Of a stretch of 64,000 nucleotides of DNA, positions 1 through 64,000 are shown in pieces. Every line of letters begins with the position of its first letter. Positions within the stretch are counted from its first letter, which is position 1. Both the position numbers and the translations under genes were made by a program. Source of the stretch: an uncultured Paracoccaceae bacterium (GTDB lineage Bacteria; Pseudomonadota; Alphaproteobacteria; Rhodobacterales; Rhodobacteraceae); contig CAMFGW010000004.1 in assembly GCA_945952025.1 (NCBI GenBank), forward strand, positions 1 to 64,000, in the 5' to 3' direction. The notes below the pieces were generated by a model that worked only from the letters and a program-made list of their open reading frames with translations, was not told the origin of the DNA and ran no database searches.

Positions 1-306
1 GCTGGGGCCGACGGGTCCGAGGCGGTCACTGCCGAAGCGCCGGTCAAGCCGAAGCGGGCGAGCCGGGCCAAGGCGAAGGTTGAGCCTGTCACGGAGCCGG
101 TCGTTGAGGCCGCGCCTGCAGCGGTCGAGTTGGCGGTGCCGAGTCCCGAGCCGGTCGTTGAATCCGCGAGCGCGGGTCTGCAGCGCGATCCGGGCGATCT
201 GGTGGCAGCGGTGGCCGAGCCTGCCGCAGAGCAGGAAGCCGCAGAGGCCGAGGAGGCCGCGCCTGCGGCTCCACGCAGGCGGGGCTGGTGGTCGCTCGGC
301 CGCTGA
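1..306 (+). CDS. rne: C-terminal fragment of an acidic/Ala-Pro-rich protein ending RRRGWWSLGR*, probably ribonuclease E C-terminus (truncated by window start)
   Basis: Frame 1 is open from base 1 to TGA at 304-306; low-complexity E/P/A/V tail with terminal RRRGWWSLGR resembles RNase E C-termini of Rhodobacterales. Confidence 0.5.
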   Translation, partial: AGADGSEAVTAEAPVKPKRASRAKAKVEPVTEPVVEAAPAAVELAVPSPEPVVESASAGLQRDPGDLVAAVAEPAAEQEAAEAEEAAPAAPRRRGWWSLGR

Positions 307-323
307 TCGGATCGAATGGAACG

Positions 324-351
324 AAAAGGCGCCCCGCGGGGCGCCTTTTTT
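324..351. terminator. Bidirectional intrinsic terminator between the window-start gene and tusA-like gene
   Basis: Perfect palindrome AAAAGGCGCCCCGCGGGGCGCCTTTTTT between convergent genes. Confidence 0.85.
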
Positions 352-356
352 CTTGG

Positions 357-617
357 TTAGTCCTCTGGCGTGGCCCGGTCGGGGCCGCGACGGATGAGAT
401 AGGTCTTGATGCCGTCGCTGTCGTCGGCCGAGATCAGGTCGTGGCCCGAGGTCGTGCAGAAATGCGGCACGTCGATCCAGGACGCCGGGTCGGTCGCGCG
501 GAGCCTGAGGAGCGCGCCGGGCGACAGCTCGCGCAGAAGCCTTGCGGCGCGCAGGACCGGCAGGGGGCAGAGAAGGCCCCTGGCGTCGATGTCGGTGATG
601 GATGCGGGTGCGGACAT
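357..617 (-). CDS. TusA-family sulfurtransferase
   Basis: 86 aa with DARGLLCPLPVLRAARLL (CPxP motif). Confidence 0.85.
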   Translation of the reverse strand: MSAPASITDIDARGLLCPLPVLRAARLLRELSPGALLRLRATDPASWIDVPHFCTTSGHDLISADDSDGIKTYLIRRGPDRATPED

Positions 618-787
618 GCGCGGCCTTTTGGGATCAGGGCCGCTATGCCTGATGTCGTGCCGGTCGAAAAGGGGCGCGGGCGATTGCCGGCGCGTTTGGG
701 GGCATCCGGGCTTGCCGGGGGGCCTCGCTTTGCTAGGGTTCGCCGCGAAGCAGCGTCGAATCGGGCAGGCGAAGAGGGCAGGGGCGT

Positions 788-1285
788 TTGTATCGGCTGG
801 AAGAGGAAACCGAGGCGGATGCGGCAGAGGTCGAGGCGCTTTATGACCTGTGTTTTGCGCCGGGGCGCACGGCTCTGTCGTCCTACCGGCTGAGAAACGG
901 CGTGCCGCCGGTCAAGGCCCTGTGCCTTGTCCTGAGGGACGGCGACGGCATCCTGGCGGCCGTGATCCGCTACTGGCCGGTCAGGATCGCCGGGCGGCGG
1001 GTCCTGCTTCTGGGACCCGTTGCAGTCCATCCGACGCGGCAGGGCGAGGGGCTCGGGGCGCTTCTGATCCATGAAAGCCTGGGCGAGGCGCGGCGGCTGG
1101 GGTGGGAGCGGGTGATGCTGGTGGGCGACGCGCCCTATTACCGGCGCTTCGGGTTCCGCAAGCTCGAACGGGTCGAGATGCCACCGCCGACCAATCCCGA
1201 CCGGGTGCTGGGGATGGAGTTGCAGCCCGGTGCCTGGGGGGGCGTCGAAGGGCCGGTCGTGCGCGTGCCGCAGACTGGCGGATAG
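788..1285 (+). CDS. GNAT-family N-acetyltransferase (TTG start)
   Basis: 165 aa; GPVAVHPTRQGEGLGALLIHESL acetyl-CoA binding motif. Confidence 0.8.
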   Translation: MYRLEEETEADAAEVEALYDLCFAPGRTALSSYRLRNGVPPVKALCLVLRDGDGILAAVIRYWPVRIAGRRVLLLGPVAVHPTRQGEGLGALLIHESLGEARRLGWERVMLVGDAPYYRRFGFRKLERVEMPPPTNPDRVLGMELQPGAWGGVEGPVVRVPQTGG

Positions 1286-1377
1286 CGGCGGCTTGAAATC
1301 CGGGGCAGAGGGGCCATGTTTTTCCCAAAGGGCGGTCGGGGGCCAAAGGGGTTTCCAGCCGCAGGAAAGGACCAGAG

Positions 1378-2139
1378 ATGGGCGTTAAAGTCGGATCAAG
1401 CCTGCCGCCGGCCGCACTCGCCGAGGTCCGCGCGCTCGCGCGGCGGGCCGAGCGGGCGAATGGGCCTTTGATGCGGGCCATCAACGGCTTCGGCGGCCAG
1501 ATCGAGGCCTGGGTCGCGCGGTTGCCGAAGTCGGTGCGCCGGTCGGTCGATGACACGGCCGAAGGGCTGCTTACCCGGCTATACAAGGGGGCGGGCACTG
1601 CCGGGCGGTTCCTGCCGAAACAGGGCGGGGACATGGGCCATAAGCTTGCGGCGGCGGTCAGCGGGGCGGCGGGCGGGTCGGCCGGCATGGCGTCGGCGGC
1701 GGTCGAGTTGCCGGCGACGGTCATAGTCATGTTTTCAGCCATGCAGCGCATTGCGGCCGAGGCAGGGTTCGATCCGAACAGCGACGCGGTGCGGCTGACC
1801 TGCATCGACATCTTCGGTTCGGGGGGCCCCGGAACTGCAGACGACGGGGTCAACACGGGCTTTGTCGGCAGCCGCCTGACGCTCAACGGCACGACGCTCC
1901 ATGCGCTGATCTCGCGCGTGGTGCCGGCCTTTTCGACGATGCTGACCAAGACGCTCGCCGCGAAGGCCGTGCCGATCCTTGGGGCGGCGGCGGGGGCCGG
2001 GATCAACTATGCCTTCGCGAGCTATTATACCGACGTGGCGCGGGTGCGCTTCGGCCTGCAGCGGCTGGTCGAGACGCATGGCGAGGCGGCGGTGACCGAT
2101 GCCTATGAGGCGGCGCGAGCCGGGCGGCTCGCGGCCTGA
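1378..2139 (+). CDS. EcsC family protein
   Basis: 253 aa, glycine/alanine-rich EcsC-like pattern. Confidence 0.7.
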   Translation: MGVKVGSSLPPAALAEVRALARRAERANGPLMRAINGFGGQIEAWVARLPKSVRRSVDDTAEGLLTRLYKGAGTAGRFLPKQGGDMGHKLAAAVSGAAGGSAGMASAAVELPATVIVMFSAMQRIAAEAGFDPNSDAVRLTCIDIFGSGGPGTADDGVNTGFVGSRLTLNGTTLHALISRVVPAFSTMLTKTLAAKAVPILGAAAGAGINYAFASYYTDVARVRFGLQRLVETHGEAAVTDAYEAARAGRLAA

Positions 2140-2155
2140 GGGTCAGATGGCGCGA

Positions 2156-2938
2156 TCAAATAGCAGCTAGGGGGACGGAGATCCCCTTTTGCACGGCCGG
2201 CCGGGCGGCGAGCCGTTCGGCCCAGGCCAGAAGGTGGCGGTAGCTCTTCGTATCGAGGAAATGCCCGGCGTTGCCGTAGATTTCGCTGAGCGCAAGGCGG
2301 CCATACCAGGGCCAGATCGCCATGTCGGCGATCGTGTAGTCGGGGCCCGCGATGAAGGCGTTTTCGCCCAGGCGGCGGTCGAGCACGTCAAGCTGGCGCT
2401 TGGTTTCCATGGCATAGCGGTTGATCGGATATTCGAACTTCTCCGGTGCGTAGACGTAGAAATGCCCGAAGCCGCCGCCGACGAAGGGGGCCGAGCCCAT
2501 CTGCCAGAAGAGCCACGACAGCGCCTCGGTCCGCTCGGGCCCGCCCTTGGGCAGGAAGGCGCCGAACTTCTCCGCCAGATAAAGGAGGATCGCGCCGGAT
2601 TCGAAGACACGCTGGGGTTTGGCGCCCGAGCGGTCCATGAGGGCCGGGATCTTCGAGTTGGGGTTGATGTCGGTGAAGCCCGAGCCGAACTGGTCGCCCT
2701 TGCCGATGTCGATCTTCCAGGCGTCGTACTGGGCGGGAAGGTCCTGCGCCAGAAGCTCTTCCAGAAGGATCGTCACCTTGACGCCGTTCGGGGTGTGGAG
2801 CGTGTAGAGTTGCAGGGGGCTCGGGCCGACGGGCAGGATCTTGTCATGCGTCGGGCCGGCGATGGGACGGTTGGTCGAGGCGAAAGCGCCACCGTTTTCC
2901 TTGTCCCAGGTCCAGACGTCGGGGGAGGTATAAGCCAT
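2156..2938 (-). CDS. yghU: Glutathione S-transferase family, YghU-type disulfide-bond oxidoreductase
   Basis: 260 aa; PLQLYTLHTPNGVKVTILLEEL and GST C-terminal domain. Confidence 0.8.
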   Translation of the reverse strand: MAYTSPDVWTWDKENGGAFASTNRPIAGPTHDKILPVGPSPLQLYTLHTPNGVKVTILLEELLAQDLPAQYDAWKIDIGKGDQFGSGFTDINPNSKIPALMDRSGAKPQRVFESGAILLYLAEKFGAFLPKGGPERTEALSWLFWQMGSAPFVGGGFGHFYVYAPEKFEYPINRYAMETKRQLDVLDRRLGENAFIAGPDYTIADMAIWPWYGRLALSEIYGNAGHFLDTKSYRHLLAWAERLAARPAVQKGISVPLAAI

Positions 2939-2983
2939 GGGGCTATTCCTTCAGAAAATTGGTCAGGGGTCTTGTGAATGGGG

Positions 2984-5230
2984 TCAGAGGTCCTGCCGGG
3001 CGAGGAAATCCATGACCGCAGGCCGGGCTGTCGGGACGCCTTCGGCGCGCGCGGCGTCGAGGACGGCCTTGAGCGCGGTCAGGTCGACGCGGCGGATCAG
3101 GTGCTTGACCGGGCCGATGGAGGCCGGGCGCATGGAGAGCGTCCGGAAGCCAAGGGCCGCGAGGCAGAGCGCCTCGACCGGCCGCCCGGCATCTTCGCCG
3201 CAGAAGGACAGGGGCGTGCCAAAGCGCGCAGCGCGGGCAACGATCATCTCGAGGAAGGTCAGGAACGAGCCGTTCAGCATGTCGTAGCGCTTGCGCACGC
3301 GCTCATTTTCCCGGTCGGCGGCGAAGAAGAACTGCTTGAGGTCGTTGCCGCCAATCGAGATGAAGTCGGTCATCTGGAAGAAGGCGTCGGGCGCATAGGC
3401 CAGCGACGGGGTTTCGAGCATCGCCCCGATCTCGAGGATCGAGGGCAGGGTGTGGCCAAGACTGCGCTCGTTCTCGACCTCGTCGAGGAGCTTCTGGCGG
3501 GCTTCGCGAAACTCCTCGAATTCGGCGACGAAGGGGAACATGACCGACAGCGGGCGGCCGGCGGCAGCGCGGAGTAGCGCCTGGAGCTGCATCCGAAGGA
3601 CGCCCGGCTTGTCGAGCCCGACGCGGATCGCGCGCCAGCCCATGGCGGGATTCGGCTCTTCGACCCGCTTCATGTAGGGCAGGACCTTGTCCGAGCCGAT
3701 GTCGAGCGTGCGGAAGACGACGCGCTTGCCCTTCGCGGCCTCCATCACACGGGCGTAAAGGCCGGCGAGTTCACCGCGCTTGGGCACATGGCTGCGGACG
3801 AGGAACTGGAGTTCGGTGCGGAAGAGGCCGACGCCCTCGGCGCCAGAGGGGGTCAGCGAGGGCAGGTCGGCCATCAGCCCCGCATTCATCTGGAGCGATA
3901 TGGTCCGGCCGCTGAGGTCGGTCGCCGCAAGCTCGCGCAGGCTCGCATAGCGCTTTTGCGCCTCGGCCTGCATGGCGATCTTTTCGCGGAAGGCGCGGGC
4001 CACGGTTTCTTCGGGCCTGAGGTGGACCGTGCCGACATCGCCGTCGACAAGGATGTGGTCGCCGTTCAGCGCCTCTGTCGTGATGAGGTCGGCGTGGATC
4101 ACGAGGGGGATCGCGAGCGCGCGCGCGACCACGGCGGCATGGCTGCCGACCGATCCTTCCTCCAGCACGACGCCCTTCAGCTTGCGGCCATAGTCCAGAA
4201 GCTCGGCCGGACCGATGTTGCGGGCGACAAGGATCGGGTTGTCGGGCATGGAGGCGCCGGTGTCGGTCCCTTGCCCGGTCAGGATGCGCAGGAGCCGGTT
4301 CGACAGGTCGTCAAGGTCGTTCAGCCGGTCGCGGAGGTAGGGGTCGGGCACCTGTTCGAGGCGCGCGCGGGCCGCCGACTGTTCCTTTTCGACCGCCGCC
4401 TCGGCCGAGAGGCCGCGGGCAATGTCCTCTTCCATCCGGCGCATCCAGCCGCGGGAGTTGGCGAACATGCGGTAGGCTTCGAGGACCTGCTGCTGGTCGG
4501 TGTCCGTCACCTCGGTCGTGGACAGCATGGCGTCGACCGAAAGGCGCAGTTCGGTGACGGCGGCGGTCAGGCGTTCGAGTTCCTTGACGGGGTCGTCACC
4601 CACGGGGTTGGTGATGACGACGCGGGGTTCGTGCAGCCAGACCCGGCCTTCGGCCGCGCCTTCCTGGCCCGAGCCGCCGCGGAAGAGGACGGCGTGCTTG
4701 TGGGGGGCCGAGAGGGCTTCGCCCTCGCCGATGAAGGCGCCGAGTTCGGACATTTCCGCGACGACCATGGCGACGACTTCCAGCGCATAGATCTCGTCGT
4801 CGGAATATTGCCGCGCCTCTTTCGACTGCACGACAAGGACGCCGACCTTTTCGCCCAGCCGCTGGATCGGGACGCCGAGGAAAGAGGAGAAGAGTTCCTC
4901 GCCGGTTTCCGGCATGTAGCGGAAACCGCGTTCGGCGGGGGCGTTGGCGGTGTTGATGGGGGTCGAGGTCTTGGCGACGCGGCCCACGAGCCCCTCGCCC
5001 AGTTTCATGCGGGTCTTGTGGACAGATTCGCGCTTCAACCCCTCTGTCGCGCAGAGTTCGAGCGTATCGTCGTCGCGGAAGAGGTAGACCGAGCAGACCT
5101 CTGTCCCCATGGCCGAGGCGATGAGGCGGACGATGCGGTCTAGCCGTTCCTGCCCCGCGCCGGGCTCGGCCAGGGTGTCACGCAAGCGGCGGAGGAGCCT
5201 GCGGCTGTCGCTTTCGGTCCGTTCGGGCAT
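2984..5230 (-). CDS. ptsP: Phosphoenolpyruvate-protein phosphotransferase PtsP (EI-Ntr, GAF domain)
   Basis: N-terminal GAF domain, phospho-His motif GSVGSHAAVVARALAIP, PEP-utilising C-terminal domain (SIGGNDLKQF); start chosen at MPERTESDSRR. Confidence 0.92.
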   Translation of the reverse strand: MPERTESDSRRLLRRLRDTLAEPGAGQERLDRIVRLIASAMGTEVCSVYLFRDDDTLELCATEGLKRESVHKTRMKLGEGLVGRVAKTSTPINTANAPAERGFRYMPETGEELFSSFLGVPIQRLGEKVGVLVVQSKEARQYSDDEIYALEVVAMVVAEMSELGAFIGEGEALSAPHKHAVLFRGGSGQEGAAEGRVWLHEPRVVITNPVGDDPVKELERLTAAVTELRLSVDAMLSTTEVTDTDQQQVLEAYRMFANSRGWMRRMEEDIARGLSAEAAVEKEQSAARARLEQVPDPYLRDRLNDLDDLSNRLLRILTGQGTDTGASMPDNPILVARNIGPAELLDYGRKLKGVVLEEGSVGSHAAVVARALAIPLVIHADLITTEALNGDHILVDGDVGTVHLRPEETVARAFREKIAMQAEAQKRYASLRELAATDLSGRTISLQMNAGLMADLPSLTPSGAEGVGLFRTELQFLVRSHVPKRGELAGLYARVMEAAKGKRVVFRTLDIGSDKVLPYMKRVEEPNPAMGWRAIRVGLDKPGVLRMQLQALLRAAAGRPLSVMFPFVAEFEEFREARQKLLDEVENERSLGHTLPSILEIGAMLETPSLAYAPDAFFQMTDFISIGGNDLKQFFFAADRENERVRKRYDMLNGSFLTFLEMIVARAARFGTPLSFCGEDAGRPVEALCLAALGFRTLSMRPASIGPVKHLIRRVDLTALKAVLDAARAEGVPTARPAVMDFLARQDL

Positions 5231-5424
5231 GTGGTGCGGGTCCGGGGGCTGCTTCGCGCTATCTATAGGGGAACAGTTGCGCTTTGGGGAAGGGGTAGGC
5301 CCTGCCCGCAAGGCAGTCCATTGCCCGGATCAGCAGAAAAGCGTCCTAAATGACGGCAGGCAAGCCCGTCGTGGGTGCAGAGCGGCCCCCCAGATGACTG
5401 GGTCGGGGCACGGGGCGCCCGGAC

Positions 5425-6681
5425 TTAGGCCTTGTCGAGTTCGAACACACCATGGAGCGCCTGGACGGCGAGTTCCATGTATTTGCGGTCGATGAGGACC
5501 GAGATCTTGATCTCGGACGTGCCGATGACCTTGATGTTGATGTTCTCGGCGGCAAGCGCGTCGAACATGCGGGCGGCGACGCCGGCGTGGCTGCGCATGC
5601 CGATGCCGACGACGGAAACTTTGGCCACGTCGGTGTCGACGATCAGGTCGGCGTAGCGGATGCTGCCGGCCGCCGCTGCGTCCTCCATCGCCTTCTTGGC
5701 GCGGGCCACCTGGTTCGTGGGGCAGGAGAAGGTCATGTCGGTCGCCGCGCGGGTCGAGCCGTCCATGTGCTTTTCAGAGACGTTCTGCACGATCATGTCG
5801 ACGTTGACGCCGGCTTCGGCCAGGGGGCCGAAGATCGCGGCGGCGATGCCGGGGCGGTCCTCGATGGTGACGAGGGTGATTTTCGCTTCGTCGCGCGAAT
5901 AGGCGACGCCGGAGACGACCTTGGATTCCATGATTTCCTCCTCGTCGCAGACGAGCGTGCCAGAGTTTTCGTCGGTGTCCTCGAAGGACGACAGGACGCG
6001 CAGGCGCACCTTGTAGCGCATGGCGAGTTCGACCGAGCGGGTTTGCAGGACCTTCGCGCCGAGCGAGGCGAGTTCGAGCATCTCCTCGAACGCGATCCGG
6101 TCGAGCTTGCGGGCCTTTTCGGTGATGCGCGGGTCGGTCGTGTAGACGCCGTCCACGTCGGTATAGATGTCGCAGCGTTCGGCGCCGAAGGCGGCCGCGA
6201 AGGCGACGGCGGTGGTGTCGGACCCGCCACGGCCGAGCGTCGTGACGCGGCCTTCGGGCGAGAGGCCCTGGAAGCCCGCGACCACGGCGACCTTGAAGCC
6301 TTCGGCGAATTTCGCGTCGAGATGGTCGCGCGGGATCGAGACGAAGCGGGCCGAGCCGTGGGCGGAGGTGGTGTTGATCGGCACCTGCCAGCCCTGCCAG
6401 GATCGGGCGGGCACGCCCATTTCCTGGAGCCTGAGCGCCATGAGGCCCGCGCTGATGTTTTCGCCCGACGCGACGACGGCGTCATATTCGCGGGCGTCGT
6501 AGAGTTTCGAGGTCTGTTCGACCCAGCTGACAAGCTCGTTCGTCTTGCCGGACATGGCCGAAACGATGACGATCACGTCATAGCCCCGCTCGACCTCGCG
6601 GCGGACCTTTTCGGCGGCGTTTTCGATCCGCGCGAGGTCCGCGACCGAGGTTCCGCCGAATTTCATCACGAGTAGCGGCAT
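5425..6681 (-). CDS. lysC: Aspartate kinase
   Basis: MPLLVMKFGGTSVADLARI, GRGGSDTTAVAFAAAFGAERCDIYTDVDGVYTTDPR, C-terminal ACT domains. Confidence 0.95.
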   Translation of the reverse strand: MPLLVMKFGGTSVADLARIENAAEKVRREVERGYDVIVIVSAMSGKTNELVSWVEQTSKLYDAREYDAVVASGENISAGLMALRLQEMGVPARSWQGWQVPINTTSAHGSARFVSIPRDHLDAKFAEGFKVAVVAGFQGLSPEGRVTTLGRGGSDTTAVAFAAAFGAERCDIYTDVDGVYTTDPRITEKARKLDRIAFEEMLELASLGAKVLQTRSVELAMRYKVRLRVLSSFEDTDENSGTLVCDEEEIMESKVVSGVAYSRDEAKITLVTIEDRPGIAAAIFGPLAEAGVNVDMIVQNVSEKHMDGSTRAATDMTFSCPTNQVARAKKAMEDAAAAGSIRYADLIVDTDVAKVSVVGIGMRSHAGVAARMFDALAAENINIKVIGTSEIKISVLIDRKYMELAVQALHGVFELDKA

Positions 6682-6817
6682 CTGGCCCCCGAAACTCCCT
6701 GGTTCTGCCCGCCATGGCGGTCGCGCGGGCGGGCGCGTGTCTCTTATGCGCCTGTGACAGGGGGGGCAAGGGTGGAATGCCGCTGCGTCAGTAGGCTGCG
6801 TCGGTTTGCTGCGTCGA

Positions 6818-7309
6818 TCAGCGGGCAGAGGCGGGCAGGCCGAAGAGGCCGTCGAAGACCCATGTGAAGACGAGCGCATAGAGGGCAAAGAGGGTGGTCA
6901 TGCCGATGTCGTAGACCAGCGCCTCGATCAGGCCGATGCCCATCCACCATGCGAGGAAGGGCACGAGGATGACCATGAGCCCGGCCTCGAACAGGCATGC
7001 GTGGGTGATGCGGCGCAAAAGGCTGCGGCCGCGCGTCGCCTGCCGGCTTTCCCATGCCTCGAAGAGGGCGTTGAAGGCGAAATTGTAGAGCAGCGCCACG
7101 GTCATCATGATGACGGACCCGAGGACTGCGAGGCCGGTCGTCATCTCGCCGTCTTCGGAAAAGAGCATCAGGCCGATGGTGCTGAGCAGGACGCCGATCC
7201 CCTCGAACAGGACGGCGTAGAGTGTGCGGCGCACGGCGGTCGTGGGCACGATGTGGGCCAGGGGGGCCGACTGTGGGGCGGTCTGGGGGAGGACGGTCGG
7301 TTGGGTCAT
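6818..7309 (-). CDS. PACE family efflux transporter (bacterial transmembrane pair domains)
   Basis: 163 aa, paired repeats RRTLYAVLFEGIGVLLS / RRITHACLFEAGLMVILVPFLAWWMG. Confidence 0.75.
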   Translation of the reverse strand: MTQPTVLPQTAPQSAPLAHIVPTTAVRRTLYAVLFEGIGVLLSTIGLMLFSEDGEMTTGLAVLGSVIMMTVALLYNFAFNALFEAWESRQATRGRSLLRRITHACLFEAGLMVILVPFLAWWMGIGLIEALVYDIGMTTLFALYALVFTWVFDGLFGLPASAR

Positions 7310-7450
7310 GGGGCGGTCGCGGCCTTTCGCATCCGGCAATCCTAGACGAAGGGAGGGGTGGGGGCGAGGGCTCGTGTCTTGTGCGGCGGGGGACGGAGCG
7401 GGTAGAGGGGGGATGCAGGCCGAAGTGCCGGTGTCAGGGAAGGGATCATC

Positions 7451-8374
7451 ATGTCGCGCGCGTTCGTCTTTCCGGGGCAGGGCGCCCAGGTCGTGGGCAT
7501 GGGCCGGGCACTCGCCGAGGCCTATCCGGCAGCGCGGGCGGTCTTTGACGAGGTGGATGCGGCGCTGGGCGAAAAGCTTTCGACCCTGATCTGGGAGGGC
7601 GAGCCAGAGGCGCTGACGCTGACGCGGAATGCGCAGCCGGCGCTGATGGCGACCTCGATGGCGGCGATGCGGGCGCTTGAGGCCGAGGGGGTGACGATCA
7701 GCGATGCGGCCTTCGTTGCGGGGCATTCGCTGGGGGAATATTCGGCCCTGTGCGCGGCGGGCGCCCTGAGCCTGACGGACACGGCGCGGCTTCTGCGGAT
7801 ACGCGGCGAGGCGATGCAGGCGGCGGTGCCGGTGGGCGTGGGAGCCATGGCGGCGCTGCTGGGCTTGGATTTCGCGGGCGCCGCTGCGGTGGCGGCAGAG
7901 GCGGCGCAGGGCGAGGTGTGCCAGGCGGCGAATGACAACGACCCCGCGCAGGTGGTTGTTTCGGGGCACAAGGGTGCTGTGGAACGGGCGGTCGAGATCG
8001 CCAAGGGCAAGGGCGCCAAGCGCGCGATCCTGCTGCCGGTCAGTGCGCCGTTCCATTGCGCGCTGATGCAGCCGGCCGCGGACCGGATGGCCGAGGCGCT
8101 GGCCGGTGTCCAGATCGCGCGGCCTGCGGTGCCGGTCGTGGCGAACGTCGTGGCGCATGCGGTCAGCGACCCGGATGAGATCCGGAGGCTGCTGGTTGCG
8201 CAGGTCACGGGCTCGGTGCGCTGGCGCGGGTCGGTCGAATGGATGGTCGGGCAGGGCGTGACCGAGTTCTGGGAGATCGGCGCGGGCAAGGCCCTGTCGG
8301 GCATGGTGCGCCGCATCGCCAAAGAGGCGGCCGTGCGGAATTTCGGTGCGCCCGAGGATCTGGTGGGGCTCTGA
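7451..8374 (+). CDS. fabD: Malonyl-CoA:ACP transacylase
   Basis: SRAFVFPGQGAQVVGMG and GHSLGEYSALCAAGA motifs. Confidence 0.95.
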   Translation: MSRAFVFPGQGAQVVGMGRALAEAYPAARAVFDEVDAALGEKLSTLIWEGEPEALTLTRNAQPALMATSMAAMRALEAEGVTISDAAFVAGHSLGEYSALCAAGALSLTDTARLLRIRGEAMQAAVPVGVGAMAALLGLDFAGAAAVAAEAAQGEVCQAANDNDPAQVVVSGHKGAVERAVEIAKGKGAKRAILLPVSAPFHCALMQPAADRMAEALAGVQIARPAVPVVANVVAHAVSDPDEIRRLLVAQVTGSVRWRGSVEWMVGQGVTEFWEIGAGKALSGMVRRIAKEAAVRNFGAPEDLVGL

Positions 8375-8411
8375 GCCCCGGGAAATGAACGATAAAAGGG
8401 AAGGGACAGCC

Positions 8412-9149
8412 ATGTTTGACCTGACGGGCAAGACGGCACTGGTGACGGGCGCCTCGGGCGGGATCGGGGCGGCGGTGGCGCGCACGCTGCACGGGGCGGG
8501 GGCGACGGTTGGTCTGTCGGGCACGCGGGAAGAGCCCTTGCGCGCGCTTGCGGCCGAGCTTGGCGCGCGGGCGCATGTGCTGCCGGCGAACCTGTCGGAC
8601 CCAGCCTCGGTCGAGGCGCTGCCGAAGGCGGCCGCAGAGGCGATGGGCGGGCTCGACATCCTGGTCAACAATGCCGGGATCACCCGCGACGGGCTGATGA
8701 TGCGCATGTCCGACGAGGACTGGCTGTCGGTTCTGGAGGTGAACCTGACCTCGACCTTCCGGCTTTGCCGGGGCGTCCTGCGCGGCATGATGAAGGCGCG
8801 CTGGGGGCGGATCGTCAACATCTCGTCCGTCGTGGGTGCGACGGGCAATCCCGGGCAGGCGAACTACGTCGCCTCGAAGGCCGGGATGGTCGGGCTGTCG
8901 AAGAGCCTGGCTGCCGAGGTGGCGAGCCGGGGGATCACGGTCAACTGCGTGGCGCCGGGTTTCATCACCACGGCGATGACCGACAAGCTGAACGACGAGC
9001 AGAAGGGCCGCATCCTTGGGCAGGTGCCGGCGGGGCGGATGGGCGAGCCCGAGGAAATCGCTGCGGCCGTCCTTTATCTGTCGAGCGTCGAGGCGGCCTA
9101 TGTGACGGGCGCGGTCCTTCATGTGAACGGCGGGATGGCCATGGTCTGA
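8412..9149 (+). CDS. fabG: 3-oxoacyl-ACP reductase
   Basis: SDR motifs ALVTGASGGIGAAVA, NNAG, YVASKAG; next to fabD/acpP. Confidence 0.95.
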   Translation: MFDLTGKTALVTGASGGIGAAVARTLHGAGATVGLSGTREEPLRALAAELGARAHVLPANLSDPASVEALPKAAAEAMGGLDILVNNAGITRDGLMMRMSDEDWLSVLEVNLTSTFRLCRGVLRGMMKARWGRIVNISSVVGATGNPGQANYVASKAGMVGLSKSLAAEVASRGITVNCVAPGFITTAMTDKLNDEQKGRILGQVPAGRMGEPEEIAAAVLYLSSVEAAYVTGAVLHVNGGMAMV

Positions 9150-9199
9150 TCGGGGGGGCTTTGCCCCGAAAGCCTGCCTGAGCGGGCTTGCGAAAGCGT

Positions 9200-9227
9200 T
9201 TGCCTCGGTCCTAGACTGTGGTATAGG
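9200..9227 (+). promoter_or_regulatory. Putative sigma-70 promoter for acpP (TTGCCT-N16-TATAGG)
   Basis: -35/-10-like hexamers in the fabG-acpP gap. Confidence 0.45.
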
Positions 9228-9323
9228 CGGCGCGGATTTGAGGCCGAGTGTGCGGGATGGCCGCGCGCCGGGACAGACAGGAATGCGGGGCGCAGATGAC
9301 CCCCGCGGAACAGAGGAAGTACC

Positions 9324-9557
9324 ATGAGCGATATCGCGGACCGCGTGAAGAAGATCGTCGTCGAGCACCTGGGCGTCGAGCCCGAGAAGGTGACGGAAAG
9401 CGCGTCCTTCATCGACGACCTTGGTGCGGACAGCCTGGACACGGTCGAACTGGTCATGGCGTTCGAGGAAGAATTCGGGATCGAGATCCCGGACGACGCC
9501 GCCGAAACGATCCAGACCTTCGGCGACGCGGTCAAGTTCATCTCGTCCGCGGTCTGA
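9324..9557 (+). CDS. acpP: Acyl carrier protein
   Basis: 77 aa with [21 protein letters not shown] phosphopantetheine motif. Confidence 0.97.
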
Positions 9558-9579
9558 TCGAACGCGACGGAAGGACGGG

Positions 9580-9604
9580 CGGCACCCTTCGGGGTGCCGT
9601 TTTT
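9580..9604 (+). terminator. Intrinsic terminator after acpP
   Basis: CGGCACCC-TTCG-GGGTGCCG hairpin (TTCG tetraloop) followed by TTTTT. Confidence 0.85.
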
Positions 9605-9618
9605 CTTTCGGGGGTGGC

Positions 9619-10137
9619 ATGGACAGCTCGGAAGTCGAGGGGGAACGCATCCGCTTGCGCAAGTTCACCTTGCGCGACTTCGAGCCCTTTGCGCGGCTTT
9701 GGCGCGAGCCGGGCGTGGTGCGCTACATCGGGCCGCCGCGGGGCGTGGCCGACAGCTGGTCGGCATTCCAGAAGGCGGCGGGCAGCTGGGCCCTGCTGGG
9801 CTATGGGCCCTGGGCGATCGAGCGGCTGGGGGACGGGAGGCTCATCGGGCAGGTCGGCTTCTTTCGCGCGCTGAGGGGCCATGGCTCGGATTTCGACGCG
9901 GCGCCGGAGTGCGGCTGGGTCCTGACCGGGGCCGCGCAGGGGCAGGGGATCGGGCGCGAGGCGCTGGCGCTGGCCCATGGCTGGTGGGATCGCCAGCCCT
10001 TCGGGGGCCCGAGCCATGCGATGATCGACGTGGGCAATGCCGCCTCTCTAGGCCTGGCCGGGGCGTTCGGCTACCGGGTGCTGCGAGAGGTCGAGGACAT
10101 GGGCGACCGGGTGGCCTTGCTGCGGCGCGAGGGGTAG
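9619..10137 (+). CDS. GNAT-family N-acetyltransferase
   Basis: ERIRLRKFTLRDFEPFARLWREPGVVRYIGP and RimJ/RimL-like pattern. Confidence 0.8.
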   Translation: MDSSEVEGERIRLRKFTLRDFEPFARLWREPGVVRYIGPPRGVADSWSAFQKAAGSWALLGYGPWAIERLGDGRLIGQVGFFRALRGHGSDFDAAPECGWVLTGAAQGQGIGREALALAHGWWDRQPFGGPSHAMIDVGNAASLGLAGAFGYRVLREVEDMGDRVALLRREG

Positions 10138-10161
10138 GGCGGGCGGATAGCGGTCGCCCTG

Positions 10162-10349
10162 GGCCGGGCGGGATCAGGAAACGCGACCCGCGTTTCCCCC
10201 GACCGAAGCGAGGCGGTTCCACTGGACCGCCGATGTCCTGAACCAACAAAGGCCAGCGCCCGCCGGGGCGGGCGCTGGCCGATGGCCTTTGGGCCATCGG
10301 CGGGGACAAAAGACCAAGGCATCGCATGGCAGGGCCAACGGCCCCTGCC
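10162..10349 (+). repeat. Dispersed intergenic multi-hairpin element, copy A
   Basis: Shares block order with copies at 50552, 53901 and 61375: GGCCGGGCGGGATC...palindrome...GTTCCACTGGACCGC...GGCCAGCGCCCGCC/GGCGGGCGCTGGCC...GATGGCC/GGCCATC...GCATGGCAGGG...CCCTGCC. Confidence 0.85.
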
Positions 10350-10509
10350 GGCCGGGCCGGAAAAGTGGCAGCGCAGGTGCTGGATCGCGGGCCGATCTGA
10401 CCACTCGGCTTTGGCTCTGGCGGCGGGGCGCCGTGACTCTGGGCTTGGCGTTGCAGAGCGGCGGGGCTCTGTGTATTCCTCGGGCGGAATACACGCTGGG
10501 GAGACAGGC

Positions 10510-11772
10510 ATGCGGCGCGTCGTGGTCACGGGGTTGGGAATGGTCACGCCGCTGGCGGCCGGGGTCGAGGAGACCTGGGCGCGGCTTCTGGCCGGCCAGT
10601 CGGGCGCGGGACCGATAACGCGGTTCGACACGTCGAACGTGGTCACGACCTATGCCTGCGAGATCCCCTATGGCGACGGGACGGGTGGCACGTTCAATCC
10701 CGACCATTTCATGGAGCCGAAGGATCGCCGCAAGGTCGATGATTTCATCCTTTATGCGGTCGCCGCCGCGCAGATGGCGGTCGAGGATTCGGGGTGGAAG
10801 CCCGAGGACGAGGAGGGCCGCCTTCGGACCGGCGTGATGATCGGTTCGGGGATCGGGGGCCTGAACTCGATTGCGGAAACGGCGGTCCTGATCAAGGAAA
10901 AGGGCCCCAAGCGGGTCAGCCCCTTCTTCATTCCGGGGGCGCTCATCAACCTGGCGTCGGGCCAGGTGTCGATTCGCTATGGCTTCAAGGGGCCGAACCA
11001 TGCCGTGGTCACGGCCTGTTCGACCGGGGCGCATGCGATCGGGGATGCGGCGCGGCTCATCCAGTGGGGCGACGCGGACGTGATGGTCGCGGGGGGTGCC
11101 GAAAGCCCGATCAGCGAGATCGGGATCGCCGGCTTCAATGCCTGCAAGGCTCTGTCCACGAAGCGTGCGGACGCGCCGGAAAAGGCGAGCCGGCCCTATG
11201 ATGCGGACCGGGACGGGTTCGTGATGGGCGAGGGCGCGGGCGTCGTCGTGCTGGAAGAATACGAGCATGCCAAGGCACGCGGCGCGAAGATCTATGCCGA
11301 AGTGCTGGGTTATGGCCTGTCGGGCGATGCCTACCACATCACCGCGCCGTCCGAGGATGGCGACGGCGGCTTCCGGTCGATGAGCGCGGCCTTGGCGCGG
11401 GCGGGGCTGAGGCCCGACCAGATCGACTACATCAATGCCCATGGCACCTCGACCATGGCCGACACGATCGAGCTCGGTGCCGTCGAGCGGCTTCTGGGCG
11501 ATGCGGCGGGCAAGGCGACCATGTCGTCGACCAAATCGGCCATCGGGCATCTGCTGGGTGCGGCGGGAGCGGTCGAGGCGATCTTCTGCATGCTGGCCAT
11601 CCGCGACCAGGTGGCGCCGCCCACGATCAACCTGGACAATCCGGCCATCGCGCCGAAGCTTGACCTGGCGCCGAACAAGGCGGTGAAGCGCAAGATCGAC
11701 TATGCGCTGTCGAACTCGTTCGGCTTTGGCGGCACGAACGCCAGCCTGGTCCTTGGCAGGGTCAAGGACTGA
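10510..11772 (+). CDS. fabF: 3-oxoacyl-ACP synthase II
   Basis: MRRVVVTGLGMVTPLA, active-site TACSTGAHAIGDA, NAHGTST. Confidence 0.96.
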   Translation: MRRVVVTGLGMVTPLAAGVEETWARLLAGQSGAGPITRFDTSNVVTTYACEIPYGDGTGGTFNPDHFMEPKDRRKVDDFILYAVAAAQMAVEDSGWKPEDEEGRLRTGVMIGSGIGGLNSIAETAVLIKEKGPKRVSPFFIPGALINLASGQVSIRYGFKGPNHAVVTACSTGAHAIGDAARLIQWGDADVMVAGGAESPISEIGIAGFNACKALSTKRADAPEKASRPYDADRDGFVMGEGAGVVVLEEYEHAKARGAKIYAEVLGYGLSGDAYHITAPSEDGDGGFRSMSAALARAGLRPDQIDYINAHGTSTMADTIELGAVERLLGDAAGKATMSSTKSAIGHLLGAAGAVEAIFCMLAIRDQVAPPTINLDNPAIAPKLDLAPNKAVKRKIDYALSNSFGFGGTNASLVLGRVKD

Positions 11773-12926
11773 TGTGGCGGCACGTCGCCTCGAACTTCCT
11801 GACGCTCGCGGTCGGGCTTTTGCTGGCCATCGGGGGCGTTGTCGCCTGGGCGAAGAGCCAGTATGTCAAGCCCGGGCCCCTGGCGCAGGCGATCTGCCTG
11901 AAGGTCGAGAAGGGATCGAATTTCCGCAAGGTTGCCGATCAGTTGGAAGCGCGGGGGGCGGTGAGCTATCCCTATATCTTCCGGGTCGGCGCGGATTACA
12001 GCGGGCGGACCAAGGGTCTGAAGGCCGGGTCCTACCTGGTGCCGGCGGGCGCCTCGATGGAGGCGATCGTGGTGCAGGTGACCGGCACGGGCGTGTCGAC
12101 CTGCGGCGCCGAGATCAACTACCGGATCGGGGTGACCGGGACGGATGTGGTCATCAGCGAGCTTGACCCGGCGTCGGGCGAGATGGCCGAGAAGGCGAAG
12201 TTCGATCCGGTGGCCGGGCCGGTTCCCGACATCTACAAGCAGATGCTCGACAGCGGGGATGCGCGGGTTGCGGTGACGGTCGCGGAAGGTGCGACGAGCT
12301 GGCAGATCATCGACGCCCTGTCGCGGGCGCCCTTGCTGACGGGCGCGGTCAAGGACGTGCCGGCCGAGGGCACTCTTGCGCCGCAGCAGTATGAGATTGC
12401 GAAGAACCAGACGCGCGCGGATCTGGTTTCGGAGATGCTGGCGAACCAGTCGGCGATCCTGAAGAAGGCCTGGGACGGGCGGGCGGAAGGCCTGCCCTAC
12501 AAGGCGCCCGAGGAGGCGCTGGTCATGGCCTCGCTCATCGAGAAGGAGACGGGCGTGCCGGCCGAGCGGGCCCATGTGGCGAGCGTGTTCCTGAACCGGA
12601 TGGCGCAGGGCATGAAGCTGCAGACCGACCCGGCGGTGATCTACGGGATCACCAAGGGGCAGGGCGTCCTGGGGCGGGGCCTCAGGCAGAGCGAGCTGAA
12701 GGCGAAGACGCCTTTCAACACCTATGTGATTGATGGGCTGCCGCCGTCGCCGATTGCCAATCCGGGTGCGGCGGCGATCGAGGCGGCTGTGCATCCGGAT
12801 GTGACGAAGGACCTGTTCTTCGTGGCGGACGGGACGGGCGGGCATGTCTTTGCCGAGACGCTCGACGAGCATAACCGCAATGTCGCCAAGTGGCGGGCGA
12901 TCGAGGCGCAGCAGGGCGGGGGTTAA
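11772..12926 (+). CDS. mltG: Endolytic transglycosylase MltG
   Basis: N-terminal TM, ASLIEKETGVPAERAHVASVFLNRM and TPFNTYVIDGLPPSPIANPG (YceG motifs); ATGA overlap with fabF. Confidence 0.93.
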   Translation: MWRHVASNFLTLAVGLLLAIGGVVAWAKSQYVKPGPLAQAICLKVEKGSNFRKVADQLEARGAVSYPYIFRVGADYSGRTKGLKAGSYLVPAGASMEAIVVQVTGTGVSTCGAEINYRIGVTGTDVVISELDPASGEMAEKAKFDPVAGPVPDIYKQMLDSGDARVAVTVAEGATSWQIIDALSRAPLLTGAVKDVPAEGTLAPQQYEIAKNQTRADLVSEMLANQSAILKKAWDGRAEGLPYKAPEEALVMASLIEKETGVPAERAHVASVFLNRMAQGMKLQTDPAVIYGITKGQGVLGRGLRQSELKAKTPFNTYVIDGLPPSPIANPGAAAIEAAVHPDVTKDLFFVADGTGGHVFAETLDEHNRNVAKWRAIEAQQGGG

Positions 12927-12937
12927 CGAAACCCTAA
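12923..12937. promoter_or_regulatory. Possible CtrA-like half-matching site TTAA-N7-CTAA
   Basis: TTAACGAAACCCTAA at the mltG stop codon, 40 bp upstream of the GTA -35 box. Confidence 0.3.
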
Positions 12938-12976
12938 AGCTGCGCGCGGTAAGTCTTTGATCGGCATGTATTTTTC

Positions 12977-13005
12977 TTGACTTGCCGAACGGACTTCCGT
13001 ATAGG
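12977..13005 (+). promoter_or_regulatory. Putative GTA operon promoter TTGACT-N17-TATAGG
   Basis: TTGACT at 12977-12982, 17-bp spacer, TATAGG at 13000-13005, only clear promoter in the mltG-g1 gap. Confidence 0.65.
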
Positions 13006-13012
13006 TTCTGAC

Positions 13013-13105
13013 ATGATGAGAAAAATGGGCGAGCGGCGGCGGGGTGACCCGGTTCGCCGCTTTGTCGTCTGTAGCCGCCCCAGGCGATCGGGGCCGCGCG
13101 GGTAG
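13013..13105 (+). CDS. Putative leader peptide / uORF of the GTA transcript (MMRKMGERRRGDPVRRFVVCSRPRRSGPRG)
   Basis: 30 codons, ATG about 8 nt after the -10 box, 10 Arg codons, overlaps a GC-rich hairpin. Confidence 0.35.
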   Translation: MMRKMGERRRGDPVRRFVVCSRPRRSGPRG

Positions 13106-13137
13106 GGTCAGCGTCGGGGGCGCGCCGGGAGGGTATC

Positions 13138-13491
13138 ATCAACGGGGACGAGGCCGAAGGGCCGGGGCAGCAGTCAGCGACTGCGCCGCCGGAAGATCTG
13201 TGCCGGCGCCTGGCGGACGAGGCCATCGCACTGACGAGTGCGCTGGAGGTCGAGGGTGCCGAAATGCGTGAGGGGTCGGGCGGGGCGCGCTACCTGCGTG
13301 CCGCGCTGAGGCTTCTGTTGGAAGAGGAGACCGGGTTTGGGACGACGGACGTTGAAGACCGGGGCCCAGGCGGCGCCGACGGCGAGCGGCGGGGCGGAGA
13401 CGGAGCGCTCGATCTTGATGCAGCGCGGGCTGAGGTCGGGCGGCGCCTGGCTCGCCTCCGCGACGCAGGAGGAGGTCGAGAGCTTTCTTGA
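13138..13491 (+). CDS. GTA g1, small terminase (TerS)-like; start uncertain (ATC at 13138 after GGGAGG, or ATG at 13264)
   Basis: Position immediately before TerL; frame reads INGDEAEGPGQQSATAPPEDLCRRLADEAIALTSALEVEGAEMREGSGGARYLRAALRLLLEEETG...; overlaps TerL as in RcGTA-type clusters. Confidence 0.6.
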   Translation: MNGDEAEGPGQQSATAPPEDLCRRLADEAIALTSALEVEGAEMREGSGGARYLRAALRLLLEEETGFGTTDVEDRGPGGADGERRGGDGALDLDAARAEVGRRLARLRDAGGGRELS

Positions 13492-14773
13492 CGGGCTGAG
13501 CCCCAACGCGCTCTTGTCGCTGCCGTGGCTGTTCGAGGTCTGGGCGCTGCCGCACCAGTTGCCGCCGCCGGGGGCCTGGAAGACCTGGGTCATCATGGGC
13601 GGGCGCGGAGCGGGCAAGACGCGGGCCGGGGCAGAATGGGTCAGGGCCGAGGTCGAGGGGGCGGGGCCTGCGGACCCCGGTCGGGCGCGGCGGGTGGCGC
13701 TGGTGTCGGAAACGGTCGACCAGGCACGCGAGGTGATGGTTTTTGGCGACAGCGGCATCCTTGCCTGCACGCCGCCCGACCGGCGCCCGGTCTGGGAGGC
13801 GACGCGGCGGCGGCTCGTCTGGCCGAACGGGGCCGTGGCGCAGGTCTTTTCGGCGCATGACCCGGAGAGCCTGAGGGGGCCGCAGTTCGATGCGGCCTGG
13901 GTAGATGAGCTGGCGAAGTGGAAGCGGGCGGCCGAGACCTGGGACATGCTGCAGTTCGCGCTGCGGCTCGGGACCAGCCCGCGTCAGGTGGTCACGACGA
14001 CGCCGCGCAATGTCGAGGTGTTGAAGGCGGTGCTGAAGAACCCCTCGACGGTCCTGACGCAGGCGCCGACCGAGGCGAACCGGGCCTGGCTCGCGCCCTC
14101 GTTCCTGGAAGAGGTGCGGGCGCGCTATGGCGGCACGCGGCTTGGGCGGCAGGAGCTGGACGGGGTGCTGCTGGAAGAGGCGGAAGGCGCGCTCTGGACC
14201 CGGGCGGTGATCGAGCGGGCGCGGGGCGAGGCGCCGGGGAGTTTCAGCCGGGTGGTGGTTGCGGTCGATCCGTCTGTCGCCGGGCAGGCCGGTGGCGACG
14301 AATGCGGGATTGTGGTGGCGGGGGTCCAGAGTGATGGGCCGGCGTCCGAATGGCGGGCCTGGGTGATCGAGGATGCGACGATGGCCGGTGGCTCGCCGCA
14401 GGCCTGGGCCGAGGCGGTCGTGGCGGCCTATCGGCGGCATGGCGCGAGCCGGGTCGTGGCCGAGGTGAACCAGGGGGGGGCGCTGGTCGAGGCGCTGATG
14501 CGGTCGGTCGACGCCTTCCTGCCGGTGACGAAGGTGCAGGCGGCGCAGGGCAAGGCCGCCCGGGCCGAGCCGGTGGCGGCGCTTTATGAGCAGGGCCGGG
14601 TGGCCCATGTGCGGGGCCTTGGCGCGCTTGAGGACCAGATGTGCCGGATGGGGCGCGGCGGCTATGAGGGGCGGGGCAGTCCGGACCGGGTCGATGCGCT
14701 GGTCTGGGCGCTGACGGATCTGATGATCGTGCCGGCGCGCGGCAGGGGCGTGCCGCAGATGCGGAGCCTTTGA
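13418..14773 (+). CDS. GTA g2, large terminase (TerL)
   Basis: Walker A WVIMGGRGAGKTRAGAEWVRAEV; AAWVDELAKWKR; nuclease-domain AVDPSVAGQAGGDECGIVVAG. Confidence 0.93.
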   Translation: MQRGLRSGGAWLASATQEEVESFLDGLSPNALLSLPWLFEVWALPHQLPPPGAWKTWVIMGGRGAGKTRAGAEWVRAEVEGAGPADPGRARRVALVSETVDQAREVMVFGDSGILACTPPDRRPVWEATRRRLVWPNGAVAQVFSAHDPESLRGPQFDAAWVDELAKWKRAAETWDMLQFALRLGTSPRQVVTTTPRNVEVLKAVLKNPSTVLTQAPTEANRAWLAPSFLEEVRARYGGTRLGRQELDGVLLEEAEGALWTRAVIERARGEAPGSFSRVVVAVDPSVAGQAGGDECGIVVAGVQSDGPASEWRAWVIEDATMAGGSPQAWAEAVVAAYRRHGASRVVAEVNQGGALVEALMRSVDAFLPVTKVQAAQGKAARAEPVAALYEQGRVAHVRGLGALEDQMCRMGRGGYEGRGSPDRVDALVWALTDLMIVPARGRGVPQMRSL

Positions 14774-16017
14774 GGGGTTCGCGCGTCGGGGAAGGGCTGT
14801 GGCCACGCGTTGCGGCGGGCCCGGCGGAATCGGGAATGGAGAGCGGGATGGGTTGGAGTTTCTTCCGGCGCGGGACAGGCGTGCCCGAGACCAAGGCTTC
14901 GGCCACGGGCCGCGTGGTGGCCTGGGGCTCGTCGGGGCGCGTCGCCTGGAGTGCGCGCGACACGGTGAGCCTGACGCGGGCGGGGTTTACGGGTAATCCG
15001 GTGGGCTTTCGGGCGGTCAAGCTGATCGCCGAGGCGGCGGCGGCCCTGCCGCTGGTCTGTCAGGACCGGGACCGGCGCTATGACCTGCACCCGCTCTTGT
15101 CGCTTCTTGGGCGGCCCAATCCGGCGCAGGGGCGGGCGGAACTGTTCGAGGCGCTTTATGGCCAGATCCTGCTGAGCGGGGACGGCTACCTGGAGGCGGT
15201 GGGCGAACCGGGGCTGCCGGCAGAGCTGCATGTGCTTCGGTCGGACCGGATGGCGATCGTGCCGGGGGCGGATGGCTGGCCGATCGCCTTCGACTACGTG
15301 GTCGGCGCGCGGCGGCACCGGTTCGACATGACGGCCGATGTGGACCCGATCTGCCATATCCGCAGCTTCCATCCGCAGGACGACCATTACGGCCTGTCGC
15401 CCCTGCAGGCGGCAGCGGTGGCGGTCGACGTGCACAATTCGGCGTCGAGCTGGTCGAAGGCGCTTCTGGACAATGCGGCGCGGCCGTCGGGCGCGATCAT
15501 CTTCAAGGGCGTCGACGGGCAGGGGCAGCTGTCGCCCGAGCAATATGACCGGCTGGTCGGCGAAATGGAGATGCACCATCAGGGTGCGCGCAATGCCGGG
15601 CGGCCGATGCTGCTGGAGGGCGGGCTCGACTGGAAGCCGATGGGGTTCAGCCCGTCGGACATGGAGTTCCACAAGACGAAGGAGGCCGCCGCGCGCGAGA
15701 TTGCCGTGGCCTTCGGGGTGCCGCCGATGCTTCTGGGCATTCCGGGCGAGGCGACGTTTGCCAACTACGCCGAGGCGCACCGGGCCTTCTACCGGCTGAC
15801 GGTCCTGCCGCTTGCCACGCGGGTGACGGCGGCGGTGGCGCAATGGCTTTCGACGCATCTGGGCGAAGAGATCGAGATCCGGCCGGACCTTGACCAGGTG
15901 CCGGCGCTGGCGGCCGAGCGTGACCAGCTTTGGGCGCGTGTGGGTGCTGCGGATTTCCTGACCGAGGGGGAAAAGCGCGTTCTGCTGGGCCTGCCGCGAC
16001 TGCCGGAAGGGGCGTGA
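14770..16017 (+). CDS. GTA g3, portal protein (real start may be MESGMGW/MGWSFF, ~14836-14848)
   Basis: HK97-type portal pattern: FRAVKLIAEAAAALPLVC..., YGLSPLQAAAVAVDVHN, GVPPMLLGIPGEATFANYAEA. Confidence 0.92.
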   Translation: MRGSRVGEGLWPRVAAGPAESGMESGMGWSFFRRGTGVPETKASATGRVVAWGSSGRVAWSARDTVSLTRAGFTGNPVGFRAVKLIAEAAAALPLVCQDRDRRYDLHPLLSLLGRPNPAQGRAELFEALYGQILLSGDGYLEAVGEPGLPAELHVLRSDRMAIVPGADGWPIAFDYVVGARRHRFDMTADVDPICHIRSFHPQDDHYGLSPLQAAAVAVDVHNSASSWSKALLDNAARPSGAIIFKGVDGQGQLSPEQYDRLVGEMEMHHQGARNAGRPMLLEGGLDWKPMGFSPSDMEFHKTKEAAAREIAVAFGVPPMLLGIPGEATFANYAEAHRAFYRLTVLPLATRVTAAVAQWLSTHLGEEIEIRPDLDQVPALAAERDQLWARVGAADFLTEGEKRVLLGLPRLPEGA

Positions 16018-16018
16018 G

Positions 16019-16261
16019 GTGGCCGGTCCCGGCGCGGGGTCGCGCTATCTGAAGGAGCCGTTCGAATGCGGGCATGAGCACCGGTTCGAGGCGACCGAGA
16101 AGATCATGGACGTGCAGTTCGCGGCGATGGAGCGGCGGCTCGAGCGGATCGAGGCGATGATCCTGGGCGTGGAGAAGCGGCTCTGGATGACGGTCTTTGG
16201 CGTCGTGGGCGTGATCCTGAGCCAGGCCGTGCAGTCGATCCTGCAATATTCACCGAAATAG
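16019..16261 (+). CDS. GTA g3.5-like small protein (GTG start)
   Basis: 80 aa between portal and protease with heptad-like region and C-terminal hydrophobic helix. Confidence 0.75.
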   Translation: MAGPGAGSRYLKEPFECGHEHRFEATEKIMDVQFAAMERRLERIEAMILGVEKRLWMTVFGVVGVILSQAVQSILQYSPK

Positions 16262-16272
16262 GGGGCAAGGGC

Positions 16273-16854
16273 ATGAGGGCGGATAGCGGGCTGGAGACGA
16301 AGTTCTGCCGGCCGGACACGGCGCTGGTGCTGGACCAGACAAGCCCGGGCGCGGTCCGGATCACGGGCTATGCCTCGATCTTCGGGTTGAAGGACCAGGG
16401 CGGCGACGTGGTGCAGCCGGGGGCCTATGCCAAGTCGCTCGCGCGGCTGCGGGCCACCGGGAGGACGGTGCGGATGCTCTGGCAGCATGATCCGGCCCAG
16501 CCGATCGGGGTCTGGGACGAGGTGCGCGAGGACCTGAAGGGTCTGTGGGTTTCCGGCCGCATCCTGACGGATGTCGACCGGGGCCGCGAGGCCGCCGCGC
16601 TGATCGGCGCGGGGGCGATGGACGGGCTGTCGATCGGCTATCGCACGGTCACGGCCGAGAAGGACGCGAAGGGCCGGCGGCTCTTGCGCGAGCTGGAATT
16701 GTGGGAGGTGTCGCTCGTGACATTCCCCATGCTTCCAGAAGCAAGGGTGGCGGCCAAGGCGGATGCCGGCCTGGCGCGCACCCTGACGAAGCTGGCCTCG
16801 GCGCTTGCCGAGGCGCGGCGGACCTGGGCCGTGCGGGACGGATCCCCGGACTGA
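16273..16854 (+). CDS. GTA g4, HK97-family prohead protease
   Basis: ITGYASIFGLKDQGGDVVQPGAYAKSL, MLWQHDPAQPIG, DGLSIGYRTV. Confidence 0.93.
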   Translation: MRADSGLETKFCRPDTALVLDQTSPGAVRITGYASIFGLKDQGGDVVQPGAYAKSLARLRATGRTVRMLWQHDPAQPIGVWDEVREDLKGLWVSGRILTDVDRGREAAALIGAGAMDGLSIGYRTVTAEKDAKGRRLLRELELWEVSLVTFPMLPEARVAAKADAGLARTLTKLASALAEARRTWAVRDGSPD

Positions 16855-16886
16855 GCGGCCGACCAACCCCAAGGACGAGGTGAGTG

Positions 16887-18086
16887 ATGACAAGAACCGA
16901 GGCGAAGGCCCTGGGCGGGGAAGGCGTGTCCGACGCGCCGGAGCCCGAAGTGACGGCGGCCCTGACGGGTCTTCTGGATGAATTCAAGGGATTTCAACGG
17001 GATATGAGCCAGAAAGTGCAACAGCAGGAAGAACGACTGACCATGCTTGATCGCAAGAGCTTCACGCCGGGCCGCCCGGTATTGTCCACGACCGCAACCG
17101 ACCTCGGCGCGCTGCACCAGAAGGCCTTTGCCGACTATCTGCGGTCGGGCGAGGATGCCGGGCTGCGCGGGCTGTCGCTCGAGGGCAAGGCGATGACGAC
17201 GACCGTCAGCGCCGACGGCGGCTTCCTCGTCAACCCGCAGATGTCGGACCGTATCCGCGGCGTGCTGCGTTCGACCGCGTCGATCCGTGCGGTCGCGAAC
17301 GTGGTCAATGTCGAGTCGGGGTCGTTCGACGTGGTGATCGACCGCACCGACCTTGGCACCGGCTGGGCGACCGAGGCGGCCAACTTCGCCGAAACCGCGA
17401 CGCCGCAGATCGAGCGCATCTCGATCCGCATCTACGAACTGGCGGCTATGCCGCGGGCGAGCCAGCGGCTTCTGGACGATGCGGCCTTCGACGTCGAGGG
17501 CTGGCTGGCCGAGCGCATCGCCAACCGCTTTGCCCGCGCCGAGGCGAATGCCTTCATTCTGGGTGATGGGATCGACAAGCCGAAGGGCTTCCTGAGCTAC
17601 AACAAGGTCGCCAACGGCTCGTGGGCCTGGGGCCAGCTCGGCTATGTGCCGACGGGCGGCGCGGCGGACTTCGCCCCGTCGAATGCGTCGGATGCGATCG
17701 TCGACCTGGTCTATTCGCTGGGTGCCCAATACCGCGCGAATGCCACCTTCGTGATGAACTCGAAGACCGCAGGCGCGGTGCGCAAGATGAAGGATGCCGA
17801 CGGCCGCTTCATGTGGTCGGACGGGCTGCAGCTTGGTGAGCCGTCGCGGCTGATGGGTTATCCGGTGCTGGTGGCCGAGGACATGCCTGACATTGCGGCG
17901 AATGCCTATGCCATCGCCTTCGGCGACTTCCACGCGGGCTATACCGTCGCGGAACGCCCGGACCTGCGCGTCCTGCGCGACCCCTTCTCGGTCAAGCCGC
18001 ACGTCCTGTTCTACGCCTCGAAGCGCGTGGGCGGCGACGTGACCGATTTCAACGCGATCAAGCTGCTGAAGTTCGCGACCTCGTAA
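16887..18086 (+). CDS. GTA g5, HK97-family major capsid protein
   Basis: N-terminal coiled-coil delta domain then GGFLVNPQMSDRIRGVLRSTASIRAVANVV and capsid fold pattern. Confidence 0.95.
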   Translation: MTRTEAKALGGEGVSDAPEPEVTAALTGLLDEFKGFQRDMSQKVQQQEERLTMLDRKSFTPGRPVLSTTATDLGALHQKAFADYLRSGEDAGLRGLSLEGKAMTTTVSADGGFLVNPQMSDRIRGVLRSTASIRAVANVVNVESGSFDVVIDRTDLGTGWATEAANFAETATPQIERISIRIYELAAMPRASQRLLDDAAFDVEGWLAERIANRFARAEANAFILGDGIDKPKGFLSYNKVANGSWAWGQLGYVPTGGAADFAPSNASDAIVDLVYSLGAQYRANATFVMNSKTAGAVRKMKDADGRFMWSDGLQLGEPSRLMGYPVLVAEDMPDIAANAYAIAFGDFHAGYTVAERPDLRVLRDPFSVKPHVLFYASKRVGGDVTDFNAIKLLKFATS

Positions 18087-18172
18087 GGCCGGACTTGCCT
18101 GCCCGGCCCAGGAGGGCCGGGCGGGTTCGACCGAAGGGGAATGTGGACGAGGGACGGCGGACGGAGGAGCCC

Positions 18173-18775
18173 ATGCTGCTGACGGAAGTGACGGCGGTGC
18201 CGAGCGGGGCGCTGCCCCTGCAGGAGTTCAAGGATCATCTGCGGCTGGGCACGGGCTTTGCCGACGATACGGTGCAGGACGGGCTGGCCGAGGTCTATCT
18301 GCGCGCGGCGATGGCCGCGATCGAGGGGCGGATCGGCAAGGCGATCCTTGCGCGTGGTTTCGTCATGGAGGCGACGGGCTGGCGCGACGACCTGGCGCAG
18401 GCGCTGCCGATCGCACCGGTGAGCGCGATCACGGGGTTGGTGCTGAAGGATGCGGCCGGTGGCGTGACGGTGGTGGATGCCGCTCGCTACAGGCTGATCC
18501 GCGACATGCACCGGCCGAGGATCGCAGGCGTGGGCGGGGGCCTGCCGGGCGTGCCGATGGACGGGACGGCCGAGGTAGCCTTTACCGCAGGCTTCGGTCC
18601 TACGTGGGCCGATGTGCCAGCGGACCTGCAACAGGCGGTCCTGATGCTGGCGGCCTATTATCACGAGCACCGGTCGGATGCGGGTGAGCTTGGCCCCGGC
18701 ACGCTGCCATTCGGGGTCGTGGCTCTGATCGCGCGCTGGCGGACGGTGCGGGTTCTGGGCGGGGGCGAGGCATGA
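18173..18775 (+). CDS. GTA g6, head-tail connector-like protein
   Basis: LQEFKDHLRLGTGFADDTVQDGLAEVYLRAAMAAIEGRIGKA; GTA order. Confidence 0.85.
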   Translation: MLLTEVTAVPSGALPLQEFKDHLRLGTGFADDTVQDGLAEVYLRAAMAAIEGRIGKAILARGFVMEATGWRDDLAQALPIAPVSAITGLVLKDAAGGVTVVDAARYRLIRDMHRPRIAGVGGGLPGVPMDGTAEVAFTAGFGPTWADVPADLQQAVLMLAAYYHEHRSDAGELGPGTLPFGVVALIARWRTVRVLGGGEA

Positions 18776-19125
18776 GCGGGCCGGGGGCGGCGGCGCCCCG
18801 GCTGTCGCGACGGCTGACGCTGGAAGGGGCCCTCAGGGTCGCGGACGGCGCTGGAGGCTATGCCATCGTCTGGCAGGCCCTGGGGCAGGTCTGGGCGGAA
18901 GTGACGCCGGTCGGCGCCCGCGAGCGCGCGGGGGAATCGGTCACGCTCTCCGGTGTCACCTACCGCATCCGGGTGCGGAGTGCGCCCGAAGGTGCGCCGT
19001 CTCGGCCAAGGCCCGACCAGAGGCTGAGGGAAGGGGCGCGGATCTTCCGCATCACGGCCGTGAGCGAGGCGGACCCGAGTGGGCTTTACCTGACATTGAA
19101 CGCGGTCGAGGAGGTGCGGTCATGA
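18772..19125 (+). CDS. GTA g7, head-tail adaptor / head closure protein
   Basis: RRLTLEGALRVADGAGGYAIVWQALGQVWAEVTPVGARER; ATGA overlap with g6. Confidence 0.85.
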   Translation: MSGPGAAAPRLSRRLTLEGALRVADGAGGYAIVWQALGQVWAEVTPVGARERAGESVTLSGVTYRIRVRSAPEGAPSRPRPDQRLREGARIFRITAVSEADPSGLYLTLNAVEEVRS

Positions 19126-19529
19126 GCTACGGCGCTGCGGCGGCCCTGCAGGCGGCGATCTACCAGCGGCTTCGCGCGGATAGCGCGCTCGACGCGCTGG
19201 TGGGTGATGCGATCTATGACGCGGCCCCGCCGGGTGTGCCGCAGGGGCCTTACGTCTCGATCGGGCCTGAGGTTGTGCGCGATGCCTCGCACAAGACCGG
19301 GCGGGGCGCCGAGCATGAGCTGGCCGTGTCGGTCGTGACCGATGCGCAGGGGTTTCAGGTGGCGAAGGAGGCTGCGGCGGCGGTGTCCGACGCCTTGACC
19401 GATGCGCCCCTGGTCCTCGCCCGTGGGCGGCTCGTGGGGCTCTGGTTCCTCAGGGCGCGGGCGCGGCGGGTCGAAGAGGCCGACGTGCGGCGGATCGACC
19501 TTTTTTTCCGGGCGCTGGTCGAGGGCTGA
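19122..19529 (+). CDS. GTA g8, DUF3168-type tail terminator-like protein
   Basis: ALQAAIYQRLRADSALDALVGDAIYDAAPPGVPQGPYVSIG. Confidence 0.85.
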   Translation: MSYGAAAALQAAIYQRLRADSALDALVGDAIYDAAPPGVPQGPYVSIGPEVVRDASHKTGRGAEHELAVSVVTDAQGFQVAKEAAAAVSDALTDAPLVLARGRLVGLWFLRARARRVEEADVRRIDLFFRALVEG

Positions 19530-19591
19530 CGCCCATCCAGCCGAACACCGGCCCCTGAGGGCCGTCACCAATCAGGAAACGGAGAGAGCAC

Positions 19592-20005
19592 ATGGGTGCG
19601 CAGAACGGCAAGGATCTACTGGTCAAGATCGACCTGACTGGCGGCGGGGCCTTCACCACCATCGCGGGCCTGCGTGCGACGCGGCTGAGCTTCAACGCCG
19701 AGACGGTCGACGTGACGAGCCTTGAGAGCCAGGGCGGGTGGCGCGAGCTGTTGGGCGGCGCGGGGGTGCGTTCGGCTTCAGTGTCGGGGTCGGGTGTGTT
19801 CGTTGACGCGAACACGGACGACCGGGCGCGGCAGCTGTTCTTTCAGGGCAGTGTCGAGGCTTACCAGATCATCATCCCGAGTTTCGGGATCGTCGAGGGG
19901 CCGTTCCAGATCACGGGCCTGGAGTATGCCGGCAGTTACAACGGCGAGGCGACCTATGAGCTGTCGCTGGCATCGGCCGGTGCGCTGACCTTCACCGCGA
20001 TCTGA
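19592..20005 (+). CDS. GTA g9, major tail tube protein
   Basis: MGAQNGKDLLVKIDLTGGGAFTTIAGLRATRLSFNAETVDVTS. Confidence 0.93.
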   Translation: MGAQNGKDLLVKIDLTGGGAFTTIAGLRATRLSFNAETVDVTSLESQGGWRELLGGAGVRSASVSGSGVFVDANTDDRARQLFFQGSVEAYQIIIPSFGIVEGPFQITGLEYAGSYNGEATYELSLASAGALTFTAI

Positions 20006-20014
20006 GGTCTGGGC

Positions 20015-20338
20015 ATGGCAAACCCCTGGGCGGGAGAGGTCGACCTGGTCGTCGACGGCATGCAGTGGCGGGCGAAGCTGACGCTTGGCGCCCTGGCCGA
20101 GCTGGAGGCGACGATTGGGGCGGGAAGCCTCGTGGCGCTGGCCGAGCGGTTTGAAAGCGGGCGGTTCGGGGCGGCGGATGTGCTGGCGCTGCTGGCGGCC
20201 GGTTTGCGGGGGGCCGGCTGGCAGGGCACGGCCGCGGATCTGGCGCGGGCCGAGATTGCCGGCGGCCCGATGGCGGCGGTGCGCGCGGCGGCCGAGCTTC
20301 TGGCGCGGGCCTTTGCGCTGCCGGAGGCCCTGGGGTGA
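20015..20338 (+). CDS. GTA g10, gene transfer agent family / tail assembly protein
   Basis: 107 aa, MANPWAGEVDLVVDGMQWRAKLTLGALAELEA. Confidence 0.85.
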   Translation: MANPWAGEVDLVVDGMQWRAKLTLGALAELEATIGAGSLVALAERFESGRFGAADVLALLAAGLRGAGWQGTAADLARAEIAGGPMAAVRAAAELLARAFALPEALG

Positions 20339-20553
20339 GCCCTTCGCTCGACTGGCCGGGGTTGATGCGGGCGGGGATGGCGGCGGCGCGGAGCGGCGGG
20401 CTGGGGCTGACGCCGGTCGCCTTCTGGGCGCTGACGCCGGCGGAGTTGGCGCTGATGCTGGGTGATCCGGTCGTGGCCCGGCCAATGGCCCGCGCGCGGC
20501 TAGATGATCTGGTCCGGCAGTTTCCGGACGAAGGAAAAGAGGTGGGCAGATGA
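20335..20553 (+). CDS. GTA g10.1, tail assembly chaperone-like
   Basis: 72 aa, FWALTPAELALMLGDP; overlaps g10 and g11. Confidence 0.8.
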   Translation: MSPSLDWPGLMRAGMAAARSGGLGLTPVAFWALTPAELALMLGDPVVARPMARARLDDLVRQFPDEGKEVGR

Positions 20554-21236
20554 CAGAGCCAGCAGGCGGTGCACAGTCCGTCGACAGCGTGGACAGCCTT
20601 GCGCAGGCGCTCGCTGGCCTTGAGCAGTCGCTGGGTGGCGCGCAGGCGATGGCGGCGGCCTTCGACAGCGAGCTCATGGCGATGCGCGAGAGCATGACCT
20701 TCACCTCGCGCGAGGTGAACAGCCTGTCGACCGGGATCGGGCGCGGGCTCAGGGGGGCGTTCGACGGGCTGATCTTTGACGGGATGAAACTGTCGGACGC
20801 GCTGAAGACCGTCGCGAAGTCGATGATCGACAATGTCTACAACGTCGCGATGAAGCCTGTGCAGAACGCGGTGGGCGGTGCGATCGCGAACGGGATGAAC
20901 GGGCTTCTGAGCGGGCTCTTCCCCTTCGCGAGCGGTGGCGCCTTCAGCCAGGGGCGGGTGATGCCCTTTGCGAAGGGCGGCGTAGTGAGCCAGCCGGTGC
21001 AGTTCCCGATGAGGGGGGCAACGGGGCTGATGGGCGAGGCGGGGCCAGAGGCGATCATGCCGCTGACACGGGGTGCCGACGGTCGGCTGGGTGTCCAGTC
21101 TGCGTCAGGCGGGGGGCGGCCGGTCAATGTGACCGTCAACGTCCAGACCCCGGATGTGCAGGGCTTTCAGCGCAGCCAGAGCCAGATCGCCGCGCAGGTG
21201 GGCCGCGCGCTCGCCCGCGGGGAACGCAACAGGTAA
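20550..21236 (+). CDS. GTA g11, short tail tape-measure protein
   Basis: 228 aa; TFTSREVNSLSTGIGRGLRGAFDGLIFDGMKLSDALKTVAKSM, AGPEAIMPLTRGADGRLGV. Confidence 0.9.
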   Translation: MTEPAGGAQSVDSVDSLAQALAGLEQSLGGAQAMAAAFDSELMAMRESMTFTSREVNSLSTGIGRGLRGAFDGLIFDGMKLSDALKTVAKSMIDNVYNVAMKPVQNAVGGAIANGMNGLLSGLFPFASGGAFSQGRVMPFAKGGVVSQPVQFPMRGATGLMGEAGPEAIMPLTRGADGRLGVQSASGGGRPVNVTVNVQTPDVQGFQRSQSQIAAQVGRALARGERNR

Positions 21237-21247
21237 GGAGACAGCGG

Positions 21248-21880
21248 ATGGCTTTTCACGAGGTGCGCTTTCCGGCGGCCCTGTCGTTCGGGTCGGTCGG
21301 TGGCCCCGAACGGCGGACCGAGATCGTCACGCTGGCGAACGGGTTCGAGGAGCGCAACACGCCCTGGGCGGCTGCGCGCCGCCGCTATGACGCGGGGGTG
21401 AGCCTGAGGAGCCTTGATGACATCCAGGAGCTCATTGCGTTTTTCGAAGCGCGGCAGGGGCAGATGCATGGGTTCCGCTGGAAGGATTGGGCCGACTACA
21501 GCTCATGCCGGGCGTCGGGCGAGATCGGGTTCGAGGACCAGCTGATCGGGGTCGGCGACGGGGCCACGGTCGAGTTCGGGCTGGTGAAGGCCTATCGCTC
21601 TGGGCCAGCCGACGAGGTGCGGCGGATCGGGAAGCCGGTGGCGGGGTCGGTGCGCGTCGGCCTGATGGGTGATGAGGTGCAGGAAGGCGTGCAGTTCACG
21701 CTCGACGACACGACGGGGGTGGTGCGGTTCGTTACGCCGCCGGCGGTTGGCGAGCGGGTCACGGCGGGGTTCGAGTTCGACGTGCCGGTCCGGTTCGACA
21801 CCGATCGCATCCAGGTATCGGTCGCGTCCTTTCAGGCGGGCGACGTGCCGCATGTGCCGGTGGTGGAGGTGCGGCTGTGA
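21248..21880 (+). CDS. GTA g12, DUF2460/TIGR02217-type distal tail protein
   Basis: MAFHEVRFPAALSFGSVGGPERRTEIVTLANGFEERNTPWAAARRRYDAG. Confidence 0.93.
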   Translation: MAFHEVRFPAALSFGSVGGPERRTEIVTLANGFEERNTPWAAARRRYDAGVSLRSLDDIQELIAFFEARQGQMHGFRWKDWADYSSCRASGEIGFEDQLIGVGDGATVEFGLVKAYRSGPADEVRRIGKPVAGSVRVGLMGDEVQEGVQFTLDDTTGVVRFVTPPAVGERVTAGFEFDVPVRFDTDRIQVSVASFQAGDVPHVPVVEVRL

Positions 21881-22764
21881 CGGGGGCGGAGGCGCTGAGG
21901 GCGCACCTGGCCTCTGGCGCGACGACGGTCGCGCGGGCCTACCGGCTGGAGCGGGCGGACGGGCAGGTTCTGGGCTTTACCGACCATGATCTCGACCTGG
22001 CCTTTGATGGGGTGACATTCGCGGCCGGAAGCGGGCTGTCGGCAAAGGCTGTCCAGCAGATGACCGGCCTTGCGGTCGACAACAGCGAGGCTGTCGGCGC
22101 ACTGCGCTCCGACAGGATCAGCGAGGTGGACATCCTTGCTGGGCGCTACGACCGGGCTGAGGTGACGGCCTGGCTGGTGAACTGGGTGGATGTCAGCGAG
22201 CGGGCGGTGATCTTTCGCGGCTCGCTGGGCGAGATCACGCGCGGAGGCGGGGCCTTCACGGCCGAGTTGCGCGGGCTGTCGGACGTATTGAACCAGCCGC
22301 AGGGCCTTATCTTTCACGGCAGGTGTTCGGCAGTCCTTGGGGACAAGCGGTGCCGGTTCGACCTGGGCCAGCCGGGATATCGGGCGATGGTCACGGTTGG
22401 CGAGGTCGACGAGGGGCGGCTTTTTCGGCTGGGCGGGCTTGCGGGGTTTGACGACCGGTTCTTCGAGAAGGGGCGTTTGCGGGTTCTTGATGGCGCGGCG
22501 GCAGGGCTGTTTGGCGCGATCAAGAACGACCGGGTCGGGCCAGAGGCGCGGGCGGTCGAGCTATGGCAGGCCCTGGCCATCGCTCCGGCGGCGGGCGACA
22601 GGATCGAGATCGAGGCCGGTTGCGACAAGAGCGAGGGGATGTGCCGGTTGAAGTTTGGCAATTTCCTGAACTTCCGCGGCTTTCCGGACATTCCGGGTGA
22701 GGATTGGCTGATGGCCTTTCCTACGGCCGGAGCGCTCAACGACGGCAGGAGCCGGACGCGGTGA
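21877..22764 (+). CDS. GTA g13, DUF2163/TIGR02218 family tail (hub) protein
   Basis: ATTVARAYRLERADGQVLGFTDHDLDLAFDGVTFAAGSG; Cys-containing C-terminus GCDKSEGMCRLKFGNFLNFRGFP. Confidence 0.93.
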   Translation: MTGAEALRAHLASGATTVARAYRLERADGQVLGFTDHDLDLAFDGVTFAAGSGLSAKAVQQMTGLAVDNSEAVGALRSDRISEVDILAGRYDRAEVTAWLVNWVDVSERAVIFRGSLGEITRGGGAFTAELRGLSDVLNQPQGLIFHGRCSAVLGDKRCRFDLGQPGYRAMVTVGEVDEGRLFRLGGLAGFDDRFFEKGRLRVLDGAAAGLFGAIKNDRVGPEARAVELWQALAIAPAAGDRIEIEAGCDKSEGMCRLKFGNFLNFRGFPDIPGEDWLMAFPTAGALNDGRSRTR

Positions 22765-23189
22765 GGGGCAGGGAGGTGCTGGCCGAGGCGCGCGGCTGGA
22801 TCGGGACGCCCTATCTGCATCAGGGCTCGACCAAGGGTGCCGGTGCGGACTGCCTTGGGCTGGTCCGTGGCGTCTGGCGCGCGCTTTACCGCACTGAGCC
22901 CGAGCCGGTGCCGACCTATACGGCCGACTGGTCCGAGCATGAGGGGGCCGAGAGGCTGCTGGAGGCTGCGCTGCGCCACTTCCTGCCTGCCGATCACCGT
23001 GCGGCAGAGCCGGGCGACCTGATCCTTTTTCGGATGCGCGACGGGGCGGTCGCCAAACACCTTGGGCTCATGGCCGAGGTCGATGCGCGGCCGAGTTTCA
23101 TTCATGCCTTCAGCGGGCATTTCGTGACGGAAAGCCCGCTATCGGCCCCCTGGTCGCGCCGCATCGTGGCGCGGCTGGCCTTTCCTTGA
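22761..23189 (+). CDS. GTA g14, NlpC/P60-type peptidase (GTG start)
   Basis: EARGWIGTPYLHQGSTKGAGADCLGLVRGVWRALY active-site Cys motif. Confidence 0.9.
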   Translation: MRGREVLAEARGWIGTPYLHQGSTKGAGADCLGLVRGVWRALYRTEPEPVPTYTADWSEHEGAERLLEAALRHFLPADHRAAEPGDLILFRMRDGAVAKHLGLMAEVDARPSFIHAFSGHFVTESPLSAPWSRRIVARLAFP

Positions 23190-23199
23190 GGAGTGAACG

Positions 23200-26100
23200 A
23201 TGGCGACCATCCTTCTGTCTGCGGCGGGGGCCGCCATCGGGGGCGGCTTCGGCGGCACGGTCCTTGGCCTGTCGGGCGCCGTCATCGGGCGCGCGGTCGG
23301 CGCGACGCTTGGGCGAGTCATCGACCAGCGGCTAATGGGTGCAGGTTCGCGCGCTGTCGAGACGGGCAAGGTCGACCGCTTTCGCCTGACCGGTGCGAGC
23401 GAGGGGGCGCCGGTCGGCGTTCTTTGGGGGCGGATGCGGGTCGCCGGGCAAGTGATCTGGGCCTCGCGTTTTCAGGAACATGCGACGGTGACGCGCACGG
23501 GCGGCAAGGGGGCGCCGCCGCAGCCGAAGGTCACGACCACGAGTTTCAGCTATTCGGTCAATGTGGCTTTCGCGCTTTGTCAGGGCGAGATCACCCGCGT
23601 GGGGCGCATCTGGGCCGATGGGCAGGAAATCTCGCCCGAGACGGTGACGATGCGGGTCTATACCGGGGGCGAGGACCAGCTGCCCGATCCCCGGATCGAG
23701 GCGATCGAGGGGGCGGGGCAGGTTCCGGCTTACCGGGGCGTGGCCTACGTCGTCTTCGAGGATCTGGACCTTTCAGCCTTCGGCAACCGGGTGCCGCAGT
23801 TTTCCTTCGAGGTGATCCGGCCGGCACAGGGGCCGCTCGTGGGGTCGGTGCCGGATCTGACGCGCGGCGTTCAGGGTGTCGCGCTGATTCCGGGGACCGG
23901 GGAATATGCGCTGGCAACGACGCCGGTCCAGTATGTGCAGGGGATTGGCCAGAGCGTTGCCGCGAACGTGCATAGCCCGGCGGGGCGCACGGATCTGGCG
24001 GCGGCGCTGACGGCGCTGGGCGAGGAGTTGCCGAACTGCGGGTCCGTTTCGCTGGTCGTGAGCTGGTTCGGGGACGACCTGCGCTGTGGGCAGTGCAGGG
24101 TCAAGCCGAAGGTCGAACAGGTGGCGGTCGATGGGACGCCGATGCCCTGGCATGCGGGTGGCATTGGCCGGGCGGCGGCGGAGGTCGTCGTGCAGCAGGA
24201 CGGGCGTCCCGTCTATGGCGGAACGCCTGCAGACGCGGCGGTTGTCGAGGCGTTGCAGGCGCTCGTGGCTGCGGGGAAGAAGGCAGTCTTCTATCCGTTC
24301 GTTCTGATGGAGCAGCTGGCGGGGAACGGGCGGGTCGATCCCTGGACCGGGGCTGCGGACCAGCCGGTCCTGCCCTGGCGGGGGCGGATCACGCTCAACT
24401 CGGCGCCGGGTCGTGCCGGGACGACGGACCGGACTGCGGGAGCGGCGGCGGAGGTGGCGGCCTTCTTCGGGACTGCGCAGGCTGGTCACTTTGCGCGTGC
24501 GAATGGGCAGGTCAGCTACAGCGGGCCGGCCGAATGGTCCTATAGGCGCTTCATCCTGCATTATGCGCATCTTTGCGCCATCGCTGGCGGGGTCGACGCC
24601 TTTGCCATCGGTTCGGAGTTGCGCGGGCTGACGCAGATCAGAGGCGCCGGTGACAGCTTTCCGGCGGTGGCGGCGCTTCGTGCGCTTGCGGCTGATGTGC
24701 GGGGGATTCTGGGGCCCGGGGTCAAGATCACCTATGCGGCCGACTGGTCGGAATATGCGGGCCATTCCGCCGACGGAAACCTGTATTTCCCGCTCGATCC
24801 CCTGTGGGCGGACGCCAACATCGACGCCGTGGGCGTCGACAACTACCTGCCGCTGTCGGACTGGCGCGAGGGGTGGGACCATGCCGATGCGGGCCATGGG
24901 TCGATCTACGACCTGGGTTATCTGAAGGAGAATGTCGCCGGCGGCGAGTACTTTGACTGGTACTATGGCTCGCCCGAGGAGCGGGCGGCGCAACGGCGCT
25001 CGCCGATCACGGATGGTGCTTACGGCGAACCCTGGGTTTGGAGGACGAAGGACTTTCGCGGTTGGTGGTCGAACGCGCATCACGAGCGCGTAGGCGGCGT
25101 GCGCCAGGCGGCGCCGACAGCCTGGGTGCCGCAGTCGAAGCCCATTTGGTTCACGGAGTATGGCTGCGCCGCGATCGACAAGGGGGCGAACGAGCCGAAC
25201 AAGTTCCTGGACCCGAAATCGTCGGAATCGCAGCTGCCCTATGGCTCGAACGGGCGGAGGGACGAGTTGATGCAGATGCAATATCTGCGGGCGACGATCG
25301 ACTTTTGGGGGGACGGGGCGAACAACCCGCTGTCCGAGGTCTATGGCGGCCCCATGATCGACATGTCCCGCGCCCATGTCTGGGCCTGGGACAGCCGGCC
25401 CTATCCGCAGTTCCCGTCGAATAGTGCCTTGTGGGCGGACGGCGCGAACTACGCCAAGGGCCACTGGATCAGCGGCCGGACGACGGCGCAGCCCTTGTCG
25501 AGTGTCGTGGCGGATATCTGTGCCCGGGCGGGGCTCAGGGCGGTCGATGTCGAGAGGCTGCATGGGGTCGTCAGGGGCTACGCGGTGGCCGACACGGGTT
25601 CGGCGCGGGCGGCGTTGCAGCCCCTGATGATCGCCTACGGGTTCGATGCGGTCGAGCGTGATGGCGAAATGCGGTTTCAGATGCGCGACGGGCGGCCGGT
25701 GGCCTCGGTCGATCCGGCCCTTGTGGCCGTCGACGAGAACGGCGATGGCTTTGTCGAAACGGCCCGCGCCATGGAAAGCGAGATTGCGGGGCGGGTGCGG
25801 CTGAATTTCGTGAGCGCGACAGGCAATTTCGAAACGCGGGCGGTCGAGGCGATATTTCCCGATGAAGAGACGACGACGGTATCGCAGTCTGACATGGCGC
25901 TGAGCCTGACCGAGCCAGAAGCCCGGCGCATTGTCGAGCGCTGGCTAAGCGAGGCACGGGTGGCGCGCGACGGGGCGAAGTTCAGCCTGCCGCCCTCGCT
26001 CGGTCATCTGGGTGCAGGCGATGTGGTGCGGATCGGGCCCGATCCGACTGCCCTTTATCGCATCGACCGGGTCGAGGCGGCGGGGGCTGCCGCGATTGAG

Positions 26101-27117
26101 GCGGTGCGGGTCGAGGATGGGATCTATCAGCCGTCGGACGAAAGCGAGGCGCGGGTGATCCCGATGCCCTACGCACCGCCGATCCCGGTCTATCCGCTGT
26201 TCCTGGACCTGCCCCTGATGAGTGGCGACGTAGAACCGCAGGCGCCGCATCTGGCGATCACGGCGACGCCCTGGCCGGGGCGGGTTGCGGTTTATGCCTC
26301 GGCGCAGGACGCGGGTTATGGGCTGTCGTCGGTGGTGACGGCGCGGTCTGTCATCGGGCAGACGCAGTCGACCCTTGATGCAGCGACGCCGGCGCTTTGG
26401 GACCGCGGGCCGGCGCTTCGGGTCAAGGTGAGCGGCGGGACACTGACCTCGGTGACGGAGGAGCAGCTTTTGAATGGGGCGAACCTGATGGCCATCGGTG
26501 ATGGCAGTGCCGCTGGTTGGGAGCTGCTCCAGTTCCAGACGGCGGTGCCGGTTGCACCGGATGTCTACGATCTGAGCGTCCGGCTCAGGGGGCAGGCCGG
26601 AACGGATGCGGACATGCCGCCGTCATGGCCGGCGGGGAGCCTGGTCGTTCTGATGGACGGAGCGCCCGGTCAGATTGCGCTGCCGATGAGTGCGCGAGGG
26701 CTGGCACGGCATTACCGGATCGGCCCCGCAACACGGGCAAGCAGCGATCCGTCCTATGTGCACCTGGTCGAGGCGTTCGCGGGGATCGGGCTCAGGCCCT
26801 ATTCGGTCTGCCAGTTGCAGGCGCGGCCCCTCGGGGCCGGTGACCTGGCGATCAGCTGGGTGCGCCGGACGCGGATCGACGGCGACAGTTGGGCCGGGAT
26901 CGAGGTGCCGCTCGGCGAGACGCGCGAGCAATATCTGCTGCGCATCATGACCGGCGGTACCGTGCGACGCGAAATCGTCGTCCCATCGCCGGCCTGGACC
27001 TACACCCTGACCGACCGCGCGGCGGATGGCCTTGTGGGCCAGCCCTTCGACATTCATGTCGCCCAGTTGTCCGATGCGTTCGGCGCCGGGCCCTTCACGA
27101 GGATCAGCCAGCCATGA
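23200..27117 (+). CDS. GTA g15, host specificity / megatron tail protein with GTA TIM-barrel glycosidase-like domain
   Basis: 1305 aa; LSAAGAAIGGGFGGTVLGLSGAVIGRAVG N-terminus; KITYAADWSEYAGHSADGNLYFPLDPLWADANIDAVGVDNYLPLSDWR TIM-barrel domain. Confidence 0.95.
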   Translation: MATILLSAAGAAIGGGFGGTVLGLSGAVIGRAVGATLGRVIDQRLMGAGSRAVETGKVDRFRLTGASEGAPVGVLWGRMRVAGQVIWASRFQEHATVTRTGGKGAPPQPKVTTTSFSYSVNVAFALCQGEITRVGRIWADGQEISPETVTMRVYTGGEDQLPDPRIEAIEGAGQVPAYRGVAYVVFEDLDLSAFGNRVPQFSFEVIRPAQGPLVGSVPDLTRGVQGVALIPGTGEYALATTPVQYVQGIGQSVAANVHSPAGRTDLAAALTALGEELPNCGSVSLVVSWFGDDLRCGQCRVKPKVEQVAVDGTPMPWHAGGIGRAAAEVVVQQDGRPVYGGTPADAAVVEALQALVAAGKKAVFYPFVLMEQLAGNGRVDPWTGAADQPVLPWRGRITLNSAPGRAGTTDRTAGAAAEVAAFFGTAQAGHFARANGQVSYSGPAEWSYRRFILHYAHLCAIAGGVDAFAIGSELRGLTQIRGAGDSFPAVAALRALAADVRGILGPGVKITYAADWSEYAGHSADGNLYFPLDPLWADANIDAVGVDNYLPLSDWREGWDHADAGHGSIYDLGYLKENVAGGEYFDWYYGSPEERAAQRRSPITDGAYGEPWVWRTKDFRGWWSNAHHERVGGVRQAAPTAWVPQSKPIWFTEYGCAAIDKGANEPNKFLDPKSSESQLPYGSNGRRDELMQMQYLRATIDFWGDGANNPLSEVYGGPMIDMSRAHVWAWDSRPYPQFPSNSALWADGANYAKGHWISGRTTAQPLSSVVADICARAGLRAVDVERLHGVVRGYAVADTGSARAALQPLMIAYGFDAVERDGEMRFQMRDGRPVASVDPALVAVDENGDGFVETARAMESEIAGRVRLNFVSATGNFETRAVEAIFPDEETTTVSQSDMALSLTEPEARRIVERWLSEARVARDGAKFSLPPSLGHLGAGDVVRIGPDPTALYRIDRVEAAGAAAIEAVRVEDGIYQPSDESEARVIPMPYAPPIPVYPLFLDLPLMSGDVEPQAPHLAITATPWPGRVAVYASAQDAGYGLSSVVTARSVIGQTQSTLDAATPALWDRGPALRVKVSGGTLTSVTEEQLLNGANLMAIGDGSAAGWELLQFQTAVPVAPDVYDLSVRLRGQAGTDADMPPSWPAGSLVVLMDGAPGQIALPMSARGLARHYRIGPATRASSDPSYVHLVEAFAGIGLRPYSVCQLQARPLGAGDLAISWVRRTRIDGDSWAGIEVPLGETREQYLLRIMTGGTVRREIVVPSPAWTYTLTDRAADGLVGQPFDIHVAQLSDAFGAGPFTRISQP

Positions 27118-27824
27118 CCACGACCCAGCAACTCGGCCTGCCGCTTCTGCAGGCGGCGCAGGCGCAGAAACATGTCACGGTGAACGAGGCGCTGGCGCGG
27201 CTCGACGGGCTGGCGCTTCTGACATTGCAGTCCCTGTCGCAGGCCACGCCGCCCTTGGTCGTGCCAGATGGGCTGGCCTGGGCCGTTCCGGTCGGCGCCG
27301 TCAATGCCTGGTCGGGGCAGGATGGCAAGCTGGCCATCGGCCGGAACGGAGGCTGGGACTTCGTAGCGCCTCGTCGCGGTTGGCGCGCCTTCGTGCTGGA
27401 TGAGGGAGGTGAGGCCATGTTCGACGGGGCGCTTTGGCGGGTGGGCCTTGCGACGCTCAGCCCCAAGAATGCCGGGATGGGGCTGCGGGTGGTGCAGGTC
27501 GATCATGCGGTAGCAGTCGGGCCGGTGTCGGTCACGGCGGCGATCATCCCCGCGAATGCCGTGGTCGTCGGTGTGACGGCCCGGGTGGTGAGCGCGCTGA
27601 CAGGCAGCCTGACGGCCTGGTCGTTGGGCAATCCCGGTGCAGTCGGGCGCTATGGCTCTGGCCTGGGGCTAAGTCAGGGCGCCTACGCACGGGGCGTTCT
27701 GGGACAGCCGACGGCCTTTTATGCGCCGACGCCCTTGCAGCTTGACGCGGTTGGCGGCGACTTCGCTGGGGGTACGGTCCGACTGGCGGTTCATCTGATC
27801 GAACTGGCGCTGCCGGACCTTTGA
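27114..27824 (+). CDS. DUF2793 domain protein, GTA-associated
   Basis: MTTTQQLGLPLLQAAQAQKHVTVNEALARLDGL; ATGA overlap with g15. Confidence 0.85.
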   Translation: MTTTQQLGLPLLQAAQAQKHVTVNEALARLDGLALLTLQSLSQATPPLVVPDGLAWAVPVGAVNAWSGQDGKLAIGRNGGWDFVAPRRGWRAFVLDEGGEAMFDGALWRVGLATLSPKNAGMGLRVVQVDHAVAVGPVSVTAAIIPANAVVVGVTARVVSALTGSLTAWSLGNPGAVGRYGSGLGLSQGAYARGVLGQPTAFYAPTPLQLDAVGGDFAGGTVRLAVHLIELALPDL

Positions 27825-27842
27825 AGCCATCAGCGCCGCTTA

Positions 27843-27868
27843 TGGGGTGGCGTGAAAAAGCCGCCCCA
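27843..27868 (+). terminator. Stem-loop between DUF2793 gene and cysE (no U-tract)
   Basis: TGGGGTGGC-GTGAAAAA-GCCGCCCCA, 9-bp stem with one G-U, A-rich loop. Confidence 0.4.
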
Positions 27869-27938
27869 GAACATGATCGCGCGTGATTTTCTTCGGTCAT
27901 CGGCTCTGTTAAACTGTGCGGAGCAGATGGAGGCGCCG

Positions 27939-28751
27939 ATGGCCAAGACAAACATGAGGATGGCGGCGCAGGTCGATCCGGTCTGGACCCATATTTGCGA
28001 AGAGGCGCGTGCGGCCGTTCAGGATGAGCCAATCCTCGGAGGTTTTTTCCATACGGGGATCCTGCACCATGCGACGCTCGAGCGTGCGCTGGCCTATCGG
28101 TTTTCGCTGAAGCTGGCCTCGGGCGAGATGAGCGAGCAACTGCTGCGTGAAATCGCCGATGAAGCCTATGCGGCTGATCCGGCGCTGGGCCTAGCGGCCC
28201 GGGCGGACTGTGTGGCGGTCTATGACCGCGATCCGGCCTGCCACCGCTTCCTGCAGCCAATACTGTTCTTCAAGGGCTATCAGGCGATGCAGGCCTACCG
28301 GATCGGCCATTGGCTCTGGACGCGGGGATCGCGCGATCTGGCCTACTTCGTCCAGATGCGCGTCAGCGAGGCGTTTGGCGTCGACATCCACCCCAATGCG
28401 CAGATCGGCAAGGGGATCATGATCGACCACGCCCATTCGATCGTCATCGGCGAGACGGCGGTGGTGGGCGACAACGTCTCGATGCTGCATTCGGTGACGC
28501 TCGGCGGGACCGGGAAAGAGGATGGCGACCGGCATCCGAAGATCGGCAATGGCGTGCTGATCGGGGCGGGGGCGAAGATCCTGGGCAACATCAGCGTTGG
28601 CTATTGCTCGCGCGTGGCGGCAGGGTCGGTCGTCCTGCAGGACGTGCCGCCGATGACGACCGTCGCCGGCATACCCGCGAAGATCATCGGCAAGGCGGGC
28701 TGCGAGCAGCCGTCGATCACGATGGACCAGTTCTTCGTCGAGGAAGGCTGA
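27939..28751 (+). CDS. cysE: Serine O-acetyltransferase
   Basis: Left-handed beta-helix hexapeptides; VDIHPNAQIGKGIMIDHAHSIVIGETAVVGDNVSMLHSVTLGGTGK. Confidence 0.95.
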   Translation: MAKTNMRMAAQVDPVWTHICEEARAAVQDEPILGGFFHTGILHHATLERALAYRFSLKLASGEMSEQLLREIADEAYAADPALGLAARADCVAVYDRDPACHRFLQPILFFKGYQAMQAYRIGHWLWTRGSRDLAYFVQMRVSEAFGVDIHPNAQIGKGIMIDHAHSIVIGETAVVGDNVSMLHSVTLGGTGKEDGDRHPKIGNGVLIGAGAKILGNISVGYCSRVAAGSVVLQDVPPMTTVAGIPAKIIGKAGCEQPSITMDQFFVEEG

Positions 28752-28769
28752 GGGGCGAGCGCCCCTCAG
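28748..28769. terminator. Stem-loop between convergent cysE and pdhC
   Basis: CTGAGGGGC-GAGC-GCCCCTCAG, 9-bp perfect stem overlapping the cysE stop, only weak T content. Confidence 0.5.
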
Positions 28770-28779
28770 GCCTGTCTGT

Positions 28780-30069
28780 TTAGGCCAGCATCGTCAGCGG
28801 GTTTTCCAGGTTTTCGACGATCGCCTTCAGGAGGGTGGCGCCGAGAGCGCCGTCGATGACCCGGTGATCGACCGACAGCGTCACGGACATGACGGTCGCG
28901 ACGCCGATGCTTCCGTCAGCTTCGACCACCGGCCGCTTCACGCCCGCCCCCACCGCGAGGATCGCGCCGTGCGGCGGGTTGATGACGGCGTCAAAATTGT
29001 CGACGCCAAACATCCCCAGGTTCGAAATCGCGAAGCTTCCCCCCTGATATTCGTGCGGCGCGAGCTTCTTCGTCTTGGCGCGTGTGGCGAGGTCCTTCAT
29101 CTCGGCCGACAGGGTGGAGAGGCTCTTCATTTCCGCGTCAAGGATCACGGGGGTGAAGAGGCCGCCCTCGACAGCCACGGCGACGGCCACATCGGAATGC
29201 CGCATCTTCAGGATGCGGTCGCCGGCCCAGACGGCATTCGCGTCAGGGACTGCCTGCAGCGCGAGCGCGCAGGCCTTGATGATGTAATCGTTCACCGACA
29301 GTTTCACGCCGCGGCTTTCGATGCCCTTGTTCATCTGTTCGCGCAGAGCGAGGAGGGTGTCGAGCCGAATGTCCCGGCGCAGGTAGAAATGCGGGATCGT
29401 CTGCTTGGCTTCGGTCAGGCGCTGGGCGATCACGCGCCGCATGCCGTCGAGGGCCATTTCGGTGAAGGGACGGCTCTCATACATCTTCAGGACCGTTGCC
29501 GCCGAAGCCCCGGTCGCCGCCGGGGCCGGCGTGGCCTGTGCCGCAGCCGGTTTCGCGGCGGGAGCGGCAGAGCCGGCGCCTTCGACATCCGCCTTCACGA
29601 TGCGGCCGTTCGGGCCGGAGCCCGTCAGCGCCGCAAGGTCCAGGCCGCGCTCGGCGGCCAGACGGCGGGCGAGGGGCGAGGCGATGATGCGGCTGCCGGA
29701 GCGGGCCACCGAGACCGCCGGGGCCGGCGGCTTCGCTGCGGGTGCCTGGGCCGCAGGGGCTGGAGCGGCTGCAGCCGCCTTCGGCGGTGCCGGGGGCGCC
29801 TTTGCAGGCGGCGGGGCGGCTGCGCCACCTTCCTCCACAATCGTCGCGATCACGGTGCCGACCTTCACCCCCTGGGTGCCTTCTGCCACGCGGATTTCTC
29901 CGACGGTGCCCTCGTCAACCGCCTCGAACTCCATGGTCGCCTTGTCGGTCTCGATCTCGGCCAGGATGTCGCCGGACTTGACGACATCCCCCGCCTTGAC
30001 CAGCCATTTCGCCAGCGTCCCCTCTTCCATCGTGGGGGACAGGGCGGGCATCAGAATTTCGATCGCCAT
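28780..30069 (-). CDS. pdhC: Pyruvate dehydrogenase E2, dihydrolipoamide acetyltransferase
   Basis: N-terminal lipoyl domain [18 protein letters not shown]3-binding domain, catalytic DHRVIDGA. Confidence 0.95.
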
Positions 30070-30077
30070 CTCTTGCC

Positions 30078-31436
30078 TCACCGATAAAGAACGGATTTCA
30101 CGGCTGCCATCACCTCGGGCACCGTGATCAGCGCGTGTTTTTCCAGGTTCGCGGCATAGGGCATCGGCACGTCCTTGCCCGTGCAGTTGACGACCGGCGC
30201 GTCCAGGTCGTCGAATGCCTGCTGCATGATGACCGCAGCCAGGTGGTTGCCGATCGAGCCCACCGGGAAGCCCTCTTCGACCGTCACGCAGCGGTTTGTC
30301 TTGCGGACCGAGGCGAGGACGGTTTCGTAGTCGAGCGGGCGCAGCGTCCTGAGGTCGATCACCTCGGCCTCGATCCCCTCGGCGGCCAGCCGCTCGGCGG
30401 CGTCGAGCGAATGGGCCATGCCGATTCCGAAGGACACGATGGTCACGTCCGTCCCCGCCCGCGCGATGCGGGCCTTGCCGAAGGGCACGGTGAAATCGGG
30501 CAGGTCAGGGACCTCGAAGGTCCGGCCGTAAAGGATCTCGTTTTCCAGGAAGATGACCGGGTTCGGGTTGCGGATCGCGGTTTTCAGAAGGCCCTTGGCA
30601 TCGGCCGCCGAGTAGGGCTGGACGACGCTCAGGCCTGGGATTGCGGCGTACCAGGCGGCGTAGTCCTGGCTGTGCTGCGCCGCGACCCGCGCCGCGGCGC
30701 CGTTCGGGCCGCGAAAGACGATCGAGCAGGGCAGCTGGCCGCCCGACATGTAGTTCGTCTTGGCGGCCGAGTTGATGATGTGGTCGATCGCCTGCATGGC
30801 GAAGTTGAAGGTCATGAATTCGACAATCGGCCGCAGGCCGCCCCACGCGGCACCAACGCCGATGCCGGCAAAGCCCATCTCGGTGATCGGCGTGTCGATG
30901 ACGCGCTTCGGGCCGAACTCGTCCAGAAGTCCCTGGCTGATCTTGTAGGCGCCCTGGTATTCGCCGACCTCTTCGCCCATCAGGAAGACGGTGCCGTCGG
31001 CGCGCATTTCCTCGGCCATCGCCTCGCGGAGCGCCTCGCGCACCGTCATAGTCTTGAGCGGCGTGCCGGCGGGCCAGTCGGGTGCCTCAGCCGGGACCGC
31101 AGCCTTTGGTGGCGGTGGCGGGGCGGCGGCCGGAGCGGCCGGGGCAGGGGTCGCGTTCGGGGTGGGTGACACCTTCGCGGGTGCCGCAGCCTCGTCCTCG
31201 CCCGACAGGGTAGCGATGACGGTGCCGACCTTCACGCCCTGCGCCCCTTCGGGCACAAGGATGGCGCCGACGGTGCCTTCATCGACCGCCTCGAACTCCA
31301 TCGTCGCCTTGTCGGTTTCGATTTCGGCGATGATCTGGCCCGACTTGACCGCATCGCCTTCCTTCACCAGCCACTTGGCCAGCGTGCCCTCTTCCATCGT
31401 GGGCGAGAGGGCGGGCATAAGAATTTCGATCGCCAT
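30078..31436 (-). CDS. pdhB: Pyruvate dehydrogenase E1 beta with N-terminal lipoyl domain
   Basis: Lipoyl domain then [36 protein letters not shown]. Confidence 0.95.
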
Positions 31437-31446
31437 CGCGGTCTCC

Positions 31447-32469
31447 TCAGGCGTAAATGTCGGTCCAGAGCTCGGAGGCGTCCGGCTCGGGGCTGTCCTT
31501 GGCGAAGTCGGCGCTGTCGCTGACGATGGCCTTGATCTCGCGGTCGATGGCCTTCAGGTCGTCGTCCGTGGCAAGGCCGCCGCTGACAAGAAGGTCGCGG
31601 ACATGCTCGATGGCGTCCTTTTCGTCCTTCATTTTCTGCACTTCCTCGCGCGTGCGGTATTTCGCGGGGTCGGACATGGAGTGGCCGCGGTAGCGGTAGG
31701 TCATCACCTCGAGGATATAGGGCCCCTTGCCGGCGCGGGCGTGCGCGACGGCGCGCTCACCGGCCGCCTTGACCGCCAGCACGTCCATGCCGTCGACCTG
31801 TTCGCCCGGAATGCCGTAGGCCAGGCCCCGGCCGTAAAGCGTGGTCGACTTGGTCGAGCGCTTGACGGAGGTGCCCATCGCATACTGGTTGTTCTCGATG
31901 ACGAAGATCACCGGCAGGCCCCAAAGCTCGGCCATGTTGTAGGTTTCGTAGACCTGGCCCTGGTTCGCCGCGCCGTCGCCGAAATAGGTGAAGGTGACGT
32001 TGTCGTTGCCCTTGTACCAGTCCGAAAGCGCGAGCCCCGCGCCAAGCGGCACCTGGGCCCCGACGATGCCATGGCCGCCATAGAAATGCTTCTCTTTCGA
32101 GAACATGTGCATCGAGCCGCCCTTGCCCTTCGAATAGCCGCCCTCGCGGCCCGTCAGCTCGGCCATGACGCCCCGCGCCTCCATGCCGCTGGCCAGCATG
32201 TGGCCGTGGTCGCGGTAGCTGGTGATGCGCTTGTCGCCCGGCTTGGTGCAGGCCTCGAGCCCGACGACGACCGCCTCCTGGCCGATGTACAGGTGGCAAA
32301 AGCCCCCGATCAGCCCCATGCCGTAAAGCTGGCCCGCCTTTTCCTCGAACCGGCGGATCAGAAGCATGTCGCGGTAATGTTTCAGCAATTCGTCTTTCGA
32401 CAGGTTCGAGATGCCGCCCTTTTCAACGGCCGCTTCGATGCCTGCCTCGGCTGGCTTGCGCGATGCCAT
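31447..32469 (-). CDS. pdhA: Pyruvate dehydrogenase E1 alpha
   Basis: [51 protein letters not shown] motif. Confidence 0.96.
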
Positions 32470-32488
32470 CCCGTCCCTCCCAGGGTCA

Positions 32489-32510
32489 GATAGTTCAACG
32501 TTAAACTATC
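32489..32510. promoter_or_regulatory. 22-bp near-perfect palindrome upstream of pdhA (putative repressor/activator operator)
   Basis: GATAGTTCAACGTTAAACTATC, only one mismatched pair; 20 bp from pdhA start. Confidence 0.65.
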
Positions 32511-32585
32511 ATATAGCGCAAACGGAGACGAAAAGCGACTGAAATTTCGGGGCCGGCGGGTTCAATGGGGGGATTTTGCGCGCCT

Positions 32586-32888
32586 CTAGCGCAGGACCAG
32601 CTCGTCGGCGCGCACATAGCCAAGGACGTTGCGCACGCGCTCGTCCAGAAGGTCCAGGTCCAGATAGCTGTCGGACAGGCGATGGGTCAGGTTTTCCATA
32701 CGCGCGGTCTGGAGTTTCAGCTTGTCGCGCTCGGCGGTAAGGGCGGTCCGTTCGGCGGTGATCTGGGCGCGCTTGACCACGCCGAACTCGCCCTGAACGG
32801 CGGCAAAGACGAAATAGCCGCCCACTGCCAGAAGGATGGCCGCGCCTGCGGTCGCCGAAAATGCCGGTTTCAGCCGGGAAAAACGCAT
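32586..32888 (-). CDS. Septum formation initiator family (FtsB/DivIC-like)
   Basis: 100 aa, N-terminal TM, coiled coil, YLDLDLLDERVRNVLGYVRADELVL. Confidence 0.85.
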   Translation of the reverse strand: MRFSRLKPAFSATAGAAILLAVGGYFVFAAVQGEFGVVKRAQITAERTALTAERDKLKLQTARMENLTHRLSDSYLDLDLLDERVRNVLGYVRADELVLR

Positions 32889-33060
32889 TCTGCTCGGTCG
32901 CCTGTCATGGACGGCTCAACTGCCGTGGGGATGGGCCGCCTCTGGCGGGCGGCTCTTGCCTTGCCGCGAATCATGCGCCGAACCCGGCAGCGTGTGAATC
33001 CCCCAAAGTCCGGCTTCCGGTCAAAATCGCGTGCCTGTGGCTTTCACGCCACCCGGGTGC

Positions 33061-33951
33061 TCAGGTCCGCGAGGCCGCTGCGATGTCGCCGATCGCCTTG
33101 TCGAGCGTCGCGTCGAACTGGGCGTCGGTCTGGCCGGCGCTCAGGCCTTCGGTCAGCGCGCGCGAGAAGCTGGCGATGACGCCCGGATTGCGGGCGAGGA
33201 TGCGGTTTGCGTCGTCGCGCGAATGGCCGCCCGACAGGGCCACCACGCGCAGCACCTTCGGATGGTCGACCAGCGGGCGGAAGAAGCCGTCGACCGTCGG
33301 CAGGCTCAGCTTCAGCATCACCTGCTGGCCGGAGGGCAGCGCGTCCAGATGGCGCAGGATCGACTGCATCAGCATCGCCTCGGCCTCGGCCTTGTCGGGG
33401 ATGGTGATCGTCACTTCCGGCTCGATGATCGGCATCAGCCCGGCGGCCAGGACCTGGCGGCCAAGGTCGAACTGCTGCGCCACGACGGCCTCGATCCCCT
33501 TGGGGTTCGCCTCGTCGATGACCGAGCGTTCCTTGGTGCCGAAGATGCCCTTCCTGGCTGCCCGCGCCAGCAGCGCCTCCAGCTCCTTGATCGGCTTCAT
33601 CAGCCTCACGCCGTCGGCTTCCGCCTCGAGCCCCTGGTCGATCTTCAGGAAGGGGACGACGCCCTTTTCTTCCCACAGGTAGGCCGCGGCGGGCTTGCCG
33701 CCGATCTCGCCGTCCATGGTGCGCTCGAAGAGGATCGCGCCGATGACGCGGCCGCCGTCGAAGGCCTTGGACGTGGCGATCCGGGCACGCATGGCGTGGA
33801 TCAGGCCGAACATTTCCTCGTCATTGGCCCAGGATCCGTCCGCGATGCCGTAAAGCTTCAGCGCCTTCGGGGTCGAACCGCCGCTCTGGTCGAGTGCTGC
33901 GATGAAGCCCTTGCCGTCGCGCATCTGCCGGGTCTGCTTGTCGTTCGCCAT
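33061..33951 (-). CDS. Class I fructose-bisphosphate aldolase
   Basis: GKGFIAALDQSGGSTPKALKLYG; VPFLKIDQGLEAEADGVRLMKPI. Confidence 0.92.
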   Translation of the reverse strand: MANDKQTRQMRDGKGFIAALDQSGGSTPKALKLYGIADGSWANDEEMFGLIHAMRARIATSKAFDGGRVIGAILFERTMDGEIGGKPAAAYLWEEKGVVPFLKIDQGLEAEADGVRLMKPIKELEALLARAARKGIFGTKERSVIDEANPKGIEAVVAQQFDLGRQVLAAGLMPIIEPEVTITIPDKAEAEAMLMQSILRHLDALPSGQQVMLKLSLPTVDGFFRPLVDHPKVLRVVALSGGHSRDDANRILARNPGVIASFSRALTEGLSAGQTDAQFDATLDKAIGDIAAASRT

Positions 33952-34056
33952 GGGCCTCTCCCTAATCCGTTTCGGGCCTTCTAGACGTGGCGGAGGCCCC
34001 TTGCAAATCTGGTGGCGCTAACGATGCGCGAACTGGCCGGGCGCCGCCGATTGGTG

Positions 34057-34848
34057 CTATTTCAGAACCGATGCGACGATCCGGGCCATCATCCGGCGCG
34101 GTATGAAACGGGGACCGATGGTGTTGAGCCGGTTCCGGAACCCCGGCACATAAAGGACGCGCCCCGCCTTCATCGCCGCCCAGCCGGCCTTCGCGACGCT
34201 TTCCGCGCTCGGGATGCCGCTCTTGGCGAAAGGCCCCTTTTTCTCCATTCCGGCGCCGGCGGCAAAGTGCGTTGCCGCCGCGCCTGGGCACAGCGTCGTC
34301 ACCGACACGCTCGTCCCGCGCAATTCCTCGGCCACTGCCTCGCCCAGCGACAGGACATAGGCCTTGGTCGCGTGATAGACCGCCATGCCGGGACCGGGAA
34401 CGAAGCCCGCGATCGAACCCAGGTTGAGGATGCGCCCGCCACCCGCCGCCTGCATATGCGGGACGGCGCGCTTCATCAGGATGGTCAGCGCCAGCACATT
34501 GACCCGGATCGAGGCATCTTCGCGCGCGAAATCGGGGCTCGCAAAGGCCTGATGCGCGCCCAGTCCCGCGTTGTTCACCAAGATGTCGATCCGCCGCCGG
34601 GTCGAGGCGCGGCGCCACAGAAGCTCGACCTGCTCGCTGTCGGCAAGGTCGGTCGCGATCACTTCGACCGCGATCTTGTGGCGGGCGCGCAATTCGTCGG
34701 CCAGCCGCTCCATCTTCTGCGCCTGCCGCGCTGCAAGGATCAGGTCGCGCCCCTCGGCCGCGGCAATCCGCGCGAAGGCCAGCCCCAGCCCCTCCGAGGC
34801 TCCGGCAATAAGGGTCCAGCCCTTCAGGCCGCTCTCTGCGCGCGCCAT
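34057..34848 (-). CDS. Short-chain dehydrogenase/reductase
   Basis: TLIAGASEGLGLAFARIAA, NNAGLG, YHATKAYV. Confidence 0.9.
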   Translation of the reverse strand: MARAESGLKGWTLIAGASEGLGLAFARIAAAEGRDLILAARQAQKMERLADELRARHKIAVEVIATDLADSEQVELLWRRASTRRRIDILVNNAGLGAHQAFASPDFAREDASIRVNVLALTILMKRAVPHMQAAGGGRILNLGSIAGFVPGPGMAVYHATKAYVLSLGEAVAEELRGTSVSVTTLCPGAAATHFAAGAGMEKKGPFAKSGIPSAESVAKAGWAAMKAGRVLYVPGFRNRLNTIGPRFIPRRMMARIVASVLK

Positions 34849-34940
34849 ATGGTCTCTCCGTCTCAGGTGCCCCCACCCAATACGAGAACCTAGGCAATTT
34901 GAGGACCCGAGGAAAGCGCCACGAAGGCGCTCACCCGGCG

Positions 34941-36131
34941 TCAGTCCATAAGTGCAGCGACGCCCGGCAGTTCCTTGCCTTCCATCCACTCGAGGAAGGC
35001 GCCGCCGGCGGTCGAGATGAACGTGAAGTCGTCCGCGACACCGGCCTTGTTCAGCGCCGCGACCGTATCGCCGCCACCCGCGACCGACACGAGCCGACCC
35101 TCGCGCGTCAGCCGCGCGGCAGCGCGGGCCGCATCGGTCGTCGCCCGGTCGAAGGGGGCGATCTCGAAGGCGCCAAGGGGGCCGTTCCAGATCAGAGTGC
35201 GGCAGTCGGCAAAAAGCTCTTCGATCGCCGCGACCGTCACCGGCCCGGCATCAAGGATCATCGCATCGGCCGGGCAGCGGTCCACGGCCACGACCTCGTT
35301 CGGGGCGCCTGCCTCGAACTTCCAGGCGACGACCACGTCCTTCGGCAGGTGGATGCGGCAGCCCGTCTCCTTGGCTTTCGACAGGATGCTGCGGGCGGTG
35401 TCTGCCATGTCGCGCTCGGCAAGCGAGGTGCCGATCTCGCCCCCTTGGGCGACAAGGAAGGTATTGGCCATGCCGCCGCCGATCACCAGGTGGTTCACCT
35501 TGCTCACGAGGTTCGACAGAAGCTCGATCTTGGTCGACACTTTCGCGCCGCCGACCACCGCAACCAGCGGCCGTTCCGGCGCGCCAAGTGCCGCATCGAG
35601 CGCCTTCAGCTCGGCCTCCATCAACCGACCCGCCGCCGACGGCATCAGCCGGGCGATCCCCTCGGTCGATGCGTGGGCCCGGTGCGCGGCCGAAAAGGCG
35701 TCATTGACGTAGATCTGGCCAAGCGCGGCCATGCCGGCGGCAAGTGCGGGGTCGTTCTTTTCCTCGCCCTCGTTGAAGCGGGTGTTTTCCAGAAGGACCA
35801 CGTCACCCGGCTTCATCGCGGCCACGGCGCGCTTGGCGGTCGCACCCACCGTCTCGTCCGCGAAGCTCACCTTCTGGCCGAGCGCCTTTTCCAGCGCCGG
35901 CACGACGACGCGCAGGCTCATCTCCGGCACGGGCTTGCCCTTCGGCCGGCCGAAATGCGCCAGAAGGACGACCTTGCCGCCCTTGGCCTGAATGTCCTTG
36001 ACGGTCGGCACCATCTTTTCGATCCGCGTCGCGTCCGTGACCTGCCCGGCCTCGACCGGCACGTTCAGGTCCACGCGCACAAGGGCGACCTTGCCGGCGA
36101 AATCCATGTCGTCGATGGTCTTGAACGGCAT
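34941..36131 (-). CDS. pgk: Phosphoglycerate kinase
   Basis: [49 protein letters not shown]. Confidence 0.96.
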
Positions 36132-36283
36132 TTCTGGCTCCTTGGGTCCCTTCGCCTTCTGGCGCCCATTCACCCGATCGTGCGCAAAAGGTCAACGCCG
36201 CCCTGCCGCCGGCGGGGTCGCACGCCCTTTTCTTTGCCGTCCCGGACCCTTAAAGTCGCCGCGACATGGCAAAGGAGACCCCG

Positions 36284-36796
36284 ATGGCCGATATCCGCGA
36301 CCCCGAAAACACCATCATTGTCACGCTCAAGGACGGCCCCGTGGTCATCGAGCTTCTGCCCGACGTGGCCCCGAAACATTCCGAGCGCATGAAGGCTCTC
36401 GCGCGCGCCGGCAAGTATGATGGCGTCGCGTTCCACCGGGTGATCGACGGCTTCATGGCCCAGACCGGCGATGTCGAGCATGCCAACATGGACGCGCCGT
36501 CCTACAACCCGCGCCGCGCCGGGACGGGCGGGTCGGACCTGCCGGACCTGCCGGCCGAATTTTCCAAGCTGCCGCATGACCGGGGCACGCTCGGCGCCGC
36601 GCGTTCGTCGAACCCCAATTCGGCCAACTCGCAATTCTTCATAAATTTCAAGGACAACCACTTCCTGAACGGTCAGTATACCGTCTATGGCCGCGTGGTG
36701 TCGGGGATGGAGCATGTGGACAAGATCCTGCGCGGCGAGCCGCCGGCCACGCCCGACAAGATGATCTCGGTCAAGGTGGCGTCGGATGTTAAGTAA
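36284..36796 (+). CDS. Cyclophilin-type peptidylprolyl isomerase (cytoplasmic)
   Basis: YDGVAFHRVIDGFMAQTGD, GAARSSNPNSANSQFFINF. Confidence 0.92.
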   Translation: MADIRDPENTIIVTLKDGPVVIELLPDVAPKHSERMKALARAGKYDGVAFHRVIDGFMAQTGDVEHANMDAPSYNPRRAGTGGSDLPDLPAEFSKLPHDRGTLGAARSSNPNSANSQFFINFKDNHFLNGQYTVYGRVVSGMEHVDKILRGEPPATPDKMISVKVASDVK

Positions 36797-37361
36797 GCGC
36801 GCGCTCTTCGCCGCCACCTTCGCCCTTTGCCTCTCGCCGCTTGCTGCCCTGTCGGCCAGCGCCGCGCCGAAACTGGTGATCGAGGTCGGCGGCCAGGCCA
36901 GCGGCACCATCGTCATCGACCTGATGCCCGAGGTGGCGCCCAAGCATGTGGCCCAGATCGTCGCCCTGGCGAAGTCCGGCGCCTATGACGGCGTCGTCTT
37001 TCACCGGGTGATCGACGGCTTCATGGCCCAGACCGGCGACGTGCAATATGGCAAGGCGGGGAGCGACCTGAGCCTTGCAGGCACCGGCAAGTCCGACATG
37101 CCGAACGTCCGGGCCGAGTTCTCGTCGAAGCCGTTCGAGCGGGGCACCGTCGGCATGGCACGGTCGAACGACCCTGACAGCGCCAACTCGCAGTTCTTCA
37201 TCATGTTCGCCCCGGCCGATCATCTGAACGGCCAGTACACGGTCGTCGGCCGGGTCGAGAAGGGCATGGAGGTTGTCGATGCGATCAAGAAGGGCGATGC
37301 CGCCGCCAATGGCGCGGTGACGGACCCCGACCGGATGGTCAAGGTGACGGTCGAGGAATAG
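36786..37361 (+). CDS. Cyclophilin-type peptidylprolyl isomerase with signal peptide (periplasmic)
   Basis: N-terminal signal sequence SKRALFAATFALCLSPLAALSASA then YDGVVFHRVIDGFMAQTGD. Confidence 0.92.
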   Translation: MLSKRALFAATFALCLSPLAALSASAAPKLVIEVGGQASGTIVIDLMPEVAPKHVAQIVALAKSGAYDGVVFHRVIDGFMAQTGDVQYGKAGSDLSLAGTGKSDMPNVRAEFSSKPFERGTVGMARSNDPDSANSQFFIMFAPADHLNGQYTVVGRVEKGMEVVDAIKKGDAAANGAVTDPDRMVKVTVEE

Positions 37362-37385
37362 GCATTGCCGTCCTGACCGAATGAG

Positions 37386-37412
37386 AAAGGCCGGGGTCGC
37401 CCCCGGCCTTTT
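37386..37412. terminator. Intrinsic terminator between convergent cyclophilin and tyrS
   Basis: AAAGGCCGGGG-TCGC-CCCCGGCCTTTT. Confidence 0.85.
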
Positions 37413-37433
37413 CCTTGTCGCTTTCCCTGTCGC

Positions 37434-38687
37434 TCAGCCCAGGACCACCAGCGCGTGGCGCTTGCGTCCGGCGGTCAGCTTCACCGGCTCGCCCAGGTCG
37501 GCGGCGGTCAGCCTCAGGCCCGCGTCCGACAGGGGCGCGTCGTTCATCCGCGCGCCGCCTTCGGCGATCAGGCGCTTGGCATCCTTGCCCGACGCTGCAA
37601 GCCCGGTCCGCACCAGCAGCTGCACGATCCCCACGCCTTCCGCCGCTTCGGCCGCCGCGATCTTCAGCGTCGGCAGGTCATCGCCCACGCCGCCCTTCTC
37701 GAAGACCTCGCGCGCCGTCGCCTCGGCCGCCTCGGCCGCCGCGCGGCCGTGGGCCAGTGACGTGACCTCGTTTGCAAGGATGATCTTCGCGCCGTTGATC
37801 TCGGCCCCGCCAAGGGCGCCCAGCCGCGCGCATTCCTCGACCGGCAGCTCGGTATAAAGCTTCAGGAACCGGCCCACGTCGGCATCGGTGACGTTGCGCC
37901 AATATTGCCAGAATTCGTAGGGCGACAGCCGGTCAGCGTTCAACCAGATCGCCGCCCCCGTCGCAGTCTTGCCCATCTTCTTGCCGTCCGAGGTGGTCAA
38001 GAGGTGCGTCGTCAGCCCGAAGACCTGCCGGCCCAGCACACGCTGGGTCAGGTCGATCCCGTTGACGATATTGCCCCACTGGTCGGACCCGCCCATCTGC
38101 AACAGGCAGCCGTAGCGGCGATTAAGCTCCATGAAATCATAGGCTTGCAGGATCATGTAGTTGAATTCCAGGAACGACAGGCTTTGTTCCCGGTCCAGCC
38201 GCGACTTCACGCTTTCGAAGGACAGCATGCGGTTGACGCTGAAATGGCGGCCGATGTCGCGCAGGAACGACAGGTAGTTCAGCCCGTCGAGCCAGTCGGC
38301 ATTGTTGACCATGGTCGCATCCGTCGGCCCGTCGCCAAAGGTGACATAGGGCGTGAAGGCGCGCTTGATGCCGGCGATGTTGTCGGCAATCTGGGCGTCG
38401 GTCAGCAGCGGGCGCTCGTCGGCGCGGAAGGAGGGGTCGCCCACCTTCGTCGTACCGCCGCCCATCAGGACGATCGGCTTGCCGCCGGTCTTCTGCAGCC
38501 AGCGCAGAAGCATGATCTGGATCAGGCTGCCGGCATGAAGGCTGGTCGCCGTCGCATCAAAGCCGATGTAGCCCGGCACGATCCCCTTGGCAGCCGCTTC
38601 GTCCAGGCCCTGATAATCCGTGCAATCGGCCAGATAGCCGCGCTCCATCATCACGTTCAGGAAGTCGGATTTTGGATGATAGGTCAT
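37434..38687 (-). CDS. tyrS: Tyrosyl-tRNA synthetase
   Basis: [39 protein letters not shown] (KMSKS-like), C-terminal S4 domain. Confidence 0.95.
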
Positions 38688-38748
38688 TGCCGGGCCCTCA
38701 TTTCTGATGTTTCTGGCGTATAGCGGCGCCGGCGTGGGGAGGGAAGGC

Positions 38749-39879
38749 ATGTTGAAGGGGAGGGCCCTCTGGGCGCTCGGCACCATGTCCGGCACCTCGC
38801 TCGACGGGGTGGACGGGGCTATGGTCCTGACCGATGGCCGCACGATCGAGGCTTTCGGGCGCACCGCCTACCGCCCCTACAGCGAGCCCGAGCGCGAGGT
38901 GATCCGCGCCGCCCTTGGCCGCTGGCCGGACGAACCCGGCGTGGCCGAAGCGGCGGCGGTGGTCGAGGATGCGCACGCCGCCCTTCTGGCCGGGATGCTG
39001 GCTGCGGGTGGCCAGGATGATCCCCAGCCCGAACTGATCGGCTTTCATGGCCAGACGCTCGCCCACGACCCCGCCCATCGCCGCACTCACCAGACCGGCG
39101 ACGGCGGCCTTCTGGCCGAGGCGCTGGGCCTGCCGGTCGTCTGGGACTTCCGCTCGTCGGACGTGGCGCTCGGCGGGCAGGGGGCGCCGCTCGTGCCGTT
39201 CTTCCACCATGCGCTCGCCCGCTACATGGGCGCGGAAGGCCCCGTGGCCTTCCTCAACCTTGGCGGCGTCGGCAATCTGACCTGGGTTGATCCGCGCTTG
39301 GTCCAGCCCGAGGCGCCGGGCGCGGTCCTGGCCTTTGACACGGGGCCTGCCAATGCCCCACTGAACGACCTGATGCGCGCACGACTGGGGGCGGTTCAGG
39401 ACAAGGGCGGCGCGCTCGCGCGGTCGGGGCAGGTGGCGCCCCGCGTGCTGCGCGACTTCCTGGACGCGTCCTATTTCTACCGGATGCCGCCCAAGTCTCT
39501 GGACCGGAACGATTTTCACGGGCTTCTGGATGCGGTCGCGGACCTGTCGGACGCCGATGCCGCCGCGACCCTGACCGCCTGTGCGGCCGCCGCCGTCGCG
39601 CGGGGTGCCGACCATTTTCCCGCCCCACCCGCCCGCGTCTATGTCGCGGGCGGCGGCCGGCACAACCGCGCGCTCATGGCCGAACTCACCCGCCGCCTGC
39701 CGTTTCCGGTCGCGCCGATCGACGAGGCGGGGCTGGATGGCGACATGCTCGAGGCACAGGCCTTCGCCTACCTTGCGGTCCGGGTGCTGAACGGCCTGCC
39801 GACCTCGGCGCCTTCGACCACGGGCGTCGCGGCAGCGGTCGGCGGGGGCCGCTTCAGCCCCGCGCCCGCCGCGCCGTGA
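38749..39879 (+). CDS. anmK: Anhydro-N-acetylmuramic acid kinase
   Basis: [35 protein letters not shown]-like VAGGGRHN. Confidence 0.93.
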
Positions 39880-40837
39880 CGATCATCGAGCCGGTATAGA
39901 CGATGAGCGCCGTCCAGATGATCGGGAAGGCGATCATCTTGGCGCGGTCGATCGGCTCATCAAAGGCGATGATCGCGGTCAGGAAGATCATGGTCGGCGC
40001 GATATATTGCATGATGCCGATGGTCGAGAGCCGCAGCAGCTTCGCGCCGTTGGCGTAAAGCATCAGCGGAACGGCCGTCACCAGACCGCAGCCGACAAGC
40101 AAGAGGTCCGTCGTGACATCGCTGTTGAGGAACGACCCCTGGCCCGTCACCCCAAGCCAGATCGCATAGCCGAGCGCGAAGGGGAAAAGCAGCATCACCT
40201 CAAGCGTGAAGCCCTGGTTCGGGCCGATGGGCAGGGACTTCTTGAAATAGGCGTAAAGGCCCCAGGTCGCCGTCAGGCTGAGCGAGATCAGCGGGATGCG
40301 CCCCGATTCCCAGGCCAGGATCGCCACGGCTAGTGCTGCGAGCCCGATGGCGACCTTCTGCGCGCCCGTCAGCCGCTCGCCCAAGAGCAGCCAGCCCAGA
40401 AAGACGCTGAAAAGCGGGTTGATGTAGTAGCCGAGCGCCGCGTCGAGCGTGTAGCCGTTCTGGATGGCCCAGACGTAGATCCCCCAGTTCACCGTGATGA
40501 GCGTCGCGGTGACCGCGGCCATGCCGATCATGCGCGGGCTTTTCAGCGCCGCGCGCAGCGCATCGGTGCGCTTGAGGACGATCAGCACGGCCAGGGCGAC
40601 CGGCACCGACCAGATAACGCGGTGGGCCAGAACCTCGACCGTGCCCACATGGCTCAGCGTCTTGAGGTAGACCGGAAGGAAGCCCCAGAGGAAATAGGCC
40701 GACAGCGCATAGACGAAGCCGCGCGGGCTGTCCTGCATCTGGTTTGCGGCCGGTTCTGGGCTTGGGGACACAGGGCTTGGGGACACAGGGCTGGGGGACA
40801 CAGGGCTGGGGGACAGGTGGAGGCGCGGGCCGGACAT
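39854..40837 (-). CDS. RarD-type EamA transporter; N-terminal SPSPV repeats, internal start possible at 40738
   Basis: [41 protein letters not shown], multi-TM. Confidence 0.88.
40758..40817. repeat. Tandem repeat, 4 x 15 bp (GGGCTTGGGGACACA / GGGCTGGGGGACACA)
   Basis: Direct reading; encodes SPSPV units on the minus strand at the RarD-like N-terminus. Confidence 0.9.
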
Positions 40838-40966
40838 GGTTCAACCAGGAACAGGGTGACCGCACGGCCCTAGCCGAGCGCCGCGCCAATCACCAACGGG
40901 AAATTGTGCCGGTGACAATCGGGGTGACAATCCCGGCATCAATCCGGCCTGCCGTCACAGCCACAT

Positions 40967-41851
40967 TCAGCGGCGGCGGGCCAGGTAGTCGCGGGTGAAA
41001 GAGGCATAGCCGTCCGCCGTCACCTTCAGCTCGTCGCGCATGATCTGGTGCAGGTCGGCCAGCCGGTGGAAGGGCGCCATCGGATAGACGTGATGCTCGA
41101 CATGATAGGGCATGTTCCAGGCCAGCGCGCGCACGATGCGGTTGGTGAAGGTGGTGCGGGTGTTTTCGAACATGTTGGCGACGAAGGGGCAATCGCCATG
41201 TTCGGCCAGAAGGTAGAGCCTGAGCGCCGGCATCCCGATCAGCGCGGGCGCCCACCAGACCCACCAGAGAAGGGGCGAGGCAAAAAGGCTCAGCGCGGCA
41301 GCCGCGTAGAGGGCCGCCATCACCCGCGCCTCGCGCGTCACGCGGGGCAGGGCGCCCTCTGGCAGGTAGTCCGCCCGTTCGCGGCCAAGGCAGAGCCGCA
41401 CCAGAAGCCGCGCGCCGGCCCACCAGTAGGGAAGGCCGCTCACATGCCAGACCCAGGTCGCGATGGTCGCGGGCTTTTCGGTCGCCAGTTCGGGATCGCG
41501 GCCGGGGATGTTGGTGTGGCGGTGGTGGGCCAGGTGGAAATAGCGGAACCACTCGAACGGCAGAAGGATCAACAGCCCCGCGAAGCGCCCGACCCAGTCG
41601 CTGAGCGCCGGGGTGCGGAAGGGGGTGCGGTGGGTGCATTCATGTTCCAGTGTGAACAGGAAGACGATCAGCACCCCCTGCACCGGCAATAGAAGCGGCC
41701 AGAAGGGAACGCGCAGGCCGATCAGCAGTCCCACCAGCAGGATCGCCCCCGCGTGGCCCGCCAGATGCCGAAGGCCGCGCGCGTCGCTCGTCGTCGTCAG
41801 GTCGGCCTTCACCTCGGCGGGCAGGCCCGACAGAAACGCTCGGTGATCCAT
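40967..41851 (-). CDS. Membrane fatty acid desaturase
   Basis: Histidine boxes HECTH, HLAHHRHTN, HVEHH. Confidence 0.88.
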   Translation of the reverse strand: MDHRAFLSGLPAEVKADLTTTSDARGLRHLAGHAGAILLVGLLIGLRVPFWPLLLPVQGVLIVFLFTLEHECTHRTPFRTPALSDWVGRFAGLLILLPFEWFRYFHLAHHRHTNIPGRDPELATEKPATIATWVWHVSGLPYWWAGARLLVRLCLGRERADYLPEGALPRVTREARVMAALYAAAALSLFASPLLWWVWWAPALIGMPALRLYLLAEHGDCPFVANMFENTRTTFTNRIVRALAWNMPYHVEHHVYPMAPFHRLADLHQIMRDELKVTADGYASFTRDYLARRR

Positions 41852-41866
41852 CGGTTGCCCTCCCGC

Positions 41867-42256
41867 CTAGTCCTCGCCGCCGGGCTGCCCCTCGAGCGTC
41901 TGAAGATGAAAGATCGCCAGCGCCCGGTGCAGGAACGGGTAGAGGATGATCGCGGCAAAGCCCGGATAGACGATGCCGCTGAAGATGGCATAGCAGCTTG
42001 CGAAGATCTTCGCCTCGTCGTCGGGCATCTGGTTCACCGGCCCCATGCCGGTCAGGATCATGCTGGCGTTGAGCAGGCTGTCGATCCAGTCGAGCCCCAC
42101 GAAATGGCGGTAGCCCAGAACGCCGATCCCCAGCGCCGTGAACAGAAAGCCGAAGGCGAAGACCGCAAAACGCAGGGCGATGCGGCTGAACTCGCGCAGC
42201 GGCATGGGGTCGGACTTGCGGCGCCGGTGGGGGCGGGGCTCGGCCGGGGTCGCCAT
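41867..42256 (-). CDS. Conserved membrane protein of unknown function
   Basis: 129 aa with 3 hydrophobic segments; SLLNASMILTGMGPVNQ. Confidence 0.7.
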   Translation of the reverse strand: MATPAEPRPHRRRKSDPMPLREFSRIALRFAVFAFGFLFTALGIGVLGYRHFVGLDWIDSLLNASMILTGMGPVNQMPDDEAKIFASCYAIFSGIVYPGFAAIILYPFLHRALAIFHLQTLEGQPGGED

Positions 42257-42260
42257 GGGC

Positions 42261-43574
<1,314 letters not shown>

Positions 43575-44483
43575 TTAGCCTGACGCGGGGGTGAGGGGAA
43601 GGGCGCGGGCGCGCGTGCGCTCGCGGGCGAAGGAGTAAAGGCCCGAAAGGATGATGATCGCGGCGCCCAGAAGGCTCAGCGGGTTCGGCCATTCGTTGAA
43701 GGCAAGGACGCCGATGATGATCGCAAAGAGCAGCCGCGCGTAGCGGAAGGGGGCCACGACCGACACCTCGCCGGTCCGCGCTGCCGCCACCACCGCCGCG
43801 TAACCGGCGCTGCCGAAGACGATGGCCCCCAGAAGGGCGAACGTCTCGGGCCGGTCCGGGACGACCGGCAGGGCGCCGTCCACCAGCCAGGACCAGGCCA
43901 TCATCGTCAGCCCCAGCAGGACGATCGACATCATGCCCCAGGCGGCGACCAGCGTCGTCGAGAAGCTTTCGGGGACGCGGCGGGTTGCCAGGTCGCGCAG
44001 CGCCAGCATCGCGACTGTCGGCACGACGAGCAGAGAGGCGGGATTGAACCCCTCGGCCCCCGGCTGGATGACCAGCACCACGCCGATGAAGCCCGCGACG
44101 ATCGCCGTCCACCGCCGCCAGCCGACGGCCGCCCCCATGAAGAGCGCCGCCGCCATGGTCGCGACCAGGGGCATCGCCTGAAGGATAGCCGACACGGTCG
44201 CAAGCGGGGCCAGCGTCAGGGCGATGATATAGGTGATCGACCCCAGCATCTCGCCCAGGTTTCGCGCGATGACCGCCGGATGCCAGAGCCCGCGTCCGAA
44301 AAGGCTCTGCCCCTCGCGCAGCGCGAGCGTCGAAAAGATCAGGGTCGAGGCCAGGCCGGCGACGAACAGCACCTCGCCGGCGGGGATACGCATGGCGACC
44401 CATTTCAGGAACATGTCCTCGACCGCGAAGAGCGCCATCGAGATCAGCATCAGCACGATCCCGCGCAGGTTTTCGGCACCCAT
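43575..44483 (-). CDS. DMT/EamA family transporter
   Basis: Ten hydrophobic segments, EamA repeats. Confidence 0.85.
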   Translation of the reverse strand: MGAENLRGIVLMLISMALFAVEDMFLKWVAMRIPAGEVLFVAGLASTLIFSTLALREGQSLFGRGLWHPAVIARNLGEMLGSITYIIALTLAPLATVSAILQAMPLVATMAAALFMGAAVGWRRWTAIVAGFIGVVLVIQPGAEGFNPASLLVVPTVAMLALRDLATRRVPESFSTTLVAAWGMMSIVLLGLTMMAWSWLVDGALPVVPDRPETFALLGAIVFGSAGYAAVVAAARTGEVSVVAPFRYARLLFAIIIGVLAFNEWPNPLSLLGAAIIILSGLYSFARERTRARALPLTPASG

Positions 44484-44486
44484 GGG

Positions 44487-44909
44487 TCAGTCCTTCCGTG
44501 GCGTCTTCAGCCGCCGGGCGAAGAGTTCGAGCCTGTGGCCGACCAGCCTGTAGCCCAGCCGCGCCGCGATCTTTTCCTGCAGCGCTTCGATTTCGGGGTC
44601 GACGAACTCGATCACGGTGCGCGTGTCGATGTCGATCAGATGGTCGTGGTGGGCGCGCTCTGCGTCCTCGTACCGCGTGCGGCCGTCGCCGAAGGCCACC
44701 TTTTCCAGGATCCCCTCGGCATCGAAGAGCTTCAGCGTCCGGTAGATCGTCGCGCGAGAGATCGTGGGGTCCACCGCCGCGACGCGCTGGTGCAGCAGGT
44801 CGGCATCTGGATGGTCGTCGGCGCCTTCCAGCACACGGGCGATGGTGCGGCGCTGGCCGGTCAGGCGCAGGCCGCGTGCCCGGCAGCGGTCTAGGATCGA
44901 CGGGGTCAT
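44487..44909 (-). CDS. Fur-family transcriptional regulator
   Basis: RLTGQRRTIARVLEGADDHPDADLLHQRV, TIYRTLKLFDAEGILEKV, AHHDHLIDIDTRTVIEFVDPEIEALQ. Confidence 0.9.
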   Translation of the reverse strand: MTPSILDRCRARGLRLTGQRRTIARVLEGADDHPDADLLHQRVAAVDPTISRATIYRTLKLFDAEGILEKVAFGDGRTRYEDAERAHHDHLIDIDTRTVIEFVDPEIEALQEKIAARLGYRLVGHRLELFARRLKTPRKD

Positions 44910-45098
44910 GGCGGCCTCACTTGCCGTCCGGTTTAGTGCCTTTTGCCGGGGGCTGGAAGGCCGGATCGGCGTTCCTTCCGGGTCTGCCGGTGCCCTTGCG
45001 GCCCACCTGCAACTTTCGCCCCGCGCCCGCTTGACGCCGCCCGCCGGTCTGCCTATAGCCAACCCCACGCTCGGGCGGCGATCCGGGCGGGTGGATGT

Positions 45099-45175
45099 GC
45101 GGTTGTAGCTCAGTTGGTTAGAGTACCGGCCTGTCACGCCGGGGGTCGCGGGTTCGAGCCCCGTCAACCGCGCCA
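45099..45175 (+). tRNA. tRNA-Asp (GTC)
   Basis: 77-nt cloverleaf GCGGTTGTAGCTCAGTTGGTTAGAGTACCGGCCTGTCACGCCGGGGGTCGCGGGTTCGAGCCCCGTCAACCGCGCCA; anticodon loop CTGTCAC. Confidence 0.96.
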
Positions 45176-45212
45176 CTCCTCCCCCCAAATCGCCGCCCGA
45201 GCCTGTTTACGC

Positions 45213-45289
45213 GCGGTTGTAGCTCAGTTGGTTAGAGTACCGGCCTGTCACGCCGGGGGTCGCGGGTTCGAGCCCCGTCAACCGCGCCA
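45213..45289 (+). tRNA. tRNA-Asp (GTC), identical second copy
   Basis: Identical 77-nt sequence to 45099-45175. Confidence 0.96.
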
Positions 45290-45320
45290 CTTTCCCCCCC
45301 CTCATGCCCCGGCACAGCGC

Positions 45321-45770
45321 CTAAAGCGTCAGCCTGTAGCGCACATGCCCGTCATGGGGGGTGAAGCTGTCATAGAGCCGGCGCGCGATCTCGTTCGTCA
45401 GTTCGGTGTTCCAGTAAAGCCGCTTCCACCCCCGCCCGCGCGCAAGTCCGATCAGGTCCTCGATCATCGCCCGCGCGACGCCCCGGCCCCGCGCATCGGG
45501 CGCCACGAACATGTCCTCCAGATAGCAGTCGTCGCCCATCACCCAGGTCGAGGGGTGGTGCTGGTAGATCGCAAAACCCACGACGCGCCCCCCGACCTCG
45601 GCCATGCGGCAGGCAAGGGGCGAGGCGGGCGACAGGAGCCGTTCCCAGGTGAATTCCGTGACCTCCGGCGCAAGCGCCAGCCCGTAATAGCCCATGAACC
45701 CCTGCCAGAGCCGAAGCCAGTCGGCCCGGTCTTGCGGCACCAGATCGCGGACCTTCACGGTTTCGTTCAT
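45321..45770 (-). CDS. GNAT-family N-acetyltransferase
   Basis: VKVRDLVPQDRADWLRLWQGFMGYYG, LEDMFVAPDARGRGVARAMIEDLI. Confidence 0.85.
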   Translation of the reverse strand: MNETVKVRDLVPQDRADWLRLWQGFMGYYGLALAPEVTEFTWERLLSPASPLACRMAEVGGRVVGFAIYQHHPSTWVMGDDCYLEDMFVAPDARGRGVARAMIEDLIGLARGRGWKRLYWNTELTNEIARRLYDSFTPHDGHVRYRLTL

Positions 45771-45988
45771 TTTCGTTATATATCCGTTAGTTGATCTATA
45801 TTCTTCACGGCGCCGCACGGGCTTTCACGTCTCCGTGCGGGGGGCTTCCCGGACGAATTCAGCCGCTGTAGCACTGCCCTTGCGACCGGGATCCAGCCGG
45901 GTCGGGCCACACGGTCTGACTGACACGACAGGACCCAGACGGTTGTTCATCCTAGGCCCCAGAGCGGGCCAATTCGGAGCTTTTTCCC

Positions 45989-46243
45989 ATGCGTTCTGCC
46001 CTTCTCCCCCTGGCTCTTGCTCTCTCCGTCGCGGTCGGCGGCGTCGCGCTCGCCGAAACGGCCACGGGTGTCGTAAAGTCCTACGACTCCAAGACCCACA
46101 TGGTCACGCTCGAGGATGGCACGATGTACAAAGTTCAAAAAAGCGCCCATGTGAAAGGCCTCAAGGCCGGCGAAAAAGTCACCGTGACCTTCAAGATGAA
46201 GGGCAAGGACATGGAAGCGAGCAAGATCGTCGCCTCGAAGTAA
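45989..46243 (+). CDS. DUF1344 small exported protein
   Basis: 84 aa, signal peptide, ATGVVKSYDSKTHMVTLEDGTMYKV. Confidence 0.85.
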   Translation: MRSALLPLALALSVAVGGVALAETATGVVKSYDSKTHMVTLEDGTMYKVQKSAHVKGLKAGEKVTVTFKMKGKDMEASKIVASK

Positions 46244-46350
46244 TCTGAGTTCGTCCATCTCCATCCAGCAAGCGGCGGGGGGCCCAGGCCCCTCGTCGTT
46301 TCCTTTTTGGCGCGGCCGCTGTGGCGCGAATCATGTGCGGCCCCGGCCCC

Positions 46351-47730
46351 TCAACCCGCCAGCTTGTCGATCATGCGCGCCCAGCTGCGGATGCCCTTGT
46401 GGAAGCTTTTCACGTCATACTTCTCGTTCGGCGAATGGATCGCGTCGTCATCGTTGGCAAAGCCCATCAGAAGCGCGTCCATGCCAAGGACCGACTTGAA
46501 GAAACCCGCGATCGGGATCGAGCCTCCGGCGCCCACGATCACGGCGGACCGGCCCCATTCGTCGGTCAGGGCGGCGCGGGCGGCCTCGAACTCGGGCCGG
46601 CCGGTCGCCATCACCACGGCCGGCGAGCCTTCGCTGTCGCGGTCCCAGCTGACGCGCGCATCGACCGGCAGGCGCGCCTCGACATGGGCGCGGATCTTCT
46701 TGCGCAGTTTTTCGGGATCCATCCGGCCAACCAGCCGGCAGGTCAGCTTGCAATGAGCCTCGGCCGGAATCACCGTCTTGCCGCCCGCGCCCTGATAGCC
46801 GCCCCAAAGCCCGTTGATCTCCAGCGTCGGGCGTGCCCACTGCTGTTCCAGCGTCGAAAACCCCTTCTCGCCGTGCGGCACGGTATAGCCGACGCTGGTC
46901 AGATAGTCCTTCTCGTCAAAGCCGGTCCTCTGCCATTCGGCGAGCGTCTGCGGGCTGACCGGATCGACGCCCTCATAGAATCCCTCGACCGCCACGCGGC
47001 CGTCCTCGTCATGGAAGCTGGCGATGATCTTCGAGATTTCGCGCAAGGGGTTCAGGCCGGGGCCGCCGTAATGGCCCGAGTGCAGGTCGATGCGCGGCCC
47101 GTAGAGGGTGAATTCGTCCTTCAGCATGCCGCGCAGCTGGCCGGTGATCGAGGGCACGCCTGGCGCGATCATGCCCGTGTCGCAGATCAGCGCGATGTCG
47201 GCGCGCAATTCGTCGGCATTGTCGCGCATGAAGGGGATGAGCGAGGGCGAGCCCGATTCCTCTTCGCCTTCCAGAAAGATCGTGACGCGGAAGGGCAGGG
47301 CGCCCTTTTCCGCGATCCAGGCCCGGCAGGCCTCGATGAAGGTCATCAGCTGGCCCTTGTCGTCCGAACTGCCCCGGCCGCGGATGACCGGCCCCTTCGC
47401 GGTGTCCTCGATTGCCGGGTCGAAGGGTTCGCGGTGCCAGAGCGACAGGGGATCGACCGGCTGAACGTCATAGTGGCCGTAGAACAGCACATGGCGTCCG
47501 CCCATCGGTCCGGCATGGGCGACGACCATCGGATGGCCCGGCGTCGCGCGCGCCTCGGCCTCGAACCCCATTGCGCGCAGGTCGGCCGCGATCCAGTCGG
47601 CGGCCCGCGCGCAGTCGGCGTTGAAGGCCGGATCGGTCGAGATCGAGGGGATGCGCAACAGGCCGAAGAGCCGGTCCATCGTCTCGGGCATGGTGCGGTC
47701 GATGCGGGTCAGGACGGCGTCGAGGGTCAT
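46351..47730 (-). CDS. M20-family dipeptidase/peptidase
   Basis: [47 protein letters not shown]. Confidence 0.92.
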
Positions 47731-47871
47731 GGGGCACTCCTTCGGGGATCAGGGTCGGCGCCGACCCTAGCAGCGCGCCGGTCCGCCGCAAGGGGCGGCC
47801 CTTCGCAGCCATGGGCAAAGACCGGCGGAGTCCGGCCGCCCGCGACGATTTGGCGCTCGCGCCGGGGGCAC

Positions 47872-47885
47872 TTGATCTCTATCAA
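47872..47885. promoter_or_regulatory. FNR/FnrL box upstream of hemA
   Basis: TTGATCTCTATCAA = perfect TTGAT-N4-ATCAA, 61 nt between box end and hemA ATG. Confidence 0.85.
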
Positions 47886-47946
47886 GGCGGCAGCGCCCGC
47901 GAACGGGGCAATCCCCTATCGATTCCAAAATCCGACCGGAAACGCC

Positions 47947-49170
47947 ATGGACTATTCTGCCGCACTCGACCGCGCCATCGCCAGCCTTCACGACGAAGGC
48001 CGCTACCGGACCTTCATCGACATCGAGCGGCAACGGGGCACCTTCCCCCGCGCCCGCTGGCGCCGTCCCGACGGGACCGAGCGCGAGATCACCGTCTGGT
48101 GCGGCAATGACTATCTGGGCATGGGCCAGCATCCGGCCGTCCTTGCCGCCATGCACGAGGCGATCGAGGTGTCGGGGGCCGGCACGGGCGGCACGCGCAA
48201 CATCTCGGGCACGACGCTCTATCACAAGCAGCTCGAGGCCGAGCTGGCCGACCTGCACGGGAAAGAGACGGCGCTGGTCTTTTCGTCGGCCTATGTCGCC
48301 AACGACGCGACGCTTTCGACGCTGCCGAAGCTCTTCCCCGGCCTCATCATCTATTCCGACGCGCTGAACCATGCCTCGATGATCGAGGGCGTGCGGCGGA
48401 ACGGCGGCGCCAAGCGCATCTTCCGGCACAATGATGTCGCGCACCTGCGCGCGCTTCTGGCCGCCGACGATCCGGCCGCGCCGAAGTTCATCGCCTTCGA
48501 GTCGCTCTATTCGATGGATGGCGACTTCGGCCCGATCGAGGCGATCTGCGACCTGGCCGACGAATTCGGCGCCCTGACCTACATCGACGAGGTCCACGCG
48601 GTCGGCCTTTACGGACCGCGCGGCGGCGGCGTCAGCGAACGCGACGGGCTTGCGGGACGGATCGACATCATCAACGGCACGCTCGCCAAGGCCTACGGCG
48701 TCTTCGGCGGCTATATCGCCACCTCGGCCCGCATGGCCGACGCGATCCGCAGCTATGCGCCGGGCTTCATCTTCACCACCTCGCTTCCGCCCGCGGTCGC
48801 CGCAGGCGCGGCGGCGTCGGTCGCGCACCTGAAAGGGGACAGCGCCCTGCGCGCGGCCCATCAGGCGCGGGCGAAGGCGGTCAAGATGCGGCTCAAGGGC
48901 CTTGGGCTGCCGCTCGTCGATCACGGCAGCCATGTCGTGCCGGTCCATGTCGGCGATCCGGTCCACTGCAAGCTGCTGTCGGACATGCTCCTGGACCGCT
49001 ACGGCATCTATGCCCAGCCGATCAACTTCCCGACAGTGCCGCGCGGGACCGAGCGGCTGCGTTTTACGCCCTCGCCGGTCCATTCGGCGGCGGATGTGGA
49101 CCAGCTGGTCGGCGCGCTCGACGCGCTCTGGTCTCATTGCGCGCTGAATCGTGCCGAGGCTTCTGCATAA
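47947..49170 (+). CDS. hemA: 5-aminolevulinate synthase
   Basis: [57 protein letters not shown]-lysine motif. Confidence 0.96.
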
Positions 49171-49280
49171 GGGCCTTATCCGGTGCATGAGGCCTTGCCC
49201 TGTGCTACAGAATCTTCAATAGGGCGGCAGGGTTCCATCGAATCGCAGACCGCCGGGGCGGGACACAGGGGCAAGTAGGC

Positions 49281-50531
49281 ATGATCGGACGGTGGCGCGC
49301 AGCCCCGGCACTAGAGGAAGACAAGCCCAAGGGCTTCGACGACTTCGAAATGCGCCTTGGCGACATCATGCGAGGAGAGCGTGCCACGCTCTCCAAGTCG
49401 CTTCTGGATGTTCAGCGCGAACTGCGCATCAAGGCCAGTCACATCGCCGCGATCGAGAATTGCGACATCTCGGCCTTCGAGACGCCGGGCTTCATCGCGG
49501 GCTACGTCCGGTCCTACTCGCGCTATCTGGGGCTTGACCCCGAATGGGCCTTCCAGCGCTTCTGCGCCGAGGCGAACTTCACCGTCGCGCACGGCATGTC
49601 GGCGGCCGCATCAGGCCCGGCGACCGGGCGGCGCAAGATCGACTATGCCGAGCCGCTCGCCAACCCCAACGCGACCTTCGTGCCGCGCGGGCCGAAGATG
49701 TTTTCCGGCATCCAGCCCGGCGCCGTGGGGTCGGTCCTTGTGCTGGCGCTGGTCCTGGGCGGCATCGGCTTCGGCAGCTGGTATGCGCTTCAGGAGGTGC
49801 AGCGCGTGACGCTCGCGCCCCTCGACCAGACGCCCGGCGTCGTGGCCGACATAGGCGCCCTGTCGGGGGCCCAGTCCTCGGCCCCCGCGCCGGTGCCGAC
49901 GGGGCCTGCCGTGACCGCGCTTCCGGTAGCGGACGTGCAGCCCGATCCGCAGGCGCTTGACCATCTGTACCGCCCGCAACCGCTCGACAAGCCGGTGCTG
50001 GTGCCCCGCGACGGGCCGATCGCGACGATCGACCCCAACAGCGTCGGCCTGCTGGCCCAGTCCGCGACCGACAGTGCGGTCAGCGAGGCGCTTTCGACCC
50101 CTCAGCTTGGCGAGACGCCGGTGCAGGTCGTTGCCGCGCAGGACGTGCCCGACGTGCAGATCATCGCCGCGCGGCCCTCGTGGGTGCGGGTGCAGGCGGC
50201 CGACGGCACGATCCTGTTCGAGAAAGTCATGGACGCGGGCGAGCGTTACACCGTCCCCGCGACCGACGTGCCGCCGACGCTGCGCACCGGTGAAAGCGGC
50301 GCGGTCTTCTTTGCGGTGAAGGGCCAGACCTACGGTCCGGCCGGGGGTGCCGGGCAGGTGACGAAGAACATCGCGCTGACGCCCGACGCGCTGACGCAGC
50401 GCTATGCGGCGGCGGACCCCGCGTCCGACGAAGGGCTGGCGCGCGCCGTGGCGCTCGCCTCGAACGCCCAGCCCGCACCGACGCCCGCCGATCCGACTGC
50501 CGATCCGGCTGCGGCACCCACCAGCCCCTGA
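49281..50531 (+). CDS. RodZ-like HTH / DUF4115 protein
   Basis: N-terminal HTH (RATLSKSLLDVQRELRIKASHIAAIENCDISAF), central TM, C-terminal RPSWVRVQAADGTILFEKVMDAGERYTVPA. Confidence 0.88.
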   Translation: MIGRWRAAPALEEDKPKGFDDFEMRLGDIMRGERATLSKSLLDVQRELRIKASHIAAIENCDISAFETPGFIAGYVRSYSRYLGLDPEWAFQRFCAEANFTVAHGMSAAASGPATGRRKIDYAEPLANPNATFVPRGPKMFSGIQPGAVGSVLVLALVLGGIGFGSWYALQEVQRVTLAPLDQTPGVVADIGALSGAQSSAPAPVPTGPAVTALPVADVQPDPQALDHLYRPQPLDKPVLVPRDGPIATIDPNSVGLLAQSATDSAVSEALSTPQLGETPVQVVAAQDVPDVQIIAARPSWVRVQAADGTILFEKVMDAGERYTVPATDVPPTLRTGESGAVFFAVKGQTYGPAGGAGQVTKNIALTPDALTQRYAAADPASDEGLARAVALASNAQPAPTPADPTADPAAAPTSP

Positions 50532-50551
50532 TCCGACGTCGGCCCCAGGCT

Positions 50552-50765
50552 GGCAGGGGCCGTTGACCCTGCCATGCGAAGGCCAAGCCTTTTGTCCCGG
50601 CCGGTGGCGCAGAGGCCATCGGCCAGCGCCCGCCCCGCCGATGGCGGGCGCTCCGCGCCCACCGGGGCAGGCGCTGGCCTTTGGTGGTGAGTGACACCAG
50701 CGGTCCAGCGGAGCCGCTTCCACACGGGCGGGGGAAACCTATAGGTTTCCCGATCCCGCCCGGCC
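50552..50765 (-). repeat. Dispersed intergenic multi-hairpin element, copy B (inverted relative to A)
   Basis: Same ordered blocks as copy A on the minus strand; contains perfect 20-bp palindrome GGGAAACCTATAGGTTTCCC (50732-50751). Confidence 0.88.
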
Positions 50766-50877
50766 CGACCACAGGGCGTTGTCGGACCAGGGACAGGCCC
50801 CCCAGCCCCGGCCTTCCTTGCGTCGCCCCCCGGACCGGCCTATCTAGCCCCTGACCCCGCATCGAAGGGCTGGCCCC

Positions 50878-52014
50878 ATGTCGCACAATCCCATCCGCCC
50901 CTGGCGCAACATCACCCGCCGCCCCTCGCGGCAGGTCATGGTCGGGCGCGTGCCCGTGGGGGGCGATGCGCCGATCTCGGTCCAGACCATGACCAACACC
51001 ATCACCTCGGACGTGAAGGCAACGGTCGAGCAGATCCAGCGCGCCGCCGCCGCAGGCGCCGACATCGTGCGCGTCTCGACCCCCGACCAGGATGCGACCC
51101 GCGCGCTCAGGGCCATCGTCGCGGAAAGCCCGGTGCCGATCGTCGCCGACATCCATTTCCACTACAAACGCGCGATCGAGGCGGCAGAGGCGGGCGCGGC
51201 CTGCCTCAGGATCAACCCCGGCAATATCGGCGACGCCACCCGCGTGGCCGAGGTGGTGAAGGCCGCGCGCGACCATGGCTGTTCGATCCGGATCGGCGTC
51301 AACGCAGGTTCGCTCGAACGCCACCTTCTGGAGAAATACGGCGAACCCTGCCCAGAGGCTATGGTCGAAAGCGGGCTCGACCATATCAAGCTCTTGCAGG
51401 ACAACGATTTTCACGAATTCAAGATCAGCGTGAAGGCGTCCGACGTCTTCCTGGCTGCCGCCGCCTACCAGCAGCTTGCCGATGCGACCGACGCGCCGAT
51501 CCACCTGGGCATCACCGAGGCCGGCGGCCTTGTGTCCGGCACGGTGAAGTCGGCGATCGGGCTCGGCAACCTGCTCTGGTCCGGGATCGGCGACACGATC
51601 CGCGTCTCGCTCTCGGCCGATCCGGTCGAGGAGGTGAAGGTCGGGTTCGAGATCCTGAAGTCGCTCGGCCTGCGCCACCGGGGGGTCAACATCATCTCGT
51701 GCCCCTCCTGCGCGCGTCAGGGCTTCGACGTGATCGCGACCGTGTCAGAGCTGGAAAAGCGGCTTGAACACGTCAAGACGCCGCTCTCGCTCTCGATCAT
51801 CGGCTGTGTGGTGAACGGGCCGGGCGAGGCGCTGATGACCGACCTCGGCTTCACCGGCGGGGGTGCGGGGGCGGGGATGGTCTATGTGGCCGGCAAGCAG
51901 AGCCACAAGATGACCAATGCCCAGATGATCGACCATATCGTCGAACTGGTCGAAGAGCGCGCCGCGAAGATCGAGGCGGAAGCCGCCACCGCCACCGCCC
52001 CAGCCACGGATTGA
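50878..52014 (+). CDS. ispG: 4-hydroxy-3-methylbut-2-enyl diphosphate synthase
   Basis: [45 protein letters not shown]. Confidence 0.96.
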
Positions 52015-52045
52015 CCCCGCGCGCCGGGGCGGATAGCTGACCGCC

Positions 52046-53866
52046 ATGGCCCGCGCACCCCTTCTGCAACTCTCCGACCTGTCGCTCACCTTCGGCGGCA
52101 ATCCCGTCTTTGACGCGCTCGACCTGACCGTTCAGCCGGGCGACCGGCTGGCGCTGGTCGGCCGCAACGGCTCGGGCAAGTCGACGCTGATGAAGGTCAT
52201 GGCGGGGCAGGTCGAACCCGACCGGGGCGGCCGCATCGTGCCCCCCGGCGTGACCGTCGGCTACATGGAGCAGGAGCCGGACCTGTCGGCCTATGCGACG
52301 CTGGGCGATTTCGCGGCCTCGGGGCTCGCGGACGAGGATCGCTACCGGGTGGCGGTCGCGGCCGAGGGGCTGAAGTTCACGCCCGAAACCCCGGTCGCGG
52401 CGGCTTCGGGCGGCGAGCGGCGGCGCGCGGCGCTGGCGCGGCTACTGGCACAGGCGCCGGAGTTGATGCTTCTGGACGAGCCGACGAACCACCTGGACAT
52501 CGAGGCCATCGCCTGGCTCGAGGACCAGTTGGCCGAGACGCGGGCGGCCTTCGTCGTCATCAGCCACGACCGCGCCTTCCTGCGCCGCCTGACGCGCGGC
52601 ACGCTCTGGATCGACCGGGGGATGCTGCGCCGCTCGGACCGTGGGTTTGCGTCGTTCGAGGACTGGCGCGAGACGATCTGGGCCGAGGAAGACCTCGCCC
52701 GCCACAAGCTCGACCGCAAGATCAAGGCCGAGGCCCGCTGGGCGGTCGAGGGGATTTCGGCGCGCCGCAAGCGCAACATGGGGCGCGTGCGCGCGCTGCA
52801 GGCCCTGCGCGCCGAACGCGCCGCCCAGATCCGCCGCCAGGGCACGGCCGACTTCGCGCTCGACGCGGGCCCGACCTCGGGCAAGCTGGTGATCGAAGCG
52901 AAGGGCATCGCCAAGTCCTTCGGCGACAAGGTTGTGCTCCGGCCCCTCGACCTGACCGTCCTGCGCGGTGACCGGGTGGCCTTCGTGGGCCCGAACGGGG
53001 TGGGCAAGACCACGCTTCTGAAGATCCTGACGGGCGAGATCGCGCCCGATGCGGGGACGATCCGCCTTGGCTCCAACCTGCAGATTGCGGTTTTCGATCA
53101 GGCGCGCGCGACGCTCGACCTGTCGATGTCGCTTTGGGATGGCCTCGTGAACGATCCCGACATGGCGGTGTCGGGCCGGTCGGACCAGGTGATGGTGCGC
53201 GGCCAGCCGAAGCATGTCGTGGCCTACCTCAAGGACTTCCTCTTTGACGAGGCGCAGGCGCGGGCGCCGATCGGGTCGCTGTCCGGCGGCGAGCGGGCGC
53301 GGCTGCTGCTGGCCCGGATCATGGCGCGGCCTTCCAACCTGCTGATCCTGGACGAACCGACGAACGATCTGGACGTGGAAACGCTCGACCTCTTGCAGGA
53401 TGTGCTTGGCGAGTATGACGGCACGGTCCTTCTGGTCAGCCACGACCGCGACTTCATCGACCGCGTGGCGACGACGACGGTCGCGCTGGCGCCCGGCGGC
53501 CGGGCGACCGTCTATGCCGGGGGCTGGAGCGACTATCAGGCGCAGCGCGCGTTGGCCGAGCCTGCGCCCGCCGCCCCTGCCGCAAAGCCGGCCACGAAGG
53601 CCGCGGAGCCTGCGCCCGAGCGTGCGCCGAACAAGGCCGTTGGCCTGACCTTCACCGAACGCCATAGGCTTGATGCGCTGCCCGCGCTCATGGAAAAGCT
53701 CGAGGCCGAGATCGGCAAGCTGACCGATTTCCTGTCGGACCCGAACCTGTTCCAGTCCGCGCCCGACAAGTTCCGCCGTGCTTCCGAGGGGCTGGCCGAG
53801 CGGCAGCACGCGCTGGCCCAGGCAGAAGAGGAATGGCTGACGCTGGAGGAAAAGGCGGGGGGCTGA
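52046..53866 (+). CDS. ABC-F ATPase, Uup-like
   Basis: Two Walker A motifs (GRNGSGKST, GPNGVGKTT), two ABC signatures, C-terminal coiled coil. Confidence 0.92.
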   Translation: MARAPLLQLSDLSLTFGGNPVFDALDLTVQPGDRLALVGRNGSGKSTLMKVMAGQVEPDRGGRIVPPGVTVGYMEQEPDLSAYATLGDFAASGLADEDRYRVAVAAEGLKFTPETPVAAASGGERRRAALARLLAQAPELMLLDEPTNHLDIEAIAWLEDQLAETRAAFVVISHDRAFLRRLTRGTLWIDRGMLRRSDRGFASFEDWRETIWAEEDLARHKLDRKIKAEARWAVEGISARRKRNMGRVRALQALRAERAAQIRRQGTADFALDAGPTSGKLVIEAKGIAKSFGDKVVLRPLDLTVLRGDRVAFVGPNGVGKTTLLKILTGEIAPDAGTIRLGSNLQIAVFDQARATLDLSMSLWDGLVNDPDMAVSGRSDQVMVRGQPKHVVAYLKDFLFDEAQARAPIGSLSGGERARLLLARIMARPSNLLILDEPTNDLDVETLDLLQDVLGEYDGTVLLVSHDRDFIDRVATTTVALAPGGRATVYAGGWSDYQAQRALAEPAPAAPAAKPATKAAEPAPERAPNKAVGLTFTERHRLDALPALMEKLEAEIGKLTDFLSDPNLFQSAPDKFRRASEGLAERQHALAQAEEEWLTLEEKAGG

Positions 53867-53900
53867 GGCCAGCTTTCTCGTCCTCAGTTGCGGATGGCGG

Positions 53901-54136
53901 GGCCGGGCGGGATCGGGAAACCTATAGGTTTCCCCCGCCCGTGCGGAAACGGCTCCACTGGACCGCTGATGTCCTGGACCCAAGAAGGCCGGCGCCTGCC
54001 CCGGTGGGCGCGGAGCGCCCGCCGATGGCGGGGCGGGCGCTGGCCGATGGCCTATGGCCTATGGCCTATGGCCTATGGGGCCATCGGCGGGGACAGTTGA
54101 TCAAGCCTTCGCATGGCAGAGGCGATGGCCTCTGCC
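53901..54136 (+). repeat. Dispersed intergenic multi-hairpin element, copy C
   Basis: Same ordered blocks as copy A; perfect 20-bp palindrome at 53915-53934; contains internal 7-bp tandem array. Confidence 0.88.
54049..54076. repeat. Tandem repeat (GGCCTAT)x4 inside element copy C
   Basis: Direct reading: GGCCTATGGCCTATGGCCTATGGCCTAT. Confidence 0.95.
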
Positions 54137-54181
54137 ACTCCGACGGAAAAGCAGGAAAGCAGCGCCCGCCGCCAACCCGCC

Positions 54182-56230
54182 TTAGCGCCGCCGCCGCCGG
54201 CCGCCGCCGTCGCCCGAGGTGGCGGGGTTGTAGCTGACATCCGGCAGGGGCACGATCTGGCGCAGAAGAGTGAAGGGCGCGGTCGCATGCGGAATGGCGT
54301 TCGCGGCCACGAAATGCTCCTGAAAGCGCGGCTCGATGGCGGTTTCGACCTTGTGGATCGCCTTCACCACCCGCTCGATCGAGGCCCGCGCGCCGATGTT
54401 GCAAAGGGCTATGCGTGCGCCGGTTCCGGCGGCGTTCCCGGCCGACACCACGCGGTCCAGGGGCACGTCCGGGATCATGCCCAGGACCATCGCATGCTTG
54501 GGGCTGATGTGCGCGCCGAAGGCCCCCGCGAGCGTCACCTTGTCGACCCCGTCGATCCCCAGCTCGTCCATCAGAAGCCGCGCGCCCGCGTAAAGCGCGG
54601 ATTTCGCCAGCTGGATCGCGCGGATGTCGCCCTGGGTCACGCTGATCCGCGGGCCGCCGGTCGCGGTGCCGTCCCAGATCAGGTATTCGTTCGTCCGCCC
54701 CGTGGCGACCGCGCGCGGCGTGCCGGTCTGTTCGGCCGATCCGACCAACCCGCCCGCGTCCACAAGGCCCGCCATGCGCATCTCGGCCACCGCCTCGATG
54801 ATGCCAGAGCCGCATATGCCGGTGATGCCTGTCTGGGCCGTCGCCTCGGCAAAGCCCGGCTGGTCGGACCAGAGGTCAGAGCCGATGACGCGGAAGCGCG
54901 GCTCCTTGGTCTGGGTGTCGATCTCGACCCGCTCGATCGCTCCGGGTGCGGCGCGCTGGCCGCTCGAGATCTGCGCGCCCTCGAAGGCGGGGCCTGTCGG
55001 TGACGAACAGGCCAGCACCCGCCGCTTGTCGCCCAGAAGGATTTCGGCGTTGGTGCCCACGTCGATGATGAGGACCATCTCGTCGGACTTGTCGGGCTCT
55101 TCCGACAGCGCGACGGCGGCACTGTCGGCGCCGACGTGGCCCGCGATGCAGGGCAGGATATAGACCATGGCGTGATCGTTGACCGCCGCAAGGTCCAGAT
55201 CGCGCGCAGGCAGCGTCAGGCTGTCGCCGGTCGCGAGCGCGAAAGGCGCCTGGCCAAGCTCGACCGGGTCGATGCCCAGAAGCAGGTGGTGCATGACCGG
55301 GTTCATCACGAAGACCGTCTCGACGATCTGGCGCGCCTCGATGCCGGCCTCGGTCGTGATCGACTGGGCGAGCCCGTTCATTGCCTCGCGCACGGCGCGC
55401 GTCATCTCGATGTCGCCGCCGGGGTTCATCATCGCGTAACTCACCCGGCTCATCAGATCCTCGCCGAAGCGGATCTGCGGGTTCATGAGCCCCGACGAGA
55501 CGACGACCGAGCCGTCCGTCAGGTTCACGAGATGCGCCGCGATCGTGGTCGAGCCAAGGTCGATCGCCAGCCCGTAGAGCGGGCCTTCGTAGAAGCCGGG
55601 CCAGATGTCGGTCAGGCGCGTGACGCCGTGGTGGTCGTGGAAGATGGCGCAGGTGACTTTCCATTCGCCCTTGCGCAGGACGGGCTGCAGCCGCCGCAGG
55701 AGCGCCACGTCGACCGTCAGCTCCTCGATCCGCCATTGGTCTTTCAGGGCGGCGCGCAGCCGTTCCCAGTCGCCCGAGGGTTCTTCCATGTCGGGCTCTG
55801 CAACCTCGACGTAGAAGAGCCGGGTCGCGGGGTCCATGGTGATGTCGCGCTGGGTCGCGGACTTGCGGATGACCTGCTTGTGGACCTGGCTTTCGGGCGG
55901 CACGTCGATCACCACATCGCCCATGATCTTTGCCTGGCAGCCGAGCCTGCGCCCGTCGATCAGGCCGCGGATGCGCTTGTAGCGATCCTCGACCGAGTTC
56001 CAGTCCGACAGGGCGTCGGCCTCGACCGTGACGCCATGCTTCGGGAATTCGCCATAGCCCGGCGTGATCTGGCATTTCGAGCAGATGCCCCGCCCTCCGC
56101 AGACCGAATCAAGGTCGACGCCCAGCTGCCGCGCGGCGGTCAGGACCGGCGTGCCGGGGGCAAAGCGTCCGCGCTTGCCCGAAGGCGTGAAGATGACGAG
56201 CGGGTCTTGACGGGCGGCAGTGTCGGCCAT
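54182..56230 (-). CDS. RACE/RamA-type corrinoid-activating protein: 2Fe-2S ferredoxin domain + ASKHA (DUF4445) domain
   Basis: CGGRGICSKCQ ferredoxin motif; GLAIDLGSTTIAAHLVNL; LIIDVGTNAEILLG; GICGSGIIEAVAEM. Confidence 0.9.
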   Translation of the reverse strand: MADTAARQDPLVIFTPSGKRGRFAPGTPVLTAARQLGVDLDSVCGGRGICSKCQITPGYGEFPKHGVTVEADALSDWNSVEDRYKRIRGLIDGRRLGCQAKIMGDVVIDVPPESQVHKQVIRKSATQRDITMDPATRLFYVEVAEPDMEEPSGDWERLRAALKDQWRIEELTVDVALLRRLQPVLRKGEWKVTCAIFHDHHGVTRLTDIWPGFYEGPLYGLAIDLGSTTIAAHLVNLTDGSVVVSSGLMNPQIRFGEDLMSRVSYAMMNPGGDIEMTRAVREAMNGLAQSITTEAGIEARQIVETVFVMNPVMHHLLLGIDPVELGQAPFALATGDSLTLPARDLDLAAVNDHAMVYILPCIAGHVGADSAAVALSEEPDKSDEMVLIIDVGTNAEILLGDKRRVLACSSPTGPAFEGAQISSGQRAAPGAIERVEIDTQTKEPRFRVIGSDLWSDQPGFAEATAQTGITGICGSGIIEAVAEMRMAGLVDAGGLVGSAEQTGTPRAVATGRTNEYLIWDGTATGGPRISVTQGDIRAIQLAKSALYAGARLLMDELGIDGVDKVTLAGAFGAHISPKHAMVLGMIPDVPLDRVVSAGNAAGTGARIALCNIGARASIERVVKAIHKVETAIEPRFQEHFVAANAIPHATAPFTLLRQIVPLPDVSYNPATSGDGGGRRRRR

Positions 56231-56240
56231 GGGTCGGGTC

Positions 56241-57365
56241 CTAGTTCAGGGGCACACGCCACAGGGCGGTTGCCAGCATCAGAAGCGCAAATGCCCAGGC
56301 CGGGATGGCCAGAAGCGACCCCAAGATCATCATCCCCGCCATGATCGGCAAGGCCCAGGCGCGCAGACCCAGATCATGCCTGCTGTCGCGGATCACCCAA
56401 AGAACGATCAGGCACAGCGCGAGGGGGCCACCCAGATACCAGGCGACGGCCGTGTAGTCGGTGACGGCGCGGTGGTCGGCCACGTCCAGCTCGACCCCGA
56501 TCCCGCCGCCGATCAGCGCCGCTCCCATGAAGAAGGGCAGGTGGCCGTAGCCCCAGATGAAGGCGATCAGATTGTCCTTGGTCCTCAGATGCTCCGTCTC
56601 GCAGAAATAGAGCGCCCAGAGGCAAAAGGTGATGACCAGGCCCGCCGTCGCGATGATGGCGGCATCGACCTCGGCATTGCCCTCGAACAAAAGCCCGTAG
56701 CCGTGCGCGACGGACAGAAGGCCCTCGCCCAGGACGATGATGGTCAGAAGGCCGTAGCGTTCGATGATGTGATGGCGGTGCCAGGGCGTCGGGCGGGCGC
56801 GCTCGGCAAGGGCGGGCACGGAAAACTCCAGCGCAAAGACCAGGATCGCCCCCCACATGAAGGCCGGCGATCCGGGGATCGTCAGCAGGTTGAGCGCCGT
56901 CCAGCCCGCCTGCGCCAGCGCGATCCCGGCCGCATAGCGCAGCGCGGTCTTCCGGTAGGTCACCCCGGACGCGGCCGCGCGGAGCCACAGGCCGATCATC
57001 CCGATCCGCATGATGATCCAGCCCAGCAGCCCCCATTGGAAGCTCAGGTTCTGGAAGATGGCTCCGGCGCCACCGGCAAAGATCAGGGCGCCGCACATGA
57101 TGATCATGGTCAGCCAGCGGTAGATCTGGTCGTCATTGTCGAACGCAGAGGCGAACCAGGTGAAGTTCATCCAGGCCCACCAGATCGCCGTGAACAGGAA
57201 GACGTAGTTCGGCAGCACGTCGAGCCCGTGCCCATCGGACGCCGCATGGTGGAAGGCGGCCGTGATCGCGGAAATCGCGATGACGCTCACCAGATCGAAC
57301 AGCAGTTCAAGCTGGGTCGAGGCGCGGTGCGGCTCGTGCGGGTCGCGGGGGTGCAGGGGGCGCAT
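56241..57365 (-). CDS. Low temperature requirement protein A (LtrA)-like membrane protein
   Basis: ASTQLELLFDLVSVIAISAITAAFHH and multi-TM; FCLWALYFCETEH. Confidence 0.85.
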   Translation of the reverse strand: MRPLHPRDPHEPHRASTQLELLFDLVSVIAISAITAAFHHAASDGHGLDVLPNYVFLFTAIWWAWMNFTWFASAFDNDDQIYRWLTMIIMCGALIFAGGAGAIFQNLSFQWGLLGWIIMRIGMIGLWLRAAASGVTYRKTALRYAAGIALAQAGWTALNLLTIPGSPAFMWGAILVFALEFSVPALAERARPTPWHRHHIIERYGLLTIIVLGEGLLSVAHGYGLLFEGNAEVDAAIIATAGLVITFCLWALYFCETEHLRTKDNLIAFIWGYGHLPFFMGAALIGGGIGVELDVADHRAVTDYTAVAWYLGGPLALCLIVLWVIRDSRHDLGLRAWALPIMAGMMILGSLLAIPAWAFALLMLATALWRVPLN

Positions 57366-57443
57366 GCTGCCGGTCAGGTCCTTCGTTCGCTCGATTCCGC
57401 CGATTTAGCGGCGCGGACGGGCGGCGCGCAAGATGGCCCCGCG

Positions 57444-57833
57444 TCAGAACCACATGTCCCCGACCGTGCGCTGGTCGCGGCCCAGATCCTCGAAGGCGTG
57501 AAGCCCGTCGAAATGGTCGACCGGCAGGTGCGCGACCTGGTCCGGATCGGTCAGGCGCAGGTTGACCGCGCTGCGCCTGCGTCCGCTGCGCCCCGGTGCC
57601 AGCCCGCGCCAGTGGGTCACAGAGCCGCAGGTGGGGCAGAAGTGAAACTCCAGGTGCTTGCCCCGGACATAGGCGCGGGTCGGGCCGGTGACGAAGACAT
57701 CCTCGCCCTCATGCCCGTAGACCCACAGGACGCCGTAGCGGCGGCAGATGGTGCAGTTGCAGGCGGTGGCGCTTTCGGGCGTGGCGTCGAAGCGCCAGTG
57801 GACCGCGCCGCAGTGGCAGCTTCCCTCGATCAT
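57444..57833 (-). CDS. GFA family protein (CENP-V/GFA zinc-binding)
   Basis: GSCHCGAVHW...CNCTICRRYG...FCPTCGSVTHW. Confidence 0.92.
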   Translation of the reverse strand: MIEGSCHCGAVHWRFDATPESATACNCTICRRYGVLWVYGHEGEDVFVTGPTRAYVRGKHLEFHFCPTCGSVTHWRGLAPGRSGRRRSAVNLRLTDPDQVAHLPVDHFDGLHAFEDLGRDQRTVGDMWF

Positions 57834-57855
57834 CGCTTCCCCCTCCCTTCGGTCG

Positions 57856-58230
57856 TCAGCCCTTGAAGGCCGTCACCTCGATCTCGACCTTCATCTCTGG
57901 CCGGATGAGGCCGGCGATGACCATGGTCGCCGCCGGGCGGATCTCGCCGAAGGCCTCGCCCAGGGCGGGGACCAGCGCCTCGACCAGCGCGGCGTCGGTC
58001 ACGGTATATTGGACGCGCACCACGTCATCCAGCGTGAAGCCTCCCTGGTCGAGCGCCCAGCGGATCGTCTTGAAGCAGTTCCGCGCCTGGTCTGCCACGT
58101 CCTCGGGCATGACCATCGTGGCATAGTCGTAGCCCGTCACGCCCGAGACGAAGCACCAGGGCCCTTTCACCACGGCGCGGCTGTAGCCCATGGTCTTCTC
58201 GAAGGGTGATCCGGTGGAAATGCGCTGCAT
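57856..58230 (-). CDS. RidA family protein
   Basis: FEKTMGYSRAVVKGPWCFVSGVTGYD, PAATMVIAGLIRPEMKVEIEVTA. Confidence 0.88.
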   Translation of the reverse strand: MQRISTGSPFEKTMGYSRAVVKGPWCFVSGVTGYDYATMVMPEDVADQARNCFKTIRWALDQGGFTLDDVVRVQYTVTDAALVEALVPALGEAFGEIRPAATMVIAGLIRPEMKVEIEVTAFKG

Positions 58231-58851
58231 CTAACGCTCCAGTGCTGCGATGAATTTGGAAAGCGCGTCGGCCCGGTGGCTCAAGCGGTTCTTTTCGGCG
58301 GCACTCATCTCGGCGAAGGTCAGGGTCTGGCCGTCGGGGATGAACATCGGGTCGTAGCCATGGCCTTCGGCGCCGCGCGGGGGCCAGGTCAGGGTGCCGG
58401 GGGCCTGGCCCTCGAACAGGTGCTCGGTCCCGTCCGGGAAGGCCAGGACCAGCGTCGCGCGAAAGCGGGCGCGGCGGGGCAGGGGGGCGGCTATGGCCTC
58501 CAGCTCGGCCCAGGTCCGCTCCATCGCCATGCGGAAGTCGCGGCTGCCGTCGGGCCTGATCGCCCAATCGGCGGTATGGACGCCCGGCCGGTTGCCGAGC
58601 GCTTCGACCTCGATCCCGCTGTCGTCGGCCAGGACCGGCAGCCCGGTCGCGGCAAGTGCTGCCTGCGCCTTGATGCGGGCATTGCCGACGAACGTGTCCT
58701 CGGTTTCGGCCGGTTCGGCCAGCCCGATGTCACCCGCGCCCACGACGGCAATGCCAAGGGGCGCGAGAAGGGCCGCAAACTCGTCGAGCTTGCCGCGATT
58801 GTGGGTCGCGATCAGCAGCCGTTCGCCGATCCGGTCCCCGAGGGTGCTCAC
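58231..58851 (-). CDS. rdgB: Non-canonical purine NTP pyrophosphatase (RdgB/HAM1)
   Basis: [48 protein letters not shown]. Confidence 0.95.
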
Positions 58852-59558
58852 AGCGCCGCCTTCTGCGCTGCGACCAGCGTCGCAATCCCGCCCTCGGCCA
58901 GGTCGAGCAGGCGCCCCATCTCGTCGCGGGTGAAGGTGGCGCCTTCGGCCGACATCTGCACCTCGATCAGCCGGCCGCGGCCGGTCAGGATGAAGTTGCC
59001 GTCGGTCCCGGCCTCGCTGTCCTCGGCATAGTCAAGGTCAAGGACCGGCTGGCCCGCATAGATGCCGCAGGAAACGGCCGCGACGTGATCCACGATCGGG
59101 TCGGTGGCCAGCACCCCCGCTTTCAGCAGCTTGTTGACCGCGAGCCTGAGCGCCACCCAGCCCCCGGTGATCGAGGCACAGCGCGTGCCGCCGTCGGCCT
59201 GGATCACGTCGCAGTCGATGACGATCTGCCGCTCGCCGAGCGCCACGCGGTCCACGCCCGCGCGCAGGGCCCGCCCGATCAGCCGCTGGATTTCCTGCGT
59301 GCGACCGGACTGCTTGCCGGCCGCCGCCTCGCGCCGCGTGCGGCTGTTTGTGGCGCGGGGCAGCATGCCGTATTCCGCCGTCACCCAGCCAAGGCCGGTG
59401 CCCTTCAGGAAGGGCGGCGGCTTGTCCTCGACCGTTGCGGTGCACAGGACATGCGTGTCGCCGCAGCGAATCAGGGCCGAGCCTTCGGCATGTTTCGTCA
59501 CGCCGGTTTCGATCGTGATCGGGCGCAGTTCGTCGAGTTTCCGGCCAGAGGGGCGCAT
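58848..59558 (-). CDS. rph: Ribonuclease PH
   Basis: [52 protein letters not shown]. Confidence 0.96.
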
Positions 59559-59670
59559 GGCATGTCCTTTCGAGGGTTGCGCCCATTAAGGGGGGCGGGC
59601 CCGGCGATGCAAGCCTGCCGATGCAAGCCCGGCCGGGCGTTGATCCCGTGCCGATGCGACAGCCCGCGCA

Positions 59671-59699
59671 TTGACGCACTGCGCTTGCGTTCCTTAATC
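59671..59699 (+). promoter_or_regulatory. Putative promoter of hrcA-grpE (TTGACG-N17-TTAATC)
   Basis: Sigma-70-like hexamers in the rph-hrcA divergent gap; no CIRCE element seen. Confidence 0.45.
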
Positions 59700-59705
59700 A
59701 TCAAC

Positions 59706-60797
59706 ATGATGCAGGACGCTCCGAACGCAGGCCCCAGGCTTCTGGCCCAGATGAACGACCGCTCGCGCGAGGTCTTTCGCCGCGTGGTCGAACAATATCT
59801 CGATTCCGGAGAGCCGGTGGGGTCGGTGGCGCTGACCCGTGTCCTGACCGAACCCCTGTCGCCCGCGACCGTGCGCAACGTGATGCAGGACCTTGAACAG
59901 GCGGGGCTTCTGGGCAGTCCGCATGTCTCGGCCGGCCGGATCCCGACGCAGGCCGGGCTCAGGCTTTTCGTCGACGGGCTGATGGAGGTGTCGACCGTCA
60001 CGCTCGCCGACCGGCAGGCGATCGAGGCGACGGTCGAGGCGCGCGATCAGGACGTGACCGGGCTTCTGGACCGGGTGGGCGGGGCGCTTTCGGGCCTGAC
60101 CCGCAGCGCGAGCCTGGTGCTGACACCCAAGCGCGAGGCGCCGATCCGTCAGGTCGAGGTGGTGTCGCTCGCCCCCGACCGGGCGCTGGTCGTCCTGGTC
60201 TTTGCCGACGGCACGGTCGAAAACCGGTTTTTCCAGCCGCCGCCCGGCCAGACGGCGGCTTCCTTGCGCGAGGCGGCGAACTTCCTCAACCATGTGGCCG
60301 AGGGGCATACGCTGTCGGAACTGGCGACGCTGATGCGCCGGGAAATCGCGGCGCGGCGGCAAGAGCTGAACGACCTTGCGCGCGCGCTGGTCGAAAGCGG
60401 CGCCGTCTGGTGGGAAGCACCGGGCGAGCCCACCGAACGGCTGATCGTGCGCGGCCAGTCCAAGCTTCTGGACGAGGGCGCGGAGACCGACCTGGTGCGC
60501 ATCCGCAGCCTCTTCGACGACCTCGAACGCAAGCGCGAGGTGGCCGATTTCCTGCAATCGGCAGAGGCGGGCGAGGGGGTCCGGATCTTCATAGGTTCGG
60601 AAAACAAACTTTTCTCACTTTCGGGTTCCTCTCTGGTCATTTCGCCCTATATGAACGAGGACCGTCAGGTGATCGGCGCCGTCGGCGTGATAGGGCCGAC
60701 GCGGCTCAACTACGGGCGCATAGTGCCCATTGTGGATTTTACGGCGCAACTGGTCGGCAGGCTTCTGTCCGACCGGGGCAAGGGGCAGATGCGATGA
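59706..60797 (+). CDS. hrcA: Heat-inducible transcription repressor HrcA (start 59706 or 59751)
   Basis: MNDRSREVFRRVVEQYLDSGEPVGSVALTR; LSPATVRNVMQDLEQAGLL; RLNYGRIVPIVDF. Confidence 0.95.
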   Translation: MMQDAPNAGPRLLAQMNDRSREVFRRVVEQYLDSGEPVGSVALTRVLTEPLSPATVRNVMQDLEQAGLLGSPHVSAGRIPTQAGLRLFVDGLMEVSTVTLADRQAIEATVEARDQDVTGLLDRVGGALSGLTRSASLVLTPKREAPIRQVEVVSLAPDRALVVLVFADGTVENRFFQPPPGQTAASLREAANFLNHVAEGHTLSELATLMRREIAARRQELNDLARALVESGAVWWEAPGEPTERLIVRGQSKLLDEGAETDLVRIRSLFDDLERKREVADFLQSAEAGEGVRIFIGSENKLFSLSGSSLVISPYMNEDRQVIGAVGVIGPTRLNYGRIVPIVDFTAQLVGRLLSDRGKGQMR

Positions 60798-61342
60798 ACA
60801 AGAAGACGAACGAACTGGCGGAAGATCAGATCCAGCTTGGCCCCGAAGCCGGTGCCGAGGACGACGTGCTGCAAGCCGAGGTTGCGGCGCTGACGGCCGA
60901 ACGCGACGACTACCGCGACCGTTTCATGCGCACGCTCGCGGACGCCGAGAATATCCGCAAGCGGGCCGAGCGCGACCGCCGCGAGGGCGAGCAGTATGGC
61001 GCGACGCGGCTCGCGCGCGACCTGCTGCCGGTCTACGACAACCTGACGCGCGCGCTCGATGCCGCTGGCGACGACCAGCGCGCGGCGGCGCCGGGCCTGA
61101 TCGAGGGCGTCGAGCTGACGCTGCGCGAACTGACCAACGTCATGGACCGGCACGGCGTGAAGAAAGTCATGCCGAACGTGGGCGAGCCCTTCGACCCCCA
61201 GCTTCATCAGGCGATGTTCGAAGCCCCCGTGCCGGGCACCAAGGCCGGTGACATCATTCAGGTCCTGACCCCCGGTTTCCTGCTGCATGACCGGCTTCTG
61301 CGGGCGGCGCAGGTCGGCGTCAGCTCGACCCCGAAAAGCTGA
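60794..61342 (+). CDS. grpE: Nucleotide exchange factor GrpE
   Basis: RFMRTLADAENIRKRAERD; C-terminal GDIIQVLTPGFLLHDRLLRAAQVGVS; overlaps hrcA stop. Confidence 0.95.
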   Translation: MNKKTNELAEDQIQLGPEAGAEDDVLQAEVAALTAERDDYRDRFMRTLADAENIRKRAERDRREGEQYGATRLARDLLPVYDNLTRALDAAGDDQRAAAPGLIEGVELTLRELTNVMDRHGVKKVMPNVGEPFDPQLHQAMFEAPVPGTKAGDIIQVLTPGFLLHDRLLRAAQVGVSSTPKS

Positions 61343-61374
61343 GCGCGGGGCGGTAAGGGGCGTTTTGTCGGGGT

Positions 61375-61587
61375 GGCAGGGGCCGTTGACCCTGCCATGC
61401 GGGAACGTCTCCCCTGTCCCCGCCGGTGGCCCCAAGGCCACCGGCCAGCGCCCGCCCCGCCATCGGCGGGCGCTATGCGCCCACCGGGGCAGGCGCCGGC
61501 CTTCGTTGATCTGTGACACGCGCGGTCCAACCGGGACGTTTCCAAACGGGCGGGAGAAACCTATAGGTTTCCTTTTCCCGCCCGGCC
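61375..61587 (-). repeat. Dispersed intergenic multi-hairpin element, copy D (inverted relative to A)
   Basis: Same ordered blocks as copy B; 16-bp palindrome GAAACCTATAGGTTTC at 61556-61571. Confidence 0.88.
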
Positions 61588-61600
61588 ACACGGGGTCGCC

Positions 61601-64000
61601 CTACGCCTCCCCGCCACCCAGGGCCCGCTTCAGGTCATAAAGCGCCGCGAGCGCCTGCAGGGGCGTCAGCTCGTCGGGATGCAGTGCGCGCAATTGCTCC
61701 TCGAGGGGCGAGGGCCCGCGCGGCGCCGCAGGCCGGGGCGCGGCGGGCGCCAGGCTGAAAAGCGGCAGGTCGTCGATCAAGGCGGCCTTCTTGGCCCCGC
61801 CCTCGCGCTCGCCCCTTTCCAGCGCCTCCAGGACCACGCGCGCCCGCTCGATCACGCTTGCGGGCAGGCCGGCCAGCCGCGCGACCTGCACGCCGTAGCT
61901 GCGGTCGGCCGCCCCCTTGCGGACCTCGTGCAGGAAGATCACGTCGCCCTGCCATTCCTTGACCGTCACCGTCGCATTCTCGACCCCCGGCAAGGTGCCG
62001 GCGAGCGCGGTCATCTCGTGGTAATGCGTCGCGAAAAGCGCCCGGCAGCGGTTCATCCCGTGCAGATGCTCAAGCGTCGCCCAGGCGATCGACAGGCCGT
62101 CATAGGTCGCCGTGCCGCGCCCGATCTCGTCCAGGATGACCAGCGCGCGGTCGTCGGCCTGATTGAGGATCGCGGCCGTTTCCACCATCTCGACCATGAA
62201 GGTCGACCGGCCGCGCGCCAGATCGTCCGCCGCGCCGACCCGGCTGAACAGCTGGCTGACCATCCCCACATGCGCCCGCGCCGCCGGCACATAGGCCCCG
62301 GCCTGCGCCAGAAGGGCGATGAGCGCATTCTGGCGCAGGAAGGTCGACTTCCCCGCCATGTTGGGCCCGGTCAGAAGCCAGATCGCCGCGCCCTTCGGGC
62401 TTTCGGCCAGGGTGCAGTCGTTGGCGACGAAGGGCTCGCCCGACCGTTTCAGCGCACGTTCCACGACCGGGTGACGGCCGCCCTCGACGGTGAAGGCGCG
62501 GCTGTCGTCGACCGTGGGCTCAGTCCAGCCCTCGCCCCGCGCAAGGTCGGCGAAAGCCGCGGCCACGTCGACCCCGGCGAGCGCCGCCGCCGCCGCCCCG
62601 ATGGGCGCGACCTCGGCCAGAACGGCGGCGCGCAGATCCTCGTAGAGCCGCTTTTCGATCTCGAGCGCGCGGGCGCCCGCGTTCAGGATCTTCGTCTCCA
62701 TCTCGCTCAGGGGCAGGGTGGTGAAGCGGACCTGGTTGGCGGTCGTCTGGCGGTGGATGAAGGTCTCGCTCAGGGGCGGCGACAGCATGCGGGTCGCGTG
62801 GGTGTCGGTCGTTTCGATGAAGTATCCCAGCACATTGTTGTGCTTGATCTTCAGGCTCTGAATGCCGGTCAGCGCCACATAGTCGGCCTGCATCGCCGCG
62901 ATGACGCCGCGCCCCTCGTCGCGCAGCGTGCGGGCCTCGTCCAGCCCGGCGTCGTGGCCGGGCGCGATGAAGCCGCCGTCGCGCGCCAGAAGGGGCGGCG
63001 ACATGACCAGCGCGGCGTCGAGCCGGTCGATCAGCGGCCCGAAGCCCAGAAGTGCCCCGGCCGCCGAGGCGAGCCGCTCGGCCGGATGGTCCTGAAGCGC
63101 CTCGGCCAGGTCGCCCGCGCCCCTCAACCCCTCGCGGATCGCCCCCAGATCGCGCGGGCCGCCCCGGTCCAGCGCAAGCCGCGACAGGGCGCGGTCGATG
63201 TCCGGCACCTGCCTCAGCGCCGTGCGCAGGCGGTCGGCCAGCGCGCCGTCGTCAACCAGCGCCCGGACCGCCTGAAGCCGCGCCCTGACCTCGGACAGGT
63301 CGCGCGAGGGGGCCGAAAGCCGCCTGTCCAGCAGCCGCGCGCCGGCCGCCGTCACGGTCCGGTCGATGGCCGCGATCAGCGAACCCTCGCGGCCGCCCGA
63401 CAGGCTTTGGGTGATTTCCAGGTTTCGCCGCGTCGCCGCGTCGATCTGCATCGACCCGCCCGCCGCCTCGCGCACGGGGGGGCGCAGAAGCGGCAGCCGC
63501 CCGCGCTGGGTCAGGTCCAGATATTCGACGAGCCCACCGAGTGCCGCCAGATCGGCGCGCCCGAAGGTCCCGAAGGCCTCGAGCGTGCCGACGCCATACA
63601 GGGCCGCCAGCCGCCGCTCGCCGCCCTGGCTGTCGAAGGCGGTCCGCGCCATCGGCGTCAGCGCCACGCCCGCATCCTCGGCCAGGGGGGCAAAGTCGGC
63701 CTCGCGGGTTTCGCTGACCAGAAGCTCGCGCGGGGCGAGGCGGGCAAGTTCGGGACCGAGCCGCACCGCCGGGCAGGTCATCACGCGCACCTCGCCGGTC
63801 GAGATGTCGGCCCAGGCGAGCGCGGCCTCGTCCCGTACCTCGGCCCAGGCCGCCAGGAAATTGTGCCGTCGGGCCTCCAGAAGCGTGTCCTCAGTCAGCG
63901 TGCCGGGGGTCACGAGCCTGACCACGTCGCGCGCCACGACCAACTTCGCGCCACGCTTCTTGGCCTCGGCCGGGTCTTCCATCTGTTCGGCGATTGCCAC
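61601..64000 (-). CDS. mutS: DNA mismatch repair protein MutS (5' end truncated by window edge)
   Basis: LTGPNMAGKSTFLRQNALIALLAQAGAYVPA Walker A; DEIGRGTATYDGLSIAWA; FATHYHEM. Confidence 0.96.
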   Translation of the reverse strand: MAIAEQMEDPAEAKKRGAKLVVARDVVRLVTPGTLTEDTLLEARRHNFLAAWAEVRDEAALAWADISTGEVRVMTCPAVRLGPELARLAPRELLVSETREADFAPLAEDAGVALTPMARTAFDSQGGERRLAALYGVGTLEAFGTFGRADLAALGGLVEYLDLTQRGRLPLLRPPVREAAGGSMQIDAATRRNLEITQSLSGGREGSLIAAIDRTVTAAGARLLDRRLSAPSRDLSEVRARLQAVRALVDDGALADRLRTALRQVPDIDRALSRLALDRGGPRDLGAIREGLRGAGDLAEALQDHPAERLASAAGALLGFGPLIDRLDAALVMSPPLLARDGGFIAPGHDAGLDEARTLRDEGRGVIAAMQADYVALTGIQSLKIKHNNVLGYFIETTDTHATRMLSPPLSETFIHRQTTANQVRFTTLPLSEMETKILNAGARALEIEKRLYEDLRAAVLAEVAPIGAAAAALAGVDVAAAFADLARGEGWTEPTVDDSRAFTVEGGRHPVVERALKRSGEPFVANDCTLAESPKGAAIWLLTGPNMAGKSTFLRQNALIALLAQAGAYVPAARAHVGMVSQLFSRVGAADDLARGRSTFMVEMVETAAILNQADDRALVILDEIGRGTATYDGLSIAWATLEHLHGMNRCRALFATHYHEMTALAGTLPGVENATVTVKEWQGDVIFLHEVRKGAADRSYGVQVARLAGLPASVIERARVVLEALERGEREGGAKKAALIDDLPLFSLAPAAPRPAAPRGPSPLEEQLRALHPDELTPLQALAALYDLKRALGGGEA

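Follow-up and report, generated by a model that had tools for sequence, protein, structure and literature searches.

A conserved promoter-proximal terminator candidate in the leader of Paracoccaceae GTA clusters and its possible bypass by GafA

In Caulobacter crescentus, GafZ, a homologue of the C-terminal part of GafA, antiterminates and binds between the -10 and -35 elements (PMC11150451). The Caulobacter GafY/GafZ system resembles the locus studied here: the GTA is homologous, the activator carries DUF6456, and an element lies between -10 and -35 (PMC11150451). In both systems a terminator, predicted in the present case, precedes most of the cluster; for CcGTA, antitermination has been shown experimentally (PMC11150451). 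The Caulobacter terminator consists of three 150-bp repeats after the first gene, whereas the one described here would be one short hairpin immediately behind the start site. GafA, unlike GafY and GafZ, is one fused protein and also binds RNAP omega. The model of the Paracoccaceae element gave only marginal matches outside the family. In Pseudomonas aeruginosa, the terminators at AlpA targets begin at +26 and +54 (PMC7969949). The AlpA system shares with the GTA leader its promoter-proximal intrinsic terminators and a binding element between -10 and -35, and with GTA control its links to ppGpp and to a lytic programme (PMC7969949). AlpA is nevertheless a different regulator with different target genes. 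The lambdoid PR'-tR' unit with Q has a similar order of parts: promoter, possible pause, terminator and late (terminase, structural) genes. The lambda terminator lies further downstream than that of the GTA leader. GafZ does not resemble Q in sequence or structure, and no such resemblance to AlpA is reported (PMC11150451). Leader-peptide attenuators of the trp/his type also hold a terminator within the leader; here, in contrast, there is neither a conserved leader peptide nor a biosynthetic operon downstream.

GafA itself has been studied in Rhodobacter capsulatus. In EMSA it bound one of five probes, located 76-125 bp upstream of the g1 start and containing the -10 and the transcription start site (PMC6363796). 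The C-terminal part (GafA-C) binds the same fragment as well as the gafA promoter, and GafA makes contact with both RNAP omega and the core promoter. GafA is homologous to GafZ (PMC9632790), and a possible unrecognised antitermination activity of GafA was suggested by Tran and Le. A text search of two R. capsulatus GafA papers found no mention of a terminator; no earlier description of the leader element was found in the literature covered, which is incomplete.

The window is a stretch of 64,000 nucleotides from an uncultured Paracoccaceae bacterium (contig CAMFGW010000004.1). A first-pass annotation had noted an Arg-rich ORF overlapping a hairpin at the 5' end of the predicted GTA transcript, and had likened the two to an attenuator-type leader that would tie GTA expression to translation or arginine supply. 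Its description of the sequence is accurate: the -10 ends at 13005, ATGs lie at 13013 and 13016, the ORF has 30 codons including 10 Arg codons (translation MMRKMGERRRGDPVRRFVVCSRPRRSGPRG), and the hairpin GCGGCG...CGCCGC is followed by TTTGTCG. The two promoter hexamers are 17 nt apart. A ready-made promoter scan with a strict -10 rule missed this promoter. The R. capsulatus GTA start site maps inside the 50 bp homologous to the window promoter region (PMC6363796); this mapping and the position of the -10 place +1 of the window probably near 13012. Features are collected in Table 1.

Table 1. Features of the GTA leader and of the first genes behind it (window coordinates)
Feature	Position	Strand	Basis or remark
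-35 hexamer TTGACT of the GTA promoter	12977..12982	+	TTGAC invariant across 80 aligned leaders
Conserved spacer motif CGnnCGgtc (window: CGAACGGAC)	12986..12994	+	Column conservation; candidate GafA-C binding element
-10 hexamer TATAGG	13000..13005	+	Conserved TAnA
Start-site block, consensus CAnGCTrGrAGArrTGGGC (window: CATGATGAGAAAAATGGGC)	13012..13030	+	Alignment of leaders
Reported 30-codon ORF	13013..13105	+	Judged non-functional: not conserved
Predicted terminator hairpin: lower stem GCGGCG/CGCCGC, upper stem CGGG/CCCG, GTGA loop	13033..13060	+	Covariation, folding, Infernal model
T tract of terminator, degraded in window (TTTGTCGTC; usual TTTTTCATTTC)	13061..13069	+	Leader alignment
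Possible second leader hairpin GCCCC/GGGGC	13077..13094	+	In the place of the CTCGTGC/GCATGAG stem of relatives; weak
g1 (small terminase) frame	13135..13491	+	Alignment with relatives; no Pfam match
g2, large terminase (TerL), first well-conserved gene of the GTA cluster	13352..14773	+	Pfam Terminase_6N, Terminase_6C

Searching 61 genomes with the window TerL recovered 29 loci besides that of the window. Another 80, including R. capsulatus SP108 (L056), came from named genomes scanned with a TerL alignment. One block is common to most of these loci in the DNA upstream of g1. Removal of duplicates left 89 leaders that could be anchored, of which 80 were aligned. Along the alignment follow TTGAC, the CGnnCG spacer, TAnA, CAnGCTrGrAGArrTGGGC, a GC-rich hairpin, TTTTTC and, mostly, ATTTC or GTTTC. 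What is conserved is a set of nucleotide signals: promoter, spacer motif, start-site block, and hairpin with T tract. No Rfam model matched positions 12000-14000 of the window at E values up to 1.

Sequence evidence supports well the reading of hairpin and T tract as a conserved intrinsic terminator. Under a fixed rule (a single hairpin of -14 kcal/mol or better with a T tract directly behind it), a terminator was predicted in 71 of 89 leaders. The same rule picked out 26 of 890 dinucleotide-shuffled leaders, 17 of 1780 windows drawn at random from these loci, and 2 of the 89 leaders when read on the reverse strand. Among 43 leaders added later, which stood outside both the alignment and the model, 35 had one. 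Most leaders that fail the rule still have the hairpin but a weaker T tract behind it, and the window, with its TTTGTCG, is one of these. The six pairs of the lower stem are standard in 92% of cells across the 80 leaders, and in five of them both sides have changed. Covariation in the stem was 0.366, against 0.146 in column shuffles (reached in 0 of 500), which do not control for relatedness, and at most 0.136 with slid partners, a control that keeps it. Further terminators within the GTA cluster of the window show no excess over shuffles.

The RNA that has passed the hairpin may have structure of its own. An outer helix, GAArTG with CrTTTC, pairs the start-site block with bases beyond the T tract; 87% of its cells are paired, against at most 67% for slid partners, and covariation is modest. 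It extends the terminator stem and does not compete with it, and it could form only in RNA already past the terminator. Many leaders also have a second stem, CTCGTGC/GCATGAG, before g1, which is weak in the window. These helices would suit a hairpin that works mainly in passed RNA, stabilising the GTA mRNA or regulating its translation, with termination secondary. We regard this as very unlikely: the T tract ranks among the most conserved parts of the leader by column conservation, and mRNA stability does not need it.

Intrinsic terminators stop transcription from any source, and this one could in principle serve as an insulator that blocks read-through from mltG or damps leaky transcription from the GTA promoter itself. 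GafA would then act at initiation only, in keeping with its contacts to RNAP omega and core promoter. However, the hairpin lies downstream of the GTA start, so all GTA transcripts must cross it. It is also held at a fixed distance from the promoter among leaders, behind a conserved block. A separate terminator stands before the -35 in 12 of the 89 loci, R. capsulatus included, and 11 of these 12 keep a full-strength terminator in the GTA leader as well, which makes it unlikely that the hairpin is simply the terminator of the upstream gene. A role in insulation or damping alone is in our judgement improbable.

The Arg-rich ORF is of a length that chance would give. When the downstream sequence was shuffled by dinucleotides, 61% of frames started by the ATG stayed open for at least 30 codons (P = 0.61). 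An Arg content of at least one third is less common (3% of shuffled ORFs; 5 of 99 window ATG ORFs of 25-40 aa). It is mainly the GC-rich hairpin (CGG CGG CGG) that supplies the Arg codons of the window ORF, which is a by-product of this conserved structure. Its ATG lies in the start-site block, at the CAnG position, and is not conserved. Among 88 related leaders the triplet there is ATG in 57, AAG in 20, ACG in 7 and AGG in 4 (the n of CAnG is T in 64% of leaders), and ATG occurs in 20 of the 41 anchorable leaders among 43 further ones. Where the ATG is present, the ORF has anything from 3 to 139 codons, with a median Arg content of 15%. The stop codon often falls inside the hairpin, and distances from ATG to the end of the stem are spread over the three frames (31/28/21). 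Codon positions 1, 2 and 3 carry on average 1.36, 1.40 and 1.33 bits of information, which is no codon periodicity.

Nothing in these leaders points to selection on a leader peptide: its ATG, length, frame, Arg content and stop are not conserved. The proposal that translation of the ORF senses arginine or translation itself, and so decides termination at the hairpin, drew on the overlap of 10 Arg codons in 30 with a terminator-like hairpin; the recurrence of ATG at one place in most of the 88 leaders also speaks for it. The preference for T at this place would also fit a TG extended -10-like motif, the conserved features of a peptide and a codon signature are absent, and a stop inside the hairpin is a further difficulty. 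A leader-peptide attenuator is extremely unlikely here. The expected conservation of ORF and Arg content upstream of g1 was not found in relatives, which keep neither length nor frame, and the tie to arginine supply is not supported, given the low Arg content and the lack of a conserved run of regulatory codons. The first-pass annotation was nearer the mark in seeing an attenuator-like leader: a promoter-proximal intrinsic terminator does appear to be present and is widely conserved.

The promoter side of the leader points to GafA. The CGnnCG motif sits between -35 and -10, where QBE, ABE and ZBE sit, and falls within the homologue of the 50-bp fragment to which GafA binds in R. capsulatus. 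A longer palindrome at this site was considered and rejected, as only the CGnnCG core is symmetric and the flanking columns are non-complementary. Placed on L056, the 76-125 bp interval reads CTTTGCGGACGCTCTAAGGTAGAGATAAGGCATGCTAGGAGAGGTGGGCA, followed directly by AGCGCAACGGGAAACCGTTTGCGCTTTTTTC. The DNA bound by GafA therefore covers exactly three conserved parts, namely spacer, -10 and block, and stops at the base of the predicted terminator. Within the initially transcribed region T(A/G)GrAG is conserved: about 40% of leaders have TAGrAG and the rest TGGrAG, a sequence that is only partly -10-like. A sigma-dependent pause element of the lambda Q type is only weakly suggested.

DUF6456, the GafA/GafZ domain, was found in 272 of 298 genomes of the family. 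The window genome encodes a single DUF6456 protein, the gafA homologue, with an open frame of 447 aa. A CtrA-type site, TTAAC-N6-GTAAC, lies upstream of it (L143 593-608) and is similar to the CtrA site reported for the R. capsulatus gafA promoter (PMC6363796). The leader element was not detected at the gafA promoter of the window genome; since GafA-C also binds the gafA promoter, this counts against the antitermination reading. The GTA leader shares three parts with units of the Q, AlpA and GafZ type: a predicted terminator near the start, weakened in the window copy, a conserved element between -35 and -10, and a homologue of an antiterminator in the genome.

We think it probable that the leader is a promoter-proximal terminator which GafA bypasses as an antiterminator like Q, AlpA and GafZ. 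Within the leader of the GTA operon, the terminator would lie about 18-55 nt behind the transcription start. RNA polymerase that sets out from the GTA promoter in the absence of the activator would mostly halt at this point, releasing an RNA of about 55 nt; such a stop in vivo is predicted from the sequence. GafA would bind from -35 to about +16, over the spacer motif and the initially transcribed block, aid initiation and then join the early elongation complex. The complex carrying GafA would pass the hairpin and go on to transcribe the head and tail genes, in the manner of Q, AlpA and Caulobacter GafZ. Position, homology and co-occurrence are what suggest that GafA overrides the terminator. 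Its effect at the GTA promoter could be on initiation alone, because GafA is also thought to activate via recruitment of RNAP. We propose only tentatively, and with more doubt than conviction, that GafA is both an initiation factor and an antiterminator, with the leader as its loading site, made up of the spacer motif together with the block, the latter being something other than an ordinary sigma pause.

The window copy is a poor representative of the element, since its T tract is broken, its start-site block has diverged (at GCT) and its g1 lacks an ordinary start codon. Termination in the window species may be leaky because of the weakened T tract. At the expected g1 start (13127-13140) there is no ATG, GTG or TTG; ATC ATC (13135-13140) stands where relatives have ATG. 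A strong Shine-Dalgarno-like GGGAGGG precedes it. Either an AUC start is used, or translation begins at the ATG at 13264 and gives a truncated protein, or the gene is decaying. The genes for TerL, portal, protease and capsid have open frames that match their respective families. The degradation of the window copy may reflect relaxed selection in this species.

With a covariance model, the element was found in 221 of 298 family genomes (essentially one per genus), usually as a single match; it is common to most genera examined. TerL was found in 245 of the same genomes, and pairs compared by hand have about 260-290 nt between the end of the element and the TerL match. The window genome has one match (E = 7e-17; next best 0.08); no second good match, as might mark other GafA targets, turned up elsewhere in it. 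The element is not required everywhere, as about one quarter of the genomes are without it, some of them with an intact TerL. Three loci (L020, L022, L023) have an intact TerL behind another leader, with CATACAGGCAAnnAAGGTrTCGAG before g1 and no terminator; here the element has apparently been lost. Four genomes with the element but no full TerL match (G083, G071, G133, G140) proved to hold GTA remnants with a truncated or internally deleted TerL, and not other operons. In the remnants L137, L138, L139 and L140 the leader element is intact and the truncated TerL is joined to downstream tail genes or other sequence.

A class-wide search with the model gave strong scores only in the family; matches outside it were marginal, with E above 1e-4. 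Among other alphaproteobacterial TerL loci, mostly from other families, 1 of 11 had a terminator after a promoter-like site. One marginal match (L142 976-1930, from G434 of another family) has a promoter-like site and a short terminator about 330 nt before an HTH (TerS-like) gene and an apparent GpA-type large terminase gene, a prophage layout that resembles the GTA leader.

The element is a compact genomic marker of the GTA promoter. Antitermination by GafA has so far been suggested only by its homology to GafZ, and the terminator predicted in R. capsulatus makes that suggestion directly testable. If GafA does load at the leader as such a dual factor, the leader would represent an antitermination signal of a new type that most genera of the family have in common, with an input from RNAP omega and, through it, perhaps from ppGpp. 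Such control, if true, would explain how an operon lethal to the cell is kept silent behind an apparently good sigma-70 promoter.
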